Made by a program: the position numbers and the translations under genes
IMG/VR virus record: IMGVR_UViG_3300036770_007539
Span: 62,001-126,000 of that record
Source of the DNA: a virus
Strand: one strand, 5' to 3'
Length of the DNA: 64,000 nucleotides
In this document: positions 1 through 64,000 of the stretch, one piece after another
Layout: every line of letters begins with the position of its first letter
How positions within the stretch are numbered: position 1 is the first letter of the stretch
Notes under the pieces: generated by a model
The model's database searches: none
The model's input: the letters and a program-made list of their open reading frames with translations, nothing else
What the model was told of the DNA's origin: nothing

Positions 1-1
1 T

Positions 2-259
2 AAAAGTAAAAATGTCAAACAAAACAATGTTGTTTTAGCTCTGGTAAAAATATACGATTCAAAAGGCTTAGACGCCGGGACAGTTGTCGCAGAGAACAGA
101 ACAGATCAAAACGGAAGATGGAAAGTTGATTTATCTCCAGGTCAGTATCATGTTCACATTACAAAGCCAGCTTCTACTCAAAAGCCCCAAATAGATCATT
201 ATTTTCCCATCTCAGTAGATGGAGAAAAATCTTCTTTAGACTTAGAACCTATTGGATGA
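2..259 (+). CDS. C-terminal fragment of a protein with a carboxypeptidase-regulatory/Ig-like beta domain (partial)
   Basis: An open frame enters from the left edge and stops at TGA 257-259; the start lies outside the window. The visible 85 residues read as a beta-sandwich repeat. A hydrophobic strand (VVLALVKIYDSKG) is followed by TDQNGRWKVDLSPGQYHVHI, the usual 'G.....L..G.Y.v.v' pattern of carboxypeptidase-regulatory-like or CnaB-like domains that decorate phage structural and bacterial surface proteins. Function cannot be assigned from the fragment; a virion adhesion or decoration module is possible. The fold call rests on pattern only. Confidence 0.6.
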   Translation, partial: KSKNVKQNNVVLALVKIYDSKGLDAGTVVAENRTDQNGRWKVDLSPGQYHVHITKPASTQKPQIDHYFPISVDGEKSSLDLEPIG

Positions 260-268
260 TTGGACATT

Positions 269-631
269 ATGAAGAAGAATACAAAATGGAAATCTTCTAA
301 AGAAGTTTTAAATAAAAAAAAAGCTCTAAATAAACTCTTAGATGATAAGAAAAAAATAGAATTAGAAATTAAAAAAACATCTTCAACATTAGAAGAGATT
401 GAAAATAAAAAATTCTCAGAAGATGCAATGAATAAATTACCAATAGAGTCATTGCAAGACTTGTATCATAAAAATGAATCGCCAACTGAGGTCATTGAGA
501 ATCATTCTAAAGAAAGAAAAAAACAATTAAAGTTTTTTGATGAAATCTCAAGCTTAGAGCATGAAATTTATCAAGCAAAAATTGATTTAACTATTGAAAA
601 AATTAATAATTTACTAGAAAAAATAAATTAA
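269..631 (+). CDS. small coiled-coil protein, unknown function
   Basis: About 120 residues, very rich in Lys, Glu, Asn and Leu with heptad-like spacing, so mostly a charged helical or coiled-coil protein. The frame also has an upstream TTG at 260, but the ATG at 269 is preferred because it gives a conventional start 9 nt after the previous stop. No convincing Shine-Dalgarno sequence is visible for either. It sits between the Ig-like fragment and the MT-A70 methyltransferase. No family recognised. Confidence 0.6.
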   Translation: MKKNTKWKSSKEVLNKKKALNKLLDDKKKIELEIKKTSSTLEEIENKKFSEDAMNKLPIESLQDLYHKNESPTEVIENHSKERKKQLKFFDEISSLEHEIYQAKIDLTIEKINNLLEKIN

Positions 632-635
632 AATT

Positions 636-1325
636 ATGAATAAATATAATATAATTTGTATTGATTGTCCCTGGAGCTTTTCTGATAAGCTAGAGATGTC
701 AGACGTAGCTCGCAGCTCTGAATCTCAATATCCAGTATTAAATATTGAAGAATTAAAAAAATTAAGAATTAATGACATAGCAGCAGAAGATGCTTTAATA
801 GTATCATGGACGCCATCTTCTTTATTACAAGAGGGGCTAGACTGCTTAAAAAGTTGGAATTTTAGACAGACCCAAATGGTCGTTTGGAATAAAACAAATA
901 AAGATCCTTTTAAAAGTATTAAAAATAAGTTGAAGAAAATAGATTTAAACGATAAATCTAATATTGATAAAATTTTTAATGATTTTAATTACAATGATTT
1001 AATGGGATTTGGGATGGGTAGGATGTGGAGGAATTGTCATGAAATTGCTCTAGTAGGCGTTAGAGGTAAAATTTATAAGCACTTAAAAAACAAATCTCAA
1101 AGAACTGTTCATTTTGGAATTAATGAAAAACATTCTAAGAAACCAGAACATATCCAAGATCAATTAGATTTAATGTTTCCAGATCCATCTCTAAAAAAGA
1201 TAGAGGTTTTTGCAAGAAGATTAAAAGAAGGTTGGACATGTATTGGAAATGAAGTATGCTCTGGCAAAGATATACGAGAATCTATAAATGAACTATTATT
1301 TGATAAGGTTTGCGATAGCATATGA
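636..1325 (+). CDS. MT-A70-family adenine N6-methyltransferase
   Basis: The protein (229 aa) opens with a short strand ending in D10-C11-P12-W13, the catalytic motif position of MT-A70 enzymes (usually DPPW). The middle ('ALIVSWTPSSLLQEGL', 'FRQTQMVVWNKTNK') and the late segment with GR, H and E residues ('NEKHSKKPEHIQDQLD') follow the MT-A70 order seen in phage and bacterial members of the METTL3/Ime4 superfamily. The expected activity is transfer of a methyl group from SAM to adenine N6, most likely in DNA, either protecting phage DNA or altering regulation. P2 of the motif is Cys instead of Pro, a mild deviation. The stop overlaps the start of the downstream HNH gene by 4 nt, implying coupled translation. 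Confidence 0.85.
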   Translation: MNKYNIICIDCPWSFSDKLEMSDVARSSESQYPVLNIEELKKLRINDIAAEDALIVSWTPSSLLQEGLDCLKSWNFRQTQMVVWNKTNKDPFKSIKNKLKKIDLNDKSNIDKIFNDFNYNDLMGFGMGRMWRNCHEIALVGVRGKIYKHLKNKSQRTVHFGINEKHSKKPEHIQDQLDLMFPDPSLKKIEVFARRLKEGWTCIGNEVCSGKDIRESINELLFDKVCDSI

Positions 1326-1822
1326 ATGCTTTGTTGTTAAGTTATTCATATGAGCCAATTTCTTTTATTTCCGAAAGAAAAGCATTAAAAATGCTTTGTT
1401 TGGGAAAAATTGAAATTTTATCTTCATGGGAAGATCAAACTATCATTTCTAATAACAAATTAAATTATCCATCAGTGGTTAGATTGGTTTATAAAAATAG
1501 ATGGATGCCAAAAATTGCAAAATTTAATAGAAAAGCAATCTTAAAAAGAGATTATTATATTTGTCAATATTGTGGATATGCAGGGACTTCAGCTCAATTA
1601 AGCATAGATCACATTGTTCCACGTTCTTGTGGAGGTCCCAACTCTTTTGATAATTGTGTAACTTCTTGTCACCCGTGTAATTCAAGAAAAAAAAATAGAA
1701 CACCAGAGCAAGCAGGAATGAAATTATTAAATAAGCCAGAGGCTCCTAAACGTTTTATTGTAAACGAATATAGGAGCCTCTCTATTGTGCATCCAGATTG
1801 GAAATTTTATTTAGGAGCCTAA
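1322..1822 (+). CDS. HNH endonuclease
   Basis: 166 aa. The N-terminal region (YSYEPISFISERKALKMLCLGK) and the HNH core are those of the widespread bacterial 'HNH endonuclease' family. C81-x2-C84 and C116-x2-C119 form the structural zinc site, D96-H97 the catalytic beta-beta-alpha-metal His, and N111/N120 the further HNH positions. The segment ending RTPEQAGMKLLNKPEAPKR is a hallmark of this family. Length is normal and all key residues are present, so it is probably an active DNA nuclease. Its ATG overlaps the methyltransferase stop (ATGA), so the two are co-expressed. It could be a homing-type or host-DNA-degrading nuclease. The gene converges on the minus-strand gene that ends at 1819. Confidence 0.85.
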   Translation: MNALLLSYSYEPISFISERKALKMLCLGKIEILSSWEDQTIISNNKLNYPSVVRLVYKNRWMPKIAKFNRKAILKRDYYICQYCGYAGTSAQLSIDHIVPRSCGGPNSFDNCVTSCHPCNSRKKNRTPEQAGMKLLNKPEAPKRFIVNEYRSLSIVHPDWKFYLGA

Positions 1823-2547
1823 ATTTCAGATGGCTTCCACCTATATCCTGAAGGCGCAGATGGATAGCCTTCTACCCATTCAGGACCGCCCGATTCACCA
1901 GCGTCAGTAGCAGATTCTCCAGCCCCCGTGTTTCCAGTTCCTGTTAAACTTTCCACCCTTTGTACTTTTTCAGATAGCGATTGTTCTTTCCGGAAATCAT
2001 CGGAAGGACCAACTGTATCTTCCTCCAAATTTACTGACTCAGTTTTATCGTTTGTTGTAGGCACTCTGCTTCTATATGCTTTAAGTTTTGCAGCCTCGTT
2101 TGCAGCATCTCTTGCTGCTGCCGATTCGCTCTGAGGACCCATATCCATTGGTACAACCTGACCCAAGGCTGCTGTAATAGCCTCTACATGTTTCATGTAG
2201 TTTTTGAAATTTGGAGAAGAATAAGCCATGATACTTAAATCATTTAATTGAGATTTAATACCTCTGCCTCTTGCATCTAATCTATCCTTCATTATAGTAG
2301 CACTCATTCCTTGAGTGAATAAAGTATTTGTAAATATAGCTAATGAATTTAGCAATGTATTGCATTTATTTCTGAACGCAATAATGTCGTCTGATCCGCC
2401 CGTCTCATCGGCAGGAGACACTGAGCTTTTTACTTTGCTACATAATTCTTTAGCTGCGTTATGCGCCAAGATTGCATATCTATAATTTGCTTTGGCGTTC
2501 ATTGCTAATTTGACTTGATAATAATTTGCGACTTTTAAAATACTCAT
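1819..2547 (-). CDS. hypothetical protein, minus strand, possibly virion-associated
   Basis: The open frame extends to 2607, but the ATG at 2547 (MSILKVANYYQVKLAMNAK) is the better start. The upstream 20 residues look like translated AU-rich leader, and a TATAAT-like hexamer (complement of 2573-2578) sits about 26 nt upstream of it. The product (242 aa) has an alpha-helical N-terminal half and a hydrophilic, acidic Gly/Ser/Thr-rich C-terminal half with 'TGTGNTGAGESATDAGESGG', ending in a short W/Y-containing tail. No family recognised. It overlaps the HNH gene by 4 nt tail to tail and is divergent from the membrane protein at 2621. Confidence 0.6.
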   Translation of the reverse strand: MSILKVANYYQVKLAMNAKANYRYAILAHNAAKELCSKVKSSVSPADETGGSDDIIAFRNKCNTLLNSLAIFTNTLFTQGMSATIMKDRLDARGRGIKSQLNDLSIMAYSSPNFKNYMKHVEAITAALGQVVPMDMGPQSESAAARDAANEAAKLKAYRSRVPTTNDKTESVNLEEDTVGPSDDFRKEQSLSEKVQRVESLTGTGNTGAGESATDAGESGGPEWVEGYPSAPSGYRWKPSEI

Positions 2548-2620
2548 GTTCTTATGTTTATTAATGCATATGATTATAGAAAAAATATTATTTTTTTCAT
2601 CTAACATTTAAGGAATAATT

Positions 2621-3646
2621 ATGAACAGTGAAAAGATAGATAAGACAAAAATAATTTTAATAGCTTGCATCCTATTTTTATTAGGAATTTTAATTTTTTT
2701 GACGTGTTCCGTTAGAGAAATTAAACAATCCTTAAAAGAATCTCAAGAGAAACTTGCTACAAATACTATTCAAATGAAAGATCTTGAGGATTCTATTAAA
2801 CGTAGCCAATCTTCTTATGTTACTCAAGGATCTTTAGAAAAATCACTTTCAGAACTGGGAATGGACAAAGTAAAAGAAGATTTGGATTCTTTAGATGCTA
2901 AGTTGGTGGCAATAAATAAAATTTTGACAAAAACTCCAGGTCTTTACATTACAAACGTTCCAAGCACTGGAAGTAAGCCAAAACCTCCAAGCGAGCCTTT
3001 TATTCCCCCTCAATTACCATGTGTTTCTGGAACTTGCCCTAACCCAGATGTATATGGATACTTGAACAATGAAAAAATCCTATCTATTGATGAACCTTTT
3101 GAAAATATGGCTGTGCCTTTTGGTAAAACTTCATTTAAGGCATGGCAAGAAAAGCCTTGGACTTTACAGATATTTCCAAGGGGCTATCATGTAAGCAATG
3201 TATTAAGTCAAAATGAAGATGGTCAATATATTGTTCATAATAAGTTTGAAATTGAAGTAGAGGGTAAAAAATATCCAGTTAAAATTTCAGAGTCTACCAC
3301 CACTCAAGAGGTAAATGATTCTGAATTTTGGTTTAATCCTAAATTGTATTTAGGCATAGGGGCTGGCGTTACAGTCACGCCAGAATTAAGAGCAGAAGTA
3401 GTTCCGTCATTGAATGTTTCAATGTTTTCTTATGGACCTAATAAAAAAGAATCTACATTTAGTATGTTGGGTGTGGGAATTTCTGCTCATACTCAAAATT
3501 TAGCACCCGCTATATCGATTTCTCCAGTCAATTATAATGTCGGAGAAGTTTTGCCGTTGATAGATAATTTATTCATTGGACCGACAGTCGCTATAGATAC
3601 AAATGCAAATGTTTCAATCTCTGGTTCCGTCCAAGTCGGTCTTTAA
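2621..3646 (+). CDS. membrane-anchored coiled-coil protein, unknown function
   Basis: 341 aa preceded by a good ribosome binding site (AAGGA, 2609-2613). Residues about 9-28 form one strong hydrophobic segment (IILIACILFLLGILIFLTC), so it is inserted in the membrane or is a lipoprotein-like anchor. Residues 30-105 form a charged coiled coil. After a Pro-rich linker (KPKPPSEPFIPPQLPC) comes a beta-rich C-terminal region with alternating hydrophobic residues and many Gly. The topology resembles inner-membrane spanin subunits or host-envelope proteins, but no family-specific motif is visible. The start of a divergent transcription unit lies immediately upstream. Confidence 0.7.
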   Translation: MNSEKIDKTKIILIACILFLLGILIFLTCSVREIKQSLKESQEKLATNTIQMKDLEDSIKRSQSSYVTQGSLEKSLSELGMDKVKEDLDSLDAKLVAINKILTKTPGLYITNVPSTGSKPKPPSEPFIPPQLPCVSGTCPNPDVYGYLNNEKILSIDEPFENMAVPFGKTSFKAWQEKPWTLQIFPRGYHVSNVLSQNEDGQYIVHNKFEIEVEGKKYPVKISESTTTQEVNDSEFWFNPKLYLGIGAGVTVTPELRAEVVPSLNVSMFSYGPNKKESTFSMLGVGISAHTQNLAPAISISPVNYNVGEVLPLIDNLFIGPTVAIDTNANVSISGSVQVGL

Positions 3647-3665
3647 TTTCAATCAATGAAATTGC

Positions 3666-3673
3666 ATATTAAT
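3666..3673 (+). promoter_or_regulatory. ATATTAAT element, candidate phage promoter
   Basis: The octamer lies in the 52-nt gap after the membrane-protein gene and 26 nt before the ATG of the small gene at 3699. The same core recurs in several other gaps (12484, 23755, 29841, 37487, 59305). It is not a sigma-70 consensus. A promoter role is inferred from position only. Confidence 0.3.
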
Positions 3674-3698
3674 GTAAGCTTTCCTCTAAGGAGTTACT

Positions 3699-3827
3699 AT
3701 GAATCAATCAGATCAATTTCAACATCTCTACTTAGAAGAATATTGCGTAAATTATAGAAAAGAGAAAGAAGAACTTAATGAAGAGAAAAGAGTCGAAGTC
3801 ATCCAGGTCTTCGGTCAAGAAGAATAA
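3699..3827 (+). CDS. small acidic hypothetical protein (42 aa)
   Basis: An ATG at 3699 follows a near-perfect Shine-Dalgarno sequence (AAGGAG, 3689-3693 region) at correct spacing. It opens a 42-codon frame, MNQSDQFQHLYLEEYC..., rich in Glu and aromatic residues, ending at TAA 3825-3827. It is preceded by an ATATTAAT element. The strong initiation signal is the main support; there is no recognised family. A longer frame beginning at 3778 overlaps it, but that start is rejected in favour of 3931. Confidence 0.55.
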   Translation: MNQSDQFQHLYLEEYCVNYRKEKEELNEEKRVEVIQVFGQEE

Positions 3828-3860
3828 ATCCAATGCTTCGCCCAATAGATTTCTGTTAAA

Positions 3861-3916
3861 GAAAGGCAAGGATTTATTTATTATTAATAAATTCATGTTA
3901 GATTCCTTGCCTTTTC
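3861..3916 (+). terminator. stem-loop between small genes, terminator or 5' leader structure
   Basis: AAAGGCAAGGA (3862-3872) pairs perfectly with TCCTTGCCTTT (3904-3914), an 11-bp stem followed by a further T. The loop is unusually large (31 nt), AU-rich and contains ATTATTAATAAA. It separates the 42-aa gene from the gene starting at 3931 and therefore argues against translation starting at 3778. The loop length makes a simple intrinsic terminator uncertain. Confidence 0.45.
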
Positions 3917-3930
3917 AAGAAGTTTTAATT

Positions 3931-4128
3931 ATGGCAGAACATACATATGAAGAAGTAAAAAAACAATTATACTTAGATGCAATCTCTGGAGATCATTTCA
4001 TTCAAGAAATGAAAGTTGTCGAGGCTTTACATCAAGGGCTGATGGAGCTATACTCTAGGCACCCGATCTTGGAAAATTACGTACAAGATCAAAGCAAATT
4101 CAAATCAATTAAAGAAAATTTAGCATAG
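3931..4128 (+). CDS. small hypothetical helical protein (65 aa)
   Basis: The frame is open from 3778, but the upstream part translates a Lys/Ser-rich leader that crosses an 11-bp stem-loop and overlaps another gene. The ATG at 3931 (MAEHTYEEVKKQLYLDAISG) is the sensible start. The product is a compact, mostly helical soluble protein ending ...SIKENLA. It is immediately upstream of infC (18 nt), so it is likely in the same transcript. No family recognised. Confidence 0.6.
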   Translation: MAEHTYEEVKKQLYLDAISGDHFIQEMKVVEALHQGLMELYSRHPILENYVQDQSKFKSIKENLA

Positions 4129-4146
4129 GAGTTAATTTTAAATTAT

Positions 4147-4689
4147 ATGAAAAATACTTTGGAGCGGGATCGTGAGCGTTGGTTCGTTAATTCGGCTATT
4201 CGAGTGCCAAAAGTCATTTGTATCAATTCAGATGACAAGAACTTAGGCGCTCTCATCACTAGGGATGCTTTGAAGCTTGCTCAAGAGCAAGGCTTGGATT
4301 TAGTTCAACTGAGCCCGCCATCAAAAGATAAGCCGCCCACTTGTAAAATTATGGACTTTAGCAAGTTTAAATATGAAACTTCTAAAAAGAAAAAAGAAGC
4401 TGATAAAAAGCAGCGAGAATCCATTGTCAAAGTTAAAGAAATTAAATTCAAACCAACTACAGGCGCTCACGATTTAGAGATTAAAGCTAAGCAGGCAGAA
4501 AAATTTCTTCAAGAAAACATCAAGGTTAAGATTGCTATTCTATTTGTTGGTCGAGCAATCACTCATCAAGAACTTGGCACTCAAACTCTTGAGCAATTTT
4601 TAAGCTTTCTTCCAGAAAATTCATTTAAAATTGATGGAAATATTTCTTGGGAAGGAAAAGAACTTACATTGATAATTATGAAGCCATGA
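4147..4689 (+). CDS. infC: translation initiation factor IF-3
   Basis: A full-length IF-3 of 180 aa. The N-terminal domain has the canonical pattern from 'NSAIRVPKVICINSDDKNLG' through 'DALKLAQEQGLDLVQLSPPS', 'PPTCKIMDFSKFKYE' and a basic KKKK linker helix. The C-terminal domain has 'VKEIKFKPTTGAHDLEIK', 'FLQENIKVKIAILFVGRAITHQELG' and the closing 'DGNISWEGKELTLIIMKP'. IF-3 binds the 30S subunit, blocks premature 50S joining and monitors the start codon and initiator tRNA. Both domains are present, so it should be functional and could bias initiation towards phage mRNAs. It overlaps peptide deformylase by 4 nt (ATGA at 4686-4689). The Shine-Dalgarno sequence (GGAG near 4128) is rather distant. 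Confidence 0.95.
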   Translation: MKNTLERDRERWFVNSAIRVPKVICINSDDKNLGALITRDALKLAQEQGLDLVQLSPPSKDKPPTCKIMDFSKFKYETSKKKKEADKKQRESIVKVKEIKFKPTTGAHDLEIKAKQAEKFLQENIKVKIAILFVGRAITHQELGTQTLEQFLSFLPENSFKIDGNISWEGKELTLIIMKP

Positions 4690-5135
4690 TTCTTACAGAT
4701 GAAGAAACGGTAAGATCTTTAGGTCTTGCGGCTGAAGAAGTTTATAAGAATGAAATTGAAGATCTAAAAAGTATCTTAGAAAAAGAACTTCTTCTCTCTG
4801 AGAAGAGTGGAGTACCAGGAATAGGATTAGCATGCCCTCAAATTGGAATTCCTAAAAAAATGGCTATAATTAGAATGCCTGGAAAGACTTTTTTTTATGC
4901 AGATTTAGTCAATCCAGTTATTGAAGAGAAATATGATTTAAGTATATTTGATGGGGAGGGGTGCTTATCTTTTCCTGGTCTTTCTGGAAGAACTCAAAGA
5001 TACCAAGAAATAAAAGTAAAAAATTTACTAGGATTTCCTAAAAAATTTATTGCAACTGGATTGCCAGCAGTATGCATTCAACATGAAATAGATCATTTGC
5101 ACGGAATAGTACTGCCCGATTTAATTAAAGGATAA
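4686..5135 (+). CDS. def: peptide deformylase
   Basis: 149 aa starting at ATG 4686, which overlaps the infC stop; an in-frame upstream ATG at 4647 lies inside infC and is rejected. All three metal-site motifs are intact: GIGLACPQIG (GxGLAAPQ motif, Ala to Cys), EGCLSFPGL (EGCLS, metal Cys) and HEIDHLHG (HExDH, two metal His and catalytic Glu). It removes the N-formyl group from nascent peptides at the ribosome exit. Phage deformylases are known; many are shorter at the C-terminus, and this one likewise lacks the long C-terminal helix of E. coli Def. Overlap with infC suggests stoichiometric co-translation. Confidence 0.95.
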   Translation: MILTDEETVRSLGLAAEEVYKNEIEDLKSILEKELLLSEKSGVPGIGLACPQIGIPKKMAIIRMPGKTFFYADLVNPVIEEKYDLSIFDGEGCLSFPGLSGRTQRYQEIKVKNLLGFPKKFIATGLPAVCIQHEIDHLHGIVLPDLIKG

Positions 5136-5136
5136 T

Positions 5137-5313
5137 ATGCAGAATAATAATGATAATTTACTTTTATTTAAAAATTTATTAATTGAAATGGCTGTGCGAG
5201 TAGCTACTTTAGAAAAAGTCTTATTAGATAAGGACCTCATCTCATTAGATGACTTATCATCTGCAGACGAAAAACTAAATAAAGAAATAACCAACATTAT
5301 TAATGAAAAATAA
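5137..5313 (+). CDS. small hypothetical protein (58 aa)
   Basis: Begins 1 nt after the deformylase stop, after an AAAGGATAA ribosome binding site embedded in that stop region. MQNNNDNLLLFKNLLIEMAV... is followed by a Leu/Lys/Asp helical region ending EITNIINEK. Its last 11 nt overlap the start of the next gene (ATG 5303), the tight packing typical of this genome. It has no domain I recognise. Codon composition matches its neighbours, so it is likely real. Confidence 0.6.
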   Translation: MQNNNDNLLLFKNLLIEMAVRVATLEKVLLDKDLISLDDLSSADEKLNKEITNIINEK

Positions 5314-5569
5314 TATTACTTTAATATGTGAAAATTTAAAAAATAAAAAAATAAAAAATAAATTTTTTTCTTTAAAAAAAGAATTTTCTGAGATTGATTT
5401 TAAGATAATATCATATCATGAAGATGATTCTTTTGATCAAGATATTAAATTTCTTCCTTCCTGGGTTATAAGTATTAATAATACCACAGATATAGTGGAG
5501 GGTGATGTTTTAATATCTCCGCTAAGATCTTTAATAAAGAAAAAATTAAGAAAGGAAAGTTATGACTAA
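5303..5569 (+). CDS. small protein, possible thioredoxin-like fold
   Basis: 88 aa. Predicted order is beta (ITLICENL), basic helix, beta (FKIISYHED), helix, then 'FLPSWVISINN' (a Pro just before a strand, as at the cis-Pro of thioredoxin folds), then a turn and a final strand and helix. There is no CxxC active site, so it would not be a redox enzyme of the usual kind. The fold suggestion is weak. It overlaps its upstream neighbour by 11 nt and its downstream neighbour by 8 nt. Confidence 0.6.
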   Translation: MKNNITLICENLKNKKIKNKFFSLKKEFSEIDFKIISYHEDDSFDQDIKFLPSWVISINNTTDIVEGDVLISPLRSLIKKKLRKESYD

Positions 5570-5903
5570 GAAAAATGATACAACTACTGTTCAGGCAACG
5601 ACTTCCGAGTCAACCAAATCAGCGGCTTCGGAGGCTGATTTGCTTTGGGAGCAGATTAAAAAGACCCCAATTTCTTTATTTGGTATGGCTCCAAATTCAT
5701 TGGAGTCATTAGTAACTCGTGTTAATATCGCCCCTGACAAATTGCATTTAAGCGTTAAAGGTCCAGGTGCATCTGTATCTTTCATTGAAGACGCACTTAA
5801 TGTGCGCAGAGACAGTATGGGGTCAGAAGTTAGAGTTAATGGATTTGAAGTTGAATCCACCAATAACGGAATGCTAGTAATTAGCAAAGCATCATTTAAA
5901 TGA
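5562..5903 (+). CDS. hypothetical protein (113 aa)
   Basis: Starts at ATG 5562 after AGGAAAG. The N-terminal 25 residues are a Thr/Ser/Ala-rich disordered tail. The remainder ('LWEQIKKTPISLFGM' then 'VNIAPDKLHLSVKGPGASVSFIEDAL' and 'VESTNNGMLVISKASFK') looks like a small alpha/beta domain. The codon mix is more balanced than that of most small genes nearby, suggesting a well-expressed protein. No family recognised. Confidence 0.65.
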   Translation: MTKKNDTTTVQATTSESTKSAASEADLLWEQIKKTPISLFGMAPNSLESLVTRVNIAPDKLHLSVKGPGASVSFIEDALNVRRDSMGSEVRVNGFEVESTNNGMLVISKASFK

Positions 5904-5909
5904 TTTGAG

Positions 5910-5953
5910 CAGCCCATGATTTTGAATGTAAAAATTCATATTATTATGGGCTG
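5910..5953 (+). promoter_or_regulatory. stem-loop occluding two candidate start codons
   Basis: CAGCCCAT (5910-5917) pairs perfectly with ATGGGCTG (5946-5953). An inner GAAT/ATTC stem (5924-5927 with 5934-5937) closes a small loop. The AT of the ATG at 5916 is paired with the AT of the in-frame ATG at 5946, so both possible starts of the next gene are within the stem. No T-run follows, so an ordinary terminator is unlikely; translational control is an inference. Confidence 0.45.
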
Positions 5954-6317
5954 TTACGGATTAAAAGATGACGACTTTGTGTGTTGTCCTGGCATAGATA
6001 ATAAGATTTATTCTTTTGATAAGAAGTCTTATTTTTATAAAGAAATTATGGATTATTTAGATAATTGTAAATTATTTGAAAAGCCAATTTATGATTACAA
6101 TGCTACAAGAAATTTTCTATCAAGGTTTAAGCAAAAGTTTGAAAATCCGATCTCTCCTATTTGGGTAGAGAGAAAATATAATATTTACCAAAAGTTTGCA
6201 ATTGATCATAAAAATTGTGGGCTTTTTTTAAAGCTTTCAACTGAAAAAATAGAAACATCCGATTCGAAATTAGAATCAGAAAACCGATCAAATATTTTAA
6301 AATTAATCCAAAAATAG
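5916..6317 (+). CDS. hypothetical protein (133 aa)
   Basis: Starts at ATG 5916 or, alternatively, ATG 5946 (MGCYGLKDDDF); both lie inside a stem-loop. The protein contains three Cys near the N-terminus (GCYG, CCPG), a YDYNATRNFLSRFKQKF segment and a Lys/Glu/Ser-rich tail. No domain recognised. The stop overlaps the AGGAGG ribosome binding site of the following gene. Confidence 0.6.
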   Translation: MILNVKIHIIMGCYGLKDDDFVCCPGIDNKIYSFDKKSYFYKEIMDYLDNCKLFEKPIYDYNATRNFLSRFKQKFENPISPIWVERKYNIYQKFAIDHKNCGLFLKLSTEKIETSDSKLESENRSNILKLIQK

Positions 6318-6326
6318 GAGGTTCTT

Positions 6327-6722
6327 GTGGCAAGAAAAAAACATCACGAAACAAAATTAAATGATGGCATTGAATACCTTGATGATTCAAATGAGATGGA
6401 ATCAAGCTCATCTCAGGTTGATGAATTCGATGAATTCGATGAATTCGATTATCTAATAGTTAGAGAATCTTTCTGTATGGCTTGTGATACTCCTTTAAAA
6501 TCTTATCACTCTTTGATTTGTCATGACTGCTTAAGTGATGGGGCAGAATTATTTCATAATTTAATTAATAAAAATATTAAAAATAGTATTTTTATCGACC
6601 CAAATTTTGTAATGGATATCTCAGAAGATATAATTGAAGAGGAAATACATGAGGATGAAGATGAGGATGAGGATGAAGATGAGGATGAGGATGAAATTGA
6701 ACCGGAGGATGAAAAAAAATGA
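6327..6722 (+). CDS. acidic zinc-finger-like small protein with GTG start
   Basis: Initiates at GTG 6327, placed ideally after AGGAGG (6317-6322). About 131 aa. Residues 32-41 are a triple EFD repeat encoded by three 9-bp repeats. The centre has C-x2-C...C-x2-C (CMAC / CHDC), a probable single zinc knuckle. The C-terminus is a run of about 30 Asp/Glu residues encoded by GAT/GAA/GAG repeats. It could be a regulator or DNA mimic, but nothing more specific can be seen. The last 4 nt overlap the next gene. Confidence 0.7.
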   Translation: MARKKHHETKLNDGIEYLDDSNEMESSSSQVDEFDEFDEFDYLIVRESFCMACDTPLKSYHSLICHDCLSDGAELFHNLINKNIKNSIFIDPNFVMDISEDIIEEEIHEDEDEDEDEDEDEDEIEPEDEKK

Positions 6723-6982
6723 CCAACAGCGCAAATAGAGACATTCTATCTTTAATAGATAAAATTTCTTTTTCTACCGAAGACAAGCTTAATCTTTATC
6801 ATAATATTAAAGATATTTTATCGATTGAGGCATCTGTAGATCAAAAATCTTTAATATTAGTTGAAAAAATTCAAGATTTTTTTCATTCTAAGATTGAAGA
6901 GCTTAAAGAGATAGAGGAATTAAAATTGGAAGGTCAATTTAATTCAAATTCTACAAAACCATCTTTTAAAAGGATTGTATGA
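6719..6982 (+). CDS. small helical hypothetical protein (87 aa)
   Basis: ATG at 6719 overlaps the preceding stop (ATGA). MTNSANRDILSLIDKISF... is a helical, Leu/Ile/Lys/Glu-rich protein without Cys or motifs, ending FKRIV. It overlaps the following gene by 4 nt. Overlap on both sides and matching codon use support a real gene; function unknown. Confidence 0.65.
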   Translation: MTNSANRDILSLIDKISFSTEDKLNLYHNIKDILSIEASVDQKSLILVEKIQDFFHSKIEELKEIEELKLEGQFNSNSTKPSFKRIV

Positions 6983-7419
6983 GAACAGCATTTGAAGATC
7001 CAGATTCTGAAAAAAACGAACCCGAAACAAAAAGCGGTCTAAAAATTAATAATTCAAAATCAAAATTTCAAGTAAAAAACGATCAGAAAAAAGATTTTGA
7101 TCAAAAAGTTAAAGAGCTAGTCTCTGAAAAATCAGAGAGAAATAAAAAAGCTTTAGAACTAGGTCAGAAATTCTTATCAGCTTTAAATGATAAGACATTA
7201 TCATCCAATAAATCTTTAATTCAAAAAGATCTTGAAAAGCAAATATGCAATGACTTATTTTTGCTTGCGACCGCCGTTAACAATGATCCTACAGAATCAG
7301 AAGGCGGCGGCTCTCTTGTATTAGATACTTTATTTTTTAAATCTCTTTTAATGATGAGAGATAGGCTAAATGAATTGGAATATTCATTTAAAAGTTTAAA
7401 CGAAAAATTAAAAGAGTAA
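6979..7419 (+). CDS. hypothetical protein (146 aa)
   Basis: ATG overlaps the upstream stop. The N-terminal 55 residues are hydrophilic and Lys/Asp/Asn-rich (probably disordered). The C-terminal part is helical with a Gly-rich break (ESEGGGS) before 'LVLDTLFFKSLLMMRDRLNELEYSFKSLNEKL'. It lies just upstream of the primase zinc-domain gene, in the replication block. No family recognised. Confidence 0.65.
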   Translation: MRTAFEDPDSEKNEPETKSGLKINNSKSKFQVKNDQKKDFDQKVKELVSEKSERNKKALELGQKFLSALNDKTLSSNKSLIQKDLEKQICNDLFLLATAVNNDPTESEGGGSLVLDTLFFKSLLMMRDRLNELEYSFKSLNEKLKE

Positions 7420-7422
7420 AGT

Positions 7423-7593
7423 ATGAATCTTACTAAATCTGATATTATAAATAAAATATCAGAAGAAAAATTACAATATTCAGATTATCTTAGATTATGC
7501 AAGAATTATCAGATAGATCCAGATCCGAAAGCCATAGCATATCATCAGGGTATGATTCAGGCTTTGAATCAGATTTTGATGTCTCTGGAATAG
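7423..7593 (+). CDS. small hypothetical protein (56 aa) overlapping the primase frame
   Basis: ATG 7423 lies 3 nt after the preceding stop; TAG 7591-7593 ends it. The protein MNLTKSDIINKISEEKLQYS... has a convincing helical pattern with 'IDPDPKAIAYHQGM' then 'IQALNQILMSLE', resembling small phage proteins of helix-turn-helix-like layout. The last 97 nt overlap the primase frame in a different reading frame. The amino-acid pattern looks more protein-like in this frame than in the overlapping one. Confidence 0.6.
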   Translation: MNLTKSDIINKISEEKLQYSDYLRLCKNYQIDPDPKAIAYHQGMIQALNQILMSLE

Positions 7594-8186
7594 ATGATTT
7601 TTCTTATTTAAGACTATACTTAGAGTCTTCGAAAGAAGATTATAAAATAATTAATTATGTAAATTCGAAATCAGATTTAGTTAAGACTGCTAAGCAAAAT
7701 GGAGTTTTGCTGCAACCCACTAATAAAAATGACTGGGCATATAAAGCTAATTGTCCATTTCCAGATCATCGTGACTCCAGCCCATCTTTTAACATTAATA
7801 TTCAAACAAATACTTTCCATTGTTTTGGGTGCTCTAGAAAAGGCGGCACTTGCCAGTTTCTAGCTTGTCTGCATAAAAAACAAACAATTGAAATTGCAAA
7901 AGATTTACTTGCCAATAAGCAAGTTAAAATTGATGAGCTTGTCAAAGAAGCGCAGCAGTCGTATAATGATATTATCTCTCCTTACCTAGAGAGTTTTTCA
8001 GAGATTCATTTTAATTTTTTAAAAGATAATTCTTTCTCAGAAGAGGCTTTTGAATACGCTTCTAATGTTGCCCCTGTATTTGAACTATATGTAAAAAACA
8101 TATTGAAAAATAGCAACCTAGATATAGACTCTTTGAATCTAAGATTGGATTTCTGTAAGAGAAAATTTGAAGAATTTAATTTTTAA
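7497..8186 (+). CDS. DnaG-type primase, CHC2 zinc-binding domain only
   Basis: The region around residues 60-124 matches the DnaG zinc domain: 'LVKTAKQNGVLLQP', C86-P-F-P-D-H91, 'SSPSFNINIQTNTFHCFGC' (C109, C112), then GG and 'FLACL'. The rest (to 229 aa) is helical; no TOPRIM catalytic domain is present. That half is found in the gene at 25608. The only standard start in the frame is ATG 7497, which gives a Ser/Asp-rich leader overlapping the 56-aa gene; no good ribosome binding site precedes it. The true start is therefore uncertain. Expected role: template recognition for primer synthesis at the replication fork. Confidence 0.8.
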   Translation: MQELSDRSRSESHSISSGYDSGFESDFDVSGIDDFSYLRLYLESSKEDYKIINYVNSKSDLVKTAKQNGVLLQPTNKNDWAYKANCPFPDHRDSSPSFNINIQTNTFHCFGCSRKGGTCQFLACLHKKQTIEIAKDLLANKQVKIDELVKEAQQSYNDIISPYLESFSEIHFNFLKDNSFSEEAFEYASNVAPVFELYVKNILKNSNLDIDSLNLRLDFCKRKFEEFNF

Positions 8187-8213
8187 ATTAATTATTTGCT
8201 ACTGGAGGATCAT

Positions 8214-9386
8214 TTGAAAGTTTTAATTGTGGGAGATGTTCATTTAGATAAGGGAACTTCTATTGGTAAGAATTATGGTCCAGGAAAATTAAATTCCAGA
8301 AATGAGGACAAGTTTAGATTGTTAAAATGGGTACAATCTAAAGCAATTGAATATAATGTAAAAAATGTAATTTTTACCGGAGATATTTTTGAGTCCTATA
8401 ATGTAGACAATGTTCTGGTTCAGCTTTTCTTTTCATATTTAAAATCGTATGAACAGTACGATATAAACGTTCATATTATTTTAGGTAATCATGATATAAA
8501 AAGAATTGGAAGCGAATATCACAGCGTATTAAACCTAATTAATATTGTAGAGCTTCCCAAATGCAAAGTTTACTCTGAAATTTTCACTCAAGAAGTTGAA
8601 GATGGATTTATTACATTCATTCCTTTTAGAGATAGAAAATCTTTAAACGCCGAGACTAATGCTGCTGCGTTAGATAAATTATCTGAATTACTACCTTCTA
8701 AGACTAGTTTTCCACATATTTGCGTGGGACACTTGACTTTAGAAGGTTCTTTATATGTTGGTGATGAAATTGATGATTTGCACAATGAGCTACATTGCAG
8801 TTCTGAAATGTTTTCTTCTAGGTTCAATGCGACTTTCATGGGACACATTCACAAGCCACAAATTAGAAATGAGAGCCCGCTAGTTTGTCATGTTGGGTCT
8901 TTGGATATTTCAGACTTTGGAGAAATGAATCATGATAAAATTGTTTATATTTATGATTCTTCTAGGGAGAATCCAATTAAGTTAGACGTTCCAACTAGAA
9001 ATCTAAGAAAATTAGAAGTCATTATTCCAGAAGAGGTAGACCCGACTCAATATTTGATTGATGTTCTCAGTAATGAAGAAGATAAAAAATCATTTTATGA
9101 TTCTATTCTTAATTTAGAATTAAAATTTCAAGATCCAAAACAAAAAATAGATGTAAAAAAAATAAATCAAACCTTAGAAAAATATTCAGTTCATAATTTA
9201 ACTGGAATTATTGAATCTAGAGCTAAAAGCGTTGTATCAACTGATAAAAGAAATAGCTTAACTTCATCGGTTTCTCCAAAAGATGCTTTTAAAGATTGGT
9301 TAGATTCGAGAGAGCTGACAGATGATAGAAAGTCAAAAATCATTCAACTTGCTAATGATATTATTGATGAGGCTATGAGCAAATGA
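8214..9386 (+). CDS. SbcD/Mre11-type nuclease subunit, T4 gp47-like
   Basis: TTG start at 8214 with GGAGG at 8203-8207 at ideal spacing; an in-frame TTG at 8196 precedes the ribosome binding site and is rejected. Calcineurin-type phosphoesterase motifs follow in order: 'LIVGDVHLDKG', 'VIFTGDIFES', 'IILGNHDIKR', 'ICVGHLTLEG' and 'FMGHIHKPQ', which together make the two-metal site. A C-terminal helical region should contact the gp46/Rad50 partner encoded next. The pair processes DNA ends for recombination-dependent replication and repair. Stop and start overlap by 4 nt with gp46-like. Confidence 0.92.
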   Translation: MKVLIVGDVHLDKGTSIGKNYGPGKLNSRNEDKFRLLKWVQSKAIEYNVKNVIFTGDIFESYNVDNVLVQLFFSYLKSYEQYDINVHIILGNHDIKRIGSEYHSVLNLINIVELPKCKVYSEIFTQEVEDGFITFIPFRDRKSLNAETNAAALDKLSELLPSKTSFPHICVGHLTLEGSLYVGDEIDDLHNELHCSSEMFSSRFNATFMGHIHKPQIRNESPLVCHVGSLDISDFGEMNHDKIVYIYDSSRENPIKLDVPTRNLRKLEVIIPEEVDPTQYLIDVLSNEEDKKSFYDSILNLELKFQDPKQKIDVKKINQTLEKYSVHNLTGIIESRAKSVVSTDKRNSLTSSVSPKDAFKDWLDSRELTDDRKSKIIQLANDIIDEAMSK

Positions 9387-11551
9387 ATCCACTGAAATTA
9401 TCAGTTAAAAATTTTATGACTTATAGAGAGGCAGATATTGATTTTTCAAAATTTGATTCCGCCTTAGTCTTAGGTCAGCACAATGGAGATTTGTCCTTAT
9501 CCAACGCTGCTGGCAAATCTACCATTTTCAGAGCCATAAAATATGCTTTATTTGGAACTTATGACGTATCTACAATAGATAGAATTGTTAGACGAGGAGA
9601 GAAAAAATGTATTGTTGAATTTGAATTTGAAATAGATTCAATTCAATATAAAATATTTAGAGCTAGAACAAAAGGGTCCTCTACATTAGAGTTTTATCAG
9701 AAAATCAATGATCAATGGGTATCTAAAAGCAGCAATACTAACTCTAATATTGAATCCGAAATATCCAAATTATTGTCATTAAATGACAATGCCTTTCATA
9801 ACATTTATCTTTTTTCGCAAAAAGATCATTTGCACGGCTTCTTGTCTGCCAAGAATCCAAAAGAAAGAATTGAAATTATTAAGAATGCTTTATTGTTATC
9901 TATTTATTCAAGATTAGAGCAGGCTGCCAAAGAAAAAATCTCAGAAATAAACAAAGAGATAACTATCTTAAATGCCAAGATTGAATCTTTAGAAAATCCA
10001 ATCGAACACAAAGAAGAAGTCATAAAAAAACTACAAATTACTCAATCTATTTTAGATTCTAAAATATCTGATAAGCACAACATTTTAGAAAAATTAAATT
10101 CTTTAAATCAAGAATTAAATATTTTAGAATCTTCTTTAGATAAATCTGTAGAAGATATGCTTAAGCAGGTAAAGCAATTTCAGTCAGAGTCTGAAACAGT
10201 TAAAACTAAACTTTCTTCTTCAGAAGATAAGAAGAGCAGAAAATTTAATGAAAAACAAAAATCTTTAAAAGACTCTCAAGAACTGATTAATTTAATAAAT
10301 AAATATAATTTAGAGTTAAAATCTTATTTAGATTTATCTTCTTTTGATAAGAATGAATTAAAAGAAGAGCTTCAATCTTTATTTAAAGAGGAGTCCGATT
10401 TAAAAGCTAAAGTTATATCTAATAATACAAGGCTAAATCAATTAAAGAACCCGCTCCCAGAAGACGAAGTTTGTTCCGAATGTTTTCAAACAATCACAGA
10501 AGAATATAAAAATTGTCATTTAGAAAAAGTCTCTAAAGAATTACAAATATTAAATGAAGAAAATAAGCAGTATAATCTAAAATTAGAAAAGATTCAAAAT
10601 AAAAAAAATGATGCAAATAATAAAATTGCAAAAACAGATGAAAGATCTAAGCTAATTAATGAGACTGAACAAAAAATAAAAAATTTAAAAGAAAAAGAAT
10701 CTTCTTGCGCTCAAAACCGAGAATCGATTGAAGAATTTATTTCTTTAATAGACAAAGAAATTCAATCATTTAATGAAACATTAAATTCTTTGCAAGAAAA
10801 AATTTCATTATTAAATGATAAAATTTCTAAAAATATAAATAAAGATGTTTCTGAAAAAATTAAAAACATTAAAGAAAAAATTAACATTGCTAATGAGCAA
10901 ATAACTGCACTAAATGGATCTATTTTGACTGGAACTAATAATCTTGCCATTTTAAAAGATAAAATAGAACTTGCAGATAAAAATATTTTAAAATTCAACG
11001 CTTTTATTTCTTCTAAAAAATCTTTAGAAGATTCTTTGAATGACTATCAAGTTATTGCACAGGGATTTTCTCCTACTGGAACACCTAACAGAATTATTTA
11101 TAACATTTTAGATTTGTTTCAGAGCAATACAAACATCTGGCTAAGTAAAATTAAACCAGGACTAGAAATACAATTCATTATAACAAAAGATAAAAAGGGC
11201 AAAGAAGAAGATACTTTTGATATAAAGTTTTTTGAAAACTCTTTAGAGTTAGATGCTTCTGAGTTATCAGGGGGTCAAGAATTTGTTATTCGATGGGCGC
11301 TAAAAATGGGTCTTAAAGATACCGTAGAGAATGGTGTTCCAAAATTTAAGCTTCTTTGCTTTGATGAAATTGATGAAAGATTAGATGAAGCATCTTCCTC
11401 TGCTTTCATTTCAATAATCAAAGAACTAGAAAAAGACTATAAGGTTTTAGTTATTACTCATAAAGACAAATTAAAAGAAAAATTTAATAATGCTATTATC
11501 GTAAATAACGAAGGTCAATTAGGCTCTATAGCGAAGGTAATATCTGTATGA
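9383..11551 (+). CDS. SbcC/Rad50-type ATPase subunit, T4 gp46-like
   Basis: 722 aa with SMC/Rad50 architecture. Walker A region 'LSNAAGKSTIFRAIKYALFG' is near residues 38-57. A long first coiled coil is followed by a zinc hook C-x2-C (VCSEC, about residue 363) at the apex and a returning coiled coil. The ABC signature is 'ELSGGQEF' (about 627), Walker B 'KLLCFDEIDERLDE' (about 656), and the switch His is in 'VLVITHKDK'. It functions with the gp47-like nuclease. The N-terminal 'MNPLKLSVKNFMTYREADIDF' is standard for the family. The gene is uninterrupted and looks functional. Confidence 0.95.
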   Translation: MNPLKLSVKNFMTYREADIDFSKFDSALVLGQHNGDLSLSNAAGKSTIFRAIKYALFGTYDVSTIDRIVRRGEKKCIVEFEFEIDSIQYKIFRARTKGSSTLEFYQKINDQWVSKSSNTNSNIESEISKLLSLNDNAFHNIYLFSQKDHLHGFLSAKNPKERIEIIKNALLLSIYSRLEQAAKEKISEINKEITILNAKIESLENPIEHKEEVIKKLQITQSILDSKISDKHNILEKLNSLNQELNILESSLDKSVEDMLKQVKQFQSESETVKTKLSSSEDKKSRKFNEKQKSLKDSQELINLINKYNLELKSYLDLSSFDKNELKEELQSLFKEESDLKAKVISNNTRLNQLKNPLPEDEVCSECFQTITEEYKNCHLEKVSKELQILNEENKQYNLKLEKIQNKKNDANNKIAKTDERSKLINETEQKIKNLKEKESSCAQNRESIEEFISLIDKEIQSFNETLNSLQEKISLLNDKISKNINKDVSEKIKNIKEKINIANEQITALNGSILTGTNNLAILKDKIELADKNILKFNAFISSKKSLEDSLNDYQVIAQGFSPTGTPNRIIYNILDLFQSNTNIWLSKIKPGLEIQFIITKDKKGKEEDTFDIKFFENSLELDASELSGGQEFVIRWALKMGLKDTVENGVPKFKLLCFDEIDERLDEASSSAFISIIKELEKDYKVLVITHKDKLKEKFNNAIIVNNEGQLGSIAKVISV

Positions 11552-12462
11552 AAATTATAGCTTTAGCTGGCAGGAAAGGAAGCGGAAAGTCTACACTGTC
11601 TAATTATTTAGTTGCAAATGAAAATTTTACAAAATTTTCATTTGCAGATTATTTAAGAGAATTAATTATAGATGTTTTTTTAATAGATAAAAAATATTTT
11701 GAGCAATCTTTCAAAGAAACAGAACTTTTAAATATTTGTACCAATCAGGATTTTTATAAAAAAATATCAGATTATATTAAGGAAGATGTTACTTATCTTC
11801 AAGGAGAGGAAATTATAATTAAAACTCCAAGACAGTTGCTACAATTTATTGGAACAGACGTATTGCGTCTGCATGATATTAATTTTCACGTTAAAAAAAC
11901 CTTATTAAAAATACAAAACAGTACCAAAACTAATTTGGTTTGTGATGATCTTAGATTTTATAATGAGCTATTAGGTCTTAGAACTTTAAATGTAGAAGAG
12001 TATTTTGTAATTAGACCAAATAATTGGAACATTTCCAACCATTCTTCAGAAAAATCTCTTAAATGGCACAATATAAAGAATATAATTATTAATAATTGTA
12101 ATATTCATGCTTTGATGAATGCTTTTAAGAATCGCTTAGGTTCAAAAGATGACAGTTTTAGCCAAATAATTCGAGAAAAATCTAATGAACATTCGGATTA
12201 TCAATTCGATACGGAGCATTCTACGTCTAAAGATGCTTTTATTGGGGGATTTATTTGTCAGCATAAATTGTTAAATAATCTTTCCGAGTTGGAATTATTA
12301 TCTATAAAAAATCACTTGAGTAATCTTTCTAAGGACACTGACTATATTTATAATAATTTTAAATTAGAAAATTTAAAACAATGGCTGGATGTTAAATTTC
12401 CCCCAGAAGTTAATTTAACATCTTGGGAAGAAGGGATGATTTATTATAAATCAACGGTTTAA
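11548..12462 (+). CDS. deoxynucleoside monophosphate kinase (T4 gp1-like)
   Basis: 304 aa, overlapping gp46-like by 4 nt. A P-loop at residues 6-18 (LAGRKGSGKSTLSNYL) is followed by 'FSFADYLRELI', 'TPRQLLQFIGTDVLR' and 'TNLVCDDLRFYNEL', the arrangement of phage dNMP kinases. It would convert dNMPs released from host DNA into dNDPs for replication. The last 100 residues (after about 200) are an extension of unknown role, with 'FIGGFICQHKLLNNLSELEL' and helical segments. Confidence 0.8.
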   Translation: MKIIALAGRKGSGKSTLSNYLVANENFTKFSFADYLRELIIDVFLIDKKYFEQSFKETELLNICTNQDFYKKISDYIKEDVTYLQGEEIIIKTPRQLLQFIGTDVLRLHDINFHVKKTLLKIQNSTKTNLVCDDLRFYNELLGLRTLNVEEYFVIRPNNWNISNHSSEKSLKWHNIKNIIINNCNIHALMNAFKNRLGSKDDSFSQIIREKSNEHSDYQFDTEHSTSKDAFIGGFICQHKLLNNLSELELLSIKNHLSNLSKDTDYIYNNFKLENLKQWLDVKFPPEVNLTSWEEGMIYYKSTV

Positions 12463-12483
12463 ATTTAAATTACTAAAGATTCG

Positions 12484-12493
12484 ATATATTAAT
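12484..12493 (+). promoter_or_regulatory. ATATATTAAT element immediately before a start codon
   Basis: The AT-rich decamer directly abuts ATG 12494 and lies 21 nt after the dNMP kinase stop. It is the same core seen in other gaps. If it is a promoter, the transcript would start inside the short ORF at 12494 and serve the gene at 12555, which would argue against the short ORF. Confidence 0.3.
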
Positions 12494-12589
12494 ATGAAAG
12501 AAAAAAGTTTAAAAGACACTATAAAAATAATTATGCAAGACCGTTATGCAATATATGGCTACAAAAAGGAATTTGCAAGAGATTTCTAA
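12494..12589 (+). CDS. possible 31-aa ORF, doubtful
   Basis: ATG 12494 to TAA 12587-12589, basic, 'MKEKSLKDTIKIIMQDRYAI' then 'YGYKKEFARDF'. No ribosome binding site is visible and it overlaps the next gene by 35 nt. It may be a spurious frame in the leader of that gene. Confidence 0.25.
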   Translation: MKEKSLKDTIKIIMQDRYAIYGYKKEFARDF

Positions 12590-12869
12590 AACATGCATGG
12601 AACTTCTAGCTAAAAGAGGCGAAGAAGGATTGTATAATTATTTAAAAAAAACAGCCATAGTTAGAGTAGAAAGTCAGCCCAATTTAGAAAATGAATTTAT
12701 TCAGACTGCAGAAGACTTTTTTTCATTATACAGATCTACCGGAGACGAGCATTACTTTATTTTAGGAAAAATTCTTCGAAGAGTGGGTCATGCCGTATAT
12801 AGATACGAGTTAAAAGTAAACCCACTAAAAAAAATAAATAAAAAGAAATTTCTTAATTTATTAAAGTAA
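12555..12869 (+). CDS. hypothetical basic helical protein (104 aa)
   Basis: The frame opens at ATG 12546 (MQYM...), but ATG 12555 (MATKRNLQEISKTCMELLAK) gives a more natural N-terminus; neither has a clear ribosome binding site. Helical, with 'GEEGLYNYLKKTAIVRV', an acidic and aromatic middle (FIQTAEDFFSLYRSTGDEHY) and a strongly basic C-terminal tail (KKINKKKFLNLLK). No family recognised. Ends 4 nt before the virion-type protein at 12874. Confidence 0.65.
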   Translation: MATKRNLQEISKTCMELLAKRGEEGLYNYLKKTAIVRVESQPNLENEFIQTAEDFFSLYRSTGDEHYFILGKILRRVGHAVYRYELKVNPLKKINKKKFLNLLK

Positions 12870-12873
12870 TAAA

Positions 12874-13833
12874 ATGATAAGCTTAATAGTTACAGAGTCA
12901 GATCTAGAAAAAATAGCAGGAATTCCAGTATTTGTAACGGTAGAAACAAATATTCCATCTACTATTTTTTATACGCTAGATGGCTCAGATCCGACGCCAT
13001 TATCGTCTATTTATATAGATAAAATTAATTTACCCACTGTCAATTCAAAAATAACATTAAAAATATTTGCTACTAACGGAATAATAAATTCCACTATTTT
13101 TTCTAAAATATACGGAGCTTCTTTTGTAGGCATTGACCCTGGCTCCGCTCAAGTATCCAATTATAACCAGTATAGAACTGGCACAAATTACGCTCCATTT
13201 GGAGACATGCTCCAAGATGTAAGCCCAATTTTTGGTCCTGCTGCTGGTCTTATTATTGACAACGGCAACGTTCAAAATGTTTTAGATGGATACGATTCCG
13301 ATGGCAACAGAGTAGGGTCTATTGATGAAGGCGTTGGAAGGCTTGATTTTATTTATTCCGAAACAGATGGAAAAGGTAATGTTGGGAGAGGTATAGGTAC
13401 TGTTTCTTATTCAACAATTCGAGAGCCAGAATCTCCGCCAGATCAATCAAGTGTTAATAATAAATTCTTTAATCCTAGAGCTAAAATTATTTTTCAATCA
13501 TATGAAGACACTGAAAATCAAGACATTTCTATGTTAAATAGAAGTCAATTCACTTTAATAAATCCAGAAAAGTTTAATGGTGGCTCACAATACTATTATA
13601 ATCCTGGAACTTTACAAACCACTGGCGGAGCGCTCCGCCAACATTTTAATCCAAAAGACTCAACAATAACTTATTATTATTTCGATTCGGCATCTTTGCG
13701 TTGGGTCATTTCAAAAGAAAAATTCTTGCCATCTATTTCTACTAATTATGCAAACATAGTTCCAGTGAGTAGAACCTCTGGAACTGGATTAGTATTTAAA
13801 TGGTATCCATTCTTTAGGAGCCGTATTATATGA
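12874..13833 (+). CDS. virion-type protein with chitobiase C-terminal-like (CHB_HEX_C) domain
   Basis: 319 aa. Residues about 15-85 form a fibronectin-III-like fold with the diagnostic 'TIFYTLDGSDPTPLSSIYID' loop of CHB_HEX_C domains, followed by 'ITLKIFATNG'. The rest is Asn/Gly/Tyr-rich beta structure ('GVGRLDFIYSETDGKG', 'FNGGSQYYYNPGTLQ', 'TYYYFDSASLRWVISKE'), typical of phage fibre, neck or baseplate proteins. There is no catalytic domain. It is an isolated structural-looking gene within the replication block. The last 4 nt overlap the nuclease gene. Confidence 0.65.
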   Translation: MISLIVTESDLEKIAGIPVFVTVETNIPSTIFYTLDGSDPTPLSSIYIDKINLPTVNSKITLKIFATNGIINSTIFSKIYGASFVGIDPGSAQVSNYNQYRTGTNYAPFGDMLQDVSPIFGPAAGLIIDNGNVQNVLDGYDSDGNRVGSIDEGVGRLDFIYSETDGKGNVGRGIGTVSYSTIREPESPPDQSSVNNKFFNPRAKIIFQSYEDTENQDISMLNRSQFTLINPEKFNGGSQYYYNPGTLQTTGGALRQHFNPKDSTITYYYFDSASLRWVISKEKFLPSISTNYANIVPVSRTSGTGLVFKWYPFFRSRII

Positions 13834-14708
13834 AGGGTATTTTGCTGGATGTTAGACCAGAAAAAAATATTAACACTTTAAATCTTAGCGTCAGTAAATT
13901 AAAAACATTTGAAGATTGTAAAGCAAAATTTAAATTTTCTTACATAGATAAGCTTCCTAAAAAGGAGTGGGAGTTTCATTCTTTTGGAAAATTTTTACAT
14001 GCCGTACTAGAGTATTTTCATATTATATTTCGTGATAATCCGGATCAGCCGCTAAATCTTTCTATGAAAGAAGCTTATCTTAAAGCAAAAGAAGTATACG
14101 AACCTAAGCTTTCCAAAGAAAAAGTTAAAGAAATTTGGGAGCTATGCTTTAATTATCTGAAAATTATTTCAGATAAAAGAAAAAATAATGCACTTTCTGA
14201 CTTTTTGGCAGCCGAAAAAGAATTTAACATTAACATAGAAGATACCATTCTTCTTAATGGTTTTATTGATAAGATTCAATTGGATTCTGATAAGATTTTG
14301 CATGTAGCTGATTATAAGACTTCAAAGAGCGATTCTTATTTAAAGAATGATTTTTTTCAGTTAAAAACATATGCTTATGTTATGTTCTTAACCGATCCTT
14401 CTTTAAAGAAGGTTAGAACTTCTTATATTATGGCAAGGATGAATTTTAAAGAAATAGTTAAGGAATTCACTCTTGACGATGTTAAAGATGTGGAAGATTA
14501 TTATCTAGAGAAGGCTGCTTTAATTAGGGCAGAGGCTGGATATAAACCAAAACCAAGTCGATTGTGTGACTATTGCGATTATTTAGAAAGCTGCCCAGAT
14601 GGGTCTAAGTTTTTGGCTTCAGTTGCACCTAGACAGACTAAAATTGTTCCAGTAGAAAAAGATAATACGTTATATTACAGTTCTGTAACTTGGTTTGATA
14701 CGAAATAA
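13830..14708 (+). CDS. PD-(D/E)XK nuclease, Cas4/AddB-like with 4-Cys Fe-S site
   Basis: 292 aa. 'LSVSKLKTFEDCKAKFKFSY' is the helical entry of RecB-family nucleases. 'FGKFLHAVLEYF' carries the motif His. The catalytic core is 'NGFIDKIQ' (Asp near 148), then 'LHVADYKTSKSDSY' (D and K near 162-165) and 'FFQLKTYAYVMF' (QxxxY). One Cys in FEDC plus C-x2-C-x5-C in 'RLCDYCDYLESC' near the C-terminus gives the classical four-Cys iron-sulfur arrangement of Cas4/AddB/Dna2 nucleases. Likely a 5' or flap exonuclease in replication and recombination. No CRISPR genes are nearby. Confidence 0.88.
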   Translation: MKGILLDVRPEKNINTLNLSVSKLKTFEDCKAKFKFSYIDKLPKKEWEFHSFGKFLHAVLEYFHIIFRDNPDQPLNLSMKEAYLKAKEVYEPKLSKEKVKEIWELCFNYLKIISDKRKNNALSDFLAAEKEFNINIEDTILLNGFIDKIQLDSDKILHVADYKTSKSDSYLKNDFFQLKTYAYVMFLTDPSLKKVRTSYIMARMNFKEIVKEFTLDDVKDVEDYYLEKAALIRAEAGYKPKPSRLCDYCDYLESCPDGSKFLASVAPRQTKIVPVEKDNTLYYSSVTWFDTK

Positions 14709-14752
14709 CTTAAATAATTTATTTTAATTTTAAAAATTAAGAAAGGTATATT

Positions 14753-15994
14753 ATGACTCTTCAAGTTCAAGAAGTTGATTTATGCAAATTAAATGTACAA
14801 TACGTGGCTCCGAATGAAAAAGTAAAAGAAGCAAGATCAAAAGCCATAGATCGAATTAGGCGAGAAAAAGTTCCAGTAAAGGGCTATAGACCAGGCACAG
14901 CACCTAATCATGTCATTGAATTTGCCATGAAATCTACAATTGATTCTTTAGCTGCAAAAGATCTGGTATCTGATGCATATAATGATCTTATTTTTCAGCA
15001 CAAAATAAAAACTTTATTTTATCCAAAAGTAGACCATCAATCTTTTGATAATGGTAAATTTCATTGTGAAATGACGGTCTGGAAAAAACCAGAGGTAGAT
15101 CTAAAAGAATACAAAGGTTTTAATATTCCAAAGCCAGCAACAGAAAATGTCAAAGATTTAACTGCTAAAATGCTGCAAGATTTAAGAATGAAAAATGGAG
15201 AGTCAAGACCTTATAACGAAGGTGATTTTGTTCAGCTTGGAGATAAAATCACTCTAGATATTAAAGCAGAATGCGAAGGGGAAGTTATAAATGAACTAAC
15301 TCAAGAGGGTATGCTTTATCAAGTTGGTCAATTTAAAGAGCTTGACGAGAATCTGTCGGGAATGGTGCCCGATGAAACAAAATCTTTTAAAGTTCAAATG
15401 GCAGAAGATGCTCCTGTAGATTCAATTAAAAATAAGATCATTGATTTTACAGTAACTTTGCACATGGGCATGAGAACTGAGCCTGCTGCGCTAGATGATG
15501 AGCTTGCCAAAAAACTAGGAATGTCCAATCTCTCTCAATTGGAGACTTATGTAAATTCTATGTTTGATGCCCAATTAAAAGATAAAGAGAAAAAACTATT
15601 AAATAATCAATTATTTATTAGATTAATCGAAAACAACCCTTTTGATGTTCCTTCATGGCTAGTAGAACTTGAAGCCGAAAATTCAGCGAAAACCAGAGGA
15701 GTTGAACTTTCTTCTTTACCAGCAGAAATTCGTCAAAAAGTCCTTGTCGAATCCGAGAAAGCTGTTAAGCTTAGCCTGATCCTAGACTCAATCAGAGAAA
15801 ATGAACCAGAAACATCTTTCTCTGAAAGAGAATTATTAAATCTATTGCGCATGAAAGTTTCAGAGTCTGGAAGTAATCCAGATGAATTTATTAAGCAAGC
15901 ATCCAAAGATGGATCTATTTTTGGTATTATTGCTAATATGAAAGATACTGCGACGGTAGATTGGATTCTTAAACACTGTAACATTGTAGATTGA
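14753..15994 (+). CDS. tig: trigger factor (ribosome-associated chaperone and prolyl isomerase)
   Basis: 413 aa, close to the 430 aa of bacterial trigger factors. The N-terminal domain has the ribosome-binding signature KGYRPGTAP (residues 43-51; usually GFRxGxxP), then 'VIEFAMKSTIDSLAAKDLVSDAY'. The middle (about 160-240) is an FKBP-like PPIase domain ('LGDKITLDIKAECEGEVINE', 'LYQVGQFKELDENLSGM', 'FKVQMAEDAP'). The C-terminal arms (250-413) are helical. It binds L23 at the exit tunnel and shelters nascent chains. AAGG precedes the ATG at 14753. All three domains are present, so this is not a remnant. It is a rare cargo for a phage; with IF-3, deformylase and DnaJ it forms a nascent-protein set. 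Confidence 0.9.
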   Translation: MTLQVQEVDLCKLNVQYVAPNEKVKEARSKAIDRIRREKVPVKGYRPGTAPNHVIEFAMKSTIDSLAAKDLVSDAYNDLIFQHKIKTLFYPKVDHQSFDNGKFHCEMTVWKKPEVDLKEYKGFNIPKPATENVKDLTAKMLQDLRMKNGESRPYNEGDFVQLGDKITLDIKAECEGEVINELTQEGMLYQVGQFKELDENLSGMVPDETKSFKVQMAEDAPVDSIKNKIIDFTVTLHMGMRTEPAALDDELAKKLGMSNLSQLETYVNSMFDAQLKDKEKKLLNNQLFIRLIENNPFDVPSWLVELEAENSAKTRGVELSSLPAEIRQKVLVESEKAVKLSLILDSIRENEPETSFSERELLNLLRMKVSESGSNPDEFIKQASKDGSIFGIIANMKDTATVDWILKHCNIVD

Positions 15995-16008
15995 TAAAGG
16001 AATTATAT

Positions 16009-16290
16009 ATGTCAGATGAAACCAATGATTTTCCAACAAAATGGCTAAATAAACTTCCAGAATCTATTAAAGATTCTGTTGGATCAATGTCAGATGATGA
16101 AGTTAAAGAAAGACTTATTGAAGTTGAAAAAGGAATTTCTCAATTTGAGCAAGACATGGAGAAAGACGAAAAATTAGCAGCTGCAAAGCAGCTAGTGAAA
16201 GAACTCAAAGAAACGTACACAATACCAATCAAAGAACACCAGATAATGGTTAAGTTTCTAGTTTGGAACCTAGAGCAACGCGGAAAATAA
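16009..16290 (+). CDS. small acidic hypothetical protein (93 aa)
   Basis: ATG 16009 follows AAAGGA at good spacing; an upstream in-frame ATG at 15991 overlaps the trigger-factor stop and is less likely. Acidic, helical: MSDETNDFPTKWLNKLPESI... then 'YTIPIKEHQIMVKFLVWNLEQRGK', reminiscent of proteins that accompany replication genes but without a recognised family. Lies between trigger factor and a 93-aa gene in the run to dnaE. Confidence 0.65.
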   Translation: MSDETNDFPTKWLNKLPESIKDSVGSMSDDEVKERLIEVEKGISQFEQDMEKDEKLAAAKQLVKELKETYTIPIKEHQIMVKFLVWNLEQRGK

Positions 16291-16305
16291 TAAATAAAGG
16301 AAAAA

Positions 16306-16587
16306 ATGGCTATCAAAACTCATACGATTAAATCTTGCTGTGGAAATTCAAGTACAATCCTTGAGACTGATAAGCCATTAAGAAAATATCAGGTAGACGT
16401 ATTCAAGCAGGCTGGGTACGTCATACCTGATAATTTTTTTAATTCTGGGGTATTTTACGCCCAAAAAGATGGTCTTATTGCTACGGGCTCATTTGGCACC
16501 AATAAAATTAGTTTGCGAGTATCTCCCCGCTCACAAGACTTAATTCAAGAATTTTCTCAGCTGCTGGAGGCTGCAGTTTCTAAATGA
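16306..16587 (+). CDS. small hypothetical protein (93 aa)
   Basis: Preceded by AAAGGA and starting at ATG 16306. Begins MAIKTHTIKSCCGNSSTILE; the remaining sequence alternates short strands and helices ('GVFYAQKDGLIATGSFGTNK') and ends in a helix (LIQEFSQLLEAAVSK). The last 4 nt overlap dnaE (ATGA), implying translational coupling to the polymerase. Function unknown. Confidence 0.65.
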   Translation: MAIKTHTIKSCCGNSSTILETDKPLRKYQVDVFKQAGYVIPDNFFNSGVFYAQKDGLIATGSFGTNKISLRVSPRSQDLIQEFSQLLEAAVSK

Positions 16588-19500
16588 AAGATTTTGTTTC
16601 TTTTCACAATCACACCACATATTCAGTATTAGATTCTTTAATTAGACCAAGAGATCTTTTTTATAGAGCCAAAGAATTAGGTCAGTCTGCAATTGCTGTA
16701 ACCGATCACGCAACTTTGGCTGCTGCGCATGATTGCCTTCATGCTAGTAAGGAGACTGGCGTAAAACTAATTATGGGGTGTGAATTTAATTTTGTAGATG
16801 ATTTAAATTCTACAAATAAAAATGATAGATGGCGACATGTGATTCTTTGCGCCAAAAATTATAATGGATATAAGAACCTTTTAAAACTAAGTAGAGAAGC
16901 AAACAATTATAATGTTATTGCTTTCAAAAAGACATTTCCTAGAATTGATTGGTCTTTGCTAGAAAAATATTCTTCTGATTTAATTTGTACCACAGCTTGT
17001 GCTGGTGGAATACTTGGTCAATTAATCAATACCAGGCAAATTGAAACTGCTAAACTTCAAGCTAAAAGATTGAAGTCTATTTTTGAAGACGACCTTGCCT
17101 TGGAAATTCAACCTCACGCTTTAAAAAGACAAATTAGTACGATGAATGATTATATTGACCAGACTTTGGTTAATAACATCTTAATTAAGATCGGTAAAGA
17201 ATTAGATATTAAAGTCATTCCAACAACAGACGCTCATTATCTTTACAGAGAAGATGCGGAGGCGCATGATGTGGAGTTGGCTATTGGCTCAGGTCAGCCA
17301 GTTGAATCAAATAATAGATTACGTTACTATAATACTAGCGATAGCTCTCTTCATTCTGAGTTTTATATGAAATCTCGGGATGAAGTTGTTTCTTTCTTTT
17401 CTCGTCTCTATAAGGAAAAAGCAGATGAATGGGCAGACAACACTCTATACTTTGCTGAAAAATGTGAATTTCCAAACTGGATTGACCCAGCCTTTACCAA
17501 TCCTTCTAAACGAGAACTTCCAGATTTTCCAGTAAAAGATCAGCCTGATTATAAGAAATTTCTTGTTTGGAAGCACGAGCATCTTGAAAAAGAATGTCCA
17601 GAAGACGAGGCATATCTTAGATATGTTGTATATTCAAATCTTGATTCTAGAGCTAAAATGCCAAATATTGAAGCATATAAAGCCAGAATTGAAGATGAGT
17701 TTGAAGTTATTGCAGGTAAGAAATTCAATAGTTATATGTTAATTGTGGCGGATATTTTAGATTTCTGTCGCAAGAATAATATTTCTACTGGCTATGGTCG
17801 AGGCAGTGCCGGTGGAAGTTTAATTGCTTATCTTGCTAGAATTCACGAAGCAGACCCTCTAAAATATAACTTAATTTTTGAACGATTCCAAAATCGTGAA
17901 AAAACGGCTATGCCCGATATCGATCTTGATTTCTCCAAGCGAAATCGAGAAAAGGTTCTTGAATATATTTATAAAAAATATGGCAATGAATACGTGGCTC
18001 AAATTGCCAACTATATGGAATTGACGCCTAAGCCATATGCTAGAGCCATTTCAAGAGTTTATAAACTGGGCGGAGACTTTAAATCTGCTGTTAAGATAGG
18101 TAATGAAATTGCAGGCGCAATTCCAGATGATATTCATAAAGTATCTGATTTGATAGATAATGCACCCCTATATGCTGAATATAGCAAATTCTATCCACAA
18201 TTAGCCAAGAGTTCTCAAAAACTTGGAAATATATTTGCTGCTTTTTCTAAGCATGCAGCAGGGTTGGTTATTGGAAAAAGAAAGCTTGAAGAAATTGTAC
18301 CATTACGTATAGATAAAGAAGGCTTTATTGTTCTTGAATATGAAAAAGAGCGAGCCGAAGCCAATGGATTAGTTAAGATGGATATTCTTGGTCTTGAGAC
18401 TTTGGATATTATTGATGACTGCTTTGAGTTAATTAAAAAACAAGGTAAGCCATTACCATCCGAGCCTTTTGACTTTGAAATGTATGATGAAAAGACTTAT
18501 GATTTGATTGCTTCCGGAAATACTTTTGCTGTATTCCAGCTTGGAACTTCAGGGGCAACCATGGATCTTTGCAGGAAGATTAAGCCTAAATCCATTCTTG
18601 ATTTAGCTCTAATCAATGCCTTAGCACGACCTGCCACCGCTGATATTAGGGATGAGTTTTCAAAGGTGCGAAATGGGGAGAAGCCAATGGAGTTATTGCA
18701 TCCTTCATTGCAAAGAGCTTTCGGATTTACCTATGGTTTTGGTCTTTTCGAAGAATCTCTTATGTTCTTAGCTCAAGATGTTGCAGGTTGGACTCTTAAT
18801 GAAGCTGATGCCTTGCGAAAATTGACTAAAGAAAAAGGTAAAAATCCTGAGAAGGCAGCAAAATTACGTAAAAACTTTATTGATAAATCAGTGGAAAATA
18901 ATATTGATGTAAGTATTGCTACTACAGTGTGGGATGATGTAATTTCTAAATTTTCTGGGTATGGGTTCAATTTGAGCCACGCTGTATTTTATTCCTTTCT
19001 AGGATTCAAGACAGCCTATCTAAAAGCTCACTATCCATTAGAGTTTCTTACCGCCAACTTAATTGCGGAAGCTAATTCCAATGCTAAGAACGCTCCTGAT
19101 AATATTCTTAAAATCAAGCAAGAACTTCGCTCATCAGGTGTAAAAGTTCTACCTCCTGATATTAATAAATCTGAAATGACCTATAATATCATTGACGATA
19201 ATACATTGCTAACGGGTTTTGATTCATTAAAATTTATGAGCAATGATGCCATTCCAGAGATTATTGCTCATCGTCCATATAACTCTTTTGAAGATTTTAT
19301 GAGAAAAGTCAGCGCCAAGAAAGTTAAGATTAATAGTGTTTATGCTTTGATTGGATCTGGTTGCTTTGATTGTTTTGGCATGAGTCGTAAGCAAATGTAT
19401 TTATACGCCGCTGATTACAGAAAGAAGCTATCACTTTATCTGTCCAGGGCAGAAGATGCAACCCAGCCTTTTAACTATCCTTTTCCAGAGGTTGGAGATT

Positions 19501-20195
19501 TTACTATTCCAGAAAAAAATGCATTTGAAATTTTTTATTTAGGGGAAGGATTAACTGGGACGCCATTTGAAATTTATCCTGAATTTTTTGATAAGTCGTC
19601 TGTAAATTTTGCAAATCTTGCTAAAGACTTTCCAGACAAAGAAGAAAATGGTTTTTCAGTAGATATCCCATCTGGATATGGATATCTTCAAGGAATTATT
19701 GAAAATTATTTTACTTTTAAGATTAAAAAAGAAACTTCTAAAAATTTTGGAAGAGAAATGGGAAAGATCTCTTTAAGAGATCCTTTTGGTAATTCTATTG
19801 CTCTGACATTATTTCCGGATGAATTAGAAAACTTTAAAAAAGATATCAGAAAAGTCATGGGCTCTAAATTTGTGATAGAACCTGGAGTGGCAATTAATTT
19901 TGCAGGAGGGTTAAATTGGTATGAGGGATCTCCTAGCTTAATTCTTAAACAGTTAAGAAAAATTGCAGGTATACCTCAAAAACCATCTAAGGATCAATTA
20001 AAGCCACAGAAAGTCAATTTAAAAATTGCTAACTCTAAAAAGAAAAAATCAACTACTATGATGGAATTTTTAGATGAAATTAATGAGGAATTAGAAGAGA
20101 ATGGAATTGTTGAAAATCAAGATTTAGAAAAAAATGATCTATTAGATATAGATGAGTTATCTGAGTTTCAGGCGCCAGAAGACAACGACGATTAA
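16584..20195 (+). CDS. dnaE: DNA polymerase III alpha subunit (C-family replicative polymerase)
   Basis: 1203 aa, full-length DnaE. The N-terminal PHP domain has 'SFHNHTTYSVLDSL', 'AVTDHATLAA', 'IMGCEFNF' and 'PTTDAHYLY', keeping the metal-ligand positions that E. coli DnaE has partly lost. Palm motifs: 'STGYGRGSAGGSLIAYL' (about 403), 'AMPDIDLDFSKRNRE' (two catalytic Asp, about 443), and 'VKMDILGLETL' (third Asp, about 598). 'SKHAAGLVI' and 'FELSHA'-type segments ('GFNLSHAVFYSFLGFKTAYLKAHYP') follow. The C-terminal OB/tau-binding part is divergent and ends in an acidic tail. It would be the phage replicase. The retained PHP site could provide proofreading. It is unusual next to T4-type recombination genes, which normally accompany a B-family polymerase. 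Confidence 0.96.
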   Translation: MKDFVSFHNHTTYSVLDSLIRPRDLFYRAKELGQSAIAVTDHATLAAAHDCLHASKETGVKLIMGCEFNFVDDLNSTNKNDRWRHVILCAKNYNGYKNLLKLSREANNYNVIAFKKTFPRIDWSLLEKYSSDLICTTACAGGILGQLINTRQIETAKLQAKRLKSIFEDDLALEIQPHALKRQISTMNDYIDQTLVNNILIKIGKELDIKVIPTTDAHYLYREDAEAHDVELAIGSGQPVESNNRLRYYNTSDSSLHSEFYMKSRDEVVSFFSRLYKEKADEWADNTLYFAEKCEFPNWIDPAFTNPSKRELPDFPVKDQPDYKKFLVWKHEHLEKECPEDEAYLRYVVYSNLDSRAKMPNIEAYKARIEDEFEVIAGKKFNSYMLIVADILDFCRKNNISTGYGRGSAGGSLIAYLARIHEADPLKYNLIFERFQNREKTAMPDIDLDFSKRNREKVLEYIYKKYGNEYVAQIANYMELTPKPYARAISRVYKLGGDFKSAVKIGNEIAGAIPDDIHKVSDLIDNAPLYAEYSKFYPQLAKSSQKLGNIFAAFSKHAAGLVIGKRKLEEIVPLRIDKEGFIVLEYEKERAEANGLVKMDILGLETLDIIDDCFELIKKQGKPLPSEPFDFEMYDEKTYDLIASGNTFAVFQLGTSGATMDLCRKIKPKSILDLALINALARPATADIRDEFSKVRNGEKPMELLHPSLQRAFGFTYGFGLFEESLMFLAQDVAGWTLNEADALRKLTKEKGKNPEKAAKLRKNFIDKSVENNIDVSIATTVWDDVISKFSGYGFNLSHAVFYSFLGFKTAYLKAHYPLEFLTANLIAEANSNAKNAPDNILKIKQELRSSGVKVLPPDINKSEMTYNIIDDNTLLTGFDSLKFMSNDAIPEIIAHRPYNSFEDFMRKVSAKKVKINSVYALIGSGCFDCFGMSRKQMYLYAADYRKKLSLYLSRAEDATQPFNYPFPEVGDFTIPEKNAFEIFYLGEGLTGTPFEIYPEFFDKSSVNFANLAKDFPDKEENGFSVDIPSGYGYLQGIIENYFTFKIKKETSKNFGREMGKISLRDPFGNSIALTLFPDELENFKKDIRKVMGSKFVIEPGVAINFAGGLNWYEGSPSLILKQLRKIAGIPQKPSKDQLKPQKVNLKIANSKKKKSTTMMEFLDEINEELEENGIVENQDLEKNDLLDIDELSEFQAPEDNDD

Positions 20196-20209
20196 ATTGG
20201 AGATTTTAT

Positions 20210-20881
20210 ATGAAATGCATGAATTGCACTGCGGAAATTTTACCACAATACGTTCATTCTATTGCAAATAATATGTGCCCAGGCTGCGGCGAAGCAATAT
20301 ACGACGATCAAACAAAAGATCTTTACAACGAATTAAAAGAGGCTATGCTCAGAATGCCCAACGATCCCGTTGGTCTTGCAGGCTGGCTACTAGACAATTA
20401 TAAGCTTCATAAGATCGGCTCTGCCGAACCTGTCTCTAAGTTTTATAATAGCTCTTTAAAAGAAGAGTCATATAAAGAGTCAAAAAATAAAACTGCATCT
20501 GTTGAAAAAACCCATGAATTCTTTCAAAGAGCAGGAGTTTCGCCTCAAATCAAAGGTAAACCTTCAAAAGATTATAGTTCTTTAGTGGAGCAAATCAATA
20601 ATGATATTGATGGCATGTATGGCGATGATGAAGTTGAAATGGTTTCAGAGTTTTCAGAAGAAGACAATATAATTGCTGCCAAATCTATGAATGCTAAATT
20701 TGCAGAAGAAGAAATTTTATTACCAGGAAAGCCTTTGGCTCGCCATGAAATGAAAGAATTAAAAAATTTAATGAGTAAGAATAATTCAAAAGCAGAAGTC
20801 ATTCTAGAAAATGAAAGAATGGAAAAACTTCAAAGGCAAGAAAATATGCTTTCCGGAGGGGGCGGCTTTAAAAGAGCATGA
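20210..20881 (+). CDS. zinc-ribbon protein, unknown function (223 aa)
   Basis: Good GGAG before ATG 20210. Residues 3-6 (C-x2-C: CMNC) and 23-26 (CPGC) form an N-terminal zinc ribbon. Then comes 'DLYNELKEAMLRMPNDPVGLAGWLLDNYKL', a helical segment, and a long charged region with an acidic stretch and a C-terminal Gly run (SGGGGFKRA). In a replication block this could be a DNA- or polymerase-binding accessory protein, but that is only context. It overlaps the next gene by 4 nt. Confidence 0.7.
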   Translation: MKCMNCTAEILPQYVHSIANNMCPGCGEAIYDDQTKDLYNELKEAMLRMPNDPVGLAGWLLDNYKLHKIGSAEPVSKFYNSSLKEESYKESKNKTASVEKTHEFFQRAGVSPQIKGKPSKDYSSLVEQINNDIDGMYGDDEVEMVSEFSEEDNIIAAKSMNAKFAEEEILLPGKPLARHEMKELKNLMSKNNSKAEVILENERMEKLQRQENMLSGGGGFKRA

Positions 20882-21210
20882 TTAGAATCATAGATAATAA
20901 AAAAATAGATTTAACAGAATCGGAACATCAATTGTATCAAGAAATATGCAAAGCATATGATACAACTACTTTTCAAGGAAAAGATTTATTTAAGGGTCTT
21001 TTTGAAACTAACGATGATGGCGTTATTATTTTTTTAAAACCATCCAATAAACCCTATGCCAGTATGGAAGTTTTCTTATTTTTAATTTCCGTAATGGTGC
21101 ATCAGCACTTGCGTCAAAGCACACAGCAATTTGATCTTTTAATGGAAGATGCTCGTCGAGTTATTGACGAAGCCAAAACAGTTATTTTAGAATTAAAAAA
21201 CAAAGGATAA
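20878..21210 (+). CDS. hypothetical protein (110 aa)
   Basis: ATGA overlap with the preceding gene. Begins with a short strand (MIRIIDNKKIDL), then helices; 'GVIIFLKPSNKPYASMEVFLFLISVMVHQHLRQS' is a moderately hydrophobic centre, followed by a helical tail. Similar to small accessory proteins of T4-like clusters in position only. Not recognised. Confidence 0.65.
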   Translation: MIRIIDNKKIDLTESEHQLYQEICKAYDTTTFQGKDLFKGLFETNDDGVIIFLKPSNKPYASMEVFLFLISVMVHQHLRQSTQQFDLLMEDARRVIDEAKTVILELKNKG

Positions 21211-21216
21211 TTTATT

Positions 21217-21624
21217 ATGGAACAAAGAAACATTGAAAGCCTGGTAGAATTTGTATTGAACCAGGTTCAGGCGGTCCAATCTGGAACTTTCGAAGTTATT
21301 AAATCTGATGTTGTTGCAGCCGCTTCTTTAGAAGCCCAGCTTCTATTGGCAGACATTTTGTCATCTGCAGAATTTGAAGTAAAACAGAGAGAAAATGATT
21401 TGGATTTTTTGGAAGCAGAACTGGCTACTAATATTAGGACAGAGAATAGAGAGAAAAAAATTACTGAAGCTCAGGTTAAAGAGCTAATCAGTAGCAAGTC
21501 CGAAGTTAGAGAAGCCAGAAACAACTCAGCAGTAGCTCATAAAGAGTTTAAGAAGTGGCAATATATTTTTAACACGTTAAAAGATTCTCATATCTTTTTT
21601 AGAAACTTGAACAAAACACAATGA
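21217..21624 (+). CDS. UvsY-like recombination mediator (candidate)
   Basis: 135 aa, all-helical, preceded by AAGGA. The pattern 'LLADILSSAEFEVKQRENDL' then 'LEAELATNIRTENREKKITE' then 'AQVKELISSKSEV' and, near the end, 'HKEFKKWQYIFNTLKDSHIF' with a final RNL resembles the layout of UvsY/cyanophage UvsY proteins. These have a K-rich ssDNA-binding centre with a 'KxTE..V' turn, then a helix with W and a short C-terminal helix. It is immediately upstream of the RecA/UvsX gene, where a mediator loading recombinase on gp32-coated ssDNA would be expected. The resemblance is by eye. Confidence 0.5.
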   Translation: MEQRNIESLVEFVLNQVQAVQSGTFEVIKSDVVAAASLEAQLLLADILSSAEFEVKQRENDLDFLEAELATNIRTENREKKITEAQVKELISSKSEVREARNNSAVAHKEFKKWQYIFNTLKDSHIFFRNLNKTQ

Positions 21625-21663
21625 TGCGCCAGCAGGCTTAAAAGCATCCAAAGGAGATAAATA

Positions 21664-22641
21664 ATGGTAACAAAAAATAGTAGCACTTCCCCTACTTCGA
21701 AATTAAAATTTGATATTAGCGCATTAGTAGATAAAGCTAGGGGAATATACGGAAAATCAGACGCTGGCTTAGCCAAGCAAATTTCATCTGGCTCAAACAT
21801 TGTGCGAGCCGACAAAGACACGGATTTTGTTCTTTGGTCAAAAGGAGACCATTGGCAAAAATTAACTGGAACCAAAGGTATTCCATTTGGAAAAATTGTA
21901 CAAATTGCCGGAAAGCCAGACTCGGGCAAAAGCACACATGCAATGTGCTTTATGGCAGAAGCTCAAGAGCAAGGTGTATTAGTTATTCTTTGGGATGCTG
22001 AAGGTAAATTTTCTCAAAGACGCTATGACTCTAAAATGGGCGGCAATTCTAATGAATTGCTAGTCGTGCAAACTAATTCTATCCAAGATGGAGTCATGCA
22101 CGTCGCTAATACAATTCATGCGGCTAAACAATTAGATCCTAATGTTAAAGTTTTAATTGTTTGGGATAGCGTAGGTGCTTCTTTGAATTCAAAAGAAGAC
22201 TCCGAGGAAACTGAAGAAGCATCTAATCAGCCAGGCGTAGACGCCAGAGATATTGCTAAAGCAGTTAAGAAATTGAATAAAACCATGTTTCGATATTTCA
22301 ATAAAGAAACAGGCGAGCATTCAGTAGCTTGCTTAGTGGTCAATCAGGTTTATGCTAACATTGGGTCAGTGGGAACCAAAGAAAAAGGTGGAGCCCAGCT
22401 AGAATACCTTTCTAGCTTGATTTTAAACTTGACTCGAAAATCCGACTTGACAAAAACCCGTGGAGGAATTAAAGTCAAGCATGGGATTGTTTCTCGTGCC
22501 AAGGTTAAAAAGAACCATCTTTTTGATGGAGATGATTGTGTGTCAGAATTAGAACTTGAAGTTTCAGCATCTGGAATTCGTTTGTTTGGCAAAGGAAAGA
22601 AAGATGATGATGGAGATCTTCTTGAAGAAGAAGATGATTGA
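21664..22641 (+). CDS. uvsX: RecA/UvsX-type recombinase
   Basis: 325 aa with a perfect AAAGGAG before ATG 21664. Walker A 'AGKPDSGKSTHAMCFMAEAQ' (about 78-97) is followed by 'VLVILWDAEGKFSQRRYD' (catalytic Glu region) and Walker B 'VKVLIVWDSVGASLNSKED' (about 160). 'CLVVNQVYANIGSVGTKEKG' is the L2-like region with the conserved Asn-Gln, followed by 'GGAQLEYLSSLILNLTRKSD'. An acidic C-terminal tail (DDDGDLLEEEDD) is typical of RecA proteins. It performs strand exchange in recombination-dependent replication with the gp32-like and gp46/47 proteins in this window. Closer in length to UvsX/RecA hybrids than to full RecA. Confidence 0.93.
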   Translation: MVTKNSSTSPTSKLKFDISALVDKARGIYGKSDAGLAKQISSGSNIVRADKDTDFVLWSKGDHWQKLTGTKGIPFGKIVQIAGKPDSGKSTHAMCFMAEAQEQGVLVILWDAEGKFSQRRYDSKMGGNSNELLVVQTNSIQDGVMHVANTIHAAKQLDPNVKVLIVWDSVGASLNSKEDSEETEEASNQPGVDARDIAKAVKKLNKTMFRYFNKETGEHSVACLVVNQVYANIGSVGTKEKGGAQLEYLSSLILNLTRKSDLTKTRGGIKVKHGIVSRAKVKKNHLFDGDDCVSELELEVSASGIRLFGKGKKDDDGDLLEEEDD

Positions 22642-22661
22642 TAATTAAAGGCAAATAATAT

Positions 22662-23003
22662 ATGAGTGAAAATAAAGATCCGGCTTTTATTAAAGCCTCA
22701 GCTTTATCTGAAGTAGATAAGAAACTATCAGATCCAAATGCTAATAAACATTTGCACCTGATATCCATAGAAGATCCTTATCATAAGACAAAAGAACGCT
22801 CTTTCTTTACGTACAATTTAGACAAGAGTAATTTTGGATTAGAATTTAAAGGATTTGAAATAGACAAGAAGGCAATTGGTCAAGTAAAAACATGGACAGA
22901 AGCACTGAAGTATGCTGAATCAAAAAAGATCGAAATGATCAGTTTATTTATACCATGGCATCGAGTTGTCAAAGTCCAAAATCTATCATATAGACCTAAA
23001 TGA
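22662..23003 (+). CDS. hypothetical protein (113 aa)
   Basis: Starts at ATG 22662 after AAAGGC. Sequence has an acidic N-terminus (MSENKDPAFIKASALSEVDK), then 'HLHLISIEDPYHKTKERSFF' and a C-terminal 'KKIEMISLFIPWHRVVKVQN' strand-rich end. It sits between UvsX and the SSB and so may be part of the recombination set; no motif identifies it. Confidence 0.65.
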   Translation: MSENKDPAFIKASALSEVDKKLSDPNANKHLHLISIEDPYHKTKERSFFTYNLDKSNFGLEFKGFEIDKKAIGQVKTWTEALKYAESKKIEMISLFIPWHRVVKVQNLSYRPK

Positions 23004-23025
23004 ATAAATAACAAGGAGATAAATT

Positions 23026-23739
23026 ATGTCAGAAGAAAATCAATCTTACGGTTTTGTATCATGGGACGATCTAAAATTTTCATCAAAAGATGGAAAGAAA
23101 AGTTATGAAAATAAAGAAAGTGATTATTTTAAATTGGAGGCAGGGGTAAATACAGTTCGTATTCTCACATCTCCCGCTCCTTATAGCTTCCATAATTGGA
23201 AGCCAGAGGGTGACAATGTAGATCAGAAAAAAGCTAGTAAATGGGGATATACCGTTCGCTGCTCTAAAATGCACGGGTCTTGCCCACTGTGTAAGTCAGG
23301 AAACAAGCCAAAGCAAAAATTTCTAATGGCTGTTCTTGTAAAAGAAGTAGAAGCAAAGTCAGATCACAAAGATAAAAATAAAATCAAATTGCTTGATGCT
23401 TCGCCTGCAATTGCCAAAGACCTTAAAACTCTTAACGATAATAAAAAATGGGGAAATCCTTTCCGATACGATGTTGATATCGTAAAGAACCCTGATGCAG
23501 ATCCAAATAATTATTATTCAGTAACTCCATCTGGTCCACCAGAGCCTCTTTCGGAATCTGAAATGTCAATGAAGGCTTCATGGGATGATAAGACCCTGAC
23601 TCGCCACTTGGTCATTCCAACTCCAGCACAAGTAGAAGAGCAAATGGAAAGAATTATGAAGAAAATTGCCGTAGATGGTAATGCACCAGTCAAAAAAGAA
23701 GCAGCTGATGGAGATGATGATTTTCCATCGGTAGATTGA
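23026..23739 (+). CDS. single-stranded DNA-binding protein, T4 gp32-like
   Basis: 237 aa with AAGGAG before ATG 23026. An OB-like core contains a gp32-type zinc site, C79-x3-H83-x2-C86-x2-C89 (VRCSKMHGSCPLC). Aromatic and basic residues ('GVNTVRILTSPAPYSFHNWK', 'KWGYTVR') are available for ssDNA contact. The C-terminus is a disordered acidic tail (DGDDDFPSVD), the protein-interaction tail of SSBs. It coats ssDNA at the fork and during recombination. Followed by an ATATTAATA element and a 15-bp stem-loop. Confidence 0.85.
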   Translation: MSEENQSYGFVSWDDLKFSSKDGKKSYENKESDYFKLEAGVNTVRILTSPAPYSFHNWKPEGDNVDQKKASKWGYTVRCSKMHGSCPLCKSGNKPKQKFLMAVLVKEVEAKSDHKDKNKIKLLDASPAIAKDLKTLNDNKKWGNPFRYDVDIVKNPDADPNNYYSVTPSGPPEPLSESEMSMKASWDDKTLTRHLVIPTPAQVEEQMERIMKKIAVDGNAPVKKEAADGDDDFPSVD

Positions 23740-23754
23740 TAAAATAAAAAAAGC

Positions 23755-23763
23755 ATATTAATA
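23755..23763 (+). promoter_or_regulatory. ATATTAATA element upstream of a stem-loop
   Basis: Lies 15 nt after the SSB stop and 4 nt before the stem-loop at 23767. The same order (element, hairpin, ribosome binding site, ATG) is seen at 29841. It could be a promoter whose transcript starts with the hairpin, or part of a termination signal; the sequence alone does not decide. Confidence 0.35.
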
Positions 23764-23766
23764 AAT

Positions 23767-23808
23767 AACAAAGGGATGCGATTAATTTCGCATCCCTTTG
23801 TTATATTT
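23767..23808 (+). terminator. 15-bp perfect stem-loop between SSB and RuvC genes
   Basis: AACAAAGGGATGCGA (23767-23781) pairs perfectly with TCGCATCCCTTTGTT (23788-23802) around a TTAATT loop, followed by ATATTT. This is strong enough to be an intrinsic terminator for the DNA-metabolism operon, although the T-run is interrupted. It may alternatively be the 5' stem-loop of the ruvC transcript. Confidence 0.65.
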
Positions 23809-23817
23809 AAGGATAAT

Positions 23818-24429
23818 ATGCCAAGAATTTTAGGATTAGACGCAAGCACTAGCACGATAGGAATCTGCGTGTTAGACTTCACTTTGGATGGTAAGTTTGA
23901 TTTAATTTTAGCTAATTATTATAAGCCGCCAAAGAAAGGTCATCCTATAGAAAAATTAGCAATGACCAAGATGGCAATTGAAAAAATTATTGAAAAATAT
24001 AACCCTGATCATATTGCACTAGAAGATATCATTTTGTTCATGAAAGGCAAGAGCACTGCAAAAACCACTACTAGTCTAGCTGCTTTAAATAGAACCGTAG
24101 GTCTTGCAGTTTATGAAAAAACCACACGACCTCCCACGTTATTGAACGTCTTAACGATTAGACATGCTATTAAAATAAGAGAAGTTCCAGACAAAGAAAA
24201 AATACCAGAAACAGTTGCTGAAAGATTGCAGATCCAATTTCCTTGGATTTTAAATAAAAATAATAAGCCCATACCTGAAAATTATGATATTGCAGATGGA
24301 ATGGCGGTGGCGTTAGCATATGCATGTCTTGTCATAAATAATGATGGTAAATTTCCTCTAGATAAAGAATCTAGTATTAAGAAGGAAAAAAAGAAAAAGA
24401 AAAAGAAACAATTGCCAAAGAGTAAATAG
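23818..24429 (+). CDS. ruvC: RuvC-like Holliday junction resolvase
   Basis: 203 aa starting at ATG 23818 after AAGGA; the in-frame ATG 23776 is inside the stem-loop and is rejected. The RNase H-fold acidic residues are present: D8 in 'ILGLDASTSTIGICVLD', E69 (and D70) in 'HIALEDI', and D157/D160 in 'YDIADGMAVALAY'. It would resolve branched DNA before packaging. The C-terminus is an extended poly-Lys tail (KKEKKKKKKKQLPKSK), unusual for RuvC and probably DNA-binding. First gene after the hairpin at 23767. Confidence 0.88.
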   Translation: MPRILGLDASTSTIGICVLDFTLDGKFDLILANYYKPPKKGHPIEKLAMTKMAIEKIIEKYNPDHIALEDIILFMKGKSTAKTTTSLAALNRTVGLAVYEKTTRPPTLLNVLTIRHAIKIREVPDKEKIPETVAERLQIQFPWILNKNNKPIPENYDIADGMAVALAYACLVINNDGKFPLDKESSIKKEKKKKKKKQLPKSK

Positions 24430-24431
24430 CT

Positions 24432-25283
24432 ATGAATTATAAAAAGGCTCTTGAATTATTAGAATTAACCGAGGGCTTTACTGAAGACCAATTAAAAAAA
24501 CAATTTAGAAAATTAGCTGCCAAATATCATCCAGATATCAACAAAAGCTCTGATGCAGAGAAAAAATCAAAAGAAATTTCCGAAGCTTATAATTTTTTAA
24601 AAGATCCTAAAAACTGGAATATACCATCAAACAGATCTACTAACCCGGCTGGGTATCATACTGTTAAAGTTAATATTTCAAGAAATAAACATAAAACCGT
24701 AAATATTGATGATTTATTTTCTGCAATAAAAATGAATTTTTTTAATGTACCTTCGAAAACAATAAAAGTCTCTTTAAGAGATGCGATTTTGGGGTGCAAT
24801 GTCAAGACCAGTGTTGATTGGATAGAATCATGTGCCGAATGCCCAAAGGACAATTCTAAATGCCAACGATGCAATGGCACAAAGCAGGTCAAAAGATCTG
24901 GTAATTGGAATTTAACTTTAATTCCAGGTATTCAACATAATACTACTATTACTTTAGATAGAATTATTAATAATAAAAATTATAAATTTTCTTTTGTAAT
25001 TTTAGTAGACGAGGACCCTAACTGCACTCGCCAGGGAAATGATATCTTTATTAAAAGGCAATTTTCTTTATTAGATGTTTTGCGAGGCGGAAAGTTTGAA
25101 CTGGATACATTTACTAAAAAAATTCAGTTTAATTTAAATCCTGGAACTAAAAACAATGATTTAGTTATAGTTAAAGATAGCGGTCTTCCTAACCATGGAC
25201 ACTATAAAATTATAGTCTTGGTTGATTACCCTAAAGACATAGATAAGTTAATTAATTTCTTAGAGCAAAGTCAAGGTACTTAA
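24432..25283 (+). CDS. DnaJ-like J-domain co-chaperone with reduced zinc region
   Basis: 283 aa. J domain at residues 1-65 with the essential H33-P34-D35 (KYHPDINK) and 'SEAYNFLKDP'. There is no Gly/Phe region. A single four-Cys site (C134, C137, C144, C147: CAEC...CQRCNG) replaces the usual pair of zinc centres. Two C-terminal substrate-binding beta domains follow ('GNDIFIKRQFSLLDVLRGGK', 'IQFNLNPGTKNNDLVIVKDS' then 'GLPNHGHYKIIV'). Should recruit and stimulate host DnaK, possibly for replisome or capsid assembly. The start has only a weak ribosome binding site but the N-terminus matches J-domain boundaries. Stop overlaps the next ATG (TAATG). Confidence 0.88.
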   Translation: MNYKKALELLELTEGFTEDQLKKQFRKLAAKYHPDINKSSDAEKKSKEISEAYNFLKDPKNWNIPSNRSTNPAGYHTVKVNISRNKHKTVNIDDLFSAIKMNFFNVPSKTIKVSLRDAILGCNVKTSVDWIESCAECPKDNSKCQRCNGTKQVKRSGNWNLTLIPGIQHNTTITLDRIINNKNYKFSFVILVDEDPNCTRQGNDIFIKRQFSLLDVLRGGKFELDTFTKKIQFNLNPGTKNNDLVIVKDSGLPNHGHYKIIVLVDYPKDIDKLINFLEQSQGT

Positions 25284-25618
25284 TGAGTTTTTTATTTCAA
25301 TGCCCAAATAAAGATTGTAAAAAAGTTACAGAGCTAGTATTAGATCCTCAAACTAACTTGGCTCATTGCAGTGATTGTGATTGTGAAATATCCGAAGTTA
25401 CGTCTTTTGTTAAAAATTCTTTAAGAGGTATAAAAAAATTTCGAGACTCTAAAAAGAGAGCGGCTTCATTTGCTATGGCTTGCAAGAACTGCCATAAAAA
25501 AATGACTCCATTATTAATTAAAAATAATTTGCATTGCCCAGAGTGTAGAAATATGCATGAAGTTTCTCCGCATTTTAAGAACGTTTTTATTTTAAATTTA
25601 AAACAAAATGAACACTAA
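25283..25618 (+). CDS. double zinc-ribbon protein (111 aa)
   Basis: Two zinc-ribbon halves: C8/C13 (CPNKDC) with C29/C32/C34 (CSDCDC), and C68/C71 (CKNC) with C84/C87 (CPEC). Between them is a basic helix (SLRGIKKFRDSKKRAASF). The layout suggests a nucleic-acid-binding or transcription-associated small protein. It sits between the J-protein and the TOPRIM primase half and overlaps both neighbours. No specific family assigned. Confidence 0.7.
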   Translation: MSFLFQCPNKDCKKVTELVLDPQTNLAHCSDCDCEISEVTSFVKNSLRGIKKFRDSKKRAASFAMACKNCHKKMTPLLIKNNLHCPECRNMHEVSPHFKNVFILNLKQNEH

Positions 25619-26399
25619 TAGTTTTATTAATAATTATATTTTAACTGATAAAATATACAAAGAAGTCATTGACAGATCTTACAATTTATTGTTTACAGAA
25701 AATGGAAAAACTACTTATAATTATATAAAATCAAGAGTTAGTGAAAAAATTATTAGAGATTATGAATTTGGATACTTTCCAAGCTCTTTAGATTTGAATC
25801 AATTGCAAATTGATTTCGATAATCTAAAGAAAGTTAAATTAATATTTCAAAAAAATATTAAAGATAATTTCAATACTATTATCTTTAATAGTTTTTTTGA
25901 AAATCATAATTTAATTTTTCCTATTAAAGATGAGTATAATAATGTTGTAGGTCTTATAGGCAGAACGTTACTGTCAGAAAATGAATACAAATCTAAAGGC
26001 TTAGAAAAATATAAATACACTTTCTTTAGCAAAAGTCATATTTTATTTGGTTTAAATAAGGCGAAAGAATCTATTGCCAATTATGGAACTGTAATTTTGG
26101 TAGAGGGTCAATTGGATTGCATTCAATTACAATCCAATGGAATATACAACGTCGTAGCCTTAGGCGGATTAGATATGCATTATTATCAATATTATCTATT
26201 AAAGAAATATGGAGGTAATAAATTAAAGATTTATGCATTGCTTGATAATGATGAACGTGGACAGCAAGGGATTGTCAAGTTGCAGCAAAAATACAAAGAA
26301 AAAAATGAAATTAAAAAGCTTTCTTTGCCTGGTAATTATAAAGATATAGATGAGTATATTAAAAATAAAAAAGATTTGACCTTTTTAGCAAATATATAA
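25608..26399 (+). CDS. DnaG-type primase, catalytic RNA-polymerase/TOPRIM domain
   Basis: 263 aa. It corresponds to the DnaG catalytic core: 'KTTYNYIKSRVSEKIIRDYE', 'FGYFPSS', 'NLIFPIKDEYNNVVGLIGRT', 'KYKYTFFSKSHILFGLNKAK', then TOPRIM motifs 'VILVEGQLDCIQLQSNG' (Glu about 167), 'VVALGGLDM' and 'YALLDNDERGQQG' (DxDxxG, about 209). The CHC2 zinc domain is absent; it is in the separate gene at 7497, about 18 kb away. No helicase-interaction domain is present. It synthesises RNA primers with the zinc-domain protein in trans (inferred). Overlaps the preceding gene by 11 nt. Confidence 0.88.
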   Translation: MNTNSFINNYILTDKIYKEVIDRSYNLLFTENGKTTYNYIKSRVSEKIIRDYEFGYFPSSLDLNQLQIDFDNLKKVKLIFQKNIKDNFNTIIFNSFFENHNLIFPIKDEYNNVVGLIGRTLLSENEYKSKGLEKYKYTFFSKSHILFGLNKAKESIANYGTVILVEGQLDCIQLQSNGIYNVVALGGLDMHYYQYYLLKKYGGNKLKIYALLDNDERGQQGIVKLQQKYKEKNEIKKLSLPGNYKDIDEYIKNKKDLTFLANI

Positions 26400-26405
26400 G
26401 GATAT

Positions 26406-26879
26406 ATGGCTCGCCAAAGAGATTTTTCTACAAATAGAAGCAATAGTTATCAGTGGGTTATTATGGAAACACCTTTTGATTCTGATACTTTGTCTGATTT
26501 CTCAGACTCTCAAGGGTTTGCAGGTGTAATGAATGATGCAATTTATAAAGAAGAGCTAAAAGAATTAAATGAAAAATTAAAAGAAGAATATTGGAGAATT
26601 GTAGAAAATAATCTTACACCCAGACAACAGCAAGTTTTAAAATTGTTAGCTACCGGAATGACCCAAATAGATGTTGCTAAAGTTTTAAATGTAAATCAAT
26701 CTTCTGTTACAAAATCGGTTCACGGAAACACTGATTACGGAAAGAAAAATGGAAAAAAAAGTAAAAAATCCTATGGCGGAGCCAATAAAAGAATCAAAAA
26801 ATTAGTAGATAAAGACCCTAAAATTCAAGAAATATTGGCTAGAATTGCCGAGATAAAAGAAGAGTTAGAAGGTTTTTAA
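26406..26879 (+). CDS. sigma-70 region-4-like / HTH DNA-binding protein
   Basis: 157 aa. Central helix-turn-helix 'NLTPRQQQVLKLLATGMTQI' then 'DVAKVLNVNQSSVTKSVHGN' matches sigma-70 region 4 or LuxR-type HTH. It is followed by a Lys/Gly-rich linker (YGKKNGKKSKKSYGGANKRI) and a C-terminal helix. The acidic N-terminus lacks sigma region 2, so if it is a sigma factor it is a minimal one. It is positioned just before the structural genes and could direct late transcription, like T4 gp55 in role only. Good AAGGA before ATG 26406. Confidence 0.75.
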   Translation: MARQRDFSTNRSNSYQWVIMETPFDSDTLSDFSDSQGFAGVMNDAIYKEELKELNEKLKEEYWRIVENNLTPRQQQVLKLLATGMTQIDVAKVLNVNQSSVTKSVHGNTDYGKKNGKKSKKSYGGANKRIKKLVDKDPKIQEILARIAEIKEELEGF

Positions 26880-26880
26880 A

Positions 26881-26931
26881 AATATCTATTAATTCTAAAG
26901 TATAATCATAGCTATATTTTTTTATATAATT
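26881..26931 (+). promoter_or_regulatory. AT-rich promoter-like region before the structural block
   Basis: The 64-nt gap contains TATAAT (26901-26906), CTATTAATT upstream of it and TATATAAT (26923-26930) close to the AGGAG of the next gene. This is the boundary between replication and structural genes on the + strand. Promoter activity is inferred from composition and position. Confidence 0.35.
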
Positions 26932-26943
26932 AGGAGTTGGTTA

Positions 26944-27423
26944 ATGTCTAGACCTTCAATAGATTACTCAAACTTAGAGAATGACTTAAATAAATCTAAT
27001 AAAAAAGTTTTTAAATTATCAGATGTTCAACATAAAATTCGTAAAGTTGCATTTGATGTTGTTAGATTTATTGATGGCTCTGATATTGAAGGCTTGTGGA
27101 AAATAGACAAGAATCAACAAGGAGAATATATTGTAGCTCTTTATGATGATTCTGTAGACTCTCTAGAAAAGACTGCATCTGATAAAACTGGATGGAAAGT
27201 TGTTTTATCAAAGCAAAATGATTTGCATGTCTTTTATAAAGAAGAGCCTATAATTAGATTAGCCAGCACTGATTTAGGTATTCCCGAAGAAGAAATGACG
27301 TTGGTTCCAACGTATCTTCCTAATAAACTAGCTAATAATTCGAAATTAGTTAGAGGGCTTTTAAATCAGTTGTCTGAATCTGAGCGTCAAGAATTGTATA
27401 AGAAATATCCTGAACTTGCTTGA
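26944..27423 (+). CDS. hypothetical protein, start of structural block (159 aa)
   Basis: ATG 26944 after AGGAG. Mixed alpha/beta: 'KVAFDVVRFIDGSDIEGLWK' then 'GEYIVALYDDSVDSLEKTAS', 'GWKVVLSKQNDLHVFYKEEP' and a C-terminal helix (LLNQLSESERQELYKKYPEL). It is followed 14 nt later by the 539-aa gene. Presumed virion or assembly protein from context; no family recognised. Confidence 0.65.
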   Translation: MSRPSIDYSNLENDLNKSNKKVFKLSDVQHKIRKVAFDVVRFIDGSDIEGLWKIDKNQQGEYIVALYDDSVDSLEKTASDKTGWKVVLSKQNDLHVFYKEEPIIRLASTDLGIPEEEMTLVPTYLPNKLANNSKLVRGLLNQLSESERQELYKKYPELA

Positions 27424-27437
27424 ATTTAGGAAAATAA

Positions 27438-29057
27438 ATGGATTTTAATCAATTAAACAGTTTTATTTTAAAGACAGCAGAAGCAGTAAAAGAACAAGAA
27501 AGCTTTTTTACTGGAGTATTAGCTAAAAAAGCCGAGCAATTAGCTGAAGTTTTTCCTTACGATATTACGGTCGTAGGCATGTATAATTTCTTAAATAAAA
27601 GAGCTAATTCTCAATCGATGATTTCTCGCTCAGAATTAAAAAAGACATATAATACACTGTATAGCAATAATAATAAATTTGCCACTTATTTTGCCGATGA
27701 ATTAGGTACAAGCTCACAACAAGAAGCTAAACAAGTTGATGATAGAGAAGGGGAAGACTTATTAGTTATTGCAAATAAAAATGTTGATTCTAATTTAGTT
27801 GATACTTTATCTTCATTATTTGATGGCGGTAAAAACGCCGTAATTAAAACGTACACTAAGAAAGCTGCTGTCGCAGCTGAGAAGAATACAATTTATACAT
27901 TAAATTCTTTAGGAATTCATCCTAAATTAGCAGAGGTAGTTGCTGGAAATGATGCATGGTTGGTTTGCCGAGCTGCCTTTGAAACTCCAAAGGGAGAAAC
28001 TTCTGCATTGGTACCAGTTGAAATAGTTGATGGTCAGCCCGTCCTTCCCAATTCATTAGTCTCTTCGGAAGGTCTTATTGAATTAACTGCGTCCACTCTT
28101 TCTGATTACTTGACAAAAAATGCTGGAAAATTATTAAAAATTAATGCTGAGCAAGTATTGAATTTTATTTCAAAGCAAGCCGAGCCATTATCTGAAGTTG
28201 AGCTTGCATTGTTCCGATTAAAAACAGCTTCGGGCAATGAAGTTGTTTTGGACGCACCCGGAGTATTGCTACAAAATCCAAACCTTGACAGAGATGTCAT
28301 TGATGTTCAAATGCCGTCATTTGAGGTTCCAGAAGAATATCAATCTGTTGGAGAAAGACTATCATCTAAAGCTGGTGAAGCCGAGTTAATTCATGGCAAG
28401 CAAGCAATTAATAAAGGCAGAGAATTAATCTTAAGAAAGCTATCTTCTTTTGGATATCAAGCTCAGGTCGGAGTAGCATCATCAGATAAAGAAGGAATTG
28501 TTTACGCTGCTTCTATCGATGGAATTAGAGGTTTTAAAGTACCAGTAAAAATTGCTAATTCACAAGTGTTGCTTCCCACAATGGTTGTAACCGAAAGCTC
28601 TATTAAAGAGTTCTCACCAGAAGGCATTAGCGAAGTAATGCACGAATCTAATGATTTGCAAGCTATGGCAATGGCTTCGCCTCTCTATGACTTAAAGCCT
28701 CAAGAATTATTTGTAAGTTTAGCAGCTGCATTGCAAGAAGAGAATTTTGACAAAGCAGAAGATGCCTTGCATATTCTTAGAGAATCTGGAGATTCTCACT
28801 TTTATAATATGGCATTTAATATTTATAAGCAGGCTCTTAAAGGAGAATTTAACATTCAAAAGCAAGCCTCTTGTGGGTGCTCTCATCCAGTTAAAACAGC
28901 TAATAGCTCAAGCTTAATTTGTAGTCATACTGGACTAGCTGTAAACAAAGTTTATCAAGACAAGTTTGGTCAGTGCCGTCCATTGCACCGCAGAGGAATG
29001 GAGGATGGTTCTGAATCAGCGCATTTCGTAACCTCAAAAGTATATTGGAACTGCTGA
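27438..29057 (+). CDS. large hypothetical virion-type protein with C-terminal Cys cluster (539 aa)
   Basis: AGGA before ATG 27438. N-terminal helical region with repeated K-T/K-A dipeptides (LKTAEAV, AKKAEQLAEV), then several alpha/beta segments ('SLGIHPKLAEVVAGNDAWLV', 'VPVKIANSQVLLPTMVVTES'). Near the C-terminus a zinc-like cluster appears: ASCGCSH, ICSH, GQC and the terminal NC. No enzyme motif is visible. Its size and place at the head of the late block suggest a structural protein. Stop overlaps the next start (TGATG). Confidence 0.65.
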   Translation: MDFNQLNSFILKTAEAVKEQESFFTGVLAKKAEQLAEVFPYDITVVGMYNFLNKRANSQSMISRSELKKTYNTLYSNNNKFATYFADELGTSSQQEAKQVDDREGEDLLVIANKNVDSNLVDTLSSLFDGGKNAVIKTYTKKAAVAAEKNTIYTLNSLGIHPKLAEVVAGNDAWLVCRAAFETPKGETSALVPVEIVDGQPVLPNSLVSSEGLIELTASTLSDYLTKNAGKLLKINAEQVLNFISKQAEPLSEVELALFRLKTASGNEVVLDAPGVLLQNPNLDRDVIDVQMPSFEVPEEYQSVGERLSSKAGEAELIHGKQAINKGRELILRKLSSFGYQAQVGVASSDKEGIVYAASIDGIRGFKVPVKIANSQVLLPTMVVTESSIKEFSPEGISEVMHESNDLQAMAMASPLYDLKPQELFVSLAAALQEENFDKAEDALHILRESGDSHFYNMAFNIYKQALKGEFNIQKQASCGCSHPVKTANSSSLICSHTGLAVNKVYQDKFGQCRPLHRRGMEDGSESAHFVTSKVYWNC

Positions 29058-29827
29058 TGTTAGAATTATTAAAAAAGCTCGAAGAATTGCGTTGTTCTTT
29101 TTTAAATAGAGATCATGAAGTTCTTGATTTAGCAGAACGTGCAGGACCTGATATGTTACAGGCAATTGCAGGCTGCTTTATCGGTTGCGCTCAGTCAGTT
29201 GATGGTCTTGTAAAGGCTCACTCCTACAAGCTTGGAGAAGCGGAGAGAAAAGAATTTGAAGAATTTTGCAAAAACAAAAAAGAAGAAATTGGAGAAGTAG
29301 AAGAAGATTTAGTTGAAAAAGAAGTGACTCCAACAGATTTGGATGCAGTTGCCGCACTAGCAGAAGAATTTTCAAAATCTGGCGATGCACTTTTGCGCAG
29401 ACAGGCTTCTGTATTAGACCAGGTTTTATTGACGTTTGCAGTTCCAGAAGTAAGAATGGAAGAAAAAAAAGCTTATGATGAAAAAATAGCTCAAATCAAA
29501 GAAAATTTAAAAAAAACTCCATCTGAAAAAAAAGCAAAAGTATCTTTTGATCCAAAGCAAGTAGCTGATGTTGTTGATAAAAATGTAAAAAAATATAATC
29601 CATTGGAAGCCCCATTAAAAACTAGAAATTGTATCGATCATCCGGGGCATCATTTAATTAGAGTATCTGATGATGTATATCAATGCTCCTTAGACTATAA
29701 AGAATATAACTTTAAAAGCGGATACACTACATTAAGCGGTAATCAAGTCCCTGGAGGAGATGTTGCTCTTCAATCTCAAGTTCCCAGTTACAGTAATGTT
29801 CGAATGAGTTTTAATCCTGAAAAATAA
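29057..29827 (+). CDS. hypothetical protein (256 aa)
   Basis: The preferred start is ATG 29057, overlapping the previous stop by one base; an in-frame TTG at 29045 is upstream. The N-terminal half is helical with 'LQAIAGCFIGCAQSVDGLVK'. The centre is very acidic and Lys/Glu-rich. The C-terminal part contains 'TRNCIDHPGHHLIRVSDDVY' and 'QCSLDYKEYNFKSGYTTLSG', a small Cys/His-containing domain. Unknown function; likely co-expressed with the 539-aa protein. Confidence 0.65.
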   Translation: MLELLKKLEELRCSFLNRDHEVLDLAERAGPDMLQAIAGCFIGCAQSVDGLVKAHSYKLGEAERKEFEEFCKNKKEEIGEVEEDLVEKEVTPTDLDAVAALAEEFSKSGDALLRRQASVLDQVLLTFAVPEVRMEEKKAYDEKIAQIKENLKKTPSEKKAKVSFDPKQVADVVDKNVKKYNPLEAPLKTRNCIDHPGHHLIRVSDDVYQCSLDYKEYNFKSGYTTLSGNQVPGGDVALQSQVPSYSNVRMSFNPEK

Positions 29828-29840
29828 TTTAACTTAACAG

Positions 29841-29850
29841 ATATATTAAT
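29841..29850 (+). promoter_or_regulatory. ATATATTAAT element upstream of a stem-loop
   Basis: Identical in core to the elements at 12484 and 23755, 13 nt after the previous stop and directly abutting the hairpin at 29851. Candidate promoter or part of a termination/processing signal. Confidence 0.35.
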
Positions 29851-29883
29851 AAGCAGGGCAAAAGTTGCCCTGCTTATTTTTTT
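29851..29883 (+). terminator. intrinsic terminator (or 5' leader stem-loop)
   Basis: AAGCAGGGCAA (29851-29861) pairs with TTGCCCTGCTT (29865-29875), an 11-bp stem with an AAG triloop, followed by ATTTTTTTT. This is a textbook Rho-independent terminator. It separates the first two structural genes from the putative terminase region, 8 nt before the start codon of the next gene. Confidence 0.85.
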
Positions 29884-29891
29884 GGAGCTTT

Positions 29892-30608
29892 ATGGATTTT
29901 TCTATTATTTTAAATCATCCCAAGAGAAATGAAATTGTATCTAAATTATTAAATGGAATTTCCCCCAAAGAAATTTCAATCTGGTTAAAAACTTTATTCA
30001 ATGATTCGGATGAAGCTCATCTTAGATTGAGTCAAAAAATAATTGAACAGTTTTCTAAAAGTGATTTTTTAAATTATGAAAAACATTTAAATTCAGATAT
30101 TGCAGCTGCTCAAAATGGAGACGAAAAAGCATTAAATTCTTTAAAAAATAATAAAACTTGGAAACAAAGAGTAGATTCTTTGTTGGAAGAAAAAGTTGAT
30201 ATTAAAGATAGATTAAATAAAATGGAATTATTGGTCAGGGATAGAATGGAACAAGTATTTGATTCTATCCAAAATAATCCACAAGGTACAAGGGGAGACC
30301 ATGTATTAATTAAATATTTTGAGCATTATTTAAAATTATTAGAGACATATAATAAAACTATAAACCTTGCCCCCGATATGATTATTCAACATAATCACAC
30401 TGTAGATTACATAGATAAAAGAACTGCTTTTCTTCAAGATTCTATTTATGAAATTTTAGAAGAAATGGATCCTGAATTTGCAACTATATTTTTAGATAAA
30501 TTAAATCAAAAACTAGCAACATTACAATATAATGAAGAGGAGCCAAAACAAATTGGCATTTCAGAAATACAAAAATTAGAATATCAGGTAATATCTAGCG
30601 ATGAATAA
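29892..30608 (+). CDS. possible terminase small subunit
   Basis: Start at ATG 29892 after GGAG (29884-29887); the in-frame ATG at 29865 lies inside the terminator stem. 238 aa. The N-terminal 'NHPKRNEIVSKLLNGISPKE' then 'ISIWLKTLF' reads as a helix-turn-helix like those of small terminases. The rest is helical, with 'RMEQVFDSIQNNPQGTRGDH' and a C-terminal acidic region. Position upstream of the large terminase and portal fits, but small terminases are poorly conserved and three or more genes intervene. Confidence 0.45.
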   Translation: MDFSIILNHPKRNEIVSKLLNGISPKEISIWLKTLFNDSDEAHLRLSQKIIEQFSKSDFLNYEKHLNSDIAAAQNGDEKALNSLKNNKTWKQRVDSLLEEKVDIKDRLNKMELLVRDRMEQVFDSIQNNPQGTRGDHVLIKYFEHYLKLLETYNKTINLAPDMIIQHNHTVDYIDKRTAFLQDSIYEILEEMDPEFATIFLDKLNQKLATLQYNEEEPKQIGISEIQKLEYQVISSDE

Positions 30609-32433
30609 AATCAATAAAACAGCATATCCTCAAGGTCATGCCGATACCCACATTAAATCTTATGATTTAAATAAATGGACGAAGACATCTCATGATATTT
30701 CTATTTATGCTAGACAGGGCTATGATTATAATAAAATAAAAGACGAATTAACAAAAAATTGGGACGAAATGGAAAAAAAAGATTTTGCACATTGGATGAA
30801 ATACTATCAAAGCAATAGCCAGAACGCCTATAAAAAAGCACAATATCTTGAAGTTGCTCCTGGTGCTTTTGTTCCTGGTGCCATGCTTTCTAGTTCGCCC
30901 GATTTGAATGACTTAAAGACAAAAATTAAATTACCAGAAGAAGAAGATCCCCAATTTAAAATTAATAAAAAAATTAGATCTATTCTCAATAGATTAACCT
31001 CTGCTGAGAAACTTGCCACAGATCCGGATGTTCAAAGAGAATTATCCAAGCGATTAGATATTGGTTTGCATAAATGGCTTGAAGAATTACAAAGAGTAAA
31101 AAGATTAATACAAATTGCTCCTATTAAACACGCAAATTCTTCTATTTTAGAGGATTTAATTTTTAAAGAAGCAAATATATTGGCACACAAAGGTTTTCCC
31201 AAAACCGCACAAGAATTAATAAAAGTTGCACAACTTATTCCTACGCCCAAAGATCCTCAAGGATCCCCACCTGCCCCTGCGCCCGCTCCAAATCTTCCTG
31301 GTGGTCCCCCTGGTCCTCCTTTAGACATGCCTCCTCCGCCTGATGCACCTCCTGGCGCTCCTCCTGGTCCTGGTGTTCCTCCAGGCGGACCTCCTGGCGC
31401 ACCCCCAGCACCTCCAGGCGGCGGGCTAATTCCCACCGATCCTAGCCAGCTTCCTCCGCTTAAACCAAATCCTCCAAAGCCTGCAGAAAAGCCAAAGCCC
31501 AAAGGGCAAGAAGCATTGGATGAAATGCTTGGCAATTTAAATTCAAATAAAAATAAAGATAATAATAATATCGTAGACCCTCTTGTAGATGATTTGGCAG
31601 GAATGACAATTCAAGCCAAAGAAGATGAGTTTGCTGAGATAGAAATTGTTGCTCAAGCTCTTCCTCCAGAAATGGCTACAACGCCTGTAGATGTTCCATT
31701 TTCAGCGCCATCAGCTATTCCTGTGCCATCCCCAGAACCAACTGGATTGCCAAATGCTAATCTTCCCGCATCAACTCCAGTAAAGGCTCCCCCTGCTTCA
31801 GCAGTTAAGCCTAAACCAACAATTGAAGTTTCTGAAGATGAAGATAAATTTGCAGACACTGTAATTCATAAAAAGACAGATGACTTATTAGAAAGTGCTC
31901 TTTCTTCAATTACAATAACAGATGTAATTGAAAGACTAGATACTTTAGTTAACTTATTTAGAACTAGAGAGATACCAAGACAATTAGCCATCATCGATCT
32001 TATGATGGATCAATTAAATTTAAGTTCATTCTTCCCAGGTCTAGCAGAAGCTTCTTCTAAAAGCTTGGAAAGCAATCAATATGCTCTTTCTCGTATTGAA
32101 GAAGTTTTATCTAAGCTCAAGGGCTCAATTAAAAATGACAAATCTAAAGAAATAGATCTTTTAGGTCAAGAAGCATCTACATCTCCTGATGCACTTGATG
32201 TAGAAGGTGTTAGATCGAGTCTACAGTCCTTAGAAGATAAGGAGAAAGCAAGAAAACAACAAAAGAAACAAGAGGAATTAGCAAAAATAGAAGAAGAAAT
32301 TCCAGAAATAGAAGTAGAAGAAGACTTGGCGCAACCAGTAGAAATGCCTGCCAGCATGACTGGAAGAACAGCTCCATTGGCTCCTCCAATTACGGCTCCA
32401 ACGCCTCCAGCCGCAATCAGACCAACGATATAA
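30601..32433 (+). CDS. proline-rich virion-type protein (610 aa)
   Basis: Overlaps the preceding gene by 8 nt. Residues 1-190 are helical and soluble. At 191-206 is the recurrent helical pattern (ANILAHKGFPKTAQEL). Residues about 220-300 form a long Pro/Gly/Ala linker (repeats such as PPGAPPGPG) with locally high G+C. Further Pro/Ala segments follow, then a helical region 'DVIERLDTLVNLFRTREIPR' and an acidic Lys/Glu coil, ending in another Pro-rich tail. No enzymatic motif. Likely an internal head or connector-associated structural protein; function not known. Confidence 0.65.
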   Translation: MNKINKTAYPQGHADTHIKSYDLNKWTKTSHDISIYARQGYDYNKIKDELTKNWDEMEKKDFAHWMKYYQSNSQNAYKKAQYLEVAPGAFVPGAMLSSSPDLNDLKTKIKLPEEEDPQFKINKKIRSILNRLTSAEKLATDPDVQRELSKRLDIGLHKWLEELQRVKRLIQIAPIKHANSSILEDLIFKEANILAHKGFPKTAQELIKVAQLIPTPKDPQGSPPAPAPAPNLPGGPPGPPLDMPPPPDAPPGAPPGPGVPPGGPPGAPPAPPGGGLIPTDPSQLPPLKPNPPKPAEKPKPKGQEALDEMLGNLNSNKNKDNNNIVDPLVDDLAGMTIQAKEDEFAEIEIVAQALPPEMATTPVDVPFSAPSAIPVPSPEPTGLPNANLPASTPVKAPPASAVKPKPTIEVSEDEDKFADTVIHKKTDDLLESALSSITITDVIERLDTLVNLFRTREIPRQLAIIDLMMDQLNLSSFFPGLAEASSKSLESNQYALSRIEEVLSKLKGSIKNDKSKEIDLLGQEASTSPDALDVEGVRSSLQSLEDKEKARKQQKKQEELAKIEEEIPEIEVEEDLAQPVEMPASMTGRTAPLAPPITAPTPPAAIRPTI

Positions 32434-32438
32434 ATTAA

Positions 32439-33164
32439 ATGAAATTAATTGAAGTACTTGAATTAATTGACTTTACTGCACAAGAAAAAGGCTTGTCAAA
32501 GCCTTTTATTTGTGGAGGTTTGCCAAGAGATAAAATCATTTATAAATCAATGGATTTAAGCGATGTTGATATTACAAATGGTGATGCTACCATTCATCTC
32601 TTAGCAAAAGAAGTCTATTTAAAATTAAAGCAGTTTGGTGCCACATATGTTGTGAAAAGTGATGGTCATGCCACTATTATGATTGGGCTTGTTAAACTGG
32701 ATTTTAGTTCTAATTTCATTTTGCCAAATTTAGAATTAATGTTTAATCAAAAAATGTCACCCCTACGACAAGAGTTAATTAGTAGAGATTTTACTTGTAA
32801 TACAATGTTAATGTCGATGGATTTAAAAAAAGTTTATGATCCTTTAGGTGTTGCTGTAGATGCAATCATGAGAAAAGAAATTGACACTAATTTGGGTCCT
32901 GAAATTACATTAAGAGCATCTCCAAATAGAGCTGTAAGAGTTATCTATCTTTCTTCTAAATTAAATTTTAAATTATCTGAAAGATTAGAAAATTGGATTA
33001 TTAATAATAAAGATATATTTTTACAAATAAAACCAAAATATATAGTAGAAAAAATTAACAAAGGAATGAGCTATAATAGCGAAAATACTATTAATTTAAT
33101 TAAAAAATTACAAATAGAAAATTACATCCCATTAAATTATCAAAATTTTAAAGGGATCTTGTGA
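32439..33164 (+). CDS. tRNA nucleotidyltransferase / poly(A) polymerase family protein
   Basis: 241 aa. The class II nucleotidyltransferase head is recognisable: 'PFICGGLPRDKIIYKSMDLS' with the GG...RD motif, then 'DVDITNGD' carrying the catalytic D-x-D, and 'LISRDFTCNTMLMSMDLKKV' (RRDFTxNA motif) with 'YDPLGVAVDAIMRKEI'. The C-terminal tRNA-binding body is much shorter than in CCA-adding enzymes (about 400 aa). It may add nucleotides to RNA 3' ends, repair tRNA, or modify another substrate. Located between virion genes, an odd context. Confidence 0.8.
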   Translation: MKLIEVLELIDFTAQEKGLSKPFICGGLPRDKIIYKSMDLSDVDITNGDATIHLLAKEVYLKLKQFGATYVVKSDGHATIMIGLVKLDFSSNFILPNLELMFNQKMSPLRQELISRDFTCNTMLMSMDLKKVYDPLGVAVDAIMRKEIDTNLGPEITLRASPNRAVRVIYLSSKLNFKLSERLENWIINNKDIFLQIKPKYIVEKINKGMSYNSENTINLIKKLQIENYIPLNYQNFKGIL

Positions 33165-33382
33165 GCAGAAGACAAGATTTAGATGTCAGACCCTTCCCGA
33201 ATCCGGTAAGAAAAAATTATGATTATGGGGAAGGGCTATATTTTGGAAAAATGGACAAATTTAAAAGCGTTAGAGATTATTTAAATAAAAGAAAACGTAA
33301 AAAAATAAATAAAAAAAGTTTACATGAATTAGTTGAGCAAATTGAAATCTTCTCTCAAGAAGTCTTAAACTTACAAAAGTAA
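33161..33382 (+). CDS. small basic hypothetical protein (73 aa)
   Basis: GTG start at 33161 overlapping the preceding TGA by 3 nt. MSRRQDLDVRPFPNPVRKNY... then a Lys/Arg-rich middle (YLNKRKRKKINKKSLHELVE) and a short helix. Strongly basic; may bind nucleic acid or be packaged. Function unknown. Confidence 0.6.
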   Translation: MSRRQDLDVRPFPNPVRKNYDYGEGLYFGKMDKFKSVRDYLNKRKRKKINKKSLHELVEQIEIFSQEVLNLQK

Positions 33383-33383
33383 C

Positions 33384-33935
33384 ATGCCAATAGAAACATT
33401 AAATAACAAAGTTCATTTAAAAGTTATCAGAGATAACAAGGATAAAATTTGTCCGTTTGGATTTGATGTTCCTGTTGGATGTCAAAACGCTGGAGAATTA
33501 GTAAAAAATTTATCTTTGGCAACAGACTTGGATAAAGCCGAAGAAAATAAAAAATATTTATTAAATTATGCCTCGGAAGAACCTGGCAGAAAATGTTTTT
33601 ATGCTGACAAAATTTTAAAGAAAAACAATAAAGTTTTATGCACCTTTCCTGAACAGGAATCTGGCATAGAGATGCCTACAGGCTCTCCTTTATATTATAA
33701 ACCAATGAGTGGTACCTTAATGAGCGGATTAATGACATTCCCCTTAGGTTATTATAATGATAACGCTATAGATAGAGATTATTATTATGGATACTATTCA
33801 ATAGAGAGTGTTAGTGACGATCACTCAAATCAAATAGAAAAAAATTCTATTAAAGAAGAATTTTATAATGGAATAAAGAAATTATCAAATGCATCCAAGA
33901 TATATAAGCATTTAAAACAAAAAAACAATCAATAA
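33384..33935 (+). CDS. Cys-containing hypothetical protein (183 aa)
   Basis: Begins 1 nt after the previous stop. 'KICPFGFDVPVGCQNAGELV' and later 'GRKCFYADKILKKNNKVLC' give four well-spaced Cys, a possible zinc or disulfide site. Near residue 110 is a Gly/Met/hydrophobic stretch (MSGTLMSGLMTFPLGYYN), followed by a Tyr-rich segment (DRDYYYGYYSIES) and a Lys/Asn tail. No recognised family. It sits in the late operon before the terminase. Confidence 0.65.
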   Translation: MPIETLNNKVHLKVIRDNKDKICPFGFDVPVGCQNAGELVKNLSLATDLDKAEENKKYLLNYASEEPGRKCFYADKILKKNNKVLCTFPEQESGIEMPTGSPLYYKPMSGTLMSGLMTFPLGYYNDNAIDRDYYYGYYSIESVSDDHSNQIEKNSIKEEFYNGIKKLSNASKIYKHLKQKNNQ

Positions 33936-33979
33936 TAAATAATATTTTAGGATACTAGTATTTAAAAAGGCTCAGAAAA

Positions 33980-34945
33980 ATGACTATTAAAATTGCTCAA
34001 CAATACACAGCTGGTGGAAACTCCTATTTAGAGGGGGAGCGTATGACTCCAGAAGAATTTTTAAAAGGTACTTCTATGAGTGACGTATCCGATCTTCGTG
34101 TAGAAATTGAGCTTTCTCCCGAAACAGAGATGGAAGAAGAGCTTATGGAACATAGCCCAAAAGTAGAGGGTGAAATTCATGTTTCAAGCGATGATGAAGA
34201 TTTTGAATTTGATGAAAAGAAAGAATTTTCTTTTATTTTAGGTAAAGTTCCAGGGTCTGATTCTGAGGAGGAAATTGAAGAGCCTTCAGAATTACAAGTT
34301 TCCGAAGATGATGACAAAATTCAAATTGAAGATGATCCATGGAAATGGAAGCATGAAAAATTCTTACATTGGCTAGAAGATAAATTAAAAAATGTTCCAA
34401 AACACAATGGCAAAGATGTTTCTGGTTTAGAAAAAGCCATGGCTTATTTAGAACATTTAGACAAAGAATGCTCTAAAGCAAGTAGAACTGATTTAAATAA
34501 CGTGATTGATACTCCCAAGCTAGAAGATGCTCGTAAGCAAATTATTGATGGCATCGATCGATTATTTGATAGATTGCAAAAAGTCAATGCCATTAGAGGT
34601 AAAAAAGGCAAAGGTATGAAAAAGAAAGCCTCTGAAGACAACTCAGAAGGCTTTGTAAAAGAAGCTAAATCAATTCATTTTGAAGTTAATGTACCATATT
34701 TTATTAGCTTATTAGCTAGGATTTGCATTAATGCTTCTGTTTCTGCTGGGCATGATATTGAAGAAGTTTTTATGGATTTAGCTAAAAAATATGAATTAAC
34801 AAAACAGCAGAAATTAGAAGTAGTAACATTAATTGAAGATATGGGCTATGCTTCTGTTTGGAGAGATCGCTCTAAGATGCTAGATGAAGAAATTGATTTA
34901 ACATCATCTGAAAACGGTGATTGGGCAGCTCAATATCCAGCTTGA
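33980..34945 (+). CDS. acidic hypothetical virion-type protein (321 aa)
   Basis: Starts at ATG 33980 after AAAAAGG. Residues 30-115 are extremely acidic and Ser-rich (probably disordered). The second half is helical: 'WKWKHEKFLHWLEDKLKNVP' and 'LFDRLQKVNAIRGKKGKGMK' then 'KKASED', 'VPYFISLLARICINASVSAG'. The preceding 44-nt gap contains ATACTAGTAT. Function unknown; it may be an assembly or packaging factor given its position just before the terminase. Confidence 0.65.
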   Translation: MTIKIAQQYTAGGNSYLEGERMTPEEFLKGTSMSDVSDLRVEIELSPETEMEEELMEHSPKVEGEIHVSSDDEDFEFDEKKEFSFILGKVPGSDSEEEIEEPSELQVSEDDDKIQIEDDPWKWKHEKFLHWLEDKLKNVPKHNGKDVSGLEKAMAYLEHLDKECSKASRTDLNNVIDTPKLEDARKQIIDGIDRLFDRLQKVNAIRGKKGKGMKKKASEDNSEGFVKEAKSIHFEVNVPYFISLLARICINASVSAGHDIEEVFMDLAKKYELTKQQKLEVVTLIEDMGYASVWRDRSKMLDEEIDLTSSENGDWAAQYPA

Positions 34946-34952
34946 AGGTTTT

Positions 34953-35609
34953 ATGTCTCGTAATGGCGCTTTTATAAGAGATAGCTCTGGTTCTAGTTCT
35001 TCTTGGTTAGAAGAATTTGCTTCTGAATGGGAAAAGAAAGCAACTACTACAGCTGTAGATGAAGCTAGAAAAAGACAAGCTGAACTAGATTTCTATTCTC
35101 AAATTTCTTCTATTGTTGGCGGAAAAAGAAAACATGCTACCGTTGACTCTATAGTGCAAGAATATCAAGAATTAACTGGTTTAAAAAAATATTTACAAAC
35201 TTTAGCTGAGCAAGATCCCAAATCTCAAGAAAAAATTAAAACAGCTCAATATAATTCAGAAAATAATTCTGAAAAAGTATTAATAAATGTAAATGAAGAC
35301 ATGTTGCCTTCCGACATGTCAGATACTCTTAAAGAACAAATTAAAACACTTATTAATAATAAAATTGAAACTTATAATGGATTTATTTCAATTCCTGCAA
35401 TTCAGGATGATTTATTAAAAAGCTTAAAGCACCAGGGAATAGAAGCTCATCAAGTTTATGATTCTAATATGGTAAAATTTATTGGTAATTGCTTGCGAGA
35501 TTATCAAGAACATCACCCCAGACAAGATAATCATAACCCTCATTTAGGGGAAGCTATTATAGAAATAGAAGATGATGGCAAATTCATGCCAACATTGCAA
35601 AAGAAATAA
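34953..35609 (+). CDS. hypothetical protein upstream of terminase (218 aa)
   Basis: The start is ATG 34953 after GAAGG; an upstream in-frame ATG at 34917 lies within the previous gene. N-terminal Ser-rich segment (SSGSSSSWLEEFASEWEKKA) then helical regions and a 'PHLGEAIIEIEDDG' end. Not recognised. Its location directly before the large terminase is where phages often place terminase accessory or small subunits, so it is an alternative small-terminase candidate. Confidence 0.6.
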   Translation: MSRNGAFIRDSSGSSSSWLEEFASEWEKKATTTAVDEARKRQAELDFYSQISSIVGGKRKHATVDSIVQEYQELTGLKKYLQTLAEQDPKSQEKIKTAQYNSENNSEKVLINVNEDMLPSDMSDTLKEQIKTLINNKIETYNGFISIPAIQDDLLKSLKHQGIEAHQVYDSNMVKFIGNCLRDYQEHHPRQDNHNPHLGEAIIEIEDDGKFMPTLQKK

Positions 35610-35618
35610 TATTATTTA

Positions 35619-37487
35619 ATGAGCAAGAAAGAAAAAGATTTATTTTCAGAAATGAAAGAAAAGATCCTGGAAATGGATCCTGTCTATTGGTGTGAAAAAT
35701 ATTTGACCATTGATGGAAAGCCTTTAAAATTAAGAGATGGTTGGGAGCCATACATTGATATTTATAGATATGTTGGAATGAATGCCCTAAATAAAAAGGG
35801 TAAAAAAGTTATATTTTTAAAGGGTCGTCAAGTCGGTGGAACCATGGCGGCTTTATTTATTGAATTATTTTTATTAGCCTCTGGTCAATATGGAACGAAA
35901 ACTAAGCCGCCAATTAGAATCATGCATTGCTTTCCTCAGTTGGAGATGGCGAGAAGATTTTCTGTTACTAAGTTTGATACAGTGGTTAATACATCTAAAC
36001 TTGTAGACTCTCCCAAAGATAAAATAAAAAAAGTTCCATATATTGAAACTCGCTTGATGCCAGACGCTGATTCTCAGCAGTTAAAATATTTTCAAGGAGG
36101 AAACCATATTTTTATTGAATCTACAGGCTTAACTGGCGATCGGTTGCGTGGTATTACAGCCGATATTTTTCTTGGAGATGAAATTCAGGATATGAGAACA
36201 TCAGCCATTGAAAATGCTACAAAAAGCTTAACACAAGCCCAATACGGAGCTACTGGTGATGGAGTTCAATTTTATTTTGGAACACCCAAGAAAAAAGGCT
36301 CTGATTTTAATAAAAGATGGGCTGTGTCAAACCAACAGTTTTATCATTTAGGCTGTGAAAAATGCGAAAAAGATTTTCCATTATACACCCCCGGAAGTGA
36401 TGATTGGGAAAAAATTTGGATCGAAGATTCTCTTCCGGAGTCTCATCCTAGTCACGGATTTATTGTAAAATGCGTTCATTGTGAGCATGAACAAGATAAA
36501 AGATTTGCTGCTAAACGTGGAAAGTGGGTGGCGTACAATACAGATCCAAAAGTTCAATATATTGGTTTTCATTTAAATCAATTATATATTCCAAATTTTC
36601 CCAGATGGAAAGTTATTGGAGAAAAGCCTGAAAATCACCCAGTTAATACTGAAAGAGCTTATAGAAATGAAATTCTAGGAGAATTTTATTCTGGAACTAG
36701 CCAGCCAATTACCACGGATGAAATCGATCATGTTTGTGGAGAGCAGACAATGATGATGGCTTCTAGGCTGTCTTCTAGCCCTGACAGAAAGATTGTTATT
36801 GGATTTGATTGGGGTCAAAAAGTAGAAGATTCCGGTTCTGGAGACGAAGAATCTTCTGGCGGTAAGTCGTATAGCGTTGCGATCGTTTTAGTTCAAGAAG
36901 GTCCAAAATTATTTAGAATTGCTTGGGCTGAAAGATTTATGAAAAACGATTTAGATTATAAAGTAGAGCGAGCAGAGCAATTATTCAGAAGATACAACCC
37001 TGATTTGGCATTAGGTGATATTGGCTTCGGATATGAAATATGTAAAATATTACAAAAAAAATATAGTCATAAATTTTTAGCAGCTAGCGGATTGCATAAT
37101 GTTAGCGGCAAATACAGATTAAAAGAAGAAGATAATTTAAATACAATTATCTTTGAAAAAGATTATGTTTTAGAACAAATTTTTGAAAAGTTCAAACGTG
37201 GAGAAATTAAATTTCCATACAAAGATTATGAGAAAATAGCATGGTTAGTTGAACATTGCGCTAGCATGGATACAAAGATAACCTACGATCGCAGTGGCGA
37301 ACCAATGACCAAATATGTTAAAGGTCATATTCCAAACGACGGTTTGATGGGATTAGTATATGCTTACGTTGGGGCTTTATCATTAGCCAGCAATAATTTC
37401 AAGATTAAAAATCCAGAAAATTATAAGGAAGCTGGCGTAAGTAAAGACCCCCCTATTGCGCTTGGTTATTTTCCCAAGTGGCGCTGA
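35619..37487 (+). CDS. terL: terminase large subunit
   Basis: 622 aa. The ATPase domain has a Walker A-like 'VIFLKGRQVGGTMAALFIE' (about 67-85), 'TGDRLRGITADIFLGDEIQD' with Walker B Asp-Glu (about 181-190) and 'QFYFGTPKKKGSDFN' (motif III). A zinc-ribbon insertion follows (CEKC about 247-250, CVHC about 286-289), typical of GpA-like terminases. The nuclease domain has D in 'KIVIGFDWGQ' (about 395), 'LALGDIGFGYE' (about 465) and 'PNDGLMGLVYAYVGAL' (about 573). It drives DNA into proheads and cuts it. Ends 4 nt from the converging PhoH gene. Confidence 0.92.
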   Translation: MSKKEKDLFSEMKEKILEMDPVYWCEKYLTIDGKPLKLRDGWEPYIDIYRYVGMNALNKKGKKVIFLKGRQVGGTMAALFIELFLLASGQYGTKTKPPIRIMHCFPQLEMARRFSVTKFDTVVNTSKLVDSPKDKIKKVPYIETRLMPDADSQQLKYFQGGNHIFIESTGLTGDRLRGITADIFLGDEIQDMRTSAIENATKSLTQAQYGATGDGVQFYFGTPKKKGSDFNKRWAVSNQQFYHLGCEKCEKDFPLYTPGSDDWEKIWIEDSLPESHPSHGFIVKCVHCEHEQDKRFAAKRGKWVAYNTDPKVQYIGFHLNQLYIPNFPRWKVIGEKPENHPVNTERAYRNEILGEFYSGTSQPITTDEIDHVCGEQTMMMASRLSSSPDRKIVIGFDWGQKVEDSGSGDEESSGGKSYSVAIVLVQEGPKLFRIAWAERFMKNDLDYKVERAEQLFRRYNPDLALGDIGFGYEICKILQKKYSHKFLAASGLHNVSGKYRLKEEDNLNTIIFEKDYVLEQIFEKFKRGEIKFPYKDYEKIAWLVEHCASMDTKITYDRSGEPMTKYVKGHIPNDGLMGLVYAYVGALSLASNNFKIKNPENYKEAGVSKDPPIALGYFPKWR

Positions 37488-37491
37488 TATA

Positions 37492-38799
37492 TTAAAGCAA
37501 TTTAATTGCCTCATTAGCGAGTTCGGATCTTTCTCCTTTGACTAGAGAAATGTGTCCTGCCAATTTAGATTCTTTAAATGCTTCTACTATTTTGCTAATG
37601 GTATTATTCATGGCATCTAAATTATTAACGTCTATTTGTTCAATATCTCCAGTACAAACAATTTTGCTACCAGTTCCAAGTCTAGTTAGCAATGTTTTGG
37701 CTGCATTAGATGGTAAGTTTTGAGCCTCATCGATAATAATTAATGCGTTGGCTAAACTTCTTCCACGAGCATAAGCTAAAACATCTAGCTCTATTTTATC
37801 CTTTTTAATAAAATATTCTAAATTATCTCTCCAAGTTAAAGAATTCTTTTTATCTTTTCCACCGCTATTGCTTGCTAATAGTGCTTCAAAAGAATCAAAT
37901 ATGGCTTGGAAATATGGTTCCATCTTTTCATATTTATTGCCTGGCATATAACCCAAGTCTTTACCAATGGTCTCTACAGGGCGATAAATAATTAATTTAT
38001 CATATTTTTGTTTTTCTAAAACCAATTCTAAAGCCGAGGCAAGGGTGAGCAATGTTTTACCAGATCCTGCTTGCCCCATTACTGTTACTAGTGGGATACT
38101 GCTATCCATTAATAAATCTAATAAGCAAGTTTGTTCGTTGCTTCTGGGATTTATTCCCCAAGCACTTTGTTTTTTTACTAATTTCACCTTATCATCAGAT
38201 ACTTTTCGTGCAAGCGCTAATTCATAGCCACTATCATCAATGAATAAGGCAAATTGATGCGGTAATAGTTTAATATTATAGCATTTTGGATTAAAAAAGC
38301 TATTTTCCATTAAATCCTGATAGGCATCTGGATGATTTATTTCTGTAATTCCTGAATAAAATTCATTAGTTTTTGTTAATTTATCTTCATATTCTTCTGC
38401 TTGAATTCCTAAAGCTTTTGCTCTAATTCTTAAGTTAATATCTTTAGATAAAAGAGTGGGTATGCTTTTACCTTTTTTATATTTTAATGCGCAGGCTAAT
38501 ATTTTATTATCACCGTAAGATGGATCTTTTCCAATAACATCTTGATCTAAAACATCAACTTTTAAAATTGATTTAGAAGGAAGAGTAATGCCATCAGCTA
38601 AATTTTCATTTTCAGAAAGTTTATCTATTTTTTTAATGAGCATTCTGGCATTTTTGCCGATCTCATCTCTATATGATTTTAGCTTATCTAATTCTTCTAA
38701 TACTGTAATCGGCAAAACTAATATCGAATTTTTAATTTCAGTTAAACATCCGGGAAAGTTGACAAGGATAGAGGTATCTAGTATATATGTTTTTTTCAT
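37492..38799 (-). CDS. phoH: PIN-PhoH fusion protein (PhoH2-like)
   Basis: 435 aa on the minus strand. Residues 1-130 are a PIN nuclease domain: 'YILDTSILVNFPG' (first Asp), 'LPITVLEELDKLK', 'YGDNKILACAL' and 'LLSKDINLRIRAKALGI' (acidic residues of the active site). Residues 230-430 are a PhoH ATPase with Walker A GQAGSGKT (242-249), 'IIYRPVETIGKDLGYMPGN', Walker B 'ALIIIDEAQNLP' and 'RLGTGSKIVCTGDIEQID'. PIN-PhoH2 proteins are RNA helicase/ribonucleases. PhoH homologues are frequent in phages but usually lack the PIN part. Its 3' end nearly touches the terminase 3' end. Confidence 0.93.
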   Translation of the reverse strand: MKKTYILDTSILVNFPGCLTEIKNSILVLPITVLEELDKLKSYRDEIGKNARMLIKKIDKLSENENLADGITLPSKSILKVDVLDQDVIGKDPSYGDNKILACALKYKKGKSIPTLLSKDINLRIRAKALGIQAEEYEDKLTKTNEFYSGITEINHPDAYQDLMENSFFNPKCYNIKLLPHQFALFIDDSGYELALARKVSDDKVKLVKKQSAWGINPRSNEQTCLLDLLMDSSIPLVTVMGQAGSGKTLLTLASALELVLEKQKYDKLIIYRPVETIGKDLGYMPGNKYEKMEPYFQAIFDSFEALLASNSGGKDKKNSLTWRDNLEYFIKKDKIELDVLAYARGRSLANALIIIDEAQNLPSNAAKTLLTRLGTGSKIVCTGDIEQIDVNNLDAMNNTISKIVEAFKESKLAGHISLVKGERSELANEAIKLL

Positions 38800-38951
38800 T
38801 TATCTTTTAGCCGTTTTGAGAGTTAAAATTCCAGATTTAAAAAGACTATTATTATAGTATTTTTATTAGATGATCTGTAACTCCTTTTAGGTTATAGGTA
38901 GATTTAACAGCTCTTAACATTATATATAAATATTATCAGGAAGGCTTCAGA
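38800..38951. promoter_or_regulatory. divergent intergenic region between phoH and portal
   Basis: A 152-nt gap between a minus-strand and a plus-strand gene, so it should contain promoters in both directions. On the minus strand 'TACTATAATAATAG' gives a -10-like element upstream of phoH. On the plus strand TATAAATA at 38925 precedes the portal start. No other structure noted. Confidence 0.5.
38925..38932 (+). promoter_or_regulatory. TATAAATA, exact T4 late-promoter-like octamer
   Basis: TATAAATA lies 20 nt upstream of the portal ATG at 38952, within ATTATATATAAATATTATC. This is the T4 late consensus sequence and spacing is compatible with a short leader. Chance occurrence in AT-rich DNA is possible; the location in the only divergent late gap is suggestive. 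Confidence 0.4.
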
Positions 38952-40706
38952 ATGATTGAATTTAAGAATGGCAGTTTTGTCCCCAGACAAGATTTAAAGC
39001 CTTATATCACTAATAACATGGCGAGAAGTGTTTCGCAATACCGCCGAGCTGCACTTGAAGAAGAATTAAATAAAGGATTGTTTTCTGAAAAAGGTGCAAC
39101 AAAATCCACTGATATAAATTCAAATTCTTATTTAAGTGGAATATCTACGGGCTTTTCAAAAAAAGCCTCTAATTATGATTCTTCATCTGTTGGCGGTGCA
39201 GGGGCAAACTGGAGAGGTAGCGGAGGAGTTCTTCATCAAGTTAGCGAAGTTTATTCACCATTATGGCTATATAGCAACCTAAGTCTTCCAAGAGATCGCG
39301 CAACTATTAATGCTTGGAGCCGTGCGTTCTTTGCTTTAAATCCATTCGTTCATAATGCTTGTACCTTGCATTCTACTTATCCTGTTGCAAAATTAAGTAT
39401 TAAATGTAAAAATCCAAAAGTAGAAAAATTCTTTGCAGAAATGATTGAAGAAATAAATTTAATGGATATGATTGTGCAGATTGCTCAAGAATATTGGATT
39501 TTAGGAGAGGCAATTGTATACGCAGAATTAGATAAAGATAAGGGAAAGTGGAGCAGATTAATCATTCAAAATCCTGATTATGTGGTCATACAAAATTCTT
39601 TAGGAGGAGATCCAGTAATTAGTTTACGACCAGATGAACTTTTAAAGAAAATTGTAAATGGCAATTCGCCAGCAGAGGTGATGCAAAGGTCAAAATTAGA
39701 TCCAGCTATAGTAGACCGAGTAAGAAAAGGAGAAAATATTCCTTTAGATAATTTTAATTGTTCTCATTTAGCAAGAAGAATTTCCCCTTATGAAGTTAGG
39801 GGTACTGGATTAATTGTTCCTGCCTTTAAGGCATTAATGTTATTTGATCAATTTAGAGAGGCTAAATACACTCAAGCAGTATCAATGGTTAATCCATTAA
39901 CTTTGGTTAAAATTGGAAGTGCAGAATTTAAACCTTCTCCAGAAGATATTGCTTCTTACAGAGATATTTGGGAAGCTGCCGAGGCGGATAGAAATTTTAA
40001 AATTTTTACTCACCAAGATGTTGCAGTGGAAAAAATAGGAAGCAACAGTGGAATTCTAGATGATTCTGGGGTTGTCACACAACTAGTAAAAGAAATATTT
40101 ACTGCATTAATGGTTCCTTCTGTTATTATGGACGGCGGAAGTGATACTACTTATGCAAACGGATCGGTTGGATTGGATGTCTTGCGTCAAAGATATATGC
40201 AATTTAGAAACATGTTAACTAATTGGTTGAGAAGAAAGATTTTTGCTCCTATTAGTATTATCAATGATTTTTATGATTATGAAAATGAAGAAAAGAAATT
40301 AATTGTTCCAGAAATTGACTGGAACCATATGAGTATGTTTGACATGGGTGATTACATTCAAAATCTAATGAATATGACACAAGATCCAAACACTAAAAAA
40401 GCTAGTTATCAGACTTTGTATCGATCTTTAGGGCTGGACTATGAAGATGAGCAAAGAAGAATTCGTCAAGAGGCAATATCTGATGCAATTTTAGCAAAAG
40501 AAAAAGTTTCATTAGAAAAAATGTCTTTAAATGAACTGCGGGCTCTTGGACCATCTGATGAAATTCCAGAAGTTCCAGAAAATCCATTACCAGGAGAAGA
40601 CCCCACTACTGGTGGTGGTGGCGCAGCTCCAGGTGGAGAGCCCCCACCAGGGGAATTGCCTGGAGTTCCACCACCACCAGCACCTCCAGAAGCTCCTCCA
40701 GGATGA
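38952..40706 (+). CDS. portal protein (probable)
   Basis: 584 aa. 'LPRDRATINAWSRAFFALNP' then 'FVHNACTLHSTYPVAKLSIK', 'EYWILGEAIVYAELDKDKGK' then 'WSRLIIQNPDYVVIQNSLGG', and 'DFNCSHLARRISPYEVRGTG'-type segments follow the order of large-phage portal proteins. Position after the terminase fits. The C-terminal 45 residues are an unusual Pro/Gly/Ala tail (PPPPAPPEAPPG). Portals form the dodecameric ring for DNA entry. The call is from pattern and context, without a single diagnostic motif. Confidence 0.75.
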   Translation: MIEFKNGSFVPRQDLKPYITNNMARSVSQYRRAALEEELNKGLFSEKGATKSTDINSNSYLSGISTGFSKKASNYDSSSVGGAGANWRGSGGVLHQVSEVYSPLWLYSNLSLPRDRATINAWSRAFFALNPFVHNACTLHSTYPVAKLSIKCKNPKVEKFFAEMIEEINLMDMIVQIAQEYWILGEAIVYAELDKDKGKWSRLIIQNPDYVVIQNSLGGDPVISLRPDELLKKIVNGNSPAEVMQRSKLDPAIVDRVRKGENIPLDNFNCSHLARRISPYEVRGTGLIVPAFKALMLFDQFREAKYTQAVSMVNPLTLVKIGSAEFKPSPEDIASYRDIWEAAEADRNFKIFTHQDVAVEKIGSNSGILDDSGVVTQLVKEIFTALMVPSVIMDGGSDTTYANGSVGLDVLRQRYMQFRNMLTNWLRRKIFAPISIINDFYDYENEEKKLIVPEIDWNHMSMFDMGDYIQNLMNMTQDPNTKKASYQTLYRSLGLDYEDEQRRIRQEAISDAILAKEKVSLEKMSLNELRALGPSDEIPEVPENPLPGEDPTTGGGGAAPGGEPPPGELPGVPPPPAPPEAPPG

Positions 40707-40764
40707 TGGAATAAATTGATATAGATGGTAGTTAATATTTTATTTTTTAATAATTTAGGATGAA

Positions 40765-43101
40765 ATGATGAATGATGATATCATTATTGTAACTGCAGCT
40801 GGCGCCGGAACTTGGCTTAGAGAAAGATTTACTCCTAAAGGCATTCAGCGCTGGTTAACAGAATCGGCAGTATCCGAATACGCTCATAAAATGGACATTT
40901 TACGAGAAGTAGATGACCGCATTTATGAATGGGCAAAAGATCTTTCTGTATATATTGATCTTATGGAAAAAGCTTATGAATCAAATAGGCTTGCAGATCT
41001 TGCGTCTTTAGGCGTTTCTATTAAAAGAACATTAAAAGGAATTTCTTCAGAGATTTCTAAAGTTGAAAAATTAGTTGGAATTTCAGAAGAATCTGAAAAA
41101 GAATTTCTAAGACAGCGGCAACCAGAAATTCCATTTACTACCAAGTTAAAAACTAGATTTTATGAACCCACAGATAGATTCGATCTGTCTAGGGAAGAAA
41201 TTGCTAGAGAGATGCAAAACAGAGCATCTTCAAAAGAAGATCAGTTATTAAAAGAGGCTGGTGTTTTTGATTTTCTAGATGATTGGACTCGTTCCTGGGT
41301 AGCTAAAAAATTAAGAACAGAAAAAGGAAAGCAAAGAGATCGTGCATTAAAATCTTTTTTTAGAACTTCTAAACTTATAATAAATAACTTAAAAAGAGTT
41401 ACTGATAATTTACATAAGTTAAGAGCCCAGGGAGAAATTGGATCTTATCTTGATTCTTTAAAGAAAGTTGAAAGACTTCAAAAAGATTTTCTATATGGTA
41501 GCGGAAAAGAATCTTCGGATAAAACCGAAGAGGGATTTTATTATGTTTATGACACGTATCTTAAAGACATTATAGAAGATTCAATAAGCGCCCCAACAGG
41601 CGGTTCAGGACCGGCTGCCGGTCCTGCTCCTGGGTCTTCTCCCAGCCCTGCTCTTGGTCCTGGTCCTACTCCTCCAGCTCTTGTTCCTGGACCCGCTAGC
41701 ATTGTTTCCCAACCTACTAATCCTATTACTAGCCCAGGCTCACCTGGAACTTTATCTCCGCCGCCTGTGGATCTTGGAACTTTAGGTTTATCACAATCAG
41801 GTGAGAGGGTGCCTGCGGTAAGTGTTACGATTGAGCAAGACGAAGCTCAAAGAGCAGGCAATGATGCACTTCAAGAAATTCAAGATGTTCATAGAGCCCT
41901 TGAATCTGGTGATTCAGAAAAAGCTCAAGAAGAACTTCAGGAATTAACTACCGCAGTTCAAAGAACTTCTATTGAGGCTTTTCAAGCCGGCTCTGCGGTA
42001 GGAGAAAATGTCGGTTCTCCTGAACCTGCTGCGAAGGCTAAGGCAAAATCTGAAAAAAAAGTCAAAAAAACAACAGAACAACCAACTTCAGCTGCAGTCC
42101 CCGCTGGAACTCAAGCTACCGGTGAAACTCCAGAAGAGAGAGACGCTCGACTCAAGAGTCTAATACTAGCACGTTTGAAATCATTTCGTGAAAATGAGGA
42201 AAGTGCGCCTCTTGCGTCGTCAACACCTACCGAGACTGAAGTTACCGAAACTGCTACTGGGTCTGCTGCTGAATCTTCTGCTGCTACTGAATCAGCAAAA
42301 GAGTCCAAGTCCCCAGCTTCTGCCACTGAAACAGCTGCTGCCGAAGGTGGCAAAACATTAATAATAAATCCGCCATTCAAAGCACCAGGAGAAGGAAAAA
42401 CTGCTACCGCTAAAAAAGCGATAACCGCTGCCGAACTTGTTCTTCAAATAAATTTGTCGGACATAAGCGCAGCTGATCTTCAAGGTCATAAAGATTATTT
42501 ACTTGAATTAGGAAGCGCTTTAAATAGTTCATATGACAACATTCTACCGGGACAATTTACTAACTCCATTAGGTCCAAATTACAAAAATTATATAATTTA
42601 ATTCAAGAAAGAAGCAGCGATCTTGAAAAGATTTTGGCACCCGAAGAGTCTTCGGCTCCAGCCTCCACCGCTGAGCCCGCCGCTGTCGAAGGCGAGGCGG
42701 CGCCAATAAATCCGTCAATCGGAACAGAACCAGATGGACCGATAAAAGCTGCCGAACTTGTTCTTAAAACAAATTTATCGGACATTGGTGCAGCTGATCG
42801 TCAAAGTCATAAAAATTATTTATTTGAACTAGAGGGCAAATTAAAAAAACCAATTCCTGGAGTAGAACGCAAACAGCAATTAGATTTATTTAATAAAATT
42901 AAATCAAGAAGATCAACTCTTGTAACGCTTTTAGCATCGGCGAGTTCAAAAGATTTCAATTTTTTAACAAAACTTGCCAGTGCCTCTAATAAATATCAGG
43001 CTGCTCAATATTTGTTAAGCTATTCTCAGCAATTAGAAGATATTGATTTGAATAAAAGCCTTAAACTTTTAGCTCTTGCCGAGGGATTGTTAGATGATTG
43101 A
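40765..43101 (+). CDS. large virion-type protein with internal duplication (778 aa)
   Basis: Starts at ATG 40765 (or the adjacent ATG 40768) after TTAGGA. Helical N-terminus ('YAHKMDILREVDDRIYEWAK'), then Pro/Gly/Ala-rich and Ala/Thr/Ser/Glu-rich linkers. A 32-residue module occurs twice ('AAELVLQINLSDISAADLQG' at 42427 and 'AAELVLKTNLSDIGAADRQS' at 42748). The C-terminus has a diverged copy of the recurrent helical pattern. Looks like an internal head or scaffold-associated protein; no enzymatic motif. Confidence 0.65.
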   Translation: MMNDDIIIVTAAGAGTWLRERFTPKGIQRWLTESAVSEYAHKMDILREVDDRIYEWAKDLSVYIDLMEKAYESNRLADLASLGVSIKRTLKGISSEISKVEKLVGISEESEKEFLRQRQPEIPFTTKLKTRFYEPTDRFDLSREEIAREMQNRASSKEDQLLKEAGVFDFLDDWTRSWVAKKLRTEKGKQRDRALKSFFRTSKLIINNLKRVTDNLHKLRAQGEIGSYLDSLKKVERLQKDFLYGSGKESSDKTEEGFYYVYDTYLKDIIEDSISAPTGGSGPAAGPAPGSSPSPALGPGPTPPALVPGPASIVSQPTNPITSPGSPGTLSPPPVDLGTLGLSQSGERVPAVSVTIEQDEAQRAGNDALQEIQDVHRALESGDSEKAQEELQELTTAVQRTSIEAFQAGSAVGENVGSPEPAAKAKAKSEKKVKKTTEQPTSAAVPAGTQATGETPEERDARLKSLILARLKSFRENEESAPLASSTPTETEVTETATGSAAESSAATESAKESKSPASATETAAAEGGKTLIINPPFKAPGEGKTATAKKAITAAELVLQINLSDISAADLQGHKDYLLELGSALNSSYDNILPGQFTNSIRSKLQKLYNLIQERSSDLEKILAPEESSAPASTAEPAAVEGEAAPINPSIGTEPDGPIKAAELVLKTNLSDIGAADRQSHKNYLFELEGKLKKPIPGVERKQQLDLFNKIKSRRSTLVTLLASASSKDFNFLTKLASASNKYQAAQYLLSYSQQLEDIDLNKSLKLLALAEGLLDD
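42427..42843 (+). repeat. two direct copies of a 32-codon module within the 778-aa gene
   Basis: Copies at 42427-42522 and 42748-42843, 321 nt (107 codons) apart. They start with the same bases (GCTGCCGAACTTGTTCTT) and share AAELVL..NLSDI.AAD.Q.HK.YL.EL. They are separated by an Ala/Pro/Glu linker. Indicates a recent in-gene duplication. Confidence 0.8.
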
Positions 43102-45052
43102 GATGGTAAAAATTGCCAGCAGCCAGTTAACTCGAACACCTGACTATCAAGTAGTTAAGGTTGCTGGAATTTTACGTAGATTGAAAAATTGGATTAAATC
43201 TAAATTTGACCAAGAGTTTCAAAACAAAGTAACTGAATTAGAAAAGGACTCAGCGGTCCACTCTCAAACTCTTAAAGAATTACAAGAACAAATTTTAAAA
43301 GTCCAAGAAGCAATTCAAGATAAAGAGCTTGACGAATATAAAAAAGAATTAACATCTTTAAAAAAATTACTTGCCAGAGCTTTTAAAAATACATCTTCTT
43401 CTTTGACTGCGGTCTCAGAATTATCTAATGAAATTCAATCAAGATTTACATCAGACCTAGCTAAAGACACAGATTATGTCGATAAAGTAAAAAAATGGTT
43501 AAAGGAAGATCAAAAATTTGATCTTCCTTTAAATGAATCTATTAATATTTCATTTAAAGATGTAAAATTTTATTCAGGATTGATTCCTGATAGAATTAAA
43601 AATTTTACCGAATCCAATTGGGAAAGAGGCATTTTTCCATCTTTTAAAAAAGAAAATATTAATGTTGCAAATGTAAATAAAGAAAAACTTCAAGACAACA
43701 TAAAAGCCGCAATTGTCAATGGAACAATTACAAAAGTTGAATTGCAAATGCCAGGACCTTCCGATCGTACTAATGCTCCCGCTACAGGGGTTTTAAATTT
43801 AAGTGTAGAATCTGATTTTTATAAAATTCCAGGAACTGATTATTTTGTCAAAACAAATTTTAAAATTAGAGATACTTCTCCTGGAAAATTCATTAAAAAC
43901 CCAGAAATGTCAGTGTTTATGGTGGGCAATACCACACTAGCGCCTCCATCAGAGCCTCCGGCAAAAGTAACTGCCTCTGATAGAATTTCAATATTAAAAA
44001 ACTTTGAAAATAATTATAGAATAAATTTATATAACTCCTTTATAAGGAGTGCGCAAGCAAATTTAGTTCCTGATGAAATTACCGAGCTTTCAGATTCTCA
44101 ACTTGCTAAGGTAATGGAAAAAGGATATATTAAAAATAACGGTAAAGATCCTATTTTGCCAGTTTTAGCTTTTGGTTGGGCGCAAGCAGCTCATGAATCA
44201 GGAAGAAATCCTACAAGATTACACGGCAATAATATTGGTAATATTATTGCCGACTCGAAATGGATTGAATCTGGAAAGCCATTTTTTATTAAAGGTCACA
44301 GAGATTTTTCTGCGGAAGGTGAGCTTCAAGAAATTAAAGAAACCAAATGGAAGGCATTTTCCACTCCAGAAGAAGGGGCTGCCGAATACTGGGGTTTGTT
44401 AAATAGAAAATATCCAAACACTTTAAAATGGGCGGCAGGAGGGGACCCTCAAAGTGCAGTTATTGATTTAGCTACTGGATATAAATATCAGTATTATACT
44501 GGAGAAATTGATAAATATTCTTCAAGCATAAAGTCATTGTATAATACTTTTATGAAAAATTTAGCACATAATTTTCCTCATTTGTCTAAGGAGACTATAC
44601 AATTAGATGAGAGTCCATTAGAAATTAAAAAATGGAGAGCTGAATATGAAACGGAAAAAAAATCTTTTGCTTTGACGGCGCTAATAAAAGAAGCTCTTGA
44701 TAAGAAAAGCAATCAAAGATCTGATGTTTTAATAAAAATAGAAGGCAGTGATTTAACAGACAATTTAGAATATGCTTCAAATTTATCATTTTTAATTCAA
44801 GATTATTTAAATGGCACAACAAAAATAAAAGAAAAAGATAATAAATTATACATTGAAGCATACTCTTATTGTGGTCAGAATTTTAAACATGGAATAGATG
44901 AACTATCAGAACTTTTATCTAAAGAAATTAATAAAAAAATTAATAAAAATGTCTATGCAATTTCAGCTGAAAATATTATAAGTTTTGCCGAAGAAATTAA
45001 CAATGAAACTTTATCCTCTAACCACAGAAAATTTATTATAAGGTACTCATGA
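43094..45052 (+). CDS. virion protein with lysozyme-like (glucosaminidase/FlgJ-type) domain
   Basis: 652 aa, starting 8 nt before the previous stop after GAGGGA. Coiled-coil N-terminal part (residues 25-110), then a beta-rich region. At residues about 355-490 is a bacterial muramidase-like domain: 'VLAFGWAQAAHESGRNPTRL' (catalytic Glu in AHESG), 'HGNNIGNIIA', 'WKAFSTPEEGAAEYWGLLNR' and 'YPNTLKWAAGGDPQSAVIDL'. This is the fold of FlgJ-like glycoside hydrolases. The C-terminal 150 residues are a separate alpha/beta region. Probably cuts peptidoglycan during DNA entry. Overlaps the next gene by 4 nt. Confidence 0.8.
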   Translation: MIEMVKIASSQLTRTPDYQVVKVAGILRRLKNWIKSKFDQEFQNKVTELEKDSAVHSQTLKELQEQILKVQEAIQDKELDEYKKELTSLKKLLARAFKNTSSSLTAVSELSNEIQSRFTSDLAKDTDYVDKVKKWLKEDQKFDLPLNESINISFKDVKFYSGLIPDRIKNFTESNWERGIFPSFKKENINVANVNKEKLQDNIKAAIVNGTITKVELQMPGPSDRTNAPATGVLNLSVESDFYKIPGTDYFVKTNFKIRDTSPGKFIKNPEMSVFMVGNTTLAPPSEPPAKVTASDRISILKNFENNYRINLYNSFIRSAQANLVPDEITELSDSQLAKVMEKGYIKNNGKDPILPVLAFGWAQAAHESGRNPTRLHGNNIGNIIADSKWIESGKPFFIKGHRDFSAEGELQEIKETKWKAFSTPEEGAAEYWGLLNRKYPNTLKWAAGGDPQSAVIDLATGYKYQYYTGEIDKYSSSIKSLYNTFMKNLAHNFPHLSKETIQLDESPLEIKKWRAEYETEKKSFALTALIKEALDKKSNQRSDVLIKIEGSDLTDNLEYASNLSFLIQDYLNGTTKIKEKDNKLYIEAYSYCGQNFKHGIDELSELLSKEINKKINKNVYAISAENIISFAEEINNETLSSNHRKFIIRYS

Positions 45053-45381
45053 GTGAAGAAGTAAAATTACATCCATATGCTGCGGCTATTCTCCACTATT
45101 TAAAAGGTAAAAAAATAGAAGTTAACAGCGGAGACGTGAAAACTATTTTCAAATTTGCAGAATCGGATGTAAACCAAAAAAATGTTATCAGAGGCACCTT
45201 AGAAGATGCCATGGGTGATGCGCTAATAGTTTCCATAGAAAAAAATAAAAAAAATACTAGAATTTTTCTAAATGTATGGTCAATTAAATCTATTCTTCCA
45301 ATAGAAGAAGATTTATTTGTAAAAGATGTTTACGAAGATGAGTATGAAGGCTTTGCTAAAAATAAAAATAAAAAATTATGA
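45049..45381 (+). CDS. hypothetical protein (110 aa)
   Basis: ATGA overlap upstream and downstream. 'HPYAAAILHYLKGKKIEVNS' and 'IRGTLEDAMGDALIVSIEKN' suggest a small helical/beta domain; the C-terminus is acidic then Lys/Asn-rich (AKNKNKKL). Function unknown. Confidence 0.65.
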   Translation: MSEEVKLHPYAAAILHYLKGKKIEVNSGDVKTIFKFAESDVNQKNVIRGTLEDAMGDALIVSIEKNKKNTRIFLNVWSIKSILPIEEDLFVKDVYEDEYEGFAKNKNKKL

Positions 45382-45803
45382 TTAAAAATGCTTACATAAA
45401 AAAAATAGATGAAAAAACCTGGAGAGTTTATTCTCAAAAGGGTAAAAATTTAGGAACCTTTAAATCTTTAAAGGCTGCAAAAGATCATTTGCAAGAAGTA
45501 GAATTCTTTAAAAATAAAGATCTAAACAAAAATGCACGTTCTGATTTCTATCAAAAAATTATTGAAGCAAAAGAGCACAACCACAAGCACCACAAGCACC
45601 ACAAGCACGATGAAGAAAGTACTTACTCTGCTCTTTTAAGAAAAATTAATAAAGAAAATCCGGAAAACATTAAAAAAGTAATGTCTAATTTTAAAAAAAT
45701 TTTTGAAAATGCTTTAAAAGATGAGACGCCATTGGATGAAATTGAAAAAGTTTGTTTATTAGAATTGCAGGCTAAAAACAAATCAAAGGTTGAAGATGAA
45801 TAA
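45378..45803 (+). CDS. small protein with His-rich tract, phage 'LGTF...AxxHLxxVEFFK' domain
   Basis: 141 aa. The N-terminal 50 residues ('WRVYSQKGKNLGTFKSLKAA' then 'KDHLQEVEFFK') match a small domain I have seen in many T4-like phage structural modules, of unknown function. Residues about 65-76 are a His/Lys repeat (HNHKHHKHHKHD) encoded by three 9-bp units CACAAGCAC, a possible metal-binding tract. The C-terminus is helical. Overlaps the next gene by 8 nt. Confidence 0.65.
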   Translation: MIKNAYIKKIDEKTWRVYSQKGKNLGTFKSLKAAKDHLQEVEFFKNKDLNKNARSDFYQKIIEAKEHNHKHHKHHKHDEESTYSALLRKINKENPENIKKVMSNFKKIFENALKDETPLDEIEKVCLLELQAKNKSKVEDE

Positions 45804-46104
45804 AAGAATGTATAAACTGGCAGCGGCAACTATTGAAATGGGATCTCCCGAAACTGCAGGAAAGGGAATTGCTGATATTGTTAAATTTTTATTGACAAGA
45901 ATTTCTCCAGCAAGCAGACCCGAAGCTTACCGTAAAATGAGAGATAAAATTAAAGAATTAGATCCTATTACCATTTCTTCTAAAAAGACACCTGCTAGCT
46001 CATCTATGGGTCAATCTATTATGTTTATAAAAACTATTTTAATTGGTCACGATAGCAGGTATATTAAATCTGTATTAGAAAATATAATTAAAAATTTAAA
46101 TTAA
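45796..46104 (+). CDS. hypothetical protein (102 aa)
   Basis: ATG 45796 overlaps the previous stop; an in-frame TTG at 45790 is rejected. Helical, basic: 'MYKLAAATIEMGSPETAGKG' then 'IADIVKFLLTRISPASRPEA' and 'MGQSIMFIKTILIGHDSRYI'. No family recognised; probably part of the virion assembly operon. Confidence 0.6.
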   Translation: MNKRMYKLAAATIEMGSPETAGKGIADIVKFLLTRISPASRPEAYRKMRDKIKELDPITISSKKTPASSSMGQSIMFIKTILIGHDSRYIKSVLENIIKNLN

Positions 46105-46105
46105 A

Positions 46106-46864
46106 ATGTTAAACTTTAACAGAAAACCTTTTTTTGAACAAATTTATCTTGGCTCTAATCCAAAAGAGATTCAAGATTTGCAAATATTAAAAAAATCAGG
46201 TATAAATTCTTTATTATTTTTAGATGCAAAAAGCAATTTAAATGAAGCTATTGATAAATATTTTGAAAATAATACGGTAATTCCAATTGATTTATCTAGT
46301 CAAGATGTTCTTAAATATTTAGAAAGAAACTTGAGATCCATTTTAACCAAGCAGCCAATTTATATTGCTTCTGATATAAAATCAAAGCTTGGATTGGTTA
46401 TTGGTATGTATAAAATATTAAAATTAAAAAATATAAAATTTGATAATTTATTACAAGAAATAACAAATTCTCCTATTATTAGATATGGTCAAGACAATGT
46501 TCCCCCTCAGATTATAAAAAGATGGAATGAATTTTTAAAAAATATGATTTCTCCATCAAAAAGTCCAGAAGAAGCCTTGGAAAAAGAACTAGAGGACAAA
46601 TTATCAATTCAAGATGGAAAACTAGATAATTTTAATATTAGACCTTTGTTATATAAAATATATGAAATAAATAATGAAAATTTACCTTCCTTTGCCCCAC
46701 ACGCTGATACGCCGATAATTTCTTCCGATCCTAGCTTAGAAATAGCATCAAATGAAAATTCATATGATACCATGCCTCAAATAGGTCAATACAGTAATTT
46801 AGGACCAATCAGAGGAGCCGGAGCAGTTGAAGGCGCAGGACCACTCAATATTTTTCAATACTAA
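46106..46864 (+). CDS. virion-type protein resembling a degenerate dual-specificity phosphatase
   Basis: 252 aa. The first 130 residues read like a DSP/PTP fold: 'FFEQIYLGSNPKEIQDLQIL', 'KKSGINSLLFLDAKSN', 'NNTVIPIDLSSQDVLKYL', then 'QPIYIASDIKSKLGLVIGMY' at the P-loop position. The signature HCxxGxxR is lost: His and Cys are replaced by Ala and Ser, the Arg is missing and the loop is shorter. If the fold is right it is catalytically dead and has become structural. The C-terminal 70 residues are Gly/Pro/Asn-rich, ending GAGPLNIFQY. Confidence 0.6.
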   Translation: MLNFNRKPFFEQIYLGSNPKEIQDLQILKKSGINSLLFLDAKSNLNEAIDKYFENNTVIPIDLSSQDVLKYLERNLRSILTKQPIYIASDIKSKLGLVIGMYKILKLKNIKFDNLLQEITNSPIIRYGQDNVPPQIIKRWNEFLKNMISPSKSPEEALEKELEDKLSIQDGKLDNFNIRPLLYKIYEINNENLPSFAPHADTPIISSDPSLEIASNENSYDTMPQIGQYSNLGPIRGAGAVEGAGPLNIFQY

Positions 46865-46865
46865 T

Positions 46866-47597
46866 ATGATTGACAAGTTAGCAGCATCATTAGATATGTC
46901 TTTTAAAGTTCCAGATTCTGAAAAAAGAATCGCTCAAACATCTTTGAGGAACTTTTTAACTACCGTAAATGGTCTTTCCATTGCCAAAGACCATTTGGAT
47001 TTAATGTATGGTCCATTTAAGAAAGCTCAATCTATTTCAGTAGAGGCTTTGACAAAATTTAGGGGAAAGTTAAATAGATTTAAAAATCAAATGAAAAAAA
47101 ATTTTAAAAAAGTAAGAGAACATGCTTTTAATGCATTAAAAACTTTTAATTATTTTTCAACTGATACTCATTGTATAGAATTAATTAATGCTTTCAAAGA
47201 GTCAATGAATGATTTAATTCAATCGGTTATTAAGTTTATTGAAATTTTAAATGATTTTAAAGTAGATGACTTTAAAGATAAAGTTATTATTGCCATTGAT
47301 AATATCAAAAAAGAATCGGCTCAAATAGAATCTTTAATTAGAGATAGGATTATTGATCATATTAAAAAGAATATAATTGGAGAAAGTTGGATCACTAGCG
47401 ATAATAATGTTAAATCTTTGGAAGAAAAAGTTCCAATGGTTATAGAGATTTATAAAAAAATTAATGAGGGCAAAGATTTGAATGATCACGAAAGCTTTGT
47501 TCAAATTCAAAAAAAACCACAAAGTTTAAATTTCAGCGACTCTCAAAGAGTTTTGTATCCTCAAGATATGAGACAAGAAGGTCAGACCAGCACATAA
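46866..47597 (+). CDS. helical hypothetical virion-type protein (243 aa)
   Basis: Start at ATG 46866, 1 nt after the previous stop; an upstream in-frame ATG (46827) is inside the previous gene. Long Lys-rich helices ('LNRFKNQMKKNFKKVREHAF', 'LIQSVIKFIEILNDFKVDDF') and a hydrophilic C-terminus. No motif. Followed by the small gene at 47605. Confidence 0.65.
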   Translation: MIDKLAASLDMSFKVPDSEKRIAQTSLRNFLTTVNGLSIAKDHLDLMYGPFKKAQSISVEALTKFRGKLNRFKNQMKKNFKKVREHAFNALKTFNYFSTDTHCIELINAFKESMNDLIQSVIKFIEILNDFKVDDFKDKVIIAIDNIKKESAQIESLIRDRIIDHIKKNIIGESWITSDNNVKSLEEKVPMVIEIYKKINEGKDLNDHESFVQIQKKPQSLNFSDSQRVLYPQDMRQEGQTST

Positions 47598-47604
47598 GGA
47601 TTTT

Positions 47605-47739
47605 ATGGGATTCATCAAAATAGGCGATGCAACGCCAATTTTAAAAGTGTTAAGCGAAGAAGAACTTAAACAAGAAAAAAATAAAATTAAAAAAGAAAAT
47701 CAAGAAAATATTAATTCAGATAATAGCAATAAAAAATAA
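47605..47739 (+). CDS. small protein (44 aa) whose N-terminus resembles the prohead protease
   Basis: TAAGGA precedes ATG 47605. MGFIKIGDATPILKVLSEEE is followed by a Lys/Asn/Glu-rich coil. The N-terminal FIKIGDATPI resembles FVKIGEAISI at the start of the next gene (47797), suggesting a partial duplication of its 5' end. Function unknown. Confidence 0.6.
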   Translation: MGFIKIGDATPILKVLSEEELKQEKNKIKKENQENINSDNSNKK

Positions 47740-47796
47740 CACATGCTATTAAGCTGACATATTGAAGTGAAGTTTTTATGGATAAAAGGATTGTAA

Positions 47797-50700
47797 ATGT
47801 TTGTAAAAATAGGTGAAGCAATTTCCATTACCGCTGCGGATATTGAAAATTCTGAAAATGTACTTTCAGATCCGGAAATTCAAAATAAATTTGAAAAAAT
47901 TGCAAAAGAATTAAAAATTATTGCCCCTAAAGGAGATGATTTTCTTTATTTTAGTGCAGTAATGATGCATGCAGCTGAACATGCTGCTCTTAATGATGAT
48001 GGTTCTTTTAAAGTAACAGCTTCGGGGGATCCAGTTAAAGTTTGGTGGGAGAAAAAAGGAGAGTCGGTAATTTGGAAAAGCAATGATTCAAATTTGCGAC
48101 CATATAAAAATAACAATTGTTTCATTGCTGGAACTAAAATTTTAATGTCCGATGGTTCCGTTAAGAACATTGAAGATATTCAAGTAGGCGATGAAGTAAT
48201 CACGCATAAAAATAACTTTAAAAAAGTTTTAGAAATTTCTCACAGACCCTATAGTGGAAAATTATTAACTTTAAAAATTAAAAACAATGAAAAAATACAT
48301 TGTACTCCAGAGCATCCATTTTATCATGCAGATTTATCTGGTTATTATACTAAAGGTTTAAAGTCTTTAACAGAAAGAAAAAAGAACAGCTCTTCTTTTA
48401 AGACTGCTTTTAAATTTTCTGAAATTAATAAACTATCAGTAGGAGATCTTCTAACCTCTCCGGTAATTAGACATGAGATTTCTACTGGAACAATTAATCC
48501 TAATCGAGCTAAAATTCTTGGAATCTTTGCAGCTGAAGGATGTTATACTAAAAAATATGACAAAAGACAGGGTATTAGATTTACCATAGGCATACATGAA
48601 GAAAAAACCGCTTCAAGCATTAAAGAAGTATTTGAAGAGGAATTCCCAGAATGTTCTGTCAGAGTTTTACCGGAGCCCGAGCGCTCTGTTATTTCTATCA
48701 CTGCCACCGGAGGAAATATTGCTGAATATTTCTTCTATCACGTAGGAGAAATGTCAGACCAGAAAAAATTAAGTAAAGAACTAGTTTACGCAGATGAAGA
48801 TTCTAAAAAAGCGTTCTTGTCTGGATATATTGATGGTGATGGCTGCCTAACGGATTACAATAAATTAATTATAATTACAACCTCTCCTCACCTAGCCTAC
48901 CAAACAAGAACAATGTTAAATTCAATGAACATTGGGTCTTCATTGCGTAGAAAAAATACGAGTGAAGGAAAAATAAAAATATTACAAAATTATAAAGAAT
49001 ATAATTGCAAAGACCATTATCGAGTAGAGATATACGGTGATGCTTATAAAAAATTAGAACTAGAAAAATATACTAATAAATATAAATTTAAAGATTGCAC
49101 TCATAGAGTTATATCTAACTTTGAAAAAGATCATTGCCTTCATGTTATAACGGGAATAGAAGAAAATGATTTTAATGGAATGGTTTATAATTTTGAAGTT
49201 GAAGATGATCATTCCTACGTTGCAAATGGTATAGTTACTCATAATTGCGACATTTTCCCCGAATCCGAACTTATTGCTGCCCACAAAAGATGGGTAGGCA
49301 AGCCTTTATGTCTTGATCATAAAAGCTCTTCAGTTGATATGATTCGAGGGTTAATCGTAGATACTTATTATGATAGAAAATTAAAAAGAGTTGTTGCACT
49401 TTGCGCATTGGATAAGAAAAATTATCCAGATTTAGCCAGAAAAGTATCAACCGGTTATGCTGCGTCTGTTTCAATGGGAACAGGAGTTGGCAAGGCAATT
49501 TGTTATGATTGTGGCAACGTTGCTAGAACAGAACATGATTTTTGTTCTCACATGAAAAATAAATCATGTTACGGGGAAGTTAATTTGGATCTTAATCCAA
49601 TAGAACTATCCATTGTTGTCAACGGAGCAGATCCAAAAGCAAAAATTAAAACAATTATTGCTGCTGCAAATAGTATAGCAAAATATGTTGAAATGAAAGA
49701 AGATGAACTTTCTAAAGTGGAGCCAGAATTAAAAAATAATCGTTTTAAAGATATGCTCTCATCTTTAGAAAATGTTACAGCGCAATTAAATCAATTAAAA
49801 GAGGAAATTGAAAAGCTGTCAGAAGAAATGCAAGGCGAGGAAGAAACCTCTTCAGAAGATTCAAGTGATAGTTTAGAAAAGGAAGCTTCTGATAAATCAT
49901 CGGAATATGCACTAAAAAGCATTTCCAATAAATTAGATACAATATTTGAAAAAATTAACAAACTTTATAGTTTTAATAAGGATGAACAAATGACTACTAA
50001 GAAACAAGCTTATTTCCAAGGTGGCGGCGGAATGAACGAGCCACAAACATATGCAAAAGAAGATGCGGATACAATTCGTAATACCAAAGATAAACAAATG
50101 GGCGGTCAAATGAATACTGGTCCAGTTGACGGAATGCATCCAGGATATGAATCTTTTGGCGAATCAGAAGAAGCACGCAAACGTAGACTTCAACGCTTAG
50201 CTGAAGAAGAAATGCGTTCAATTCGTCGTCAAGCAGCATTAGAAGTTGCCAAAGAAAATCTTGCCAAAAAGCAAGCATATTTCCAAGGCGGTGGTGGTGC
50301 AAATGAACCACAAACCTATACAAAAGAAGATGCTGATAAAATTCGTAATACTCAAGATAAGCAAATGGTTGGAGCGTCTCCATTTCCCAATACCGGTGAT
50401 GTAGACGGTTTATTTCCAGGCGACCAAGATAAAAAAGAAAAACTTTCTCGTGCAAAACTCACTGCACGTTTCTTAAAAGCAGCTGCAGCTAATGGTAATG
50501 ACGATCTTGCAAATTCACGCTGGGAAGTTTTTGCTGATAAAAAACTCGTTTTCTCAGCTAGCGTTAATGAAATTACTGGTGGTCGCTCAAATGCCCTTTA
50601 TGATTCAGTTGCTAATGAGGGCTTTGGTCGCTCATTAATTGCAAAAATCCGAACTAATGGCTTGGAAAAAGTTGCCACCATGTATAAATCAGCACAAGCA

Positions 50701-52398
50701 GCACCACCTGCCCCAATGGCAGCCCCCGCTCCAATGGCAGCTCCAGCACCTGTTCCAATGCCAGGCGCTGCCCCCGCTGGTGATTTGTTGGATATTCCAA
50801 TGAACCCAGAAGAAGGAGTTGCAGCTGCAAGATCTGATGTGGGCGGTAAAGGGGATCCATCAGAAAATCTTGATGGATTACTTAACAAGGCAGAAGAAGT
50901 TCTTGCAGATATTCGTGAAGGCGTCAAAGCCCTTCAAAATCAAGCAGGCAAGCCTGGTGGAGAAGCTGGTGAATTTGAAGAATTAGCAGGCGCAGAACAA
51001 TCTGGTGCTCTTAGCCCAACAACAGCATCATTGGTTTCCATGCAAAAGAAACTTGGTTCAACAATTCTTGCAGCTATGAAAGAAACTGCTGTTAAATTAT
51101 CCAGTGTTTCTGATGAATTAAGACTTGCAAAACGAGTTCTTGTTAAGAATGCTTCTCGAGAAGTTCGTTCTACCGTTGAAGAAAGCAAAGCTGCTACAAG
51201 AGAAATTCTTGCTGATTGCTATACTCTTATGAGCGCATTTAGCAAATATGCATCATCTACAGAAATGCTTGCAAAACAAGCCGCTCAAGAGGTTACTATG
51301 GTTAAAATGGCACAAACTAAAAAAGAAACACCAGAAGAAGAAAAGAAACGAAAAGCACGAGAAGCTGCTGCTCGTGAAGTTGCCGGAAAACATCCAATGT
51401 TTAAAACTTTTAAAACAGATGATTCTCACAGTGTTAGCGATTGGGATCATGTAAGCGATGCCTGGGACGTTGATGATTCAGGTTCAAGCGATGATTTGGG
51501 CATGGGCGATGATTTGATGCATGCTCTTGACATGGGCGATGTAGATCATGACTCTATGTTAATAGACGATAATGATGCTGACGTGGAAATGGCAATTGGT
51601 CCTAATGCTAAAGTTAAAGGAGATAGCAATTCTATTGCAGAGCTTGCTAAAAATCTTAAGACTTCCGAAGATCTTTCTACCAAAGAAGGTCGCGCCGCTT
51701 ATCGTGCAAAACAAGCTGCCAAAGCAATGCAATACAGCAGCATGCTTGACGAAGCCCATGGCAAAGCAGGACCAGTTCTTTCTGGAATGAAAGGCGATGG
51801 AGCTAAAGTTGAAACTCTTCAAGAAATTCAAGAAGATATGTTGGGAGTTGCAACCAAAGAAGTGTCATCTAAAGATGTTTCTCCAAAGACCAAAAAAGCA
51901 GCAGACGACATTCAAAAACTTGTCATTGCAGGTCGCATAAATGCATCTGAAGTTGATCAGCTTGTTAAAGCAGGGTTGGATAAAGAAGCTGTTAAATACT
52001 GGAAAGATTTCTACGGTCAATCCAAAGATAAAGCCAGCAAAGAATTTGCAGCAGATCTCACTTCAGAACATGCTCAAGCTAAAAAAGCAGAGAGCATGGA
52101 TGGCTTCCGTGTTAAAATTGCACGCGCCTATGACCTTGCCAACGAAATGGCAATGAAAGGTCTTATCGGTCGTGACAAGCATGCTATCAAAGAACAAGTT
52201 GATGAACTTATGAGCTTCAATGATGCAGGCTTTGAATCCATGAAGAAACACGTTGAACGCACACCAATGACCCGTACCGCCTCTTATGTAATGCCTCAAG
52301 TTGGCTTAATGAGCGAAGAGCTTATTGCCACAGCATCTGCAGAATCAGGTGATCTTGTCAATGAATTTGCAGCAGCTTTTGCTAATCGCAAATACTGA
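47797..52398 (+). CDS. intein-containing prohead protease fused in frame to a scaffold-like region
   Basis: 1533 aa before splicing. AAAAGGA precedes ATG 47797. After a 107-residue N-extein comes a 376-residue intein (residues 108-483). The rejoined extein would read NNN-CDIFPESELIAAHKRW, then 'GKPLCLDHKSSSVDMIRGLI' and 'VSTGYAASVSMGTGVG', with a Cys-rich insertion (CYDCG, CSH) and 'NPIELSIVVNGADPKAKIKT'. This is the N..xD.FP/ DHK / SMG pattern of prohead proteases (His and Ser catalytic candidates). From residue about 732 the protein becomes a long, repeat-containing, Ala/Lys/Glu-rich helical region with Pro-rich linker, resembling a scaffold or core protein. An internal start at 49990 may make that part separately. 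Confidence 0.8.
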   Translation: MFVKIGEAISITAADIENSENVLSDPEIQNKFEKIAKELKIIAPKGDDFLYFSAVMMHAAEHAALNDDGSFKVTASGDPVKVWWEKKGESVIWKSNDSNLRPYKNNNCFIAGTKILMSDGSVKNIEDIQVGDEVITHKNNFKKVLEISHRPYSGKLLTLKIKNNEKIHCTPEHPFYHADLSGYYTKGLKSLTERKKNSSSFKTAFKFSEINKLSVGDLLTSPVIRHEISTGTINPNRAKILGIFAAEGCYTKKYDKRQGIRFTIGIHEEKTASSIKEVFEEEFPECSVRVLPEPERSVISITATGGNIAEYFFYHVGEMSDQKKLSKELVYADEDSKKAFLSGYIDGDGCLTDYNKLIIITTSPHLAYQTRTMLNSMNIGSSLRRKNTSEGKIKILQNYKEYNCKDHYRVEIYGDAYKKLELEKYTNKYKFKDCTHRVISNFEKDHCLHVITGIEENDFNGMVYNFEVEDDHSYVANGIVTHNCDIFPESELIAAHKRWVGKPLCLDHKSSSVDMIRGLIVDTYYDRKLKRVVALCALDKKNYPDLARKVSTGYAASVSMGTGVGKAICYDCGNVARTEHDFCSHMKNKSCYGEVNLDLNPIELSIVVNGADPKAKIKTIIAAANSIAKYVEMKEDELSKVEPELKNNRFKDMLSSLENVTAQLNQLKEEIEKLSEEMQGEEETSSEDSSDSLEKEASDKSSEYALKSISNKLDTIFEKINKLYSFNKDEQMTTKKQAYFQGGGGMNEPQTYAKEDADTIRNTKDKQMGGQMNTGPVDGMHPGYESFGESEEARKRRLQRLAEEEMRSIRRQAALEVAKENLAKKQAYFQGGGGANEPQTYTKEDADKIRNTQDKQMVGASPFPNTGDVDGLFPGDQDKKEKLSRAKLTARFLKAAAANGNDDLANSRWEVFADKKLVFSASVNEITGGRSNALYDSVANEGFGRSLIAKIRTNGLEKVATMYKSAQAAPPAPMAAPAPMAAPAPVPMPGAAPAGDLLDIPMNPEEGVAAARSDVGGKGDPSENLDGLLNKAEEVLADIREGVKALQNQAGKPGGEAGEFEELAGAEQSGALSPTTASLVSMQKKLGSTILAAMKETAVKLSSVSDELRLAKRVLVKNASREVRSTVEESKAATREILADCYTLMSAFSKYASSTEMLAKQAAQEVTMVKMAQTKKETPEEEKKRKAREAAAREVAGKHPMFKTFKTDDSHSVSDWDHVSDAWDVDDSGSSDDLGMGDDLMHALDMGDVDHDSMLIDDNDADVEMAIGPNAKVKGDSNSIAELAKNLKTSEDLSTKEGRAAYRAKQAAKAMQYSSMLDEAHGKAGPVLSGMKGDGAKVETLQEIQEDMLGVATKEVSSKDVSPKTKKAADDIQKLVIAGRINASEVDQLVKAGLDKEAVKYWKDFYGQSKDKASKEFAADLTSEHAQAKKAESMDGFRVKIARAYDLANEMAMKGLIGRDKHAIKEQVDELMSFNDAGFESMKKHVERTPMTRTASYVMPQVGLMSEELIATASAESGDLVNEFAAAFANRKY
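48118..49245 (+). mobile_element. intein with LAGLIDADG homing endonuclease inside the prohead protease
   Basis: 376 codons. Block A begins at Cys1 (CFIAGTKILMSDGSVKNIED). Block B is 'IHCTPEHPFYHAD'. Two LAGLIDADG-type helices are 'AKILGIFAAEGCYTKK' (about 48511-48558) and 'FLSGYIDGDGCLTDY' (about 48811-48855). Block F/G is 'GMVYNFEVEDDHSYVANGIV' then THN, ending at Asn 49243-49245, with Cys+1 at 49246. All splice-junction residues (C1, penultimate His, Asn, C+1) are present, so splicing should be possible. The endonuclease motifs look intact, implying homing competence. Confidence 0.95.
49978..49982 (+). promoter_or_regulatory. strong internal ribosome binding site (AAGGA) inside the protease gene
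   Basis: AAGGA with a 7-nt spacer to the in-frame ATG 49990, equal to the best ribosome binding sites of this genome and located exactly where codon usage changes. Supports internal initiation of a nested scaffold protein. Confidence 0.6.
49990..52398 (+). CDS. putative nested scaffold/core protein from an internal in-frame start (802 aa)
   Basis: In frame with the protease ORF. It begins MTTKKQAYFQGGGGMNEPQT and is preceded by AAGGA at ideal spacing. Codon usage switches here: Arg becomes mostly CGT/CGC and Leu often CTT, whereas the upstream protease part and most neighbours use AGA and TTA. It contains two copies of a 34-residue unit, a Pro/Ala/Met linker (about 50690-50790), long Ala-rich helices ('KLGSTILAAMKETAVKLSSV'), an acidic Asp/Ser segment, and a final helical part ending NEFAAAFANRKY. 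Comparable in arrangement to lambda C/Nu3. It may alternatively be only the C-terminal domain of the long protein. Confidence 0.5.
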   Translation: MTTKKQAYFQGGGGMNEPQTYAKEDADTIRNTKDKQMGGQMNTGPVDGMHPGYESFGESEEARKRRLQRLAEEEMRSIRRQAALEVAKENLAKKQAYFQGGGGANEPQTYTKEDADKIRNTQDKQMVGASPFPNTGDVDGLFPGDQDKKEKLSRAKLTARFLKAAAANGNDDLANSRWEVFADKKLVFSASVNEITGGRSNALYDSVANEGFGRSLIAKIRTNGLEKVATMYKSAQAAPPAPMAAPAPMAAPAPVPMPGAAPAGDLLDIPMNPEEGVAAARSDVGGKGDPSENLDGLLNKAEEVLADIREGVKALQNQAGKPGGEAGEFEELAGAEQSGALSPTTASLVSMQKKLGSTILAAMKETAVKLSSVSDELRLAKRVLVKNASREVRSTVEESKAATREILADCYTLMSAFSKYASSTEMLAKQAAQEVTMVKMAQTKKETPEEEKKRKAREAAAREVAGKHPMFKTFKTDDSHSVSDWDHVSDAWDVDDSGSSDDLGMGDDLMHALDMGDVDHDSMLIDDNDADVEMAIGPNAKVKGDSNSIAELAKNLKTSEDLSTKEGRAAYRAKQAAKAMQYSSMLDEAHGKAGPVLSGMKGDGAKVETLQEIQEDMLGVATKEVSSKDVSPKTKKAADDIQKLVIAGRINASEVDQLVKAGLDKEAVKYWKDFYGQSKDKASKEFAADLTSEHAQAKKAESMDGFRVKIARAYDLANEMAMKGLIGRDKHAIKEQVDELMSFNDAGFESMKKHVERTPMTRTASYVMPQVGLMSEELIATASAESGDLVNEFAAAFANRKY
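49999..50367 (+). repeat. two copies of a 34-codon unit at the start of the scaffold region
   Basis: Copies at 49999-50100 (KKQAYFQGGGGMNEPQTYAK...) and 50266-50367 (KKQAYFQGGGGANEPQTYTK...). Both continue EDAD.IRNT.DKQM and are followed by a G/D-V-DG.FPG-type segment. They are separated by a basic helical stretch. The duplication is obvious at the protein level and strong at the DNA level. Confidence 0.9.
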
Positions 52399-52420
52399 TA
52401 ACAAATATTATTAAAATAAG

Positions 52421-52461
52421 GGCAAACTCTAACATAAGTATAGAGTTTGCCTTTATTATTT
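52421..52461 (+). terminator. intrinsic terminator after the protease/scaffold gene
   Basis: GGCAAACTCTA (52421-52431) pairs perfectly with TAGAGTTTGCC (52441-52451) around a 9-nt loop, followed by TTTATTATTTT. It lies 22 nt after the stop codon of the probably abundant scaffold-like product and 14 nt before the next start. Good terminator; a 5' leader role for the next gene is also possible. Confidence 0.85.
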
Positions 52462-52475
52462 TAAGGAACAAAAAA

Positions 52476-52748
52476 ATGAAATTGCAATTTAATATCGCCT
52501 CTGAAATGAATGAAATTTTACAAAGTTCACTTGTAAAAAGCGCATCTGTTGTTGAGCAAAAAACAAGTAAAAATTATGATGAAATTTCATCTCATATTAT
52601 AAATTTATCAGAGATGGCTATAGAGTTAGACAATCGAGGAATGAATAAAACGGCTTCTTCTTTAAGAAAGACAGCTCGAATGTTTCTTGATTCTGTTGAA
52701 ATTAATAGCCAAGCATATAAAATTGCAGAACTTTACGGACTAGTTTGA
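52476..52748 (+). CDS. small virion-type protein with the recurrent helical pattern (90 aa)
   Basis: AAGGA before ATG 52476. N-terminus 'IASEMNEILQSSLVKSA', then residues 48-63 AIELDNRGMNKTASSL, one of the clearest copies of the recurrent pattern, followed by KTARMF and a short helix. The N-terminus is similar to that of the next two-gene neighbours (52758, 56641). Function unknown. Confidence 0.65.
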   Translation: MKLQFNIASEMNEILQSSLVKSASVVEQKTSKNYDEISSHIINLSEMAIELDNRGMNKTASSLRKTARMFLDSVEINSQAYKIAELYGLV

Positions 52749-52757
52749 AGGACAGAC

Positions 52758-55700
52758 ATGATAAAATCAAATAATTCTATTGCTTTAGATATGGACAGTT
52801 TAATTCAAAAAAAATTAGAATTAAATAAAACTGCTAAAAAAAATAAAGTTAAATGTTGCAGCAAATGTGGAGAATCTTGTAAATGCGACAAAGATTGTCC
52901 TTGCAATTCTAGCTGTTCTTCTGATTGCTCTAACTGTTATGACATGAGTAAAAAGTCATATCAAGAAATATTTAATTTTATTTTAAAAACATCTGAAAAA
53001 GTTGATAATTTAGGATTTGATAAAATTGCAACTGAGCTTTTAAAAGCATCTTCTAATTTGGATTCTGAGCTACAAGAAAAAAATAAAGATTTAAATTTTG
53101 CAAGAACTAGAAGACCTAAAGCGACTGAGGATGCTAAAAAAACTGAAAAAGCGGCTAAGAAAGCTGAAGAGGAGGCTAAGAAAGCTGAAGAGGAGGCTAA
53201 AAAAGCTGCTGAAGAAGCCGCCCGAGCCGCCGATGCCGCTGCAGAAGAAGCCGCTAAAGAAGCCAGAAGAGCTTCCGAAGAAGCTAATGCCAGAAGGAGA
53301 AGATTAATGTCTGGAATTGCTGAAATTCCCTCTCAGACAGAGAAAAAAACCGAGCCAGCTTCTCCTGAAGTGGTCGTTACAAAAATACCATATTCTGGAC
53401 CAGCAGTCGGAGCAAAAAAATCAAAACCCAGAAAAACCTCCGATAAACCTTCCAATGTACAACGAACAACAGATCCTAGCACTGGAGAAACTGTAGTCAC
53501 GGTTCCGTCTATTTCTAAGCAGCCTAGCGCTGTTAGAACTCCCAAGAATAAAAGCAAGAGCCTGCAGGAGAAACCTAAAGAGAACAAGAGAACTAAAGAA
53601 GACTTAGAGCTAGAGAGAAGAACTCTAGAAGATTTTGAAGGTTTTGAAGGAGAAAGAGAATACGACGAGTCAATAGAATTATTTAAAAAGAAACCCATAC
53701 TTGAGGGCATGACTTTTCGAGATTTGGAAAGCCGAGAATCTCTTGAAGACATCATTGATGATAATGGAAAGCGTAAAGGCGAAGGCAAACGTAAACCCAA
53801 ATCATCTGAAGAATATAAAGAAGCACTCGAACTACAGATGATGGGGGATGTTGAATTAAAAAGAATAAATAGAAAAATTGAAAATCTCAGATCTGCAACA
53901 GGTATTGATCCAAAAGAAAAAAAAGAACAATTAGAAGAATTAGAAAAATTAAAAAATTCTACAATAGAAAAAAAGAAAAAAGAAATAGAAGAAAAAATTG
54001 AAAAATATAAAAAAGAACAATCTAAAGAAGAACCTAAAAAAGAAGCTCCTCTTGCGTCCACTACCAGATCTAGATCTCAAGAAAATTGGAGATACATATC
54101 GCCTCAAGAGTATAAGAATAAACTCATTACAGAGTTAATGGAAGGATTGTTAAAGAAAAAAAATAAAATAAGAGAACTTAAATCAAAAATACGTCTAGCC
54201 CCTGAAGGGACGAATAACACTGAAGAGAAAAAACAATTAGAAGAATTAGAAAAATCATATGAAAATGATGTAGAAAATGGTCAAAAAGAAATAAATGAAA
54301 AAGTTGAAAAATATATAAAATTTTTTAAAAGACAACTTGAAAAGAGGGAGGAGGCTGCAAAATCTAAAGTCAACCACCTCATAAGCCCTATAATAGAGGG
54401 AATTCAAAGACTTTCAAGAGAAAATCTTGACGAAGGTATTGTAGAGATTAATAAAGAATTAGCTAAGGCTGGAGGGAGTTCCAGTGTTGGCTCTATGGTT
54501 CAATCAATAAATAATTTATTAAATTATGAACATAATTTAAGACGTGAAAGAGAAATTTCTAAAAGAATTAACAGAATACTTGCTATTGAAAAAGCAGAAC
54601 TTATTCATTTAGAAAATCAGTTTGATTTATTTGAAAAAGAACAAGGCTCTAAAATAAAACAATTAAAAAAAGATAAAAGCATATCTAACAAAGATAAAAA
54701 AAATAAAAGAGAACAACTAATGGCAGAAGCAGATGCTGAGAGGGCTTTCTTAAGCGATAAACAAAAAGAATTTAACGAAATGTTTCAAATGCTAAGAAAA
54801 GAGCTTTTAAAGCTCCCAGTAGAAGAATTGCATCCTGGGCAACAACCCACCATACCAAATTCAATATCTTATCAAAAAGCATATAATATGTTTAAAAAAG
54901 ATTATGGACATTGGTGGTCTTATGAAAAATTTAAAGAAAGATTAAATTCTTACTTTTCAAATTTATCATACGATGATATAAAAGAATTTTATGAATCTAT
55001 TGTAATAAATAAAGAATTTCCATTATCAAAACAAACTGAATTTATTAATTATTTAAAACCAGCCGCTAGCGCGCCAACTCTTCCCAGCGAATTGGTTCCT
55101 TCATTGGAGTTGGATAGAACTTTAACGGACACAGAGGCAATGAGAGAGATGGAAAGCATGCGAGCTGCAAAATTAAGAGCAAAACTTCTTAAAATAGAAA
55201 ATCCAACAGAAGAAGAAAAAGCTGAAGCAGAAAGATTGTCAAAAGTTATAATGGGCAATAAACAAAGACAATTAGCAGAAGATCTCAAAAAGCAAAAAGA
55301 AGAAGCGGTAGTTGGTGATAGACAAGCTCTTTTAAATAAATATATTTTAGATAAAAGAGATTCGATGATTGAAGAAAAAATAATAAACTTTGTGCCAAAA
55401 CTAATACGTGCCTTTGAACAAAAATATTTTCCTGTCACCATCGAACAAGAGGAACAAATAATAGAATTCTTGTCTATAAAAGTAGACCGAAGCTCACAAG
55501 AAGTTATCAGCGCTGTTTTTAATGACGAAATAACCGATGAATTGCTTCGACTTGTATATATTAAATTAACGAATGAATATCCTGTAGAAGATAAAAAAAC
55601 TGATTATAAAAAAATATTAAAAGAATACTTATTTGAAAATAAAGAAATTTTATCTTATTTTAGAAGATTAAAATCTAAATACAGTTTAAGCGAAGTACAA

Positions 55701-56627
55701 ATTATAAATAACGTAGTTGAAAGCCTTACAGACGAAGAAGTGAAGTTGTCTCTGGTTGATGTAAAGTTAGATGTAGACATAGCAAGAAAAAAGTGGAGAA
55801 AATTATTCATTTTAAGAACTCCTATACCTTTATTTTTAAAGTCAAAAATCGATGAAGAAGTTAAAAGAAATCTAAGCCAGCCAGCTCAATACATACCAGA
55901 TACAGCTCGCCTTTCTTTAACAAAATTTGAAAAGAAAACTCATACACAATTAAAAGATGCTATTAAAAAGTCAAATCTAGTAAGATCTCTCATAGCTCAA
56001 TTAAGTCAAGGCAAGATGATAGATAGTAATAGAATAATTGATGATGTCTTTAATGCAGCTAGCGAAACAGAAATTGAAGAGCTTTTTGACACCGTAGAAG
56101 AGGGCTTTTTAAGCATTCCTGCCTGGCTAGAAGAAGCGATCACAGACAAAATCAACGCAGAGCTTATTGAAGTTGATTATAGAGCACAAGAAGCTGCCAA
56201 AACAAAAGAGTATAAAGAAGCTTTGAAACAGTCAATATTAAATTCAGAAAAGGTTGAAAATTTCTTTAATAATTTAAAATCAACAAGATACAATATAGAA
56301 ATTAATGAAGTTTCTAAAGTTAATATTGTTAATGCAGTGGTTGAAAATATGAGCAAATTTTTATTAGATGATCTTTCAAAACATTTAAACTTACAAGAAT
56401 ATGTATTAAATGTAATTCCATTCTATTTAATGAGGGCATTAGCAGAGGAAGCAGCGAATCATTTTAGGATAGATAAAAAAATAATAAATCAAGAATTTAC
56501 ATTTTTATTTAATAGAAATATTAATAAATTGCCTGAAGTTAACAAAACCTCATCTAGTTTCGATAAAATGCTTCGATCATTAGAGGAAAAAATCAATAAT
56601 TTGTATGCATTTGCCATGGTTAAATAA
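52758..56627 (+). CDS. giant coiled-coil protein with N-terminal Cys cluster (1289 aa)
   Basis: AAGGA before ATG 52758. The N-terminal 'IALDMDSLIQKKLELNKTA' is followed by ten Cys in 28 residues (33-60), metallothionein-like. Residues 79-94 are a copy of the recurrent pattern (SEKVDNLGFDKIATEL). Then come Ala/Glu/Lys tandem repeats (21-bp DNA units around 53157), a Pro/Thr linker and very long Lys/Glu-rich coiled coil to about residue 700. The C-terminal half has helical segments such as 'YEKFKERLNSYFSNLSYDDI'. Size and composition suggest an internal head or tail structural protein; no enzymatic motif. Confidence 0.7.
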   Translation: MIKSNNSIALDMDSLIQKKLELNKTAKKNKVKCCSKCGESCKCDKDCPCNSSCSSDCSNCYDMSKKSYQEIFNFILKTSEKVDNLGFDKIATELLKASSNLDSELQEKNKDLNFARTRRPKATEDAKKTEKAAKKAEEEAKKAEEEAKKAAEEAARAADAAAEEAAKEARRASEEANARRRRLMSGIAEIPSQTEKKTEPASPEVVVTKIPYSGPAVGAKKSKPRKTSDKPSNVQRTTDPSTGETVVTVPSISKQPSAVRTPKNKSKSLQEKPKENKRTKEDLELERRTLEDFEGFEGEREYDESIELFKKKPILEGMTFRDLESRESLEDIIDDNGKRKGEGKRKPKSSEEYKEALELQMMGDVELKRINRKIENLRSATGIDPKEKKEQLEELEKLKNSTIEKKKKEIEEKIEKYKKEQSKEEPKKEAPLASTTRSRSQENWRYISPQEYKNKLITELMEGLLKKKNKIRELKSKIRLAPEGTNNTEEKKQLEELEKSYENDVENGQKEINEKVEKYIKFFKRQLEKREEAAKSKVNHLISPIIEGIQRLSRENLDEGIVEINKELAKAGGSSSVGSMVQSINNLLNYEHNLRREREISKRINRILAIEKAELIHLENQFDLFEKEQGSKIKQLKKDKSISNKDKKNKREQLMAEADAERAFLSDKQKEFNEMFQMLRKELLKLPVEELHPGQQPTIPNSISYQKAYNMFKKDYGHWWSYEKFKERLNSYFSNLSYDDIKEFYESIVINKEFPLSKQTEFINYLKPAASAPTLPSELVPSLELDRTLTDTEAMREMESMRAAKLRAKLLKIENPTEEEKAEAERLSKVIMGNKQRQLAEDLKKQKEEAVVGDRQALLNKYILDKRDSMIEEKIINFVPKLIRAFEQKYFPVTIEQEEQIIEFLSIKVDRSSQEVISAVFNDEITDELLRLVYIKLTNEYPVEDKKTDYKKILKEYLFENKEILSYFRRLKSKYSLSEVQIINNVVESLTDEEVKLSLVDVKLDVDIARKKWRKLFILRTPIPLFLKSKIDEEVKRNLSQPAQYIPDTARLSLTKFEKKTHTQLKDAIKKSNLVRSLIAQLSQGKMIDSNRIIDDVFNAASETEIEELFDTVEEGFLSIPAWLEEAITDKINAELIEVDYRAQEAAKTKEYKEALKQSILNSEKVENFFNNLKSTRYNIEINEVSKVNIVNAVVENMSKFLLDDLSKHLNLQEYVLNVIPFYLMRALAEEAANHFRIDKKIINQEFTFLFNRNINKLPEVNKTSSSFDKMLRSLEEKINNLYAFAMVK

Positions 56628-56640
56628 TTAGGAATAAATT

Positions 56641-56838
56641 ATGAAAAAAATAGATGTAGCTCAAGAGATGACAGATCGTTTAAACGCAGAAAGTGAATTA
56701 AATTCTGATAAATTTAAATTGCAAATTGCTTTAGAGTGTTTAAATAAAGCTGCTATATGTTTTGACATGGCAGATAAAGAAAAATACTCTGAAAAAATTA
56801 CAAAAATAATGGAAAAATTATCTAAAGTAGAGGAATGA
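56641..56838 (+). CDS. small virion-type protein with diverged helical pattern (65 aa)
   Basis: MKKIDVAQEMTDRLNAESEL shares the '[IV]A.[ED]M' start with the proteins at 52476 and 52758. Residues 38-53 (AICFDMADKEKYSEKI) fit the recurrent pattern with D for G and S for A. Ends KLSKVEE. Start is after TTAGGA. Unknown function. Confidence 0.6.
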   Translation: MKKIDVAQEMTDRLNAESELNSDKFKLQIALECLNKAAICFDMADKEKYSEKITKIMEKLSKVEE

Positions 56839-56839
56839 C

Positions 56840-58231
56840 ATGTTTATTAAAAAGTTTGCAGAAGTAGATTTTGAAAATTTATTTGAAATAAATCTAAAAT
56901 CTTTAGAAAATAAAGAAAATCATTCTAAATCTAATTATTTAGAACATGCAATTAATTTTCTTAAAATTTCTGCAGATCTTTTGGATGAAATTGGTAAAGA
57001 AGAAGCAGCTGAAGAATTAACTCTTATTTTAGATGAACTTGCCGAAGTTGAATCAGATGATACAGATCATGAATCAGAAGAAGGACCGGAAGAAGAATTA
57101 GTAGACTCTTTAGGAAAACATATTCATGATCCGTCATTAGAAGGCACTGATTCTTCTGAAGAAATGCTCAGCCATATGAAAAATAAAGGCTGGATGTTTG
57201 GAAATCACCAACCTGCTTCTGGAATGATAATTATTCACGAAGATGCTGAGCCTTTTGAAAGTTCAAATAAAATGAAAGGTCCAGAATGTAAAGCTTGTGG
57301 TCAATGCGCTAATTGCTGCGATTGTAGCTCTTGCAATTACTGTGGTGATAAAATGGCAGACGATGCGTTATTTTGCGGAGATGCATGCGCTGATATGGCA
57401 GAAGATCAAGGCATGGTCTATGACTGCATGTCAGACGATGATGGCGCTGAAATGAGTGAAGAAGACGAAGAGGAGTATGAAGAAGGTGACGAGGAATCTG
57501 ATGAGATGGAAGAAGATGATGAATTAATGGAAGAAGATGATGAATTAATGGAAGAAGAGGAAGAGTTTAATAAAGAAGCAAATGATTTTTATGATCTTGG
57601 CGCAATGATGGCTCAAGAGCATGCTCAGATGAATTTAGTAAATGTTCTTGAAGCTGTCCTCGCTGTTGAGGAAGATCTTCCATTAGATGAAACTGAAGAA
57701 TTTGCTTTGGGCTATTTAGAAGCATGCGATTGCTCATTAGAAGAGGCTTTAAAACAATTTGAAGAAGTTCAAGAATATCTTGAAGAAAATGATTATGAAC
57801 CAAGATATTCTCTAGAAGAAGTTGAAAGACTTCTTTCGGATGATGAATTATCAGATGACCCAAGCGATGATTTCGATAATGAATTAGAAGGAATTATATC
57901 AAAACAAGAATCCTCTGAATCTATGGAAGAAGATGAGGACATCATAGACCTTGAAGAAGATGAAGATGAAGATGAAGATGAAGATGAAGATGAAGACGAA
58001 GAGGACGAAGAGGACGAGAACGAGGAAGGCGATGAATTAGATGTTAATGATGCTAGATCTAAACCAAAATGCAAAGGTTGGAAAAAATCACCCGTTGGTT
58101 CTCCAAGACAAAGAGCTTTTTGCCGTCGCCACTGCGGCATGAAGAAAAAATTAACTTCTAAGAAAGTCGCAGACGATCCAGATTCTTGCATTAATCAAGG
58201 CTTGCGTCGCTGGAAATGTCGTTGTTCCTGA
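56840..58231 (+). CDS. acidic virion-type protein with Cys cluster and C-terminal RWKCRC domain (463 aa)
   Basis: Residues 45-60 carry the recurrent pattern (ADLLDEIGKEEAAEEL). Residues 150-183 hold ten Cys in 34 residues (C-x2-C-x2-C spaced), a likely metal-binding cluster. Then come long Asp/Glu runs partly encoded by 21-bp and 6-bp tandem repeats. The last 50 residues are a basic, Cys-containing domain ('CKGWKKSPVGSPRQRAFCRR', 'HCGMKKKLTSKKVADDPDSC', 'INQGLRRWKCRCS'). I have seen similar ends in proteins of other marine and freshwater phages, function unknown. May bind DNA or metal inside the capsid. Confidence 0.7.
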   Translation: MFIKKFAEVDFENLFEINLKSLENKENHSKSNYLEHAINFLKISADLLDEIGKEEAAEELTLILDELAEVESDDTDHESEEGPEEELVDSLGKHIHDPSLEGTDSSEEMLSHMKNKGWMFGNHQPASGMIIIHEDAEPFESSNKMKGPECKACGQCANCCDCSSCNYCGDKMADDALFCGDACADMAEDQGMVYDCMSDDDGAEMSEEDEEEYEEGDEESDEMEEDDELMEEDDELMEEEEEFNKEANDFYDLGAMMAQEHAQMNLVNVLEAVLAVEEDLPLDETEEFALGYLEACDCSLEEALKQFEEVQEYLEENDYEPRYSLEEVERLLSDDELSDDPSDDFDNELEGIISKQESSESMEEDEDIIDLEEDEDEDEDEDEDEDEEDEEDENEEGDELDVNDARSKPKCKGWKKSPVGSPRQRAFCRRHCGMKKKLTSKKVADDPDSCINQGLRRWKCRCS

Positions 58232-58244
58232 TATATAATACCTT

Positions 58245-58940
58245 ATGTTAAGAATATTACACACCAACAATAGCTTGCCATATTCCTGGCTTGTTGATCC
58301 AAATGCCGAATTTGAGCCCGGTATGATAGCTCAATTGAAAGTATATGGCAATCAAGTTGTTTGTGGTGTATCTGATGGTCTTAGCCCCATTGGAATCATT
58401 GACGATATGAAGAAAACCAGCTTCTCCTCAGCAAAAGTTGATGAGGTTTGCATTATTCCATGTCCTATTCCTACCTTGTCAGGTTCTACTTATGTTACTC
58501 CTATTGATTTAAAATATGAACTAGAAAATGCTAATATTTATCCAGGGTCTTTCGTATGTACCCCTGAATTAGTTGTTTTAAATGCTAGAAATGGCGTCAT
58601 TACTATTCCTGCAGGTACTCCATTAAATTATAGCTCTTCAAATAGTGGGATTTTTGACGCTGTTAGAGTGGTGGTTCGATACAGCCACCAAGTGGCTGGT
58701 ATTCCAGGAGAAAACTCTACAGAGGGTACTGGAAGAATAACAGTTTGGACCAGCAAAATAATAGCTGCAACAGACCAGTTTGATACCTCTGCCTCTTATG
58801 CTTTGAATAGCATTTTATTTTGCGGAATTGATGGCAAGTTAAGCACTTCCAGAATTGATGAAACTTATCCGCCCGTTGGAATTGTTACGGCTCCGCCAAC
58901 AGCTATTTATAGTTTCTTAGAATTTAAGACATACTTCTAA
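58245..58940 (+). CDS. virion structural protein, possible head decoration protein (231 aa)
   Basis: Preceded by TGATATATAATACC. Beta-rich, Gly/Pro/Ser-rich with the pattern 'FEPGMIAQLKVYGNQVVCGV' then 'SDGLSPIGIIDD', and a second similar half near the C-terminus ('LFCGIDGKLSTSRIDE' then 'TYPPVGIVTAPP'). 'PG.i..l..g..V...DG..PIGI..D' is seen in head decoration and capsid-associated proteins of many phages. The next gene shares the same pattern. More balanced codon use suggests good expression. Confidence 0.6.
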   Translation: MLRILHTNNSLPYSWLVDPNAEFEPGMIAQLKVYGNQVVCGVSDGLSPIGIIDDMKKTSFSSAKVDEVCIIPCPIPTLSGSTYVTPIDLKYELENANIYPGSFVCTPELVVLNARNGVITIPAGTPLNYSSSNSGIFDAVRVVVRYSHQVAGIPGENSTEGTGRITVWTSKIIAATDQFDTSASYALNSILFCGIDGKLSTSRIDETYPPVGIVTAPPTAIYSFLEFKTYF

Positions 58941-59302
58941 TGGTTATAATTTTTGAATCTTTACATGAAAAGCCTGTTAAAATGCTTTTTAAAGATTCTT
59001 TGCATTTTCCAGACCCAGGAATGATCGTTTCATTAGATGATGGAATTGCTAAAATTTGTACGGGCAAAAGACCCTTTGGAATTATTGGAGATTATCCAGA
59101 TGAGTTTGGATTAATTCCTGTTTGGTTTGAGAATACAATCTTTGAAACTAACATGATAGAACCTGGCGTTTATAAATTAAAAGATAAACTATATTGTAGT
59201 GAATATGGTAGATTTACGAATGTAAAAATATTTGAAGATTCTTTGCTAATTGGACACATAGAAGAGATTAAAGAAAATAGTTTGGTAATTGAGCTAATTT
59301 AG
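58940..59302 (+). CDS. small beta-rich structural protein related to its upstream neighbour (120 aa)
   Basis: ATG overlaps the previous stop (TAATG). 'FPDPGMIVSLDDGIAKICTG' then 'KRPFGIIGDYPDEFGLIPVW' repeats the 'PGMI..L..G...IC..K.P.GII.D' signature of the preceding protein, so the two may be divergent duplicates. The remainder ('FETNMIEPGVYKLKDKLYCS') is beta-rich. Possibly a second decoration or connector component. Confidence 0.55.
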   Translation: MVIIFESLHEKPVKMLFKDSLHFPDPGMIVSLDDGIAKICTGKRPFGIIGDYPDEFGLIPVWFENTIFETNMIEPGVYKLKDKLYCSEYGRFTNVKIFEDSLLIGHIEEIKENSLVIELI

Positions 59303-59339
59303 CGATATTAAGATATATAGTTTGACGCAAAAGGAATGT

Positions 59340-59660
59340 ATGGATAATGATCAGGATTTAAAAGCATTAATGTCTTCTGAAGTATTTAGAAATTATTTGT
59401 CATTAGAGATGGAAAGAGAAGCAAAAGCTAAACTTCCAAATGAAGAACAAATAAAAATATCTCAACGCAAAGCAAAAGAAGCTAGCGAAGCATTAACTGC
59501 ATTTGCTCAATTTGAAACACAAGTAAAAGAAAACTTTCTTTTAAAAGAAGCTTTTTTAAATATGCAAAAAGAAATTTCTAACAATCCAGCCCTTGCACAA
59601 AAATTAGGTAAAAAATTTACCGATGCAATTATGATGTTAGATTTAGATTCAACTTTTTGA
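59340..59660 (+). CDS. helical hypothetical protein (106 aa)
   Basis: ATG 59340 after AAAAGGA; an in-frame TTG at 59322 is rejected because it precedes the ribosome binding site. Fully helical, Glu/Lys/Ala-rich (MDNDQDLKALMSSEVFRNYL..., 'EASEALTAFAQFETQVKENF'), ending MMLDLDSTF. The gap before it contains GCGATATTAAGATATATAG. Unknown function. Confidence 0.6.
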   Translation: MDNDQDLKALMSSEVFRNYLSLEMEREAKAKLPNEEQIKISQRKAKEASEALTAFAQFETQVKENFLLKEAFLNMQKEISNNPALAQKLGKKFTDAIMMLDLDSTF

Positions 59661-59667
59661 GGAATAG

Positions 59668-62600
59668 ATGAAAAAAGAAGATAATTTTATCAGCAGCCCA
59701 GTCCTTAGAGAATATTACAATACAGCCATTGAAAAAGGCTGGATTTCTAATGAAGTTGCAGTTAAAACTGCCTCATTGGAAGCTGATCGTTATTCTCCTA
59801 CTGGAAATCTAATGCAGGATTTAGTCAATCTTGCATTTGGTTTGCGAGAGGCGGGTCTATATTCTCAAGCTGAGTCTTTAGAGACAAAGATTAATATTTT
59901 CAAAAAAGCTCAAATAGAACTTGGGTTAATTGATCAAAAAAGCTTATTGATGCAGCAACATGCTCATCCTGAGAATGCTAAAATCGTTGATGCTCAAAAT
60001 GGCTGGGGCGTAGTTCATACAAATGTAGATAGACAACGTAAAATTTTAGAAACCCTAACACATCAACCCAAAGGAATGCATCAAGAAGCTATTAAAACAA
60101 TATCTCTTGCTGCTGCTGAAGCTTTGGGCTTATTAAAGTTAGCTCAAGATGATGGAGATGGGCTTGTAGAAAGTTCGCCTGGCGATGCATTGGGTGAAGA
60201 TGGGGAAGACATGGATGAGACAGTGCCAGAGTCTGGTCAAATATTGCCTTCTGGTAAATTGGTAGATCCTGCCATGGCGCAAAAAGTATCTGCCCATAAA
60301 AATATAACAAAAACAACATATGCTTCTATTAAAAATTCATTAAAAGCTATTAATGGAGCTTTTAGTAAAATTAAAAACAATACTAAACTCTTCTCCAAAG
60401 ATTCCATATTAAAAAATATGGAGAGCCCCACTTCTAAGTGGTATCTATCAGTTATTGGGGCAGATTCTGAGTCTCTTAAAAATTTAGAAAGACTAACTAG
60501 TAATTTTGGAACTACTCCAGAATCCGCTGCTGCAAAAATTGAAGCAATGGAATATGAGTCTTTAAAAAGTCTTATAACATCAGCAATGCCTGCCTATGGA
60601 GGATATGTTATAGGAACTAATTTTAGTTATCCAATGATGGCAGCTCCAGGAGCTAAAAGAGTAAGAAGCAGACAAGAAAGAAAAGAAAAAGCTGAAAGAG
60701 GCTTTTTCGATAAAATATTTGATTCAGAAACTAAATCTGAAGAAGTTGCTAAAGATACTACTCCAGAAGAAATGAAACTGGACATAGTAGAAAAAGCAAA
60801 GTACGATGATCGATACAAGCAAAATAAAAATTCAATTTGGTCAGGAATTATGAGCTATGCAGACCGTCCAAAATTGGGCGGAATCGAGCAGTCGCCTGAA
60901 AAAGTTGCTAGATTGGCAAACGCTATCTCCCAGCATATTTCTAGCGAGAGCGAAAAATTATTTTCAGAAGATAATATTCAAGCAGCAGGCGCTGCTGCAA
61001 TAGCTAAATATTCTACAGTTGTTAATACATTAAATAAAATTTCAACTCAAATTAATGTTGGATTAAACGCCATTTATCCAGACCGAGTAGAGTTATTTAC
61101 ATCTATTACAAAAAGGTCTGCGGCGCTATCAAGATATTTAAATGACCAAAAAGATGAGTTGATTCCAGTTTCTTCTCTTGGGCTCTTTCAAGAGATTCTA
61201 GGAAACGTAGCAGCTATCAATGCCTCTGCTTTAAATGCCGTTTCTGTATTTGAAACCAATCCTATTAGCACAGAGCTTGAATCTCCTAGGGTATCTTCTA
61301 AGAAGGCAAAGCCTATTTTAGATAATTTGGTTTACTGCATTAACATGATGGATCAATATGCTGATTATTTGAGAGTAAAAGCTCCTAATGGTCCAGATTA
61401 TAAGAAAGTCACAAATTATTATAATAAAATGATGGCTATTCATCAAGCCGTTAATGCCAATCAAAATAAAACTTGGGCAGACGTTCAAGCCGCCATTGCA
61501 GGTAAAGCTGGATTGAGTTTTGAATCTTATGATCATCTTAATTCTTATATTGCAAATCTTAGAAACCGAGTTGCGCAAGCTGTTGCTCAAAGCCCTGGAT
61601 TAGGAGTTAAGGCAAGCGATGATAATCAAGTGGTAAAATTGGGTCAATCCATGCTTGAAGAAGCAGTAAGTAATGTTAAAGGAACTATAGGAAATCTTTT
61701 CGGGGGTATACCTGCGGCTGCGGGTCCCGTTGCTACTCCCGCAGCCGCAGCAGCTGCAATTGGAGCAGTAGGAGCAATAGGAGAACCCTTGACTCCTGAA
61801 CCAAAAAAAGTGGATTCATCAGTTAAAACCCCAGATGTAGCTGCGTTTAATCCTGCCCCTTCAGGCGGCGTGGCTGCGGGCGGCGGGGCTGCAGGCGCAG
61901 GCTCTGGTGGAGTATCTAGTGGCAAAGGACCTTCTGCTCCAGCAACAAGCAAAGATAAACTTTCTGCAGCCAGACAAAAAGTTTGGGAAATGCAAGAAAT
62001 GCTTCAAGAATTATCAGAGTTCTTAACAAAGAACCCAAGTAAAGCCCCAGAAGCAAATAAGGCTGATTTTGATACCATTATGTTCGTTGGGAGATCCAAT
62101 CAAAAAGGAAGCCTAGATGGAGATTGGGGCAGAAGAACCACCAGCTCAATCACCGCTGCAAACAAAGCAACTAAATTAAGTTTAACTCCTTCTCCTTCAA
62201 ATAAAGCTGATGAATCAGTTTTATCGAATGAAGCTACTAAGAACACTCAAGCCATACAAAATTGGCTAGACAATAACGGATGGACAAGAGCAGGGGAGAG
62301 ACCAGCAGTGGAGCTTGACAGAATTTCCATGGCTATATTTGATTATACTTCCGAGGCAACTGCCCAACAAGATCCAAATGGAACTCCATTAAAAGATAAA
62401 GATCTATCTTCCTTATATGCTTTTTATAAATATTTAGAAAAATTTGTTTCAGAACTAAGTATATTGCCTAAAGATCAATGGTTTTTAATATTTAGCTGGT
62501 TTAACGGCAGAGTGGAGGCATTACTTGGATCTGAACAAATTCCAGCAGGTAAAAAACCTATTTTTAATACTTATAAAAATTATATTTCTAATTTAAATTT

Positions 62601-63222
62601 AAAATTTAATCAATTAATTGATGCTTATAAAATTACTGAAGGTCAAGTTCTTGGAGAAGACTTCTTTAAGCTTGATTCTGGAGCGGGCGGTGGCGGAATA
62701 CCTATTGGTCAAAGCGGAGTGCCAGGTCAAGGTGGTCCGGACGGTGGCTGGGGACCTGGTGGTCAAGTCGGTCCCGGAGGCAAAGGATTTCAATATGGTA
62801 CCATTGAAGAAGGAGAAGGCGATGTAGATCTCGATGAACCGCCCTTTGGTCCTAATGGAATTAATTTAAACTCTCCTCACTTTGATGGTTTTGAATTAGG
62901 ATTCAAGAAAAAATTCCCCATATCCTATTTTAAATATAGAGCCGTTGATGTCGCAAGAACTTTATTTGCAAAAAACCATCGGTACACAGAATCTACAAGA
63001 GAATTGACCCTTAAGTGTGTTGATGATTACTCAATATTTTTAAGTAATTTGCAAGTAGCAGTTTCTGCTGCTCTTGATAGTTATAGAGAAAAAGCCAATC
63101 CTCCTGATGAAGTTTTTGAAATAGTATATAAAAACAGTGTAACAATTGGTAGAATGATCAGCAGTCACTTAAGTCAATTAACTGATGTGGCAAGACAAAT
63201 GGCAGCCGGAAGAACTCTATGA
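59668..63222 (+). CDS. large virion-type protein with Gly/Pro-rich linkers (1184 aa)
   Basis: GAGGAA before ATG 59668. Residues 56-71 carry the recurrent pattern (AFGLREAGLYSQAESL) followed by KKAQ. A long helical body follows, then a Pro/Gly/Ala linker near 61720-61960 (locally G+C rich). Then comes a region with 'GRSNQKGSLDGDWGRRTTSS' that resembles a peptidoglycan-binding-1 type repeat ('DG.wG..T..A') and 'NTQAIQNWLDNNGW'. Another Gly/Pro linker at about 62680-62790 precedes a C-terminal helical domain. Probably a tail or head-associated structural protein. The PG-binding resemblance is weak. Confidence 0.65.
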   Translation: MKKEDNFISSPVLREYYNTAIEKGWISNEVAVKTASLEADRYSPTGNLMQDLVNLAFGLREAGLYSQAESLETKINIFKKAQIELGLIDQKSLLMQQHAHPENAKIVDAQNGWGVVHTNVDRQRKILETLTHQPKGMHQEAIKTISLAAAEALGLLKLAQDDGDGLVESSPGDALGEDGEDMDETVPESGQILPSGKLVDPAMAQKVSAHKNITKTTYASIKNSLKAINGAFSKIKNNTKLFSKDSILKNMESPTSKWYLSVIGADSESLKNLERLTSNFGTTPESAAAKIEAMEYESLKSLITSAMPAYGGYVIGTNFSYPMMAAPGAKRVRSRQERKEKAERGFFDKIFDSETKSEEVAKDTTPEEMKLDIVEKAKYDDRYKQNKNSIWSGIMSYADRPKLGGIEQSPEKVARLANAISQHISSESEKLFSEDNIQAAGAAAIAKYSTVVNTLNKISTQINVGLNAIYPDRVELFTSITKRSAALSRYLNDQKDELIPVSSLGLFQEILGNVAAINASALNAVSVFETNPISTELESPRVSSKKAKPILDNLVYCINMMDQYADYLRVKAPNGPDYKKVTNYYNKMMAIHQAVNANQNKTWADVQAAIAGKAGLSFESYDHLNSYIANLRNRVAQAVAQSPGLGVKASDDNQVVKLGQSMLEEAVSNVKGTIGNLFGGIPAAAGPVATPAAAAAAIGAVGAIGEPLTPEPKKVDSSVKTPDVAAFNPAPSGGVAAGGGAAGAGSGGVSSGKGPSAPATSKDKLSAARQKVWEMQEMLQELSEFLTKNPSKAPEANKADFDTIMFVGRSNQKGSLDGDWGRRTTSSITAANKATKLSLTPSPSNKADESVLSNEATKNTQAIQNWLDNNGWTRAGERPAVELDRISMAIFDYTSEATAQQDPNGTPLKDKDLSSLYAFYKYLEKFVSELSILPKDQWFLIFSWFNGRVEALLGSEQIPAGKKPIFNTYKNYISNLNLKFNQLIDAYKITEGQVLGEDFFKLDSGAGGGGIPIGQSGVPGQGGPDGGWGPGGQVGPGGKGFQYGTIEEGEGDVDLDEPPFGPNGINLNSPHFDGFELGFKKKFPISYFKYRAVDVARTLFAKNHRYTESTRELTLKCVDDYSIFLSNLQVAVSAALDSYREKANPPDEVFEIVYKNSVTIGRMISSHLSQLTDVARQMAAGRTL

Positions 63223-64000
63223 ATCTCTCCAAAGAAGAAATAAGCCTTTTAAGAGAATCTTTTCTTTTTGAAGAAGTTGAAAAGCTTTGCTTTCCTCAAC
63301 ATATTCAAAAAACAGCAGGATTGTTTGAAACCCTAGGTCTATCTTCTGTTCAAAATTTTTTACAAGACTTTTCTTCAAGATACATAAAAGACTCTTCCGA
63401 AACCCCAGGCGGATACATTACATCTATGCTTAATGTTTTATCAGCTGGCGTTTTATTTAGAATTAATCCTATACTGGGAGCAATCTATCTTGCTTTAGAT
63501 GCCTTCGGCTATAACATTTCTGATATGGCTAAAAAATTGGTTAAATACCTCAAGCCTAAATTAGAAGAAAAAGGCGAAGTCTCTAGCAAAGAAATTAACG
63601 AAGCAGCTGCCTCATTATTTGGAGGAATGGGAGAGTTTGCCATCAGCATGGCTGATGATGGGATTGTCGCCTCTGCTAGTAAAGAAAGTATCTCAGAAAT
63701 TATATTTGAAGAAATTCTTAAAGAAGCATCCCTAATTGAAGGGATAGATAAAATTGCCGCTCAAGAAATTGAAAAAACAGCAATTGGATGGCAAGATGAA
63801 GTAGATAAATATTATAAATCAAAATATTATGGCAAAGGAACTCCCGGTTCTCCGTTTTTATTCGGAGGAGGAAAAGAAGTTCCCATTATTCAAAGAATAT
63901 TTGGCAATCTTTTTAATAGACCAAATGGCGCCAGTAGACTTAAATGGTTCGGCGTCGGAATAGTTGCCTGGATAGTTAAATCTCTTTTCGCAGGTGCCCT
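63219..64000 (+). CDS. virion-type protein with hydrophobic segments, truncated by window end
   Basis: ATG 63219 overlaps the previous stop. The frame stays open to the window edge (260 codons). Residues 33-48 (AGLFETLGLSSVQNFL) match the recurrent helical pattern with Q for the second A. Hydrophobic stretches ('MLNVLSAGVLFRINPILGAI' and 'WFGVGIVAWIVKSLFAGA') suggest membrane-active or internal segments. Function unknown. Confidence 0.65.
   Translation, partial: MNLSKEEISLLRESFLFEEVEKLCFPQHIQKTAGLFETLGLSSVQNFLQDFSSRYIKDSSETPGGYITSMLNVLSAGVLFRINPILGAIYLALDAFGYNISDMAKKLVKYLKPKLEEKGEVSSKEINEAAASLFGGMGEFAISMADDGIVASASKESISEIIFEEILKEASLIEGIDKIAAQEIEKTAIGWQDEVDKYYKSKYYGKGTPGSPFLFGGGKEVPIIQRIFGNLFNRPNGASRLKWFGVGIVAWIVKSLFAGA

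Follow-up and report, generated by a model that had tools for sequence, protein, structure and literature searches.

A lineage of huge phages carries a genuine full-length trigger factor (TF), which is nearly universal in the lineage and is encoded at a conserved place among the replication genes. TF is the chaperone that is normally first to meet new proteins leaving the bacterial ribosome, and phages are generally assumed to depend on host machinery for this first folding at the ribosome exit. We consider it likely that the phage protein is a phage-owned co-translational chaperone that acts, together with bS21 and peptide deformylase (PDF), on host ribosomes during infection; its docking, the displacement of host TF and the benefit to the phage are inferred. 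The DNA that we analysed, hereafter the window, is 64,000 nucleotides long and was taken from a 301,007-bp virus record (G000:C1:62001-126000), which contains one Trigger_N match. The terminase, portal, DnaE, SbcCD, UvsX and SSB proteins of the window match phage families, and its closest annotated phage relatives are ~32% identical in DnaE and ~25% identical in TerL.

Identity and domains of the phage trigger factor

The TF open reading frame (14753..15994, + strand) begins with an ATG that has a good ribosome-binding site ahead of it, a Shine-Dalgarno-like AGAAAGG at 14740..14746 (+), and encodes a 413 aa protein with an N-terminal ribosome-binding domain, an FKBP-like middle domain and C-terminal arms. 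The protein matches the TIGR00115 "tig" equivalog with 207.5 bits over residues 12–406, compared to a cut-off of 180.2 that is also passed by P0002 (202.0 bits) and P0003 (205.1 bits). Above their gathering scores are also Trigger_N (PF05697; 2.9e-22, 80 bits, residues 1–139) and Trigger_C, the arm or chaperone domain (PF05698; 5.2e-12, 46.5 bits, residues 260–406), and all three models are matched by each of the 28 aligned phage TFs. A PDB sequence search with the window TF returned trigger factors only. The AlphaFold2 model, for which 28 phage homologues were used as input, has a mean pLDDT of 88.2 and a pTM of 0.65; its top Foldseek match by E-value is T. maritima TF (3gty, E 3.2e-21), and E. 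coli TF 1w26 (E 1.3e-20, TM 0.72 by query length) and 2vrh were also matched. An earlier note made from the DNA alone had proposed a full-length phage TF, and the equivalog, domain and fold matches bear this out; the Trigger_N match likewise removes the objection that the ribosome-binding domain might find no HMM support.

The ribosome-binding signature GYRPG that was read from the sequence is present as VKGYRPG at residues 42–48, and the codons of the uL23-docking signature K-G-Y-R-P-G-T (residues 43–49) lie at 14879..14899 (+). The loop residues G43 and R45 (E. coli numbering) are found in 59/59 aligned phage TFs, even among proteins down to ~30% identity, and F/Y44 is found in 57 of the 59. 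GFR or GYR occurs at the docking loop in 78 of 84 unique phage TFs.

The middle domain of the window TF is FKBP-like in profile and structure matches: the model aligns over its full length with 1w26, and the E. coli TF PPIase domain 1l1p was matched as well. Pfam FKBP_C has no match in the window TF and is matched in 17/28 phage relatives. The PPIase positions W151, F168, F198, Y221 and F233 of E. coli TF are S, I, L, A and F in the window protein; they are variable in bacterial TFs too. F198 is kept in 54/59 phage TFs, most of which have an aromatic residue at 168, and Y221 is absent from their common residues. Judged by these residues, the PPIase pocket appears mostly eroded in the window TF, and isomerase activity is probably low or absent because the active-site residues are changed and there is no FKBP_C match. 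The three domains that the earlier note had described are thus present as N-domain, arms and FKBP-like fold, but the isomerase is probably weak or inactive in this copy. The docking loop and arms are retained, the PPIase domain less so.

Two of the phage TFs contain His-rich segments. In one (L268:12290-13768) the C-terminal domain has a Cys/His-rich insert and is followed by a tail of repeated ETQVE, and the other (L075:9914-11332) has a His-rich C-terminal tail; metal binding is possible in both. Short TFs of ~300 aa are encoded in two Omnitrophota MAGs (L033:4001-4894 and L035:2605-3528), and the L033 genome has a TF match that lacks the middle PPIase part.

Locus, distribution and ancestry

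Upstream of the TF gene are an FN3/CHB_HEX-like protein (12874..13833, +; PF13290, PF13287) and, directly adjacent, a PD-(D/E)XK nuclease (13830..14708, +; PF12705, 1.1e-28). Downstream follow p99, a small helical protein with a likely ATG at 16009 (16009..16290, +), p93, a small protein with a CCG motif conserved in most relatives (16306..16587, +), and a DnaE-type DNA polymerase (16584..20195, +; phrog_405, 7e-244) that anchors the conserved block. The gene was therefore placed correctly between nuclease and replicase genes. For p99, a predicted helical hairpin, there was no PDB fold match, and no function could be taken from its fold.

A first scan of IMG/VR added a single contig, which is identical across 23.6 kb or more and may come from the same population. 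A DnaE-led search recovered contigs that carry TF in the same position, at 66% and 40% identity, and iterated alignment searches of IMG/VR yielded 29 and then 64 TF-bearing contigs of up to 480 kb. All 64 have the FN3-like gene, the PD-(D/E)XK nuclease directly upstream of TF, TF itself, and then p93 and DnaE; p99 follows TF in 63/64. To avoid selecting on TF we used the FN3-like protein, a lineage marker, as scan query. TF is present at 76 of the best 80 loci and the strict order PDDEXK-TF-p93-DnaE at 72. The remaining four (L261, L265, L266 and L271) have no TF at the locus and no Trigger_N in their whole records, all of which may be fragments, and they rank among the most divergent of the 80. 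Either TF was gained after these deep relatives had split off or it was lost in them, and the data do not decide between the two.

These contigs also speak to whether a bacterial tig was joined onto a phage contig by artefact, since a bacterial-phage chimera at about 14.7 kb had been named as what would overturn the finding. The concern has some substance, as annotated-phage TF hits with recognisable neighbours turn out to be bacterial tig-clpP-clpX loci, but one phage gene order recurs in 64/64 contigs, and from this recurrence we conclude that the window is not a chimera. The TF gene moreover has the composition of its neighbours (GC 0.343, GC3 0.227) and the phage TFs occupy their own branch, leaving an artefact barely conceivable.

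In an unrooted LG+C20 PMSF tree built from 32 phage and 52 bacterial TFs, the branch that splits phage TFs from all sampled bacterial TFs has support of 100/97 and is found in 200/200 bootstrap trees, and two other trees agree; the phage side consists of a main group and a deep group, each supported by 100/100. Phage copies thus do form a separate branch, as the earlier note had suggested a phylogeny might reveal, within the limits of a bacterial sample drawn mostly from Bacteroidota, Bacillota, Verrucomicrobiota, Acidobacteriota, Aquificota and few others. The tree was also considered as a guide to the host. Acidobacteriota were nearest in the first tree with weak support (56) and fell inside the bacterial side in the larger tree, and for this reason we claim no host. 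As far as base composition can indicate, the likeness of the gene to its neighbours fits an old acquisition. The dN/dS of TF is 0.05 in the close pair L058/L063 (dS 0.08) and 0.14 between the window and L011, where dS is near saturation; by these estimates TF is under purifying selection. In the latter pair TF is 66% identical compared to 90% for DnaE, showing that TF diverges faster.

Other genes of the block vary among relatives. Some DnaE open reading frames are much longer, up to 1575–1634 aa (L163:5598-10325, L064:12169-17073, L073:12504-17387, L268:14533-18894), and the insert in L163, which begins at GRGCLSGDT and ends with VHNS, is intein-like and lies in the polymerase active-site region. 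At 11 loci (L197, L200, L201, L202, L203, L207, L210, L215, L233, L248 and L259) the first DnaE frame stops at ~2.7 kb compared to 3.5 kb in relatives, possibly through introns, homing genes or frameshifts. Some relatives (L013:11841-12524, L014:12049-12705) have, between p93 and DnaE, a ~220-aa HExxH protein that is absent from the window; its match to FtsH peptidase (M41; E 0.0036) is weak and below cut-off. Deep relatives encode sigma-70-like proteins just downstream of the nuclease (L163:1186-1776, L265:10624-11394, L261:6430-7290; checked against Pfam for L163 and L265 only). Five tRNA genes (Gln, Ser, Thr, Lys and Leu) occur in the 301-kb record G000 (L043, L044, L054), all of them outside the window.

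Ribosome-associated companions and the proposed role of the phage protein

About 10 kb upstream of TF the window encodes a PDF (4647..5135, +; PF01327, 100.9 bits, above cut-off) with intact GIGLACPQ, EGCLS and QHEIDH motifs, and just outside the window lies a gene for ribosomal protein bS21 (G000 60753-61088; PF01165, 64.9 bits versus a cut-off of 27). Among 30 TF-bearing records searched, PDF was found in 24 and bS21 in 23; apart from one 266-kb record without PDF, those lacking either gene are contigs of no more than 60 kb. In the TF-bearing records above 70 kb that were searched (n=21), bS21 is present in 21/21 and PDF in 20/21. Records G000 and G001 do not count as independent here, being identical wherever they were compared. 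The three genes shared among records therefore constitute a conserved set tied to the ribosome, with bS21 at initiation, PDF at deformylation and TF at first folding, which suggests that these phages bring their own kit for protein maturation on host ribosomes. GroEL (Cpn60) was not found in 11 lineage records of at least 200 kb.

In the mechanism that we favour, a bacterial tig gene would have been acquired long ago by the phage lineage and inherited since then together with the phage replication gene block. The N-terminal domain would dock on the host ribosome through the conserved G-[F/Y]-R loop, which would contact uL23; this is inferred, as there are no binding data and the uL23 of the host is unknown. 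The arm domain may then shield nascent phage proteins, with the phage TF supplementing or displacing host TF and working alongside bS21 (initiation) and PDF (N-terminal processing at the tunnel exit), while prolyl isomerisation is probably not what matters in the window TF. That the protein might replace or compete with host TF had been proposed in the earlier note; it remains an inference, made more credible because PDF and bS21 are co-conserved. Chaperone activity and a benefit to phage proteins are equally inferred in the absence of binding or infection data. The benefit is not obvious, since E. coli does not require TF in normal growth conditions (PMC8185961), and the position of the TF gene in the replication block, not beside PDF or bS21, counts against our reading, as do the faster divergence of TF than of DnaE between the window and L011 and the absence of TF at this locus in four deep relatives.

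Bacterial TF also acts post-translationally, and in T. maritima a dimer of TF surrounds folded uS7 (PMC8185961). The phage protein could by analogy do most of its work away from the ribosome, as a holdase or a chaperone for assembly that takes large virion or replisome proteins into its arm cavity. The place of 3gty as top Foldseek match is in keeping with such a role, and in phages where no GroEL was found (the 11 large records) a virus-encoded chaperone for assembly might be of use. The invariance of G43 and R45 down to ~30% identity would be unexpected if ribosome binding were dispensable, however, and the co-conserved PDF and bS21 are ribosome factors too, so we hold this role to be unlikely without dismissing it. 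Less likely again is that TF is mainly a competitor that takes uL23 and ousts host TF, SRP or SecA, impairing maturation or export of host proteins. The uL23 docking site is indeed common to TF, SRP and SecA (PMC8185961) and the phage docking motif is intact, but a blocker would need the N-domain only, and the arm domain (Trigger_C) is kept in 28/28 copies and is under purifying selection. The location of TF in the SbcCD-nuclease-DnaE block, followed by p99 and p93, led us to consider in addition a replisome-associated chaperone; this invariable place beside replication genes is its sole evidence, and p99 has no recognisable fold match, making such a role very improbable.

A co-translational chaperone on host ribosomes thus remains our preferred reading. 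A bolder version of it, which we offer tentatively and would not yet bet on, is that the lineage has made TF a core viral gene which, with bS21 and PDF, re-equips host ribosomes both where initiation occurs and at the tunnel exit, with a TF that in some members has lost isomerase activity and is adapted to the nascent chains of the phage. An anciently acquired, lineage-wide phage TF means that the first chaperone met by a nascent chain can be viral, and phage customisation of host ribosomes, from initiation through deformylation to first folding, becomes directly testable. The lineage also provides 84 naturally diverged TFs in which the docking loop is conserved and the isomerase domain drifts, and TF is a marker gene for an uncultured, widespread huge-phage lineage.

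Comparison with known systems

None of the papers retrieved by full-text searches reports a phage TF; supplements, subscription papers and preprints were outside the scope of these searches, and because of this incomplete coverage priority is not proven. S21 and PDF are among the translation factors that Al-Shayeb et al. 2020 describe from huge phages, with TF absent from the main text (PMC7162821), the main text of Mizuno et al. 2019 does not mention TF (PMC6375957), and a Southern Ocean virome study stated that a TF analogue was undetected (PMC8407431). The description of TF as rarely reported in phages agrees with this but is understated, as TF is near-universal in this lineage. The BFVD viral structure models gave no TF match at E <= 0.001.

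Two apparent precedents were set aside. PHROG 26774, the sole PHROG matched by the window TF (~100 bits), scores 165–436 bits with bacterial tig compared to 100–112 with phage TFs, and therefore describes bacterial-type TF and not a phage TF family. Of the annotated-phage TF hits, MT835986, MT835536 and CAKLQH020000005 proved to be bacterial tig-clpP-clpX loci and not true relatives; the neighbour check left out OR844993 and the remaining hits. From their tig-clpP-clpX order, these three public "phage" records (L004, L005 and L040), among them CAKLQH020000005 (Acinetobacter phage MD-2021a), appear mislabelled.

Phage GroEL-like chaperonins resemble the phage TF in being virus-owned folding helpers; they are post-translational cages with a fold unrelated to TF, and Cpn60 is the protein that was not found in the 11 large lineage records. 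The closer parallel is with the PDF and S21 of huge phages, host-like ribosome-associated proteins that are thought to redirect translation (PMC7162821, PMC6375957) and that are both present in this lineage; they were already known from those papers, neither of whose main texts mentions TF. Compared to bacterial TF (tig; E. coli 1w26/2vrh, T. maritima 3gty), the phage protein is alike in three-domain layout, length, docking loop, TIGR00115 score and fold. The best bacterial copies found share 19–28% identity with it; it stands on a separate branch, its PPIase pocket appears partly eroded, and whereas bacterial tig lies beside clpP-clpX, the phage TF resides in the replication block of huge phages.
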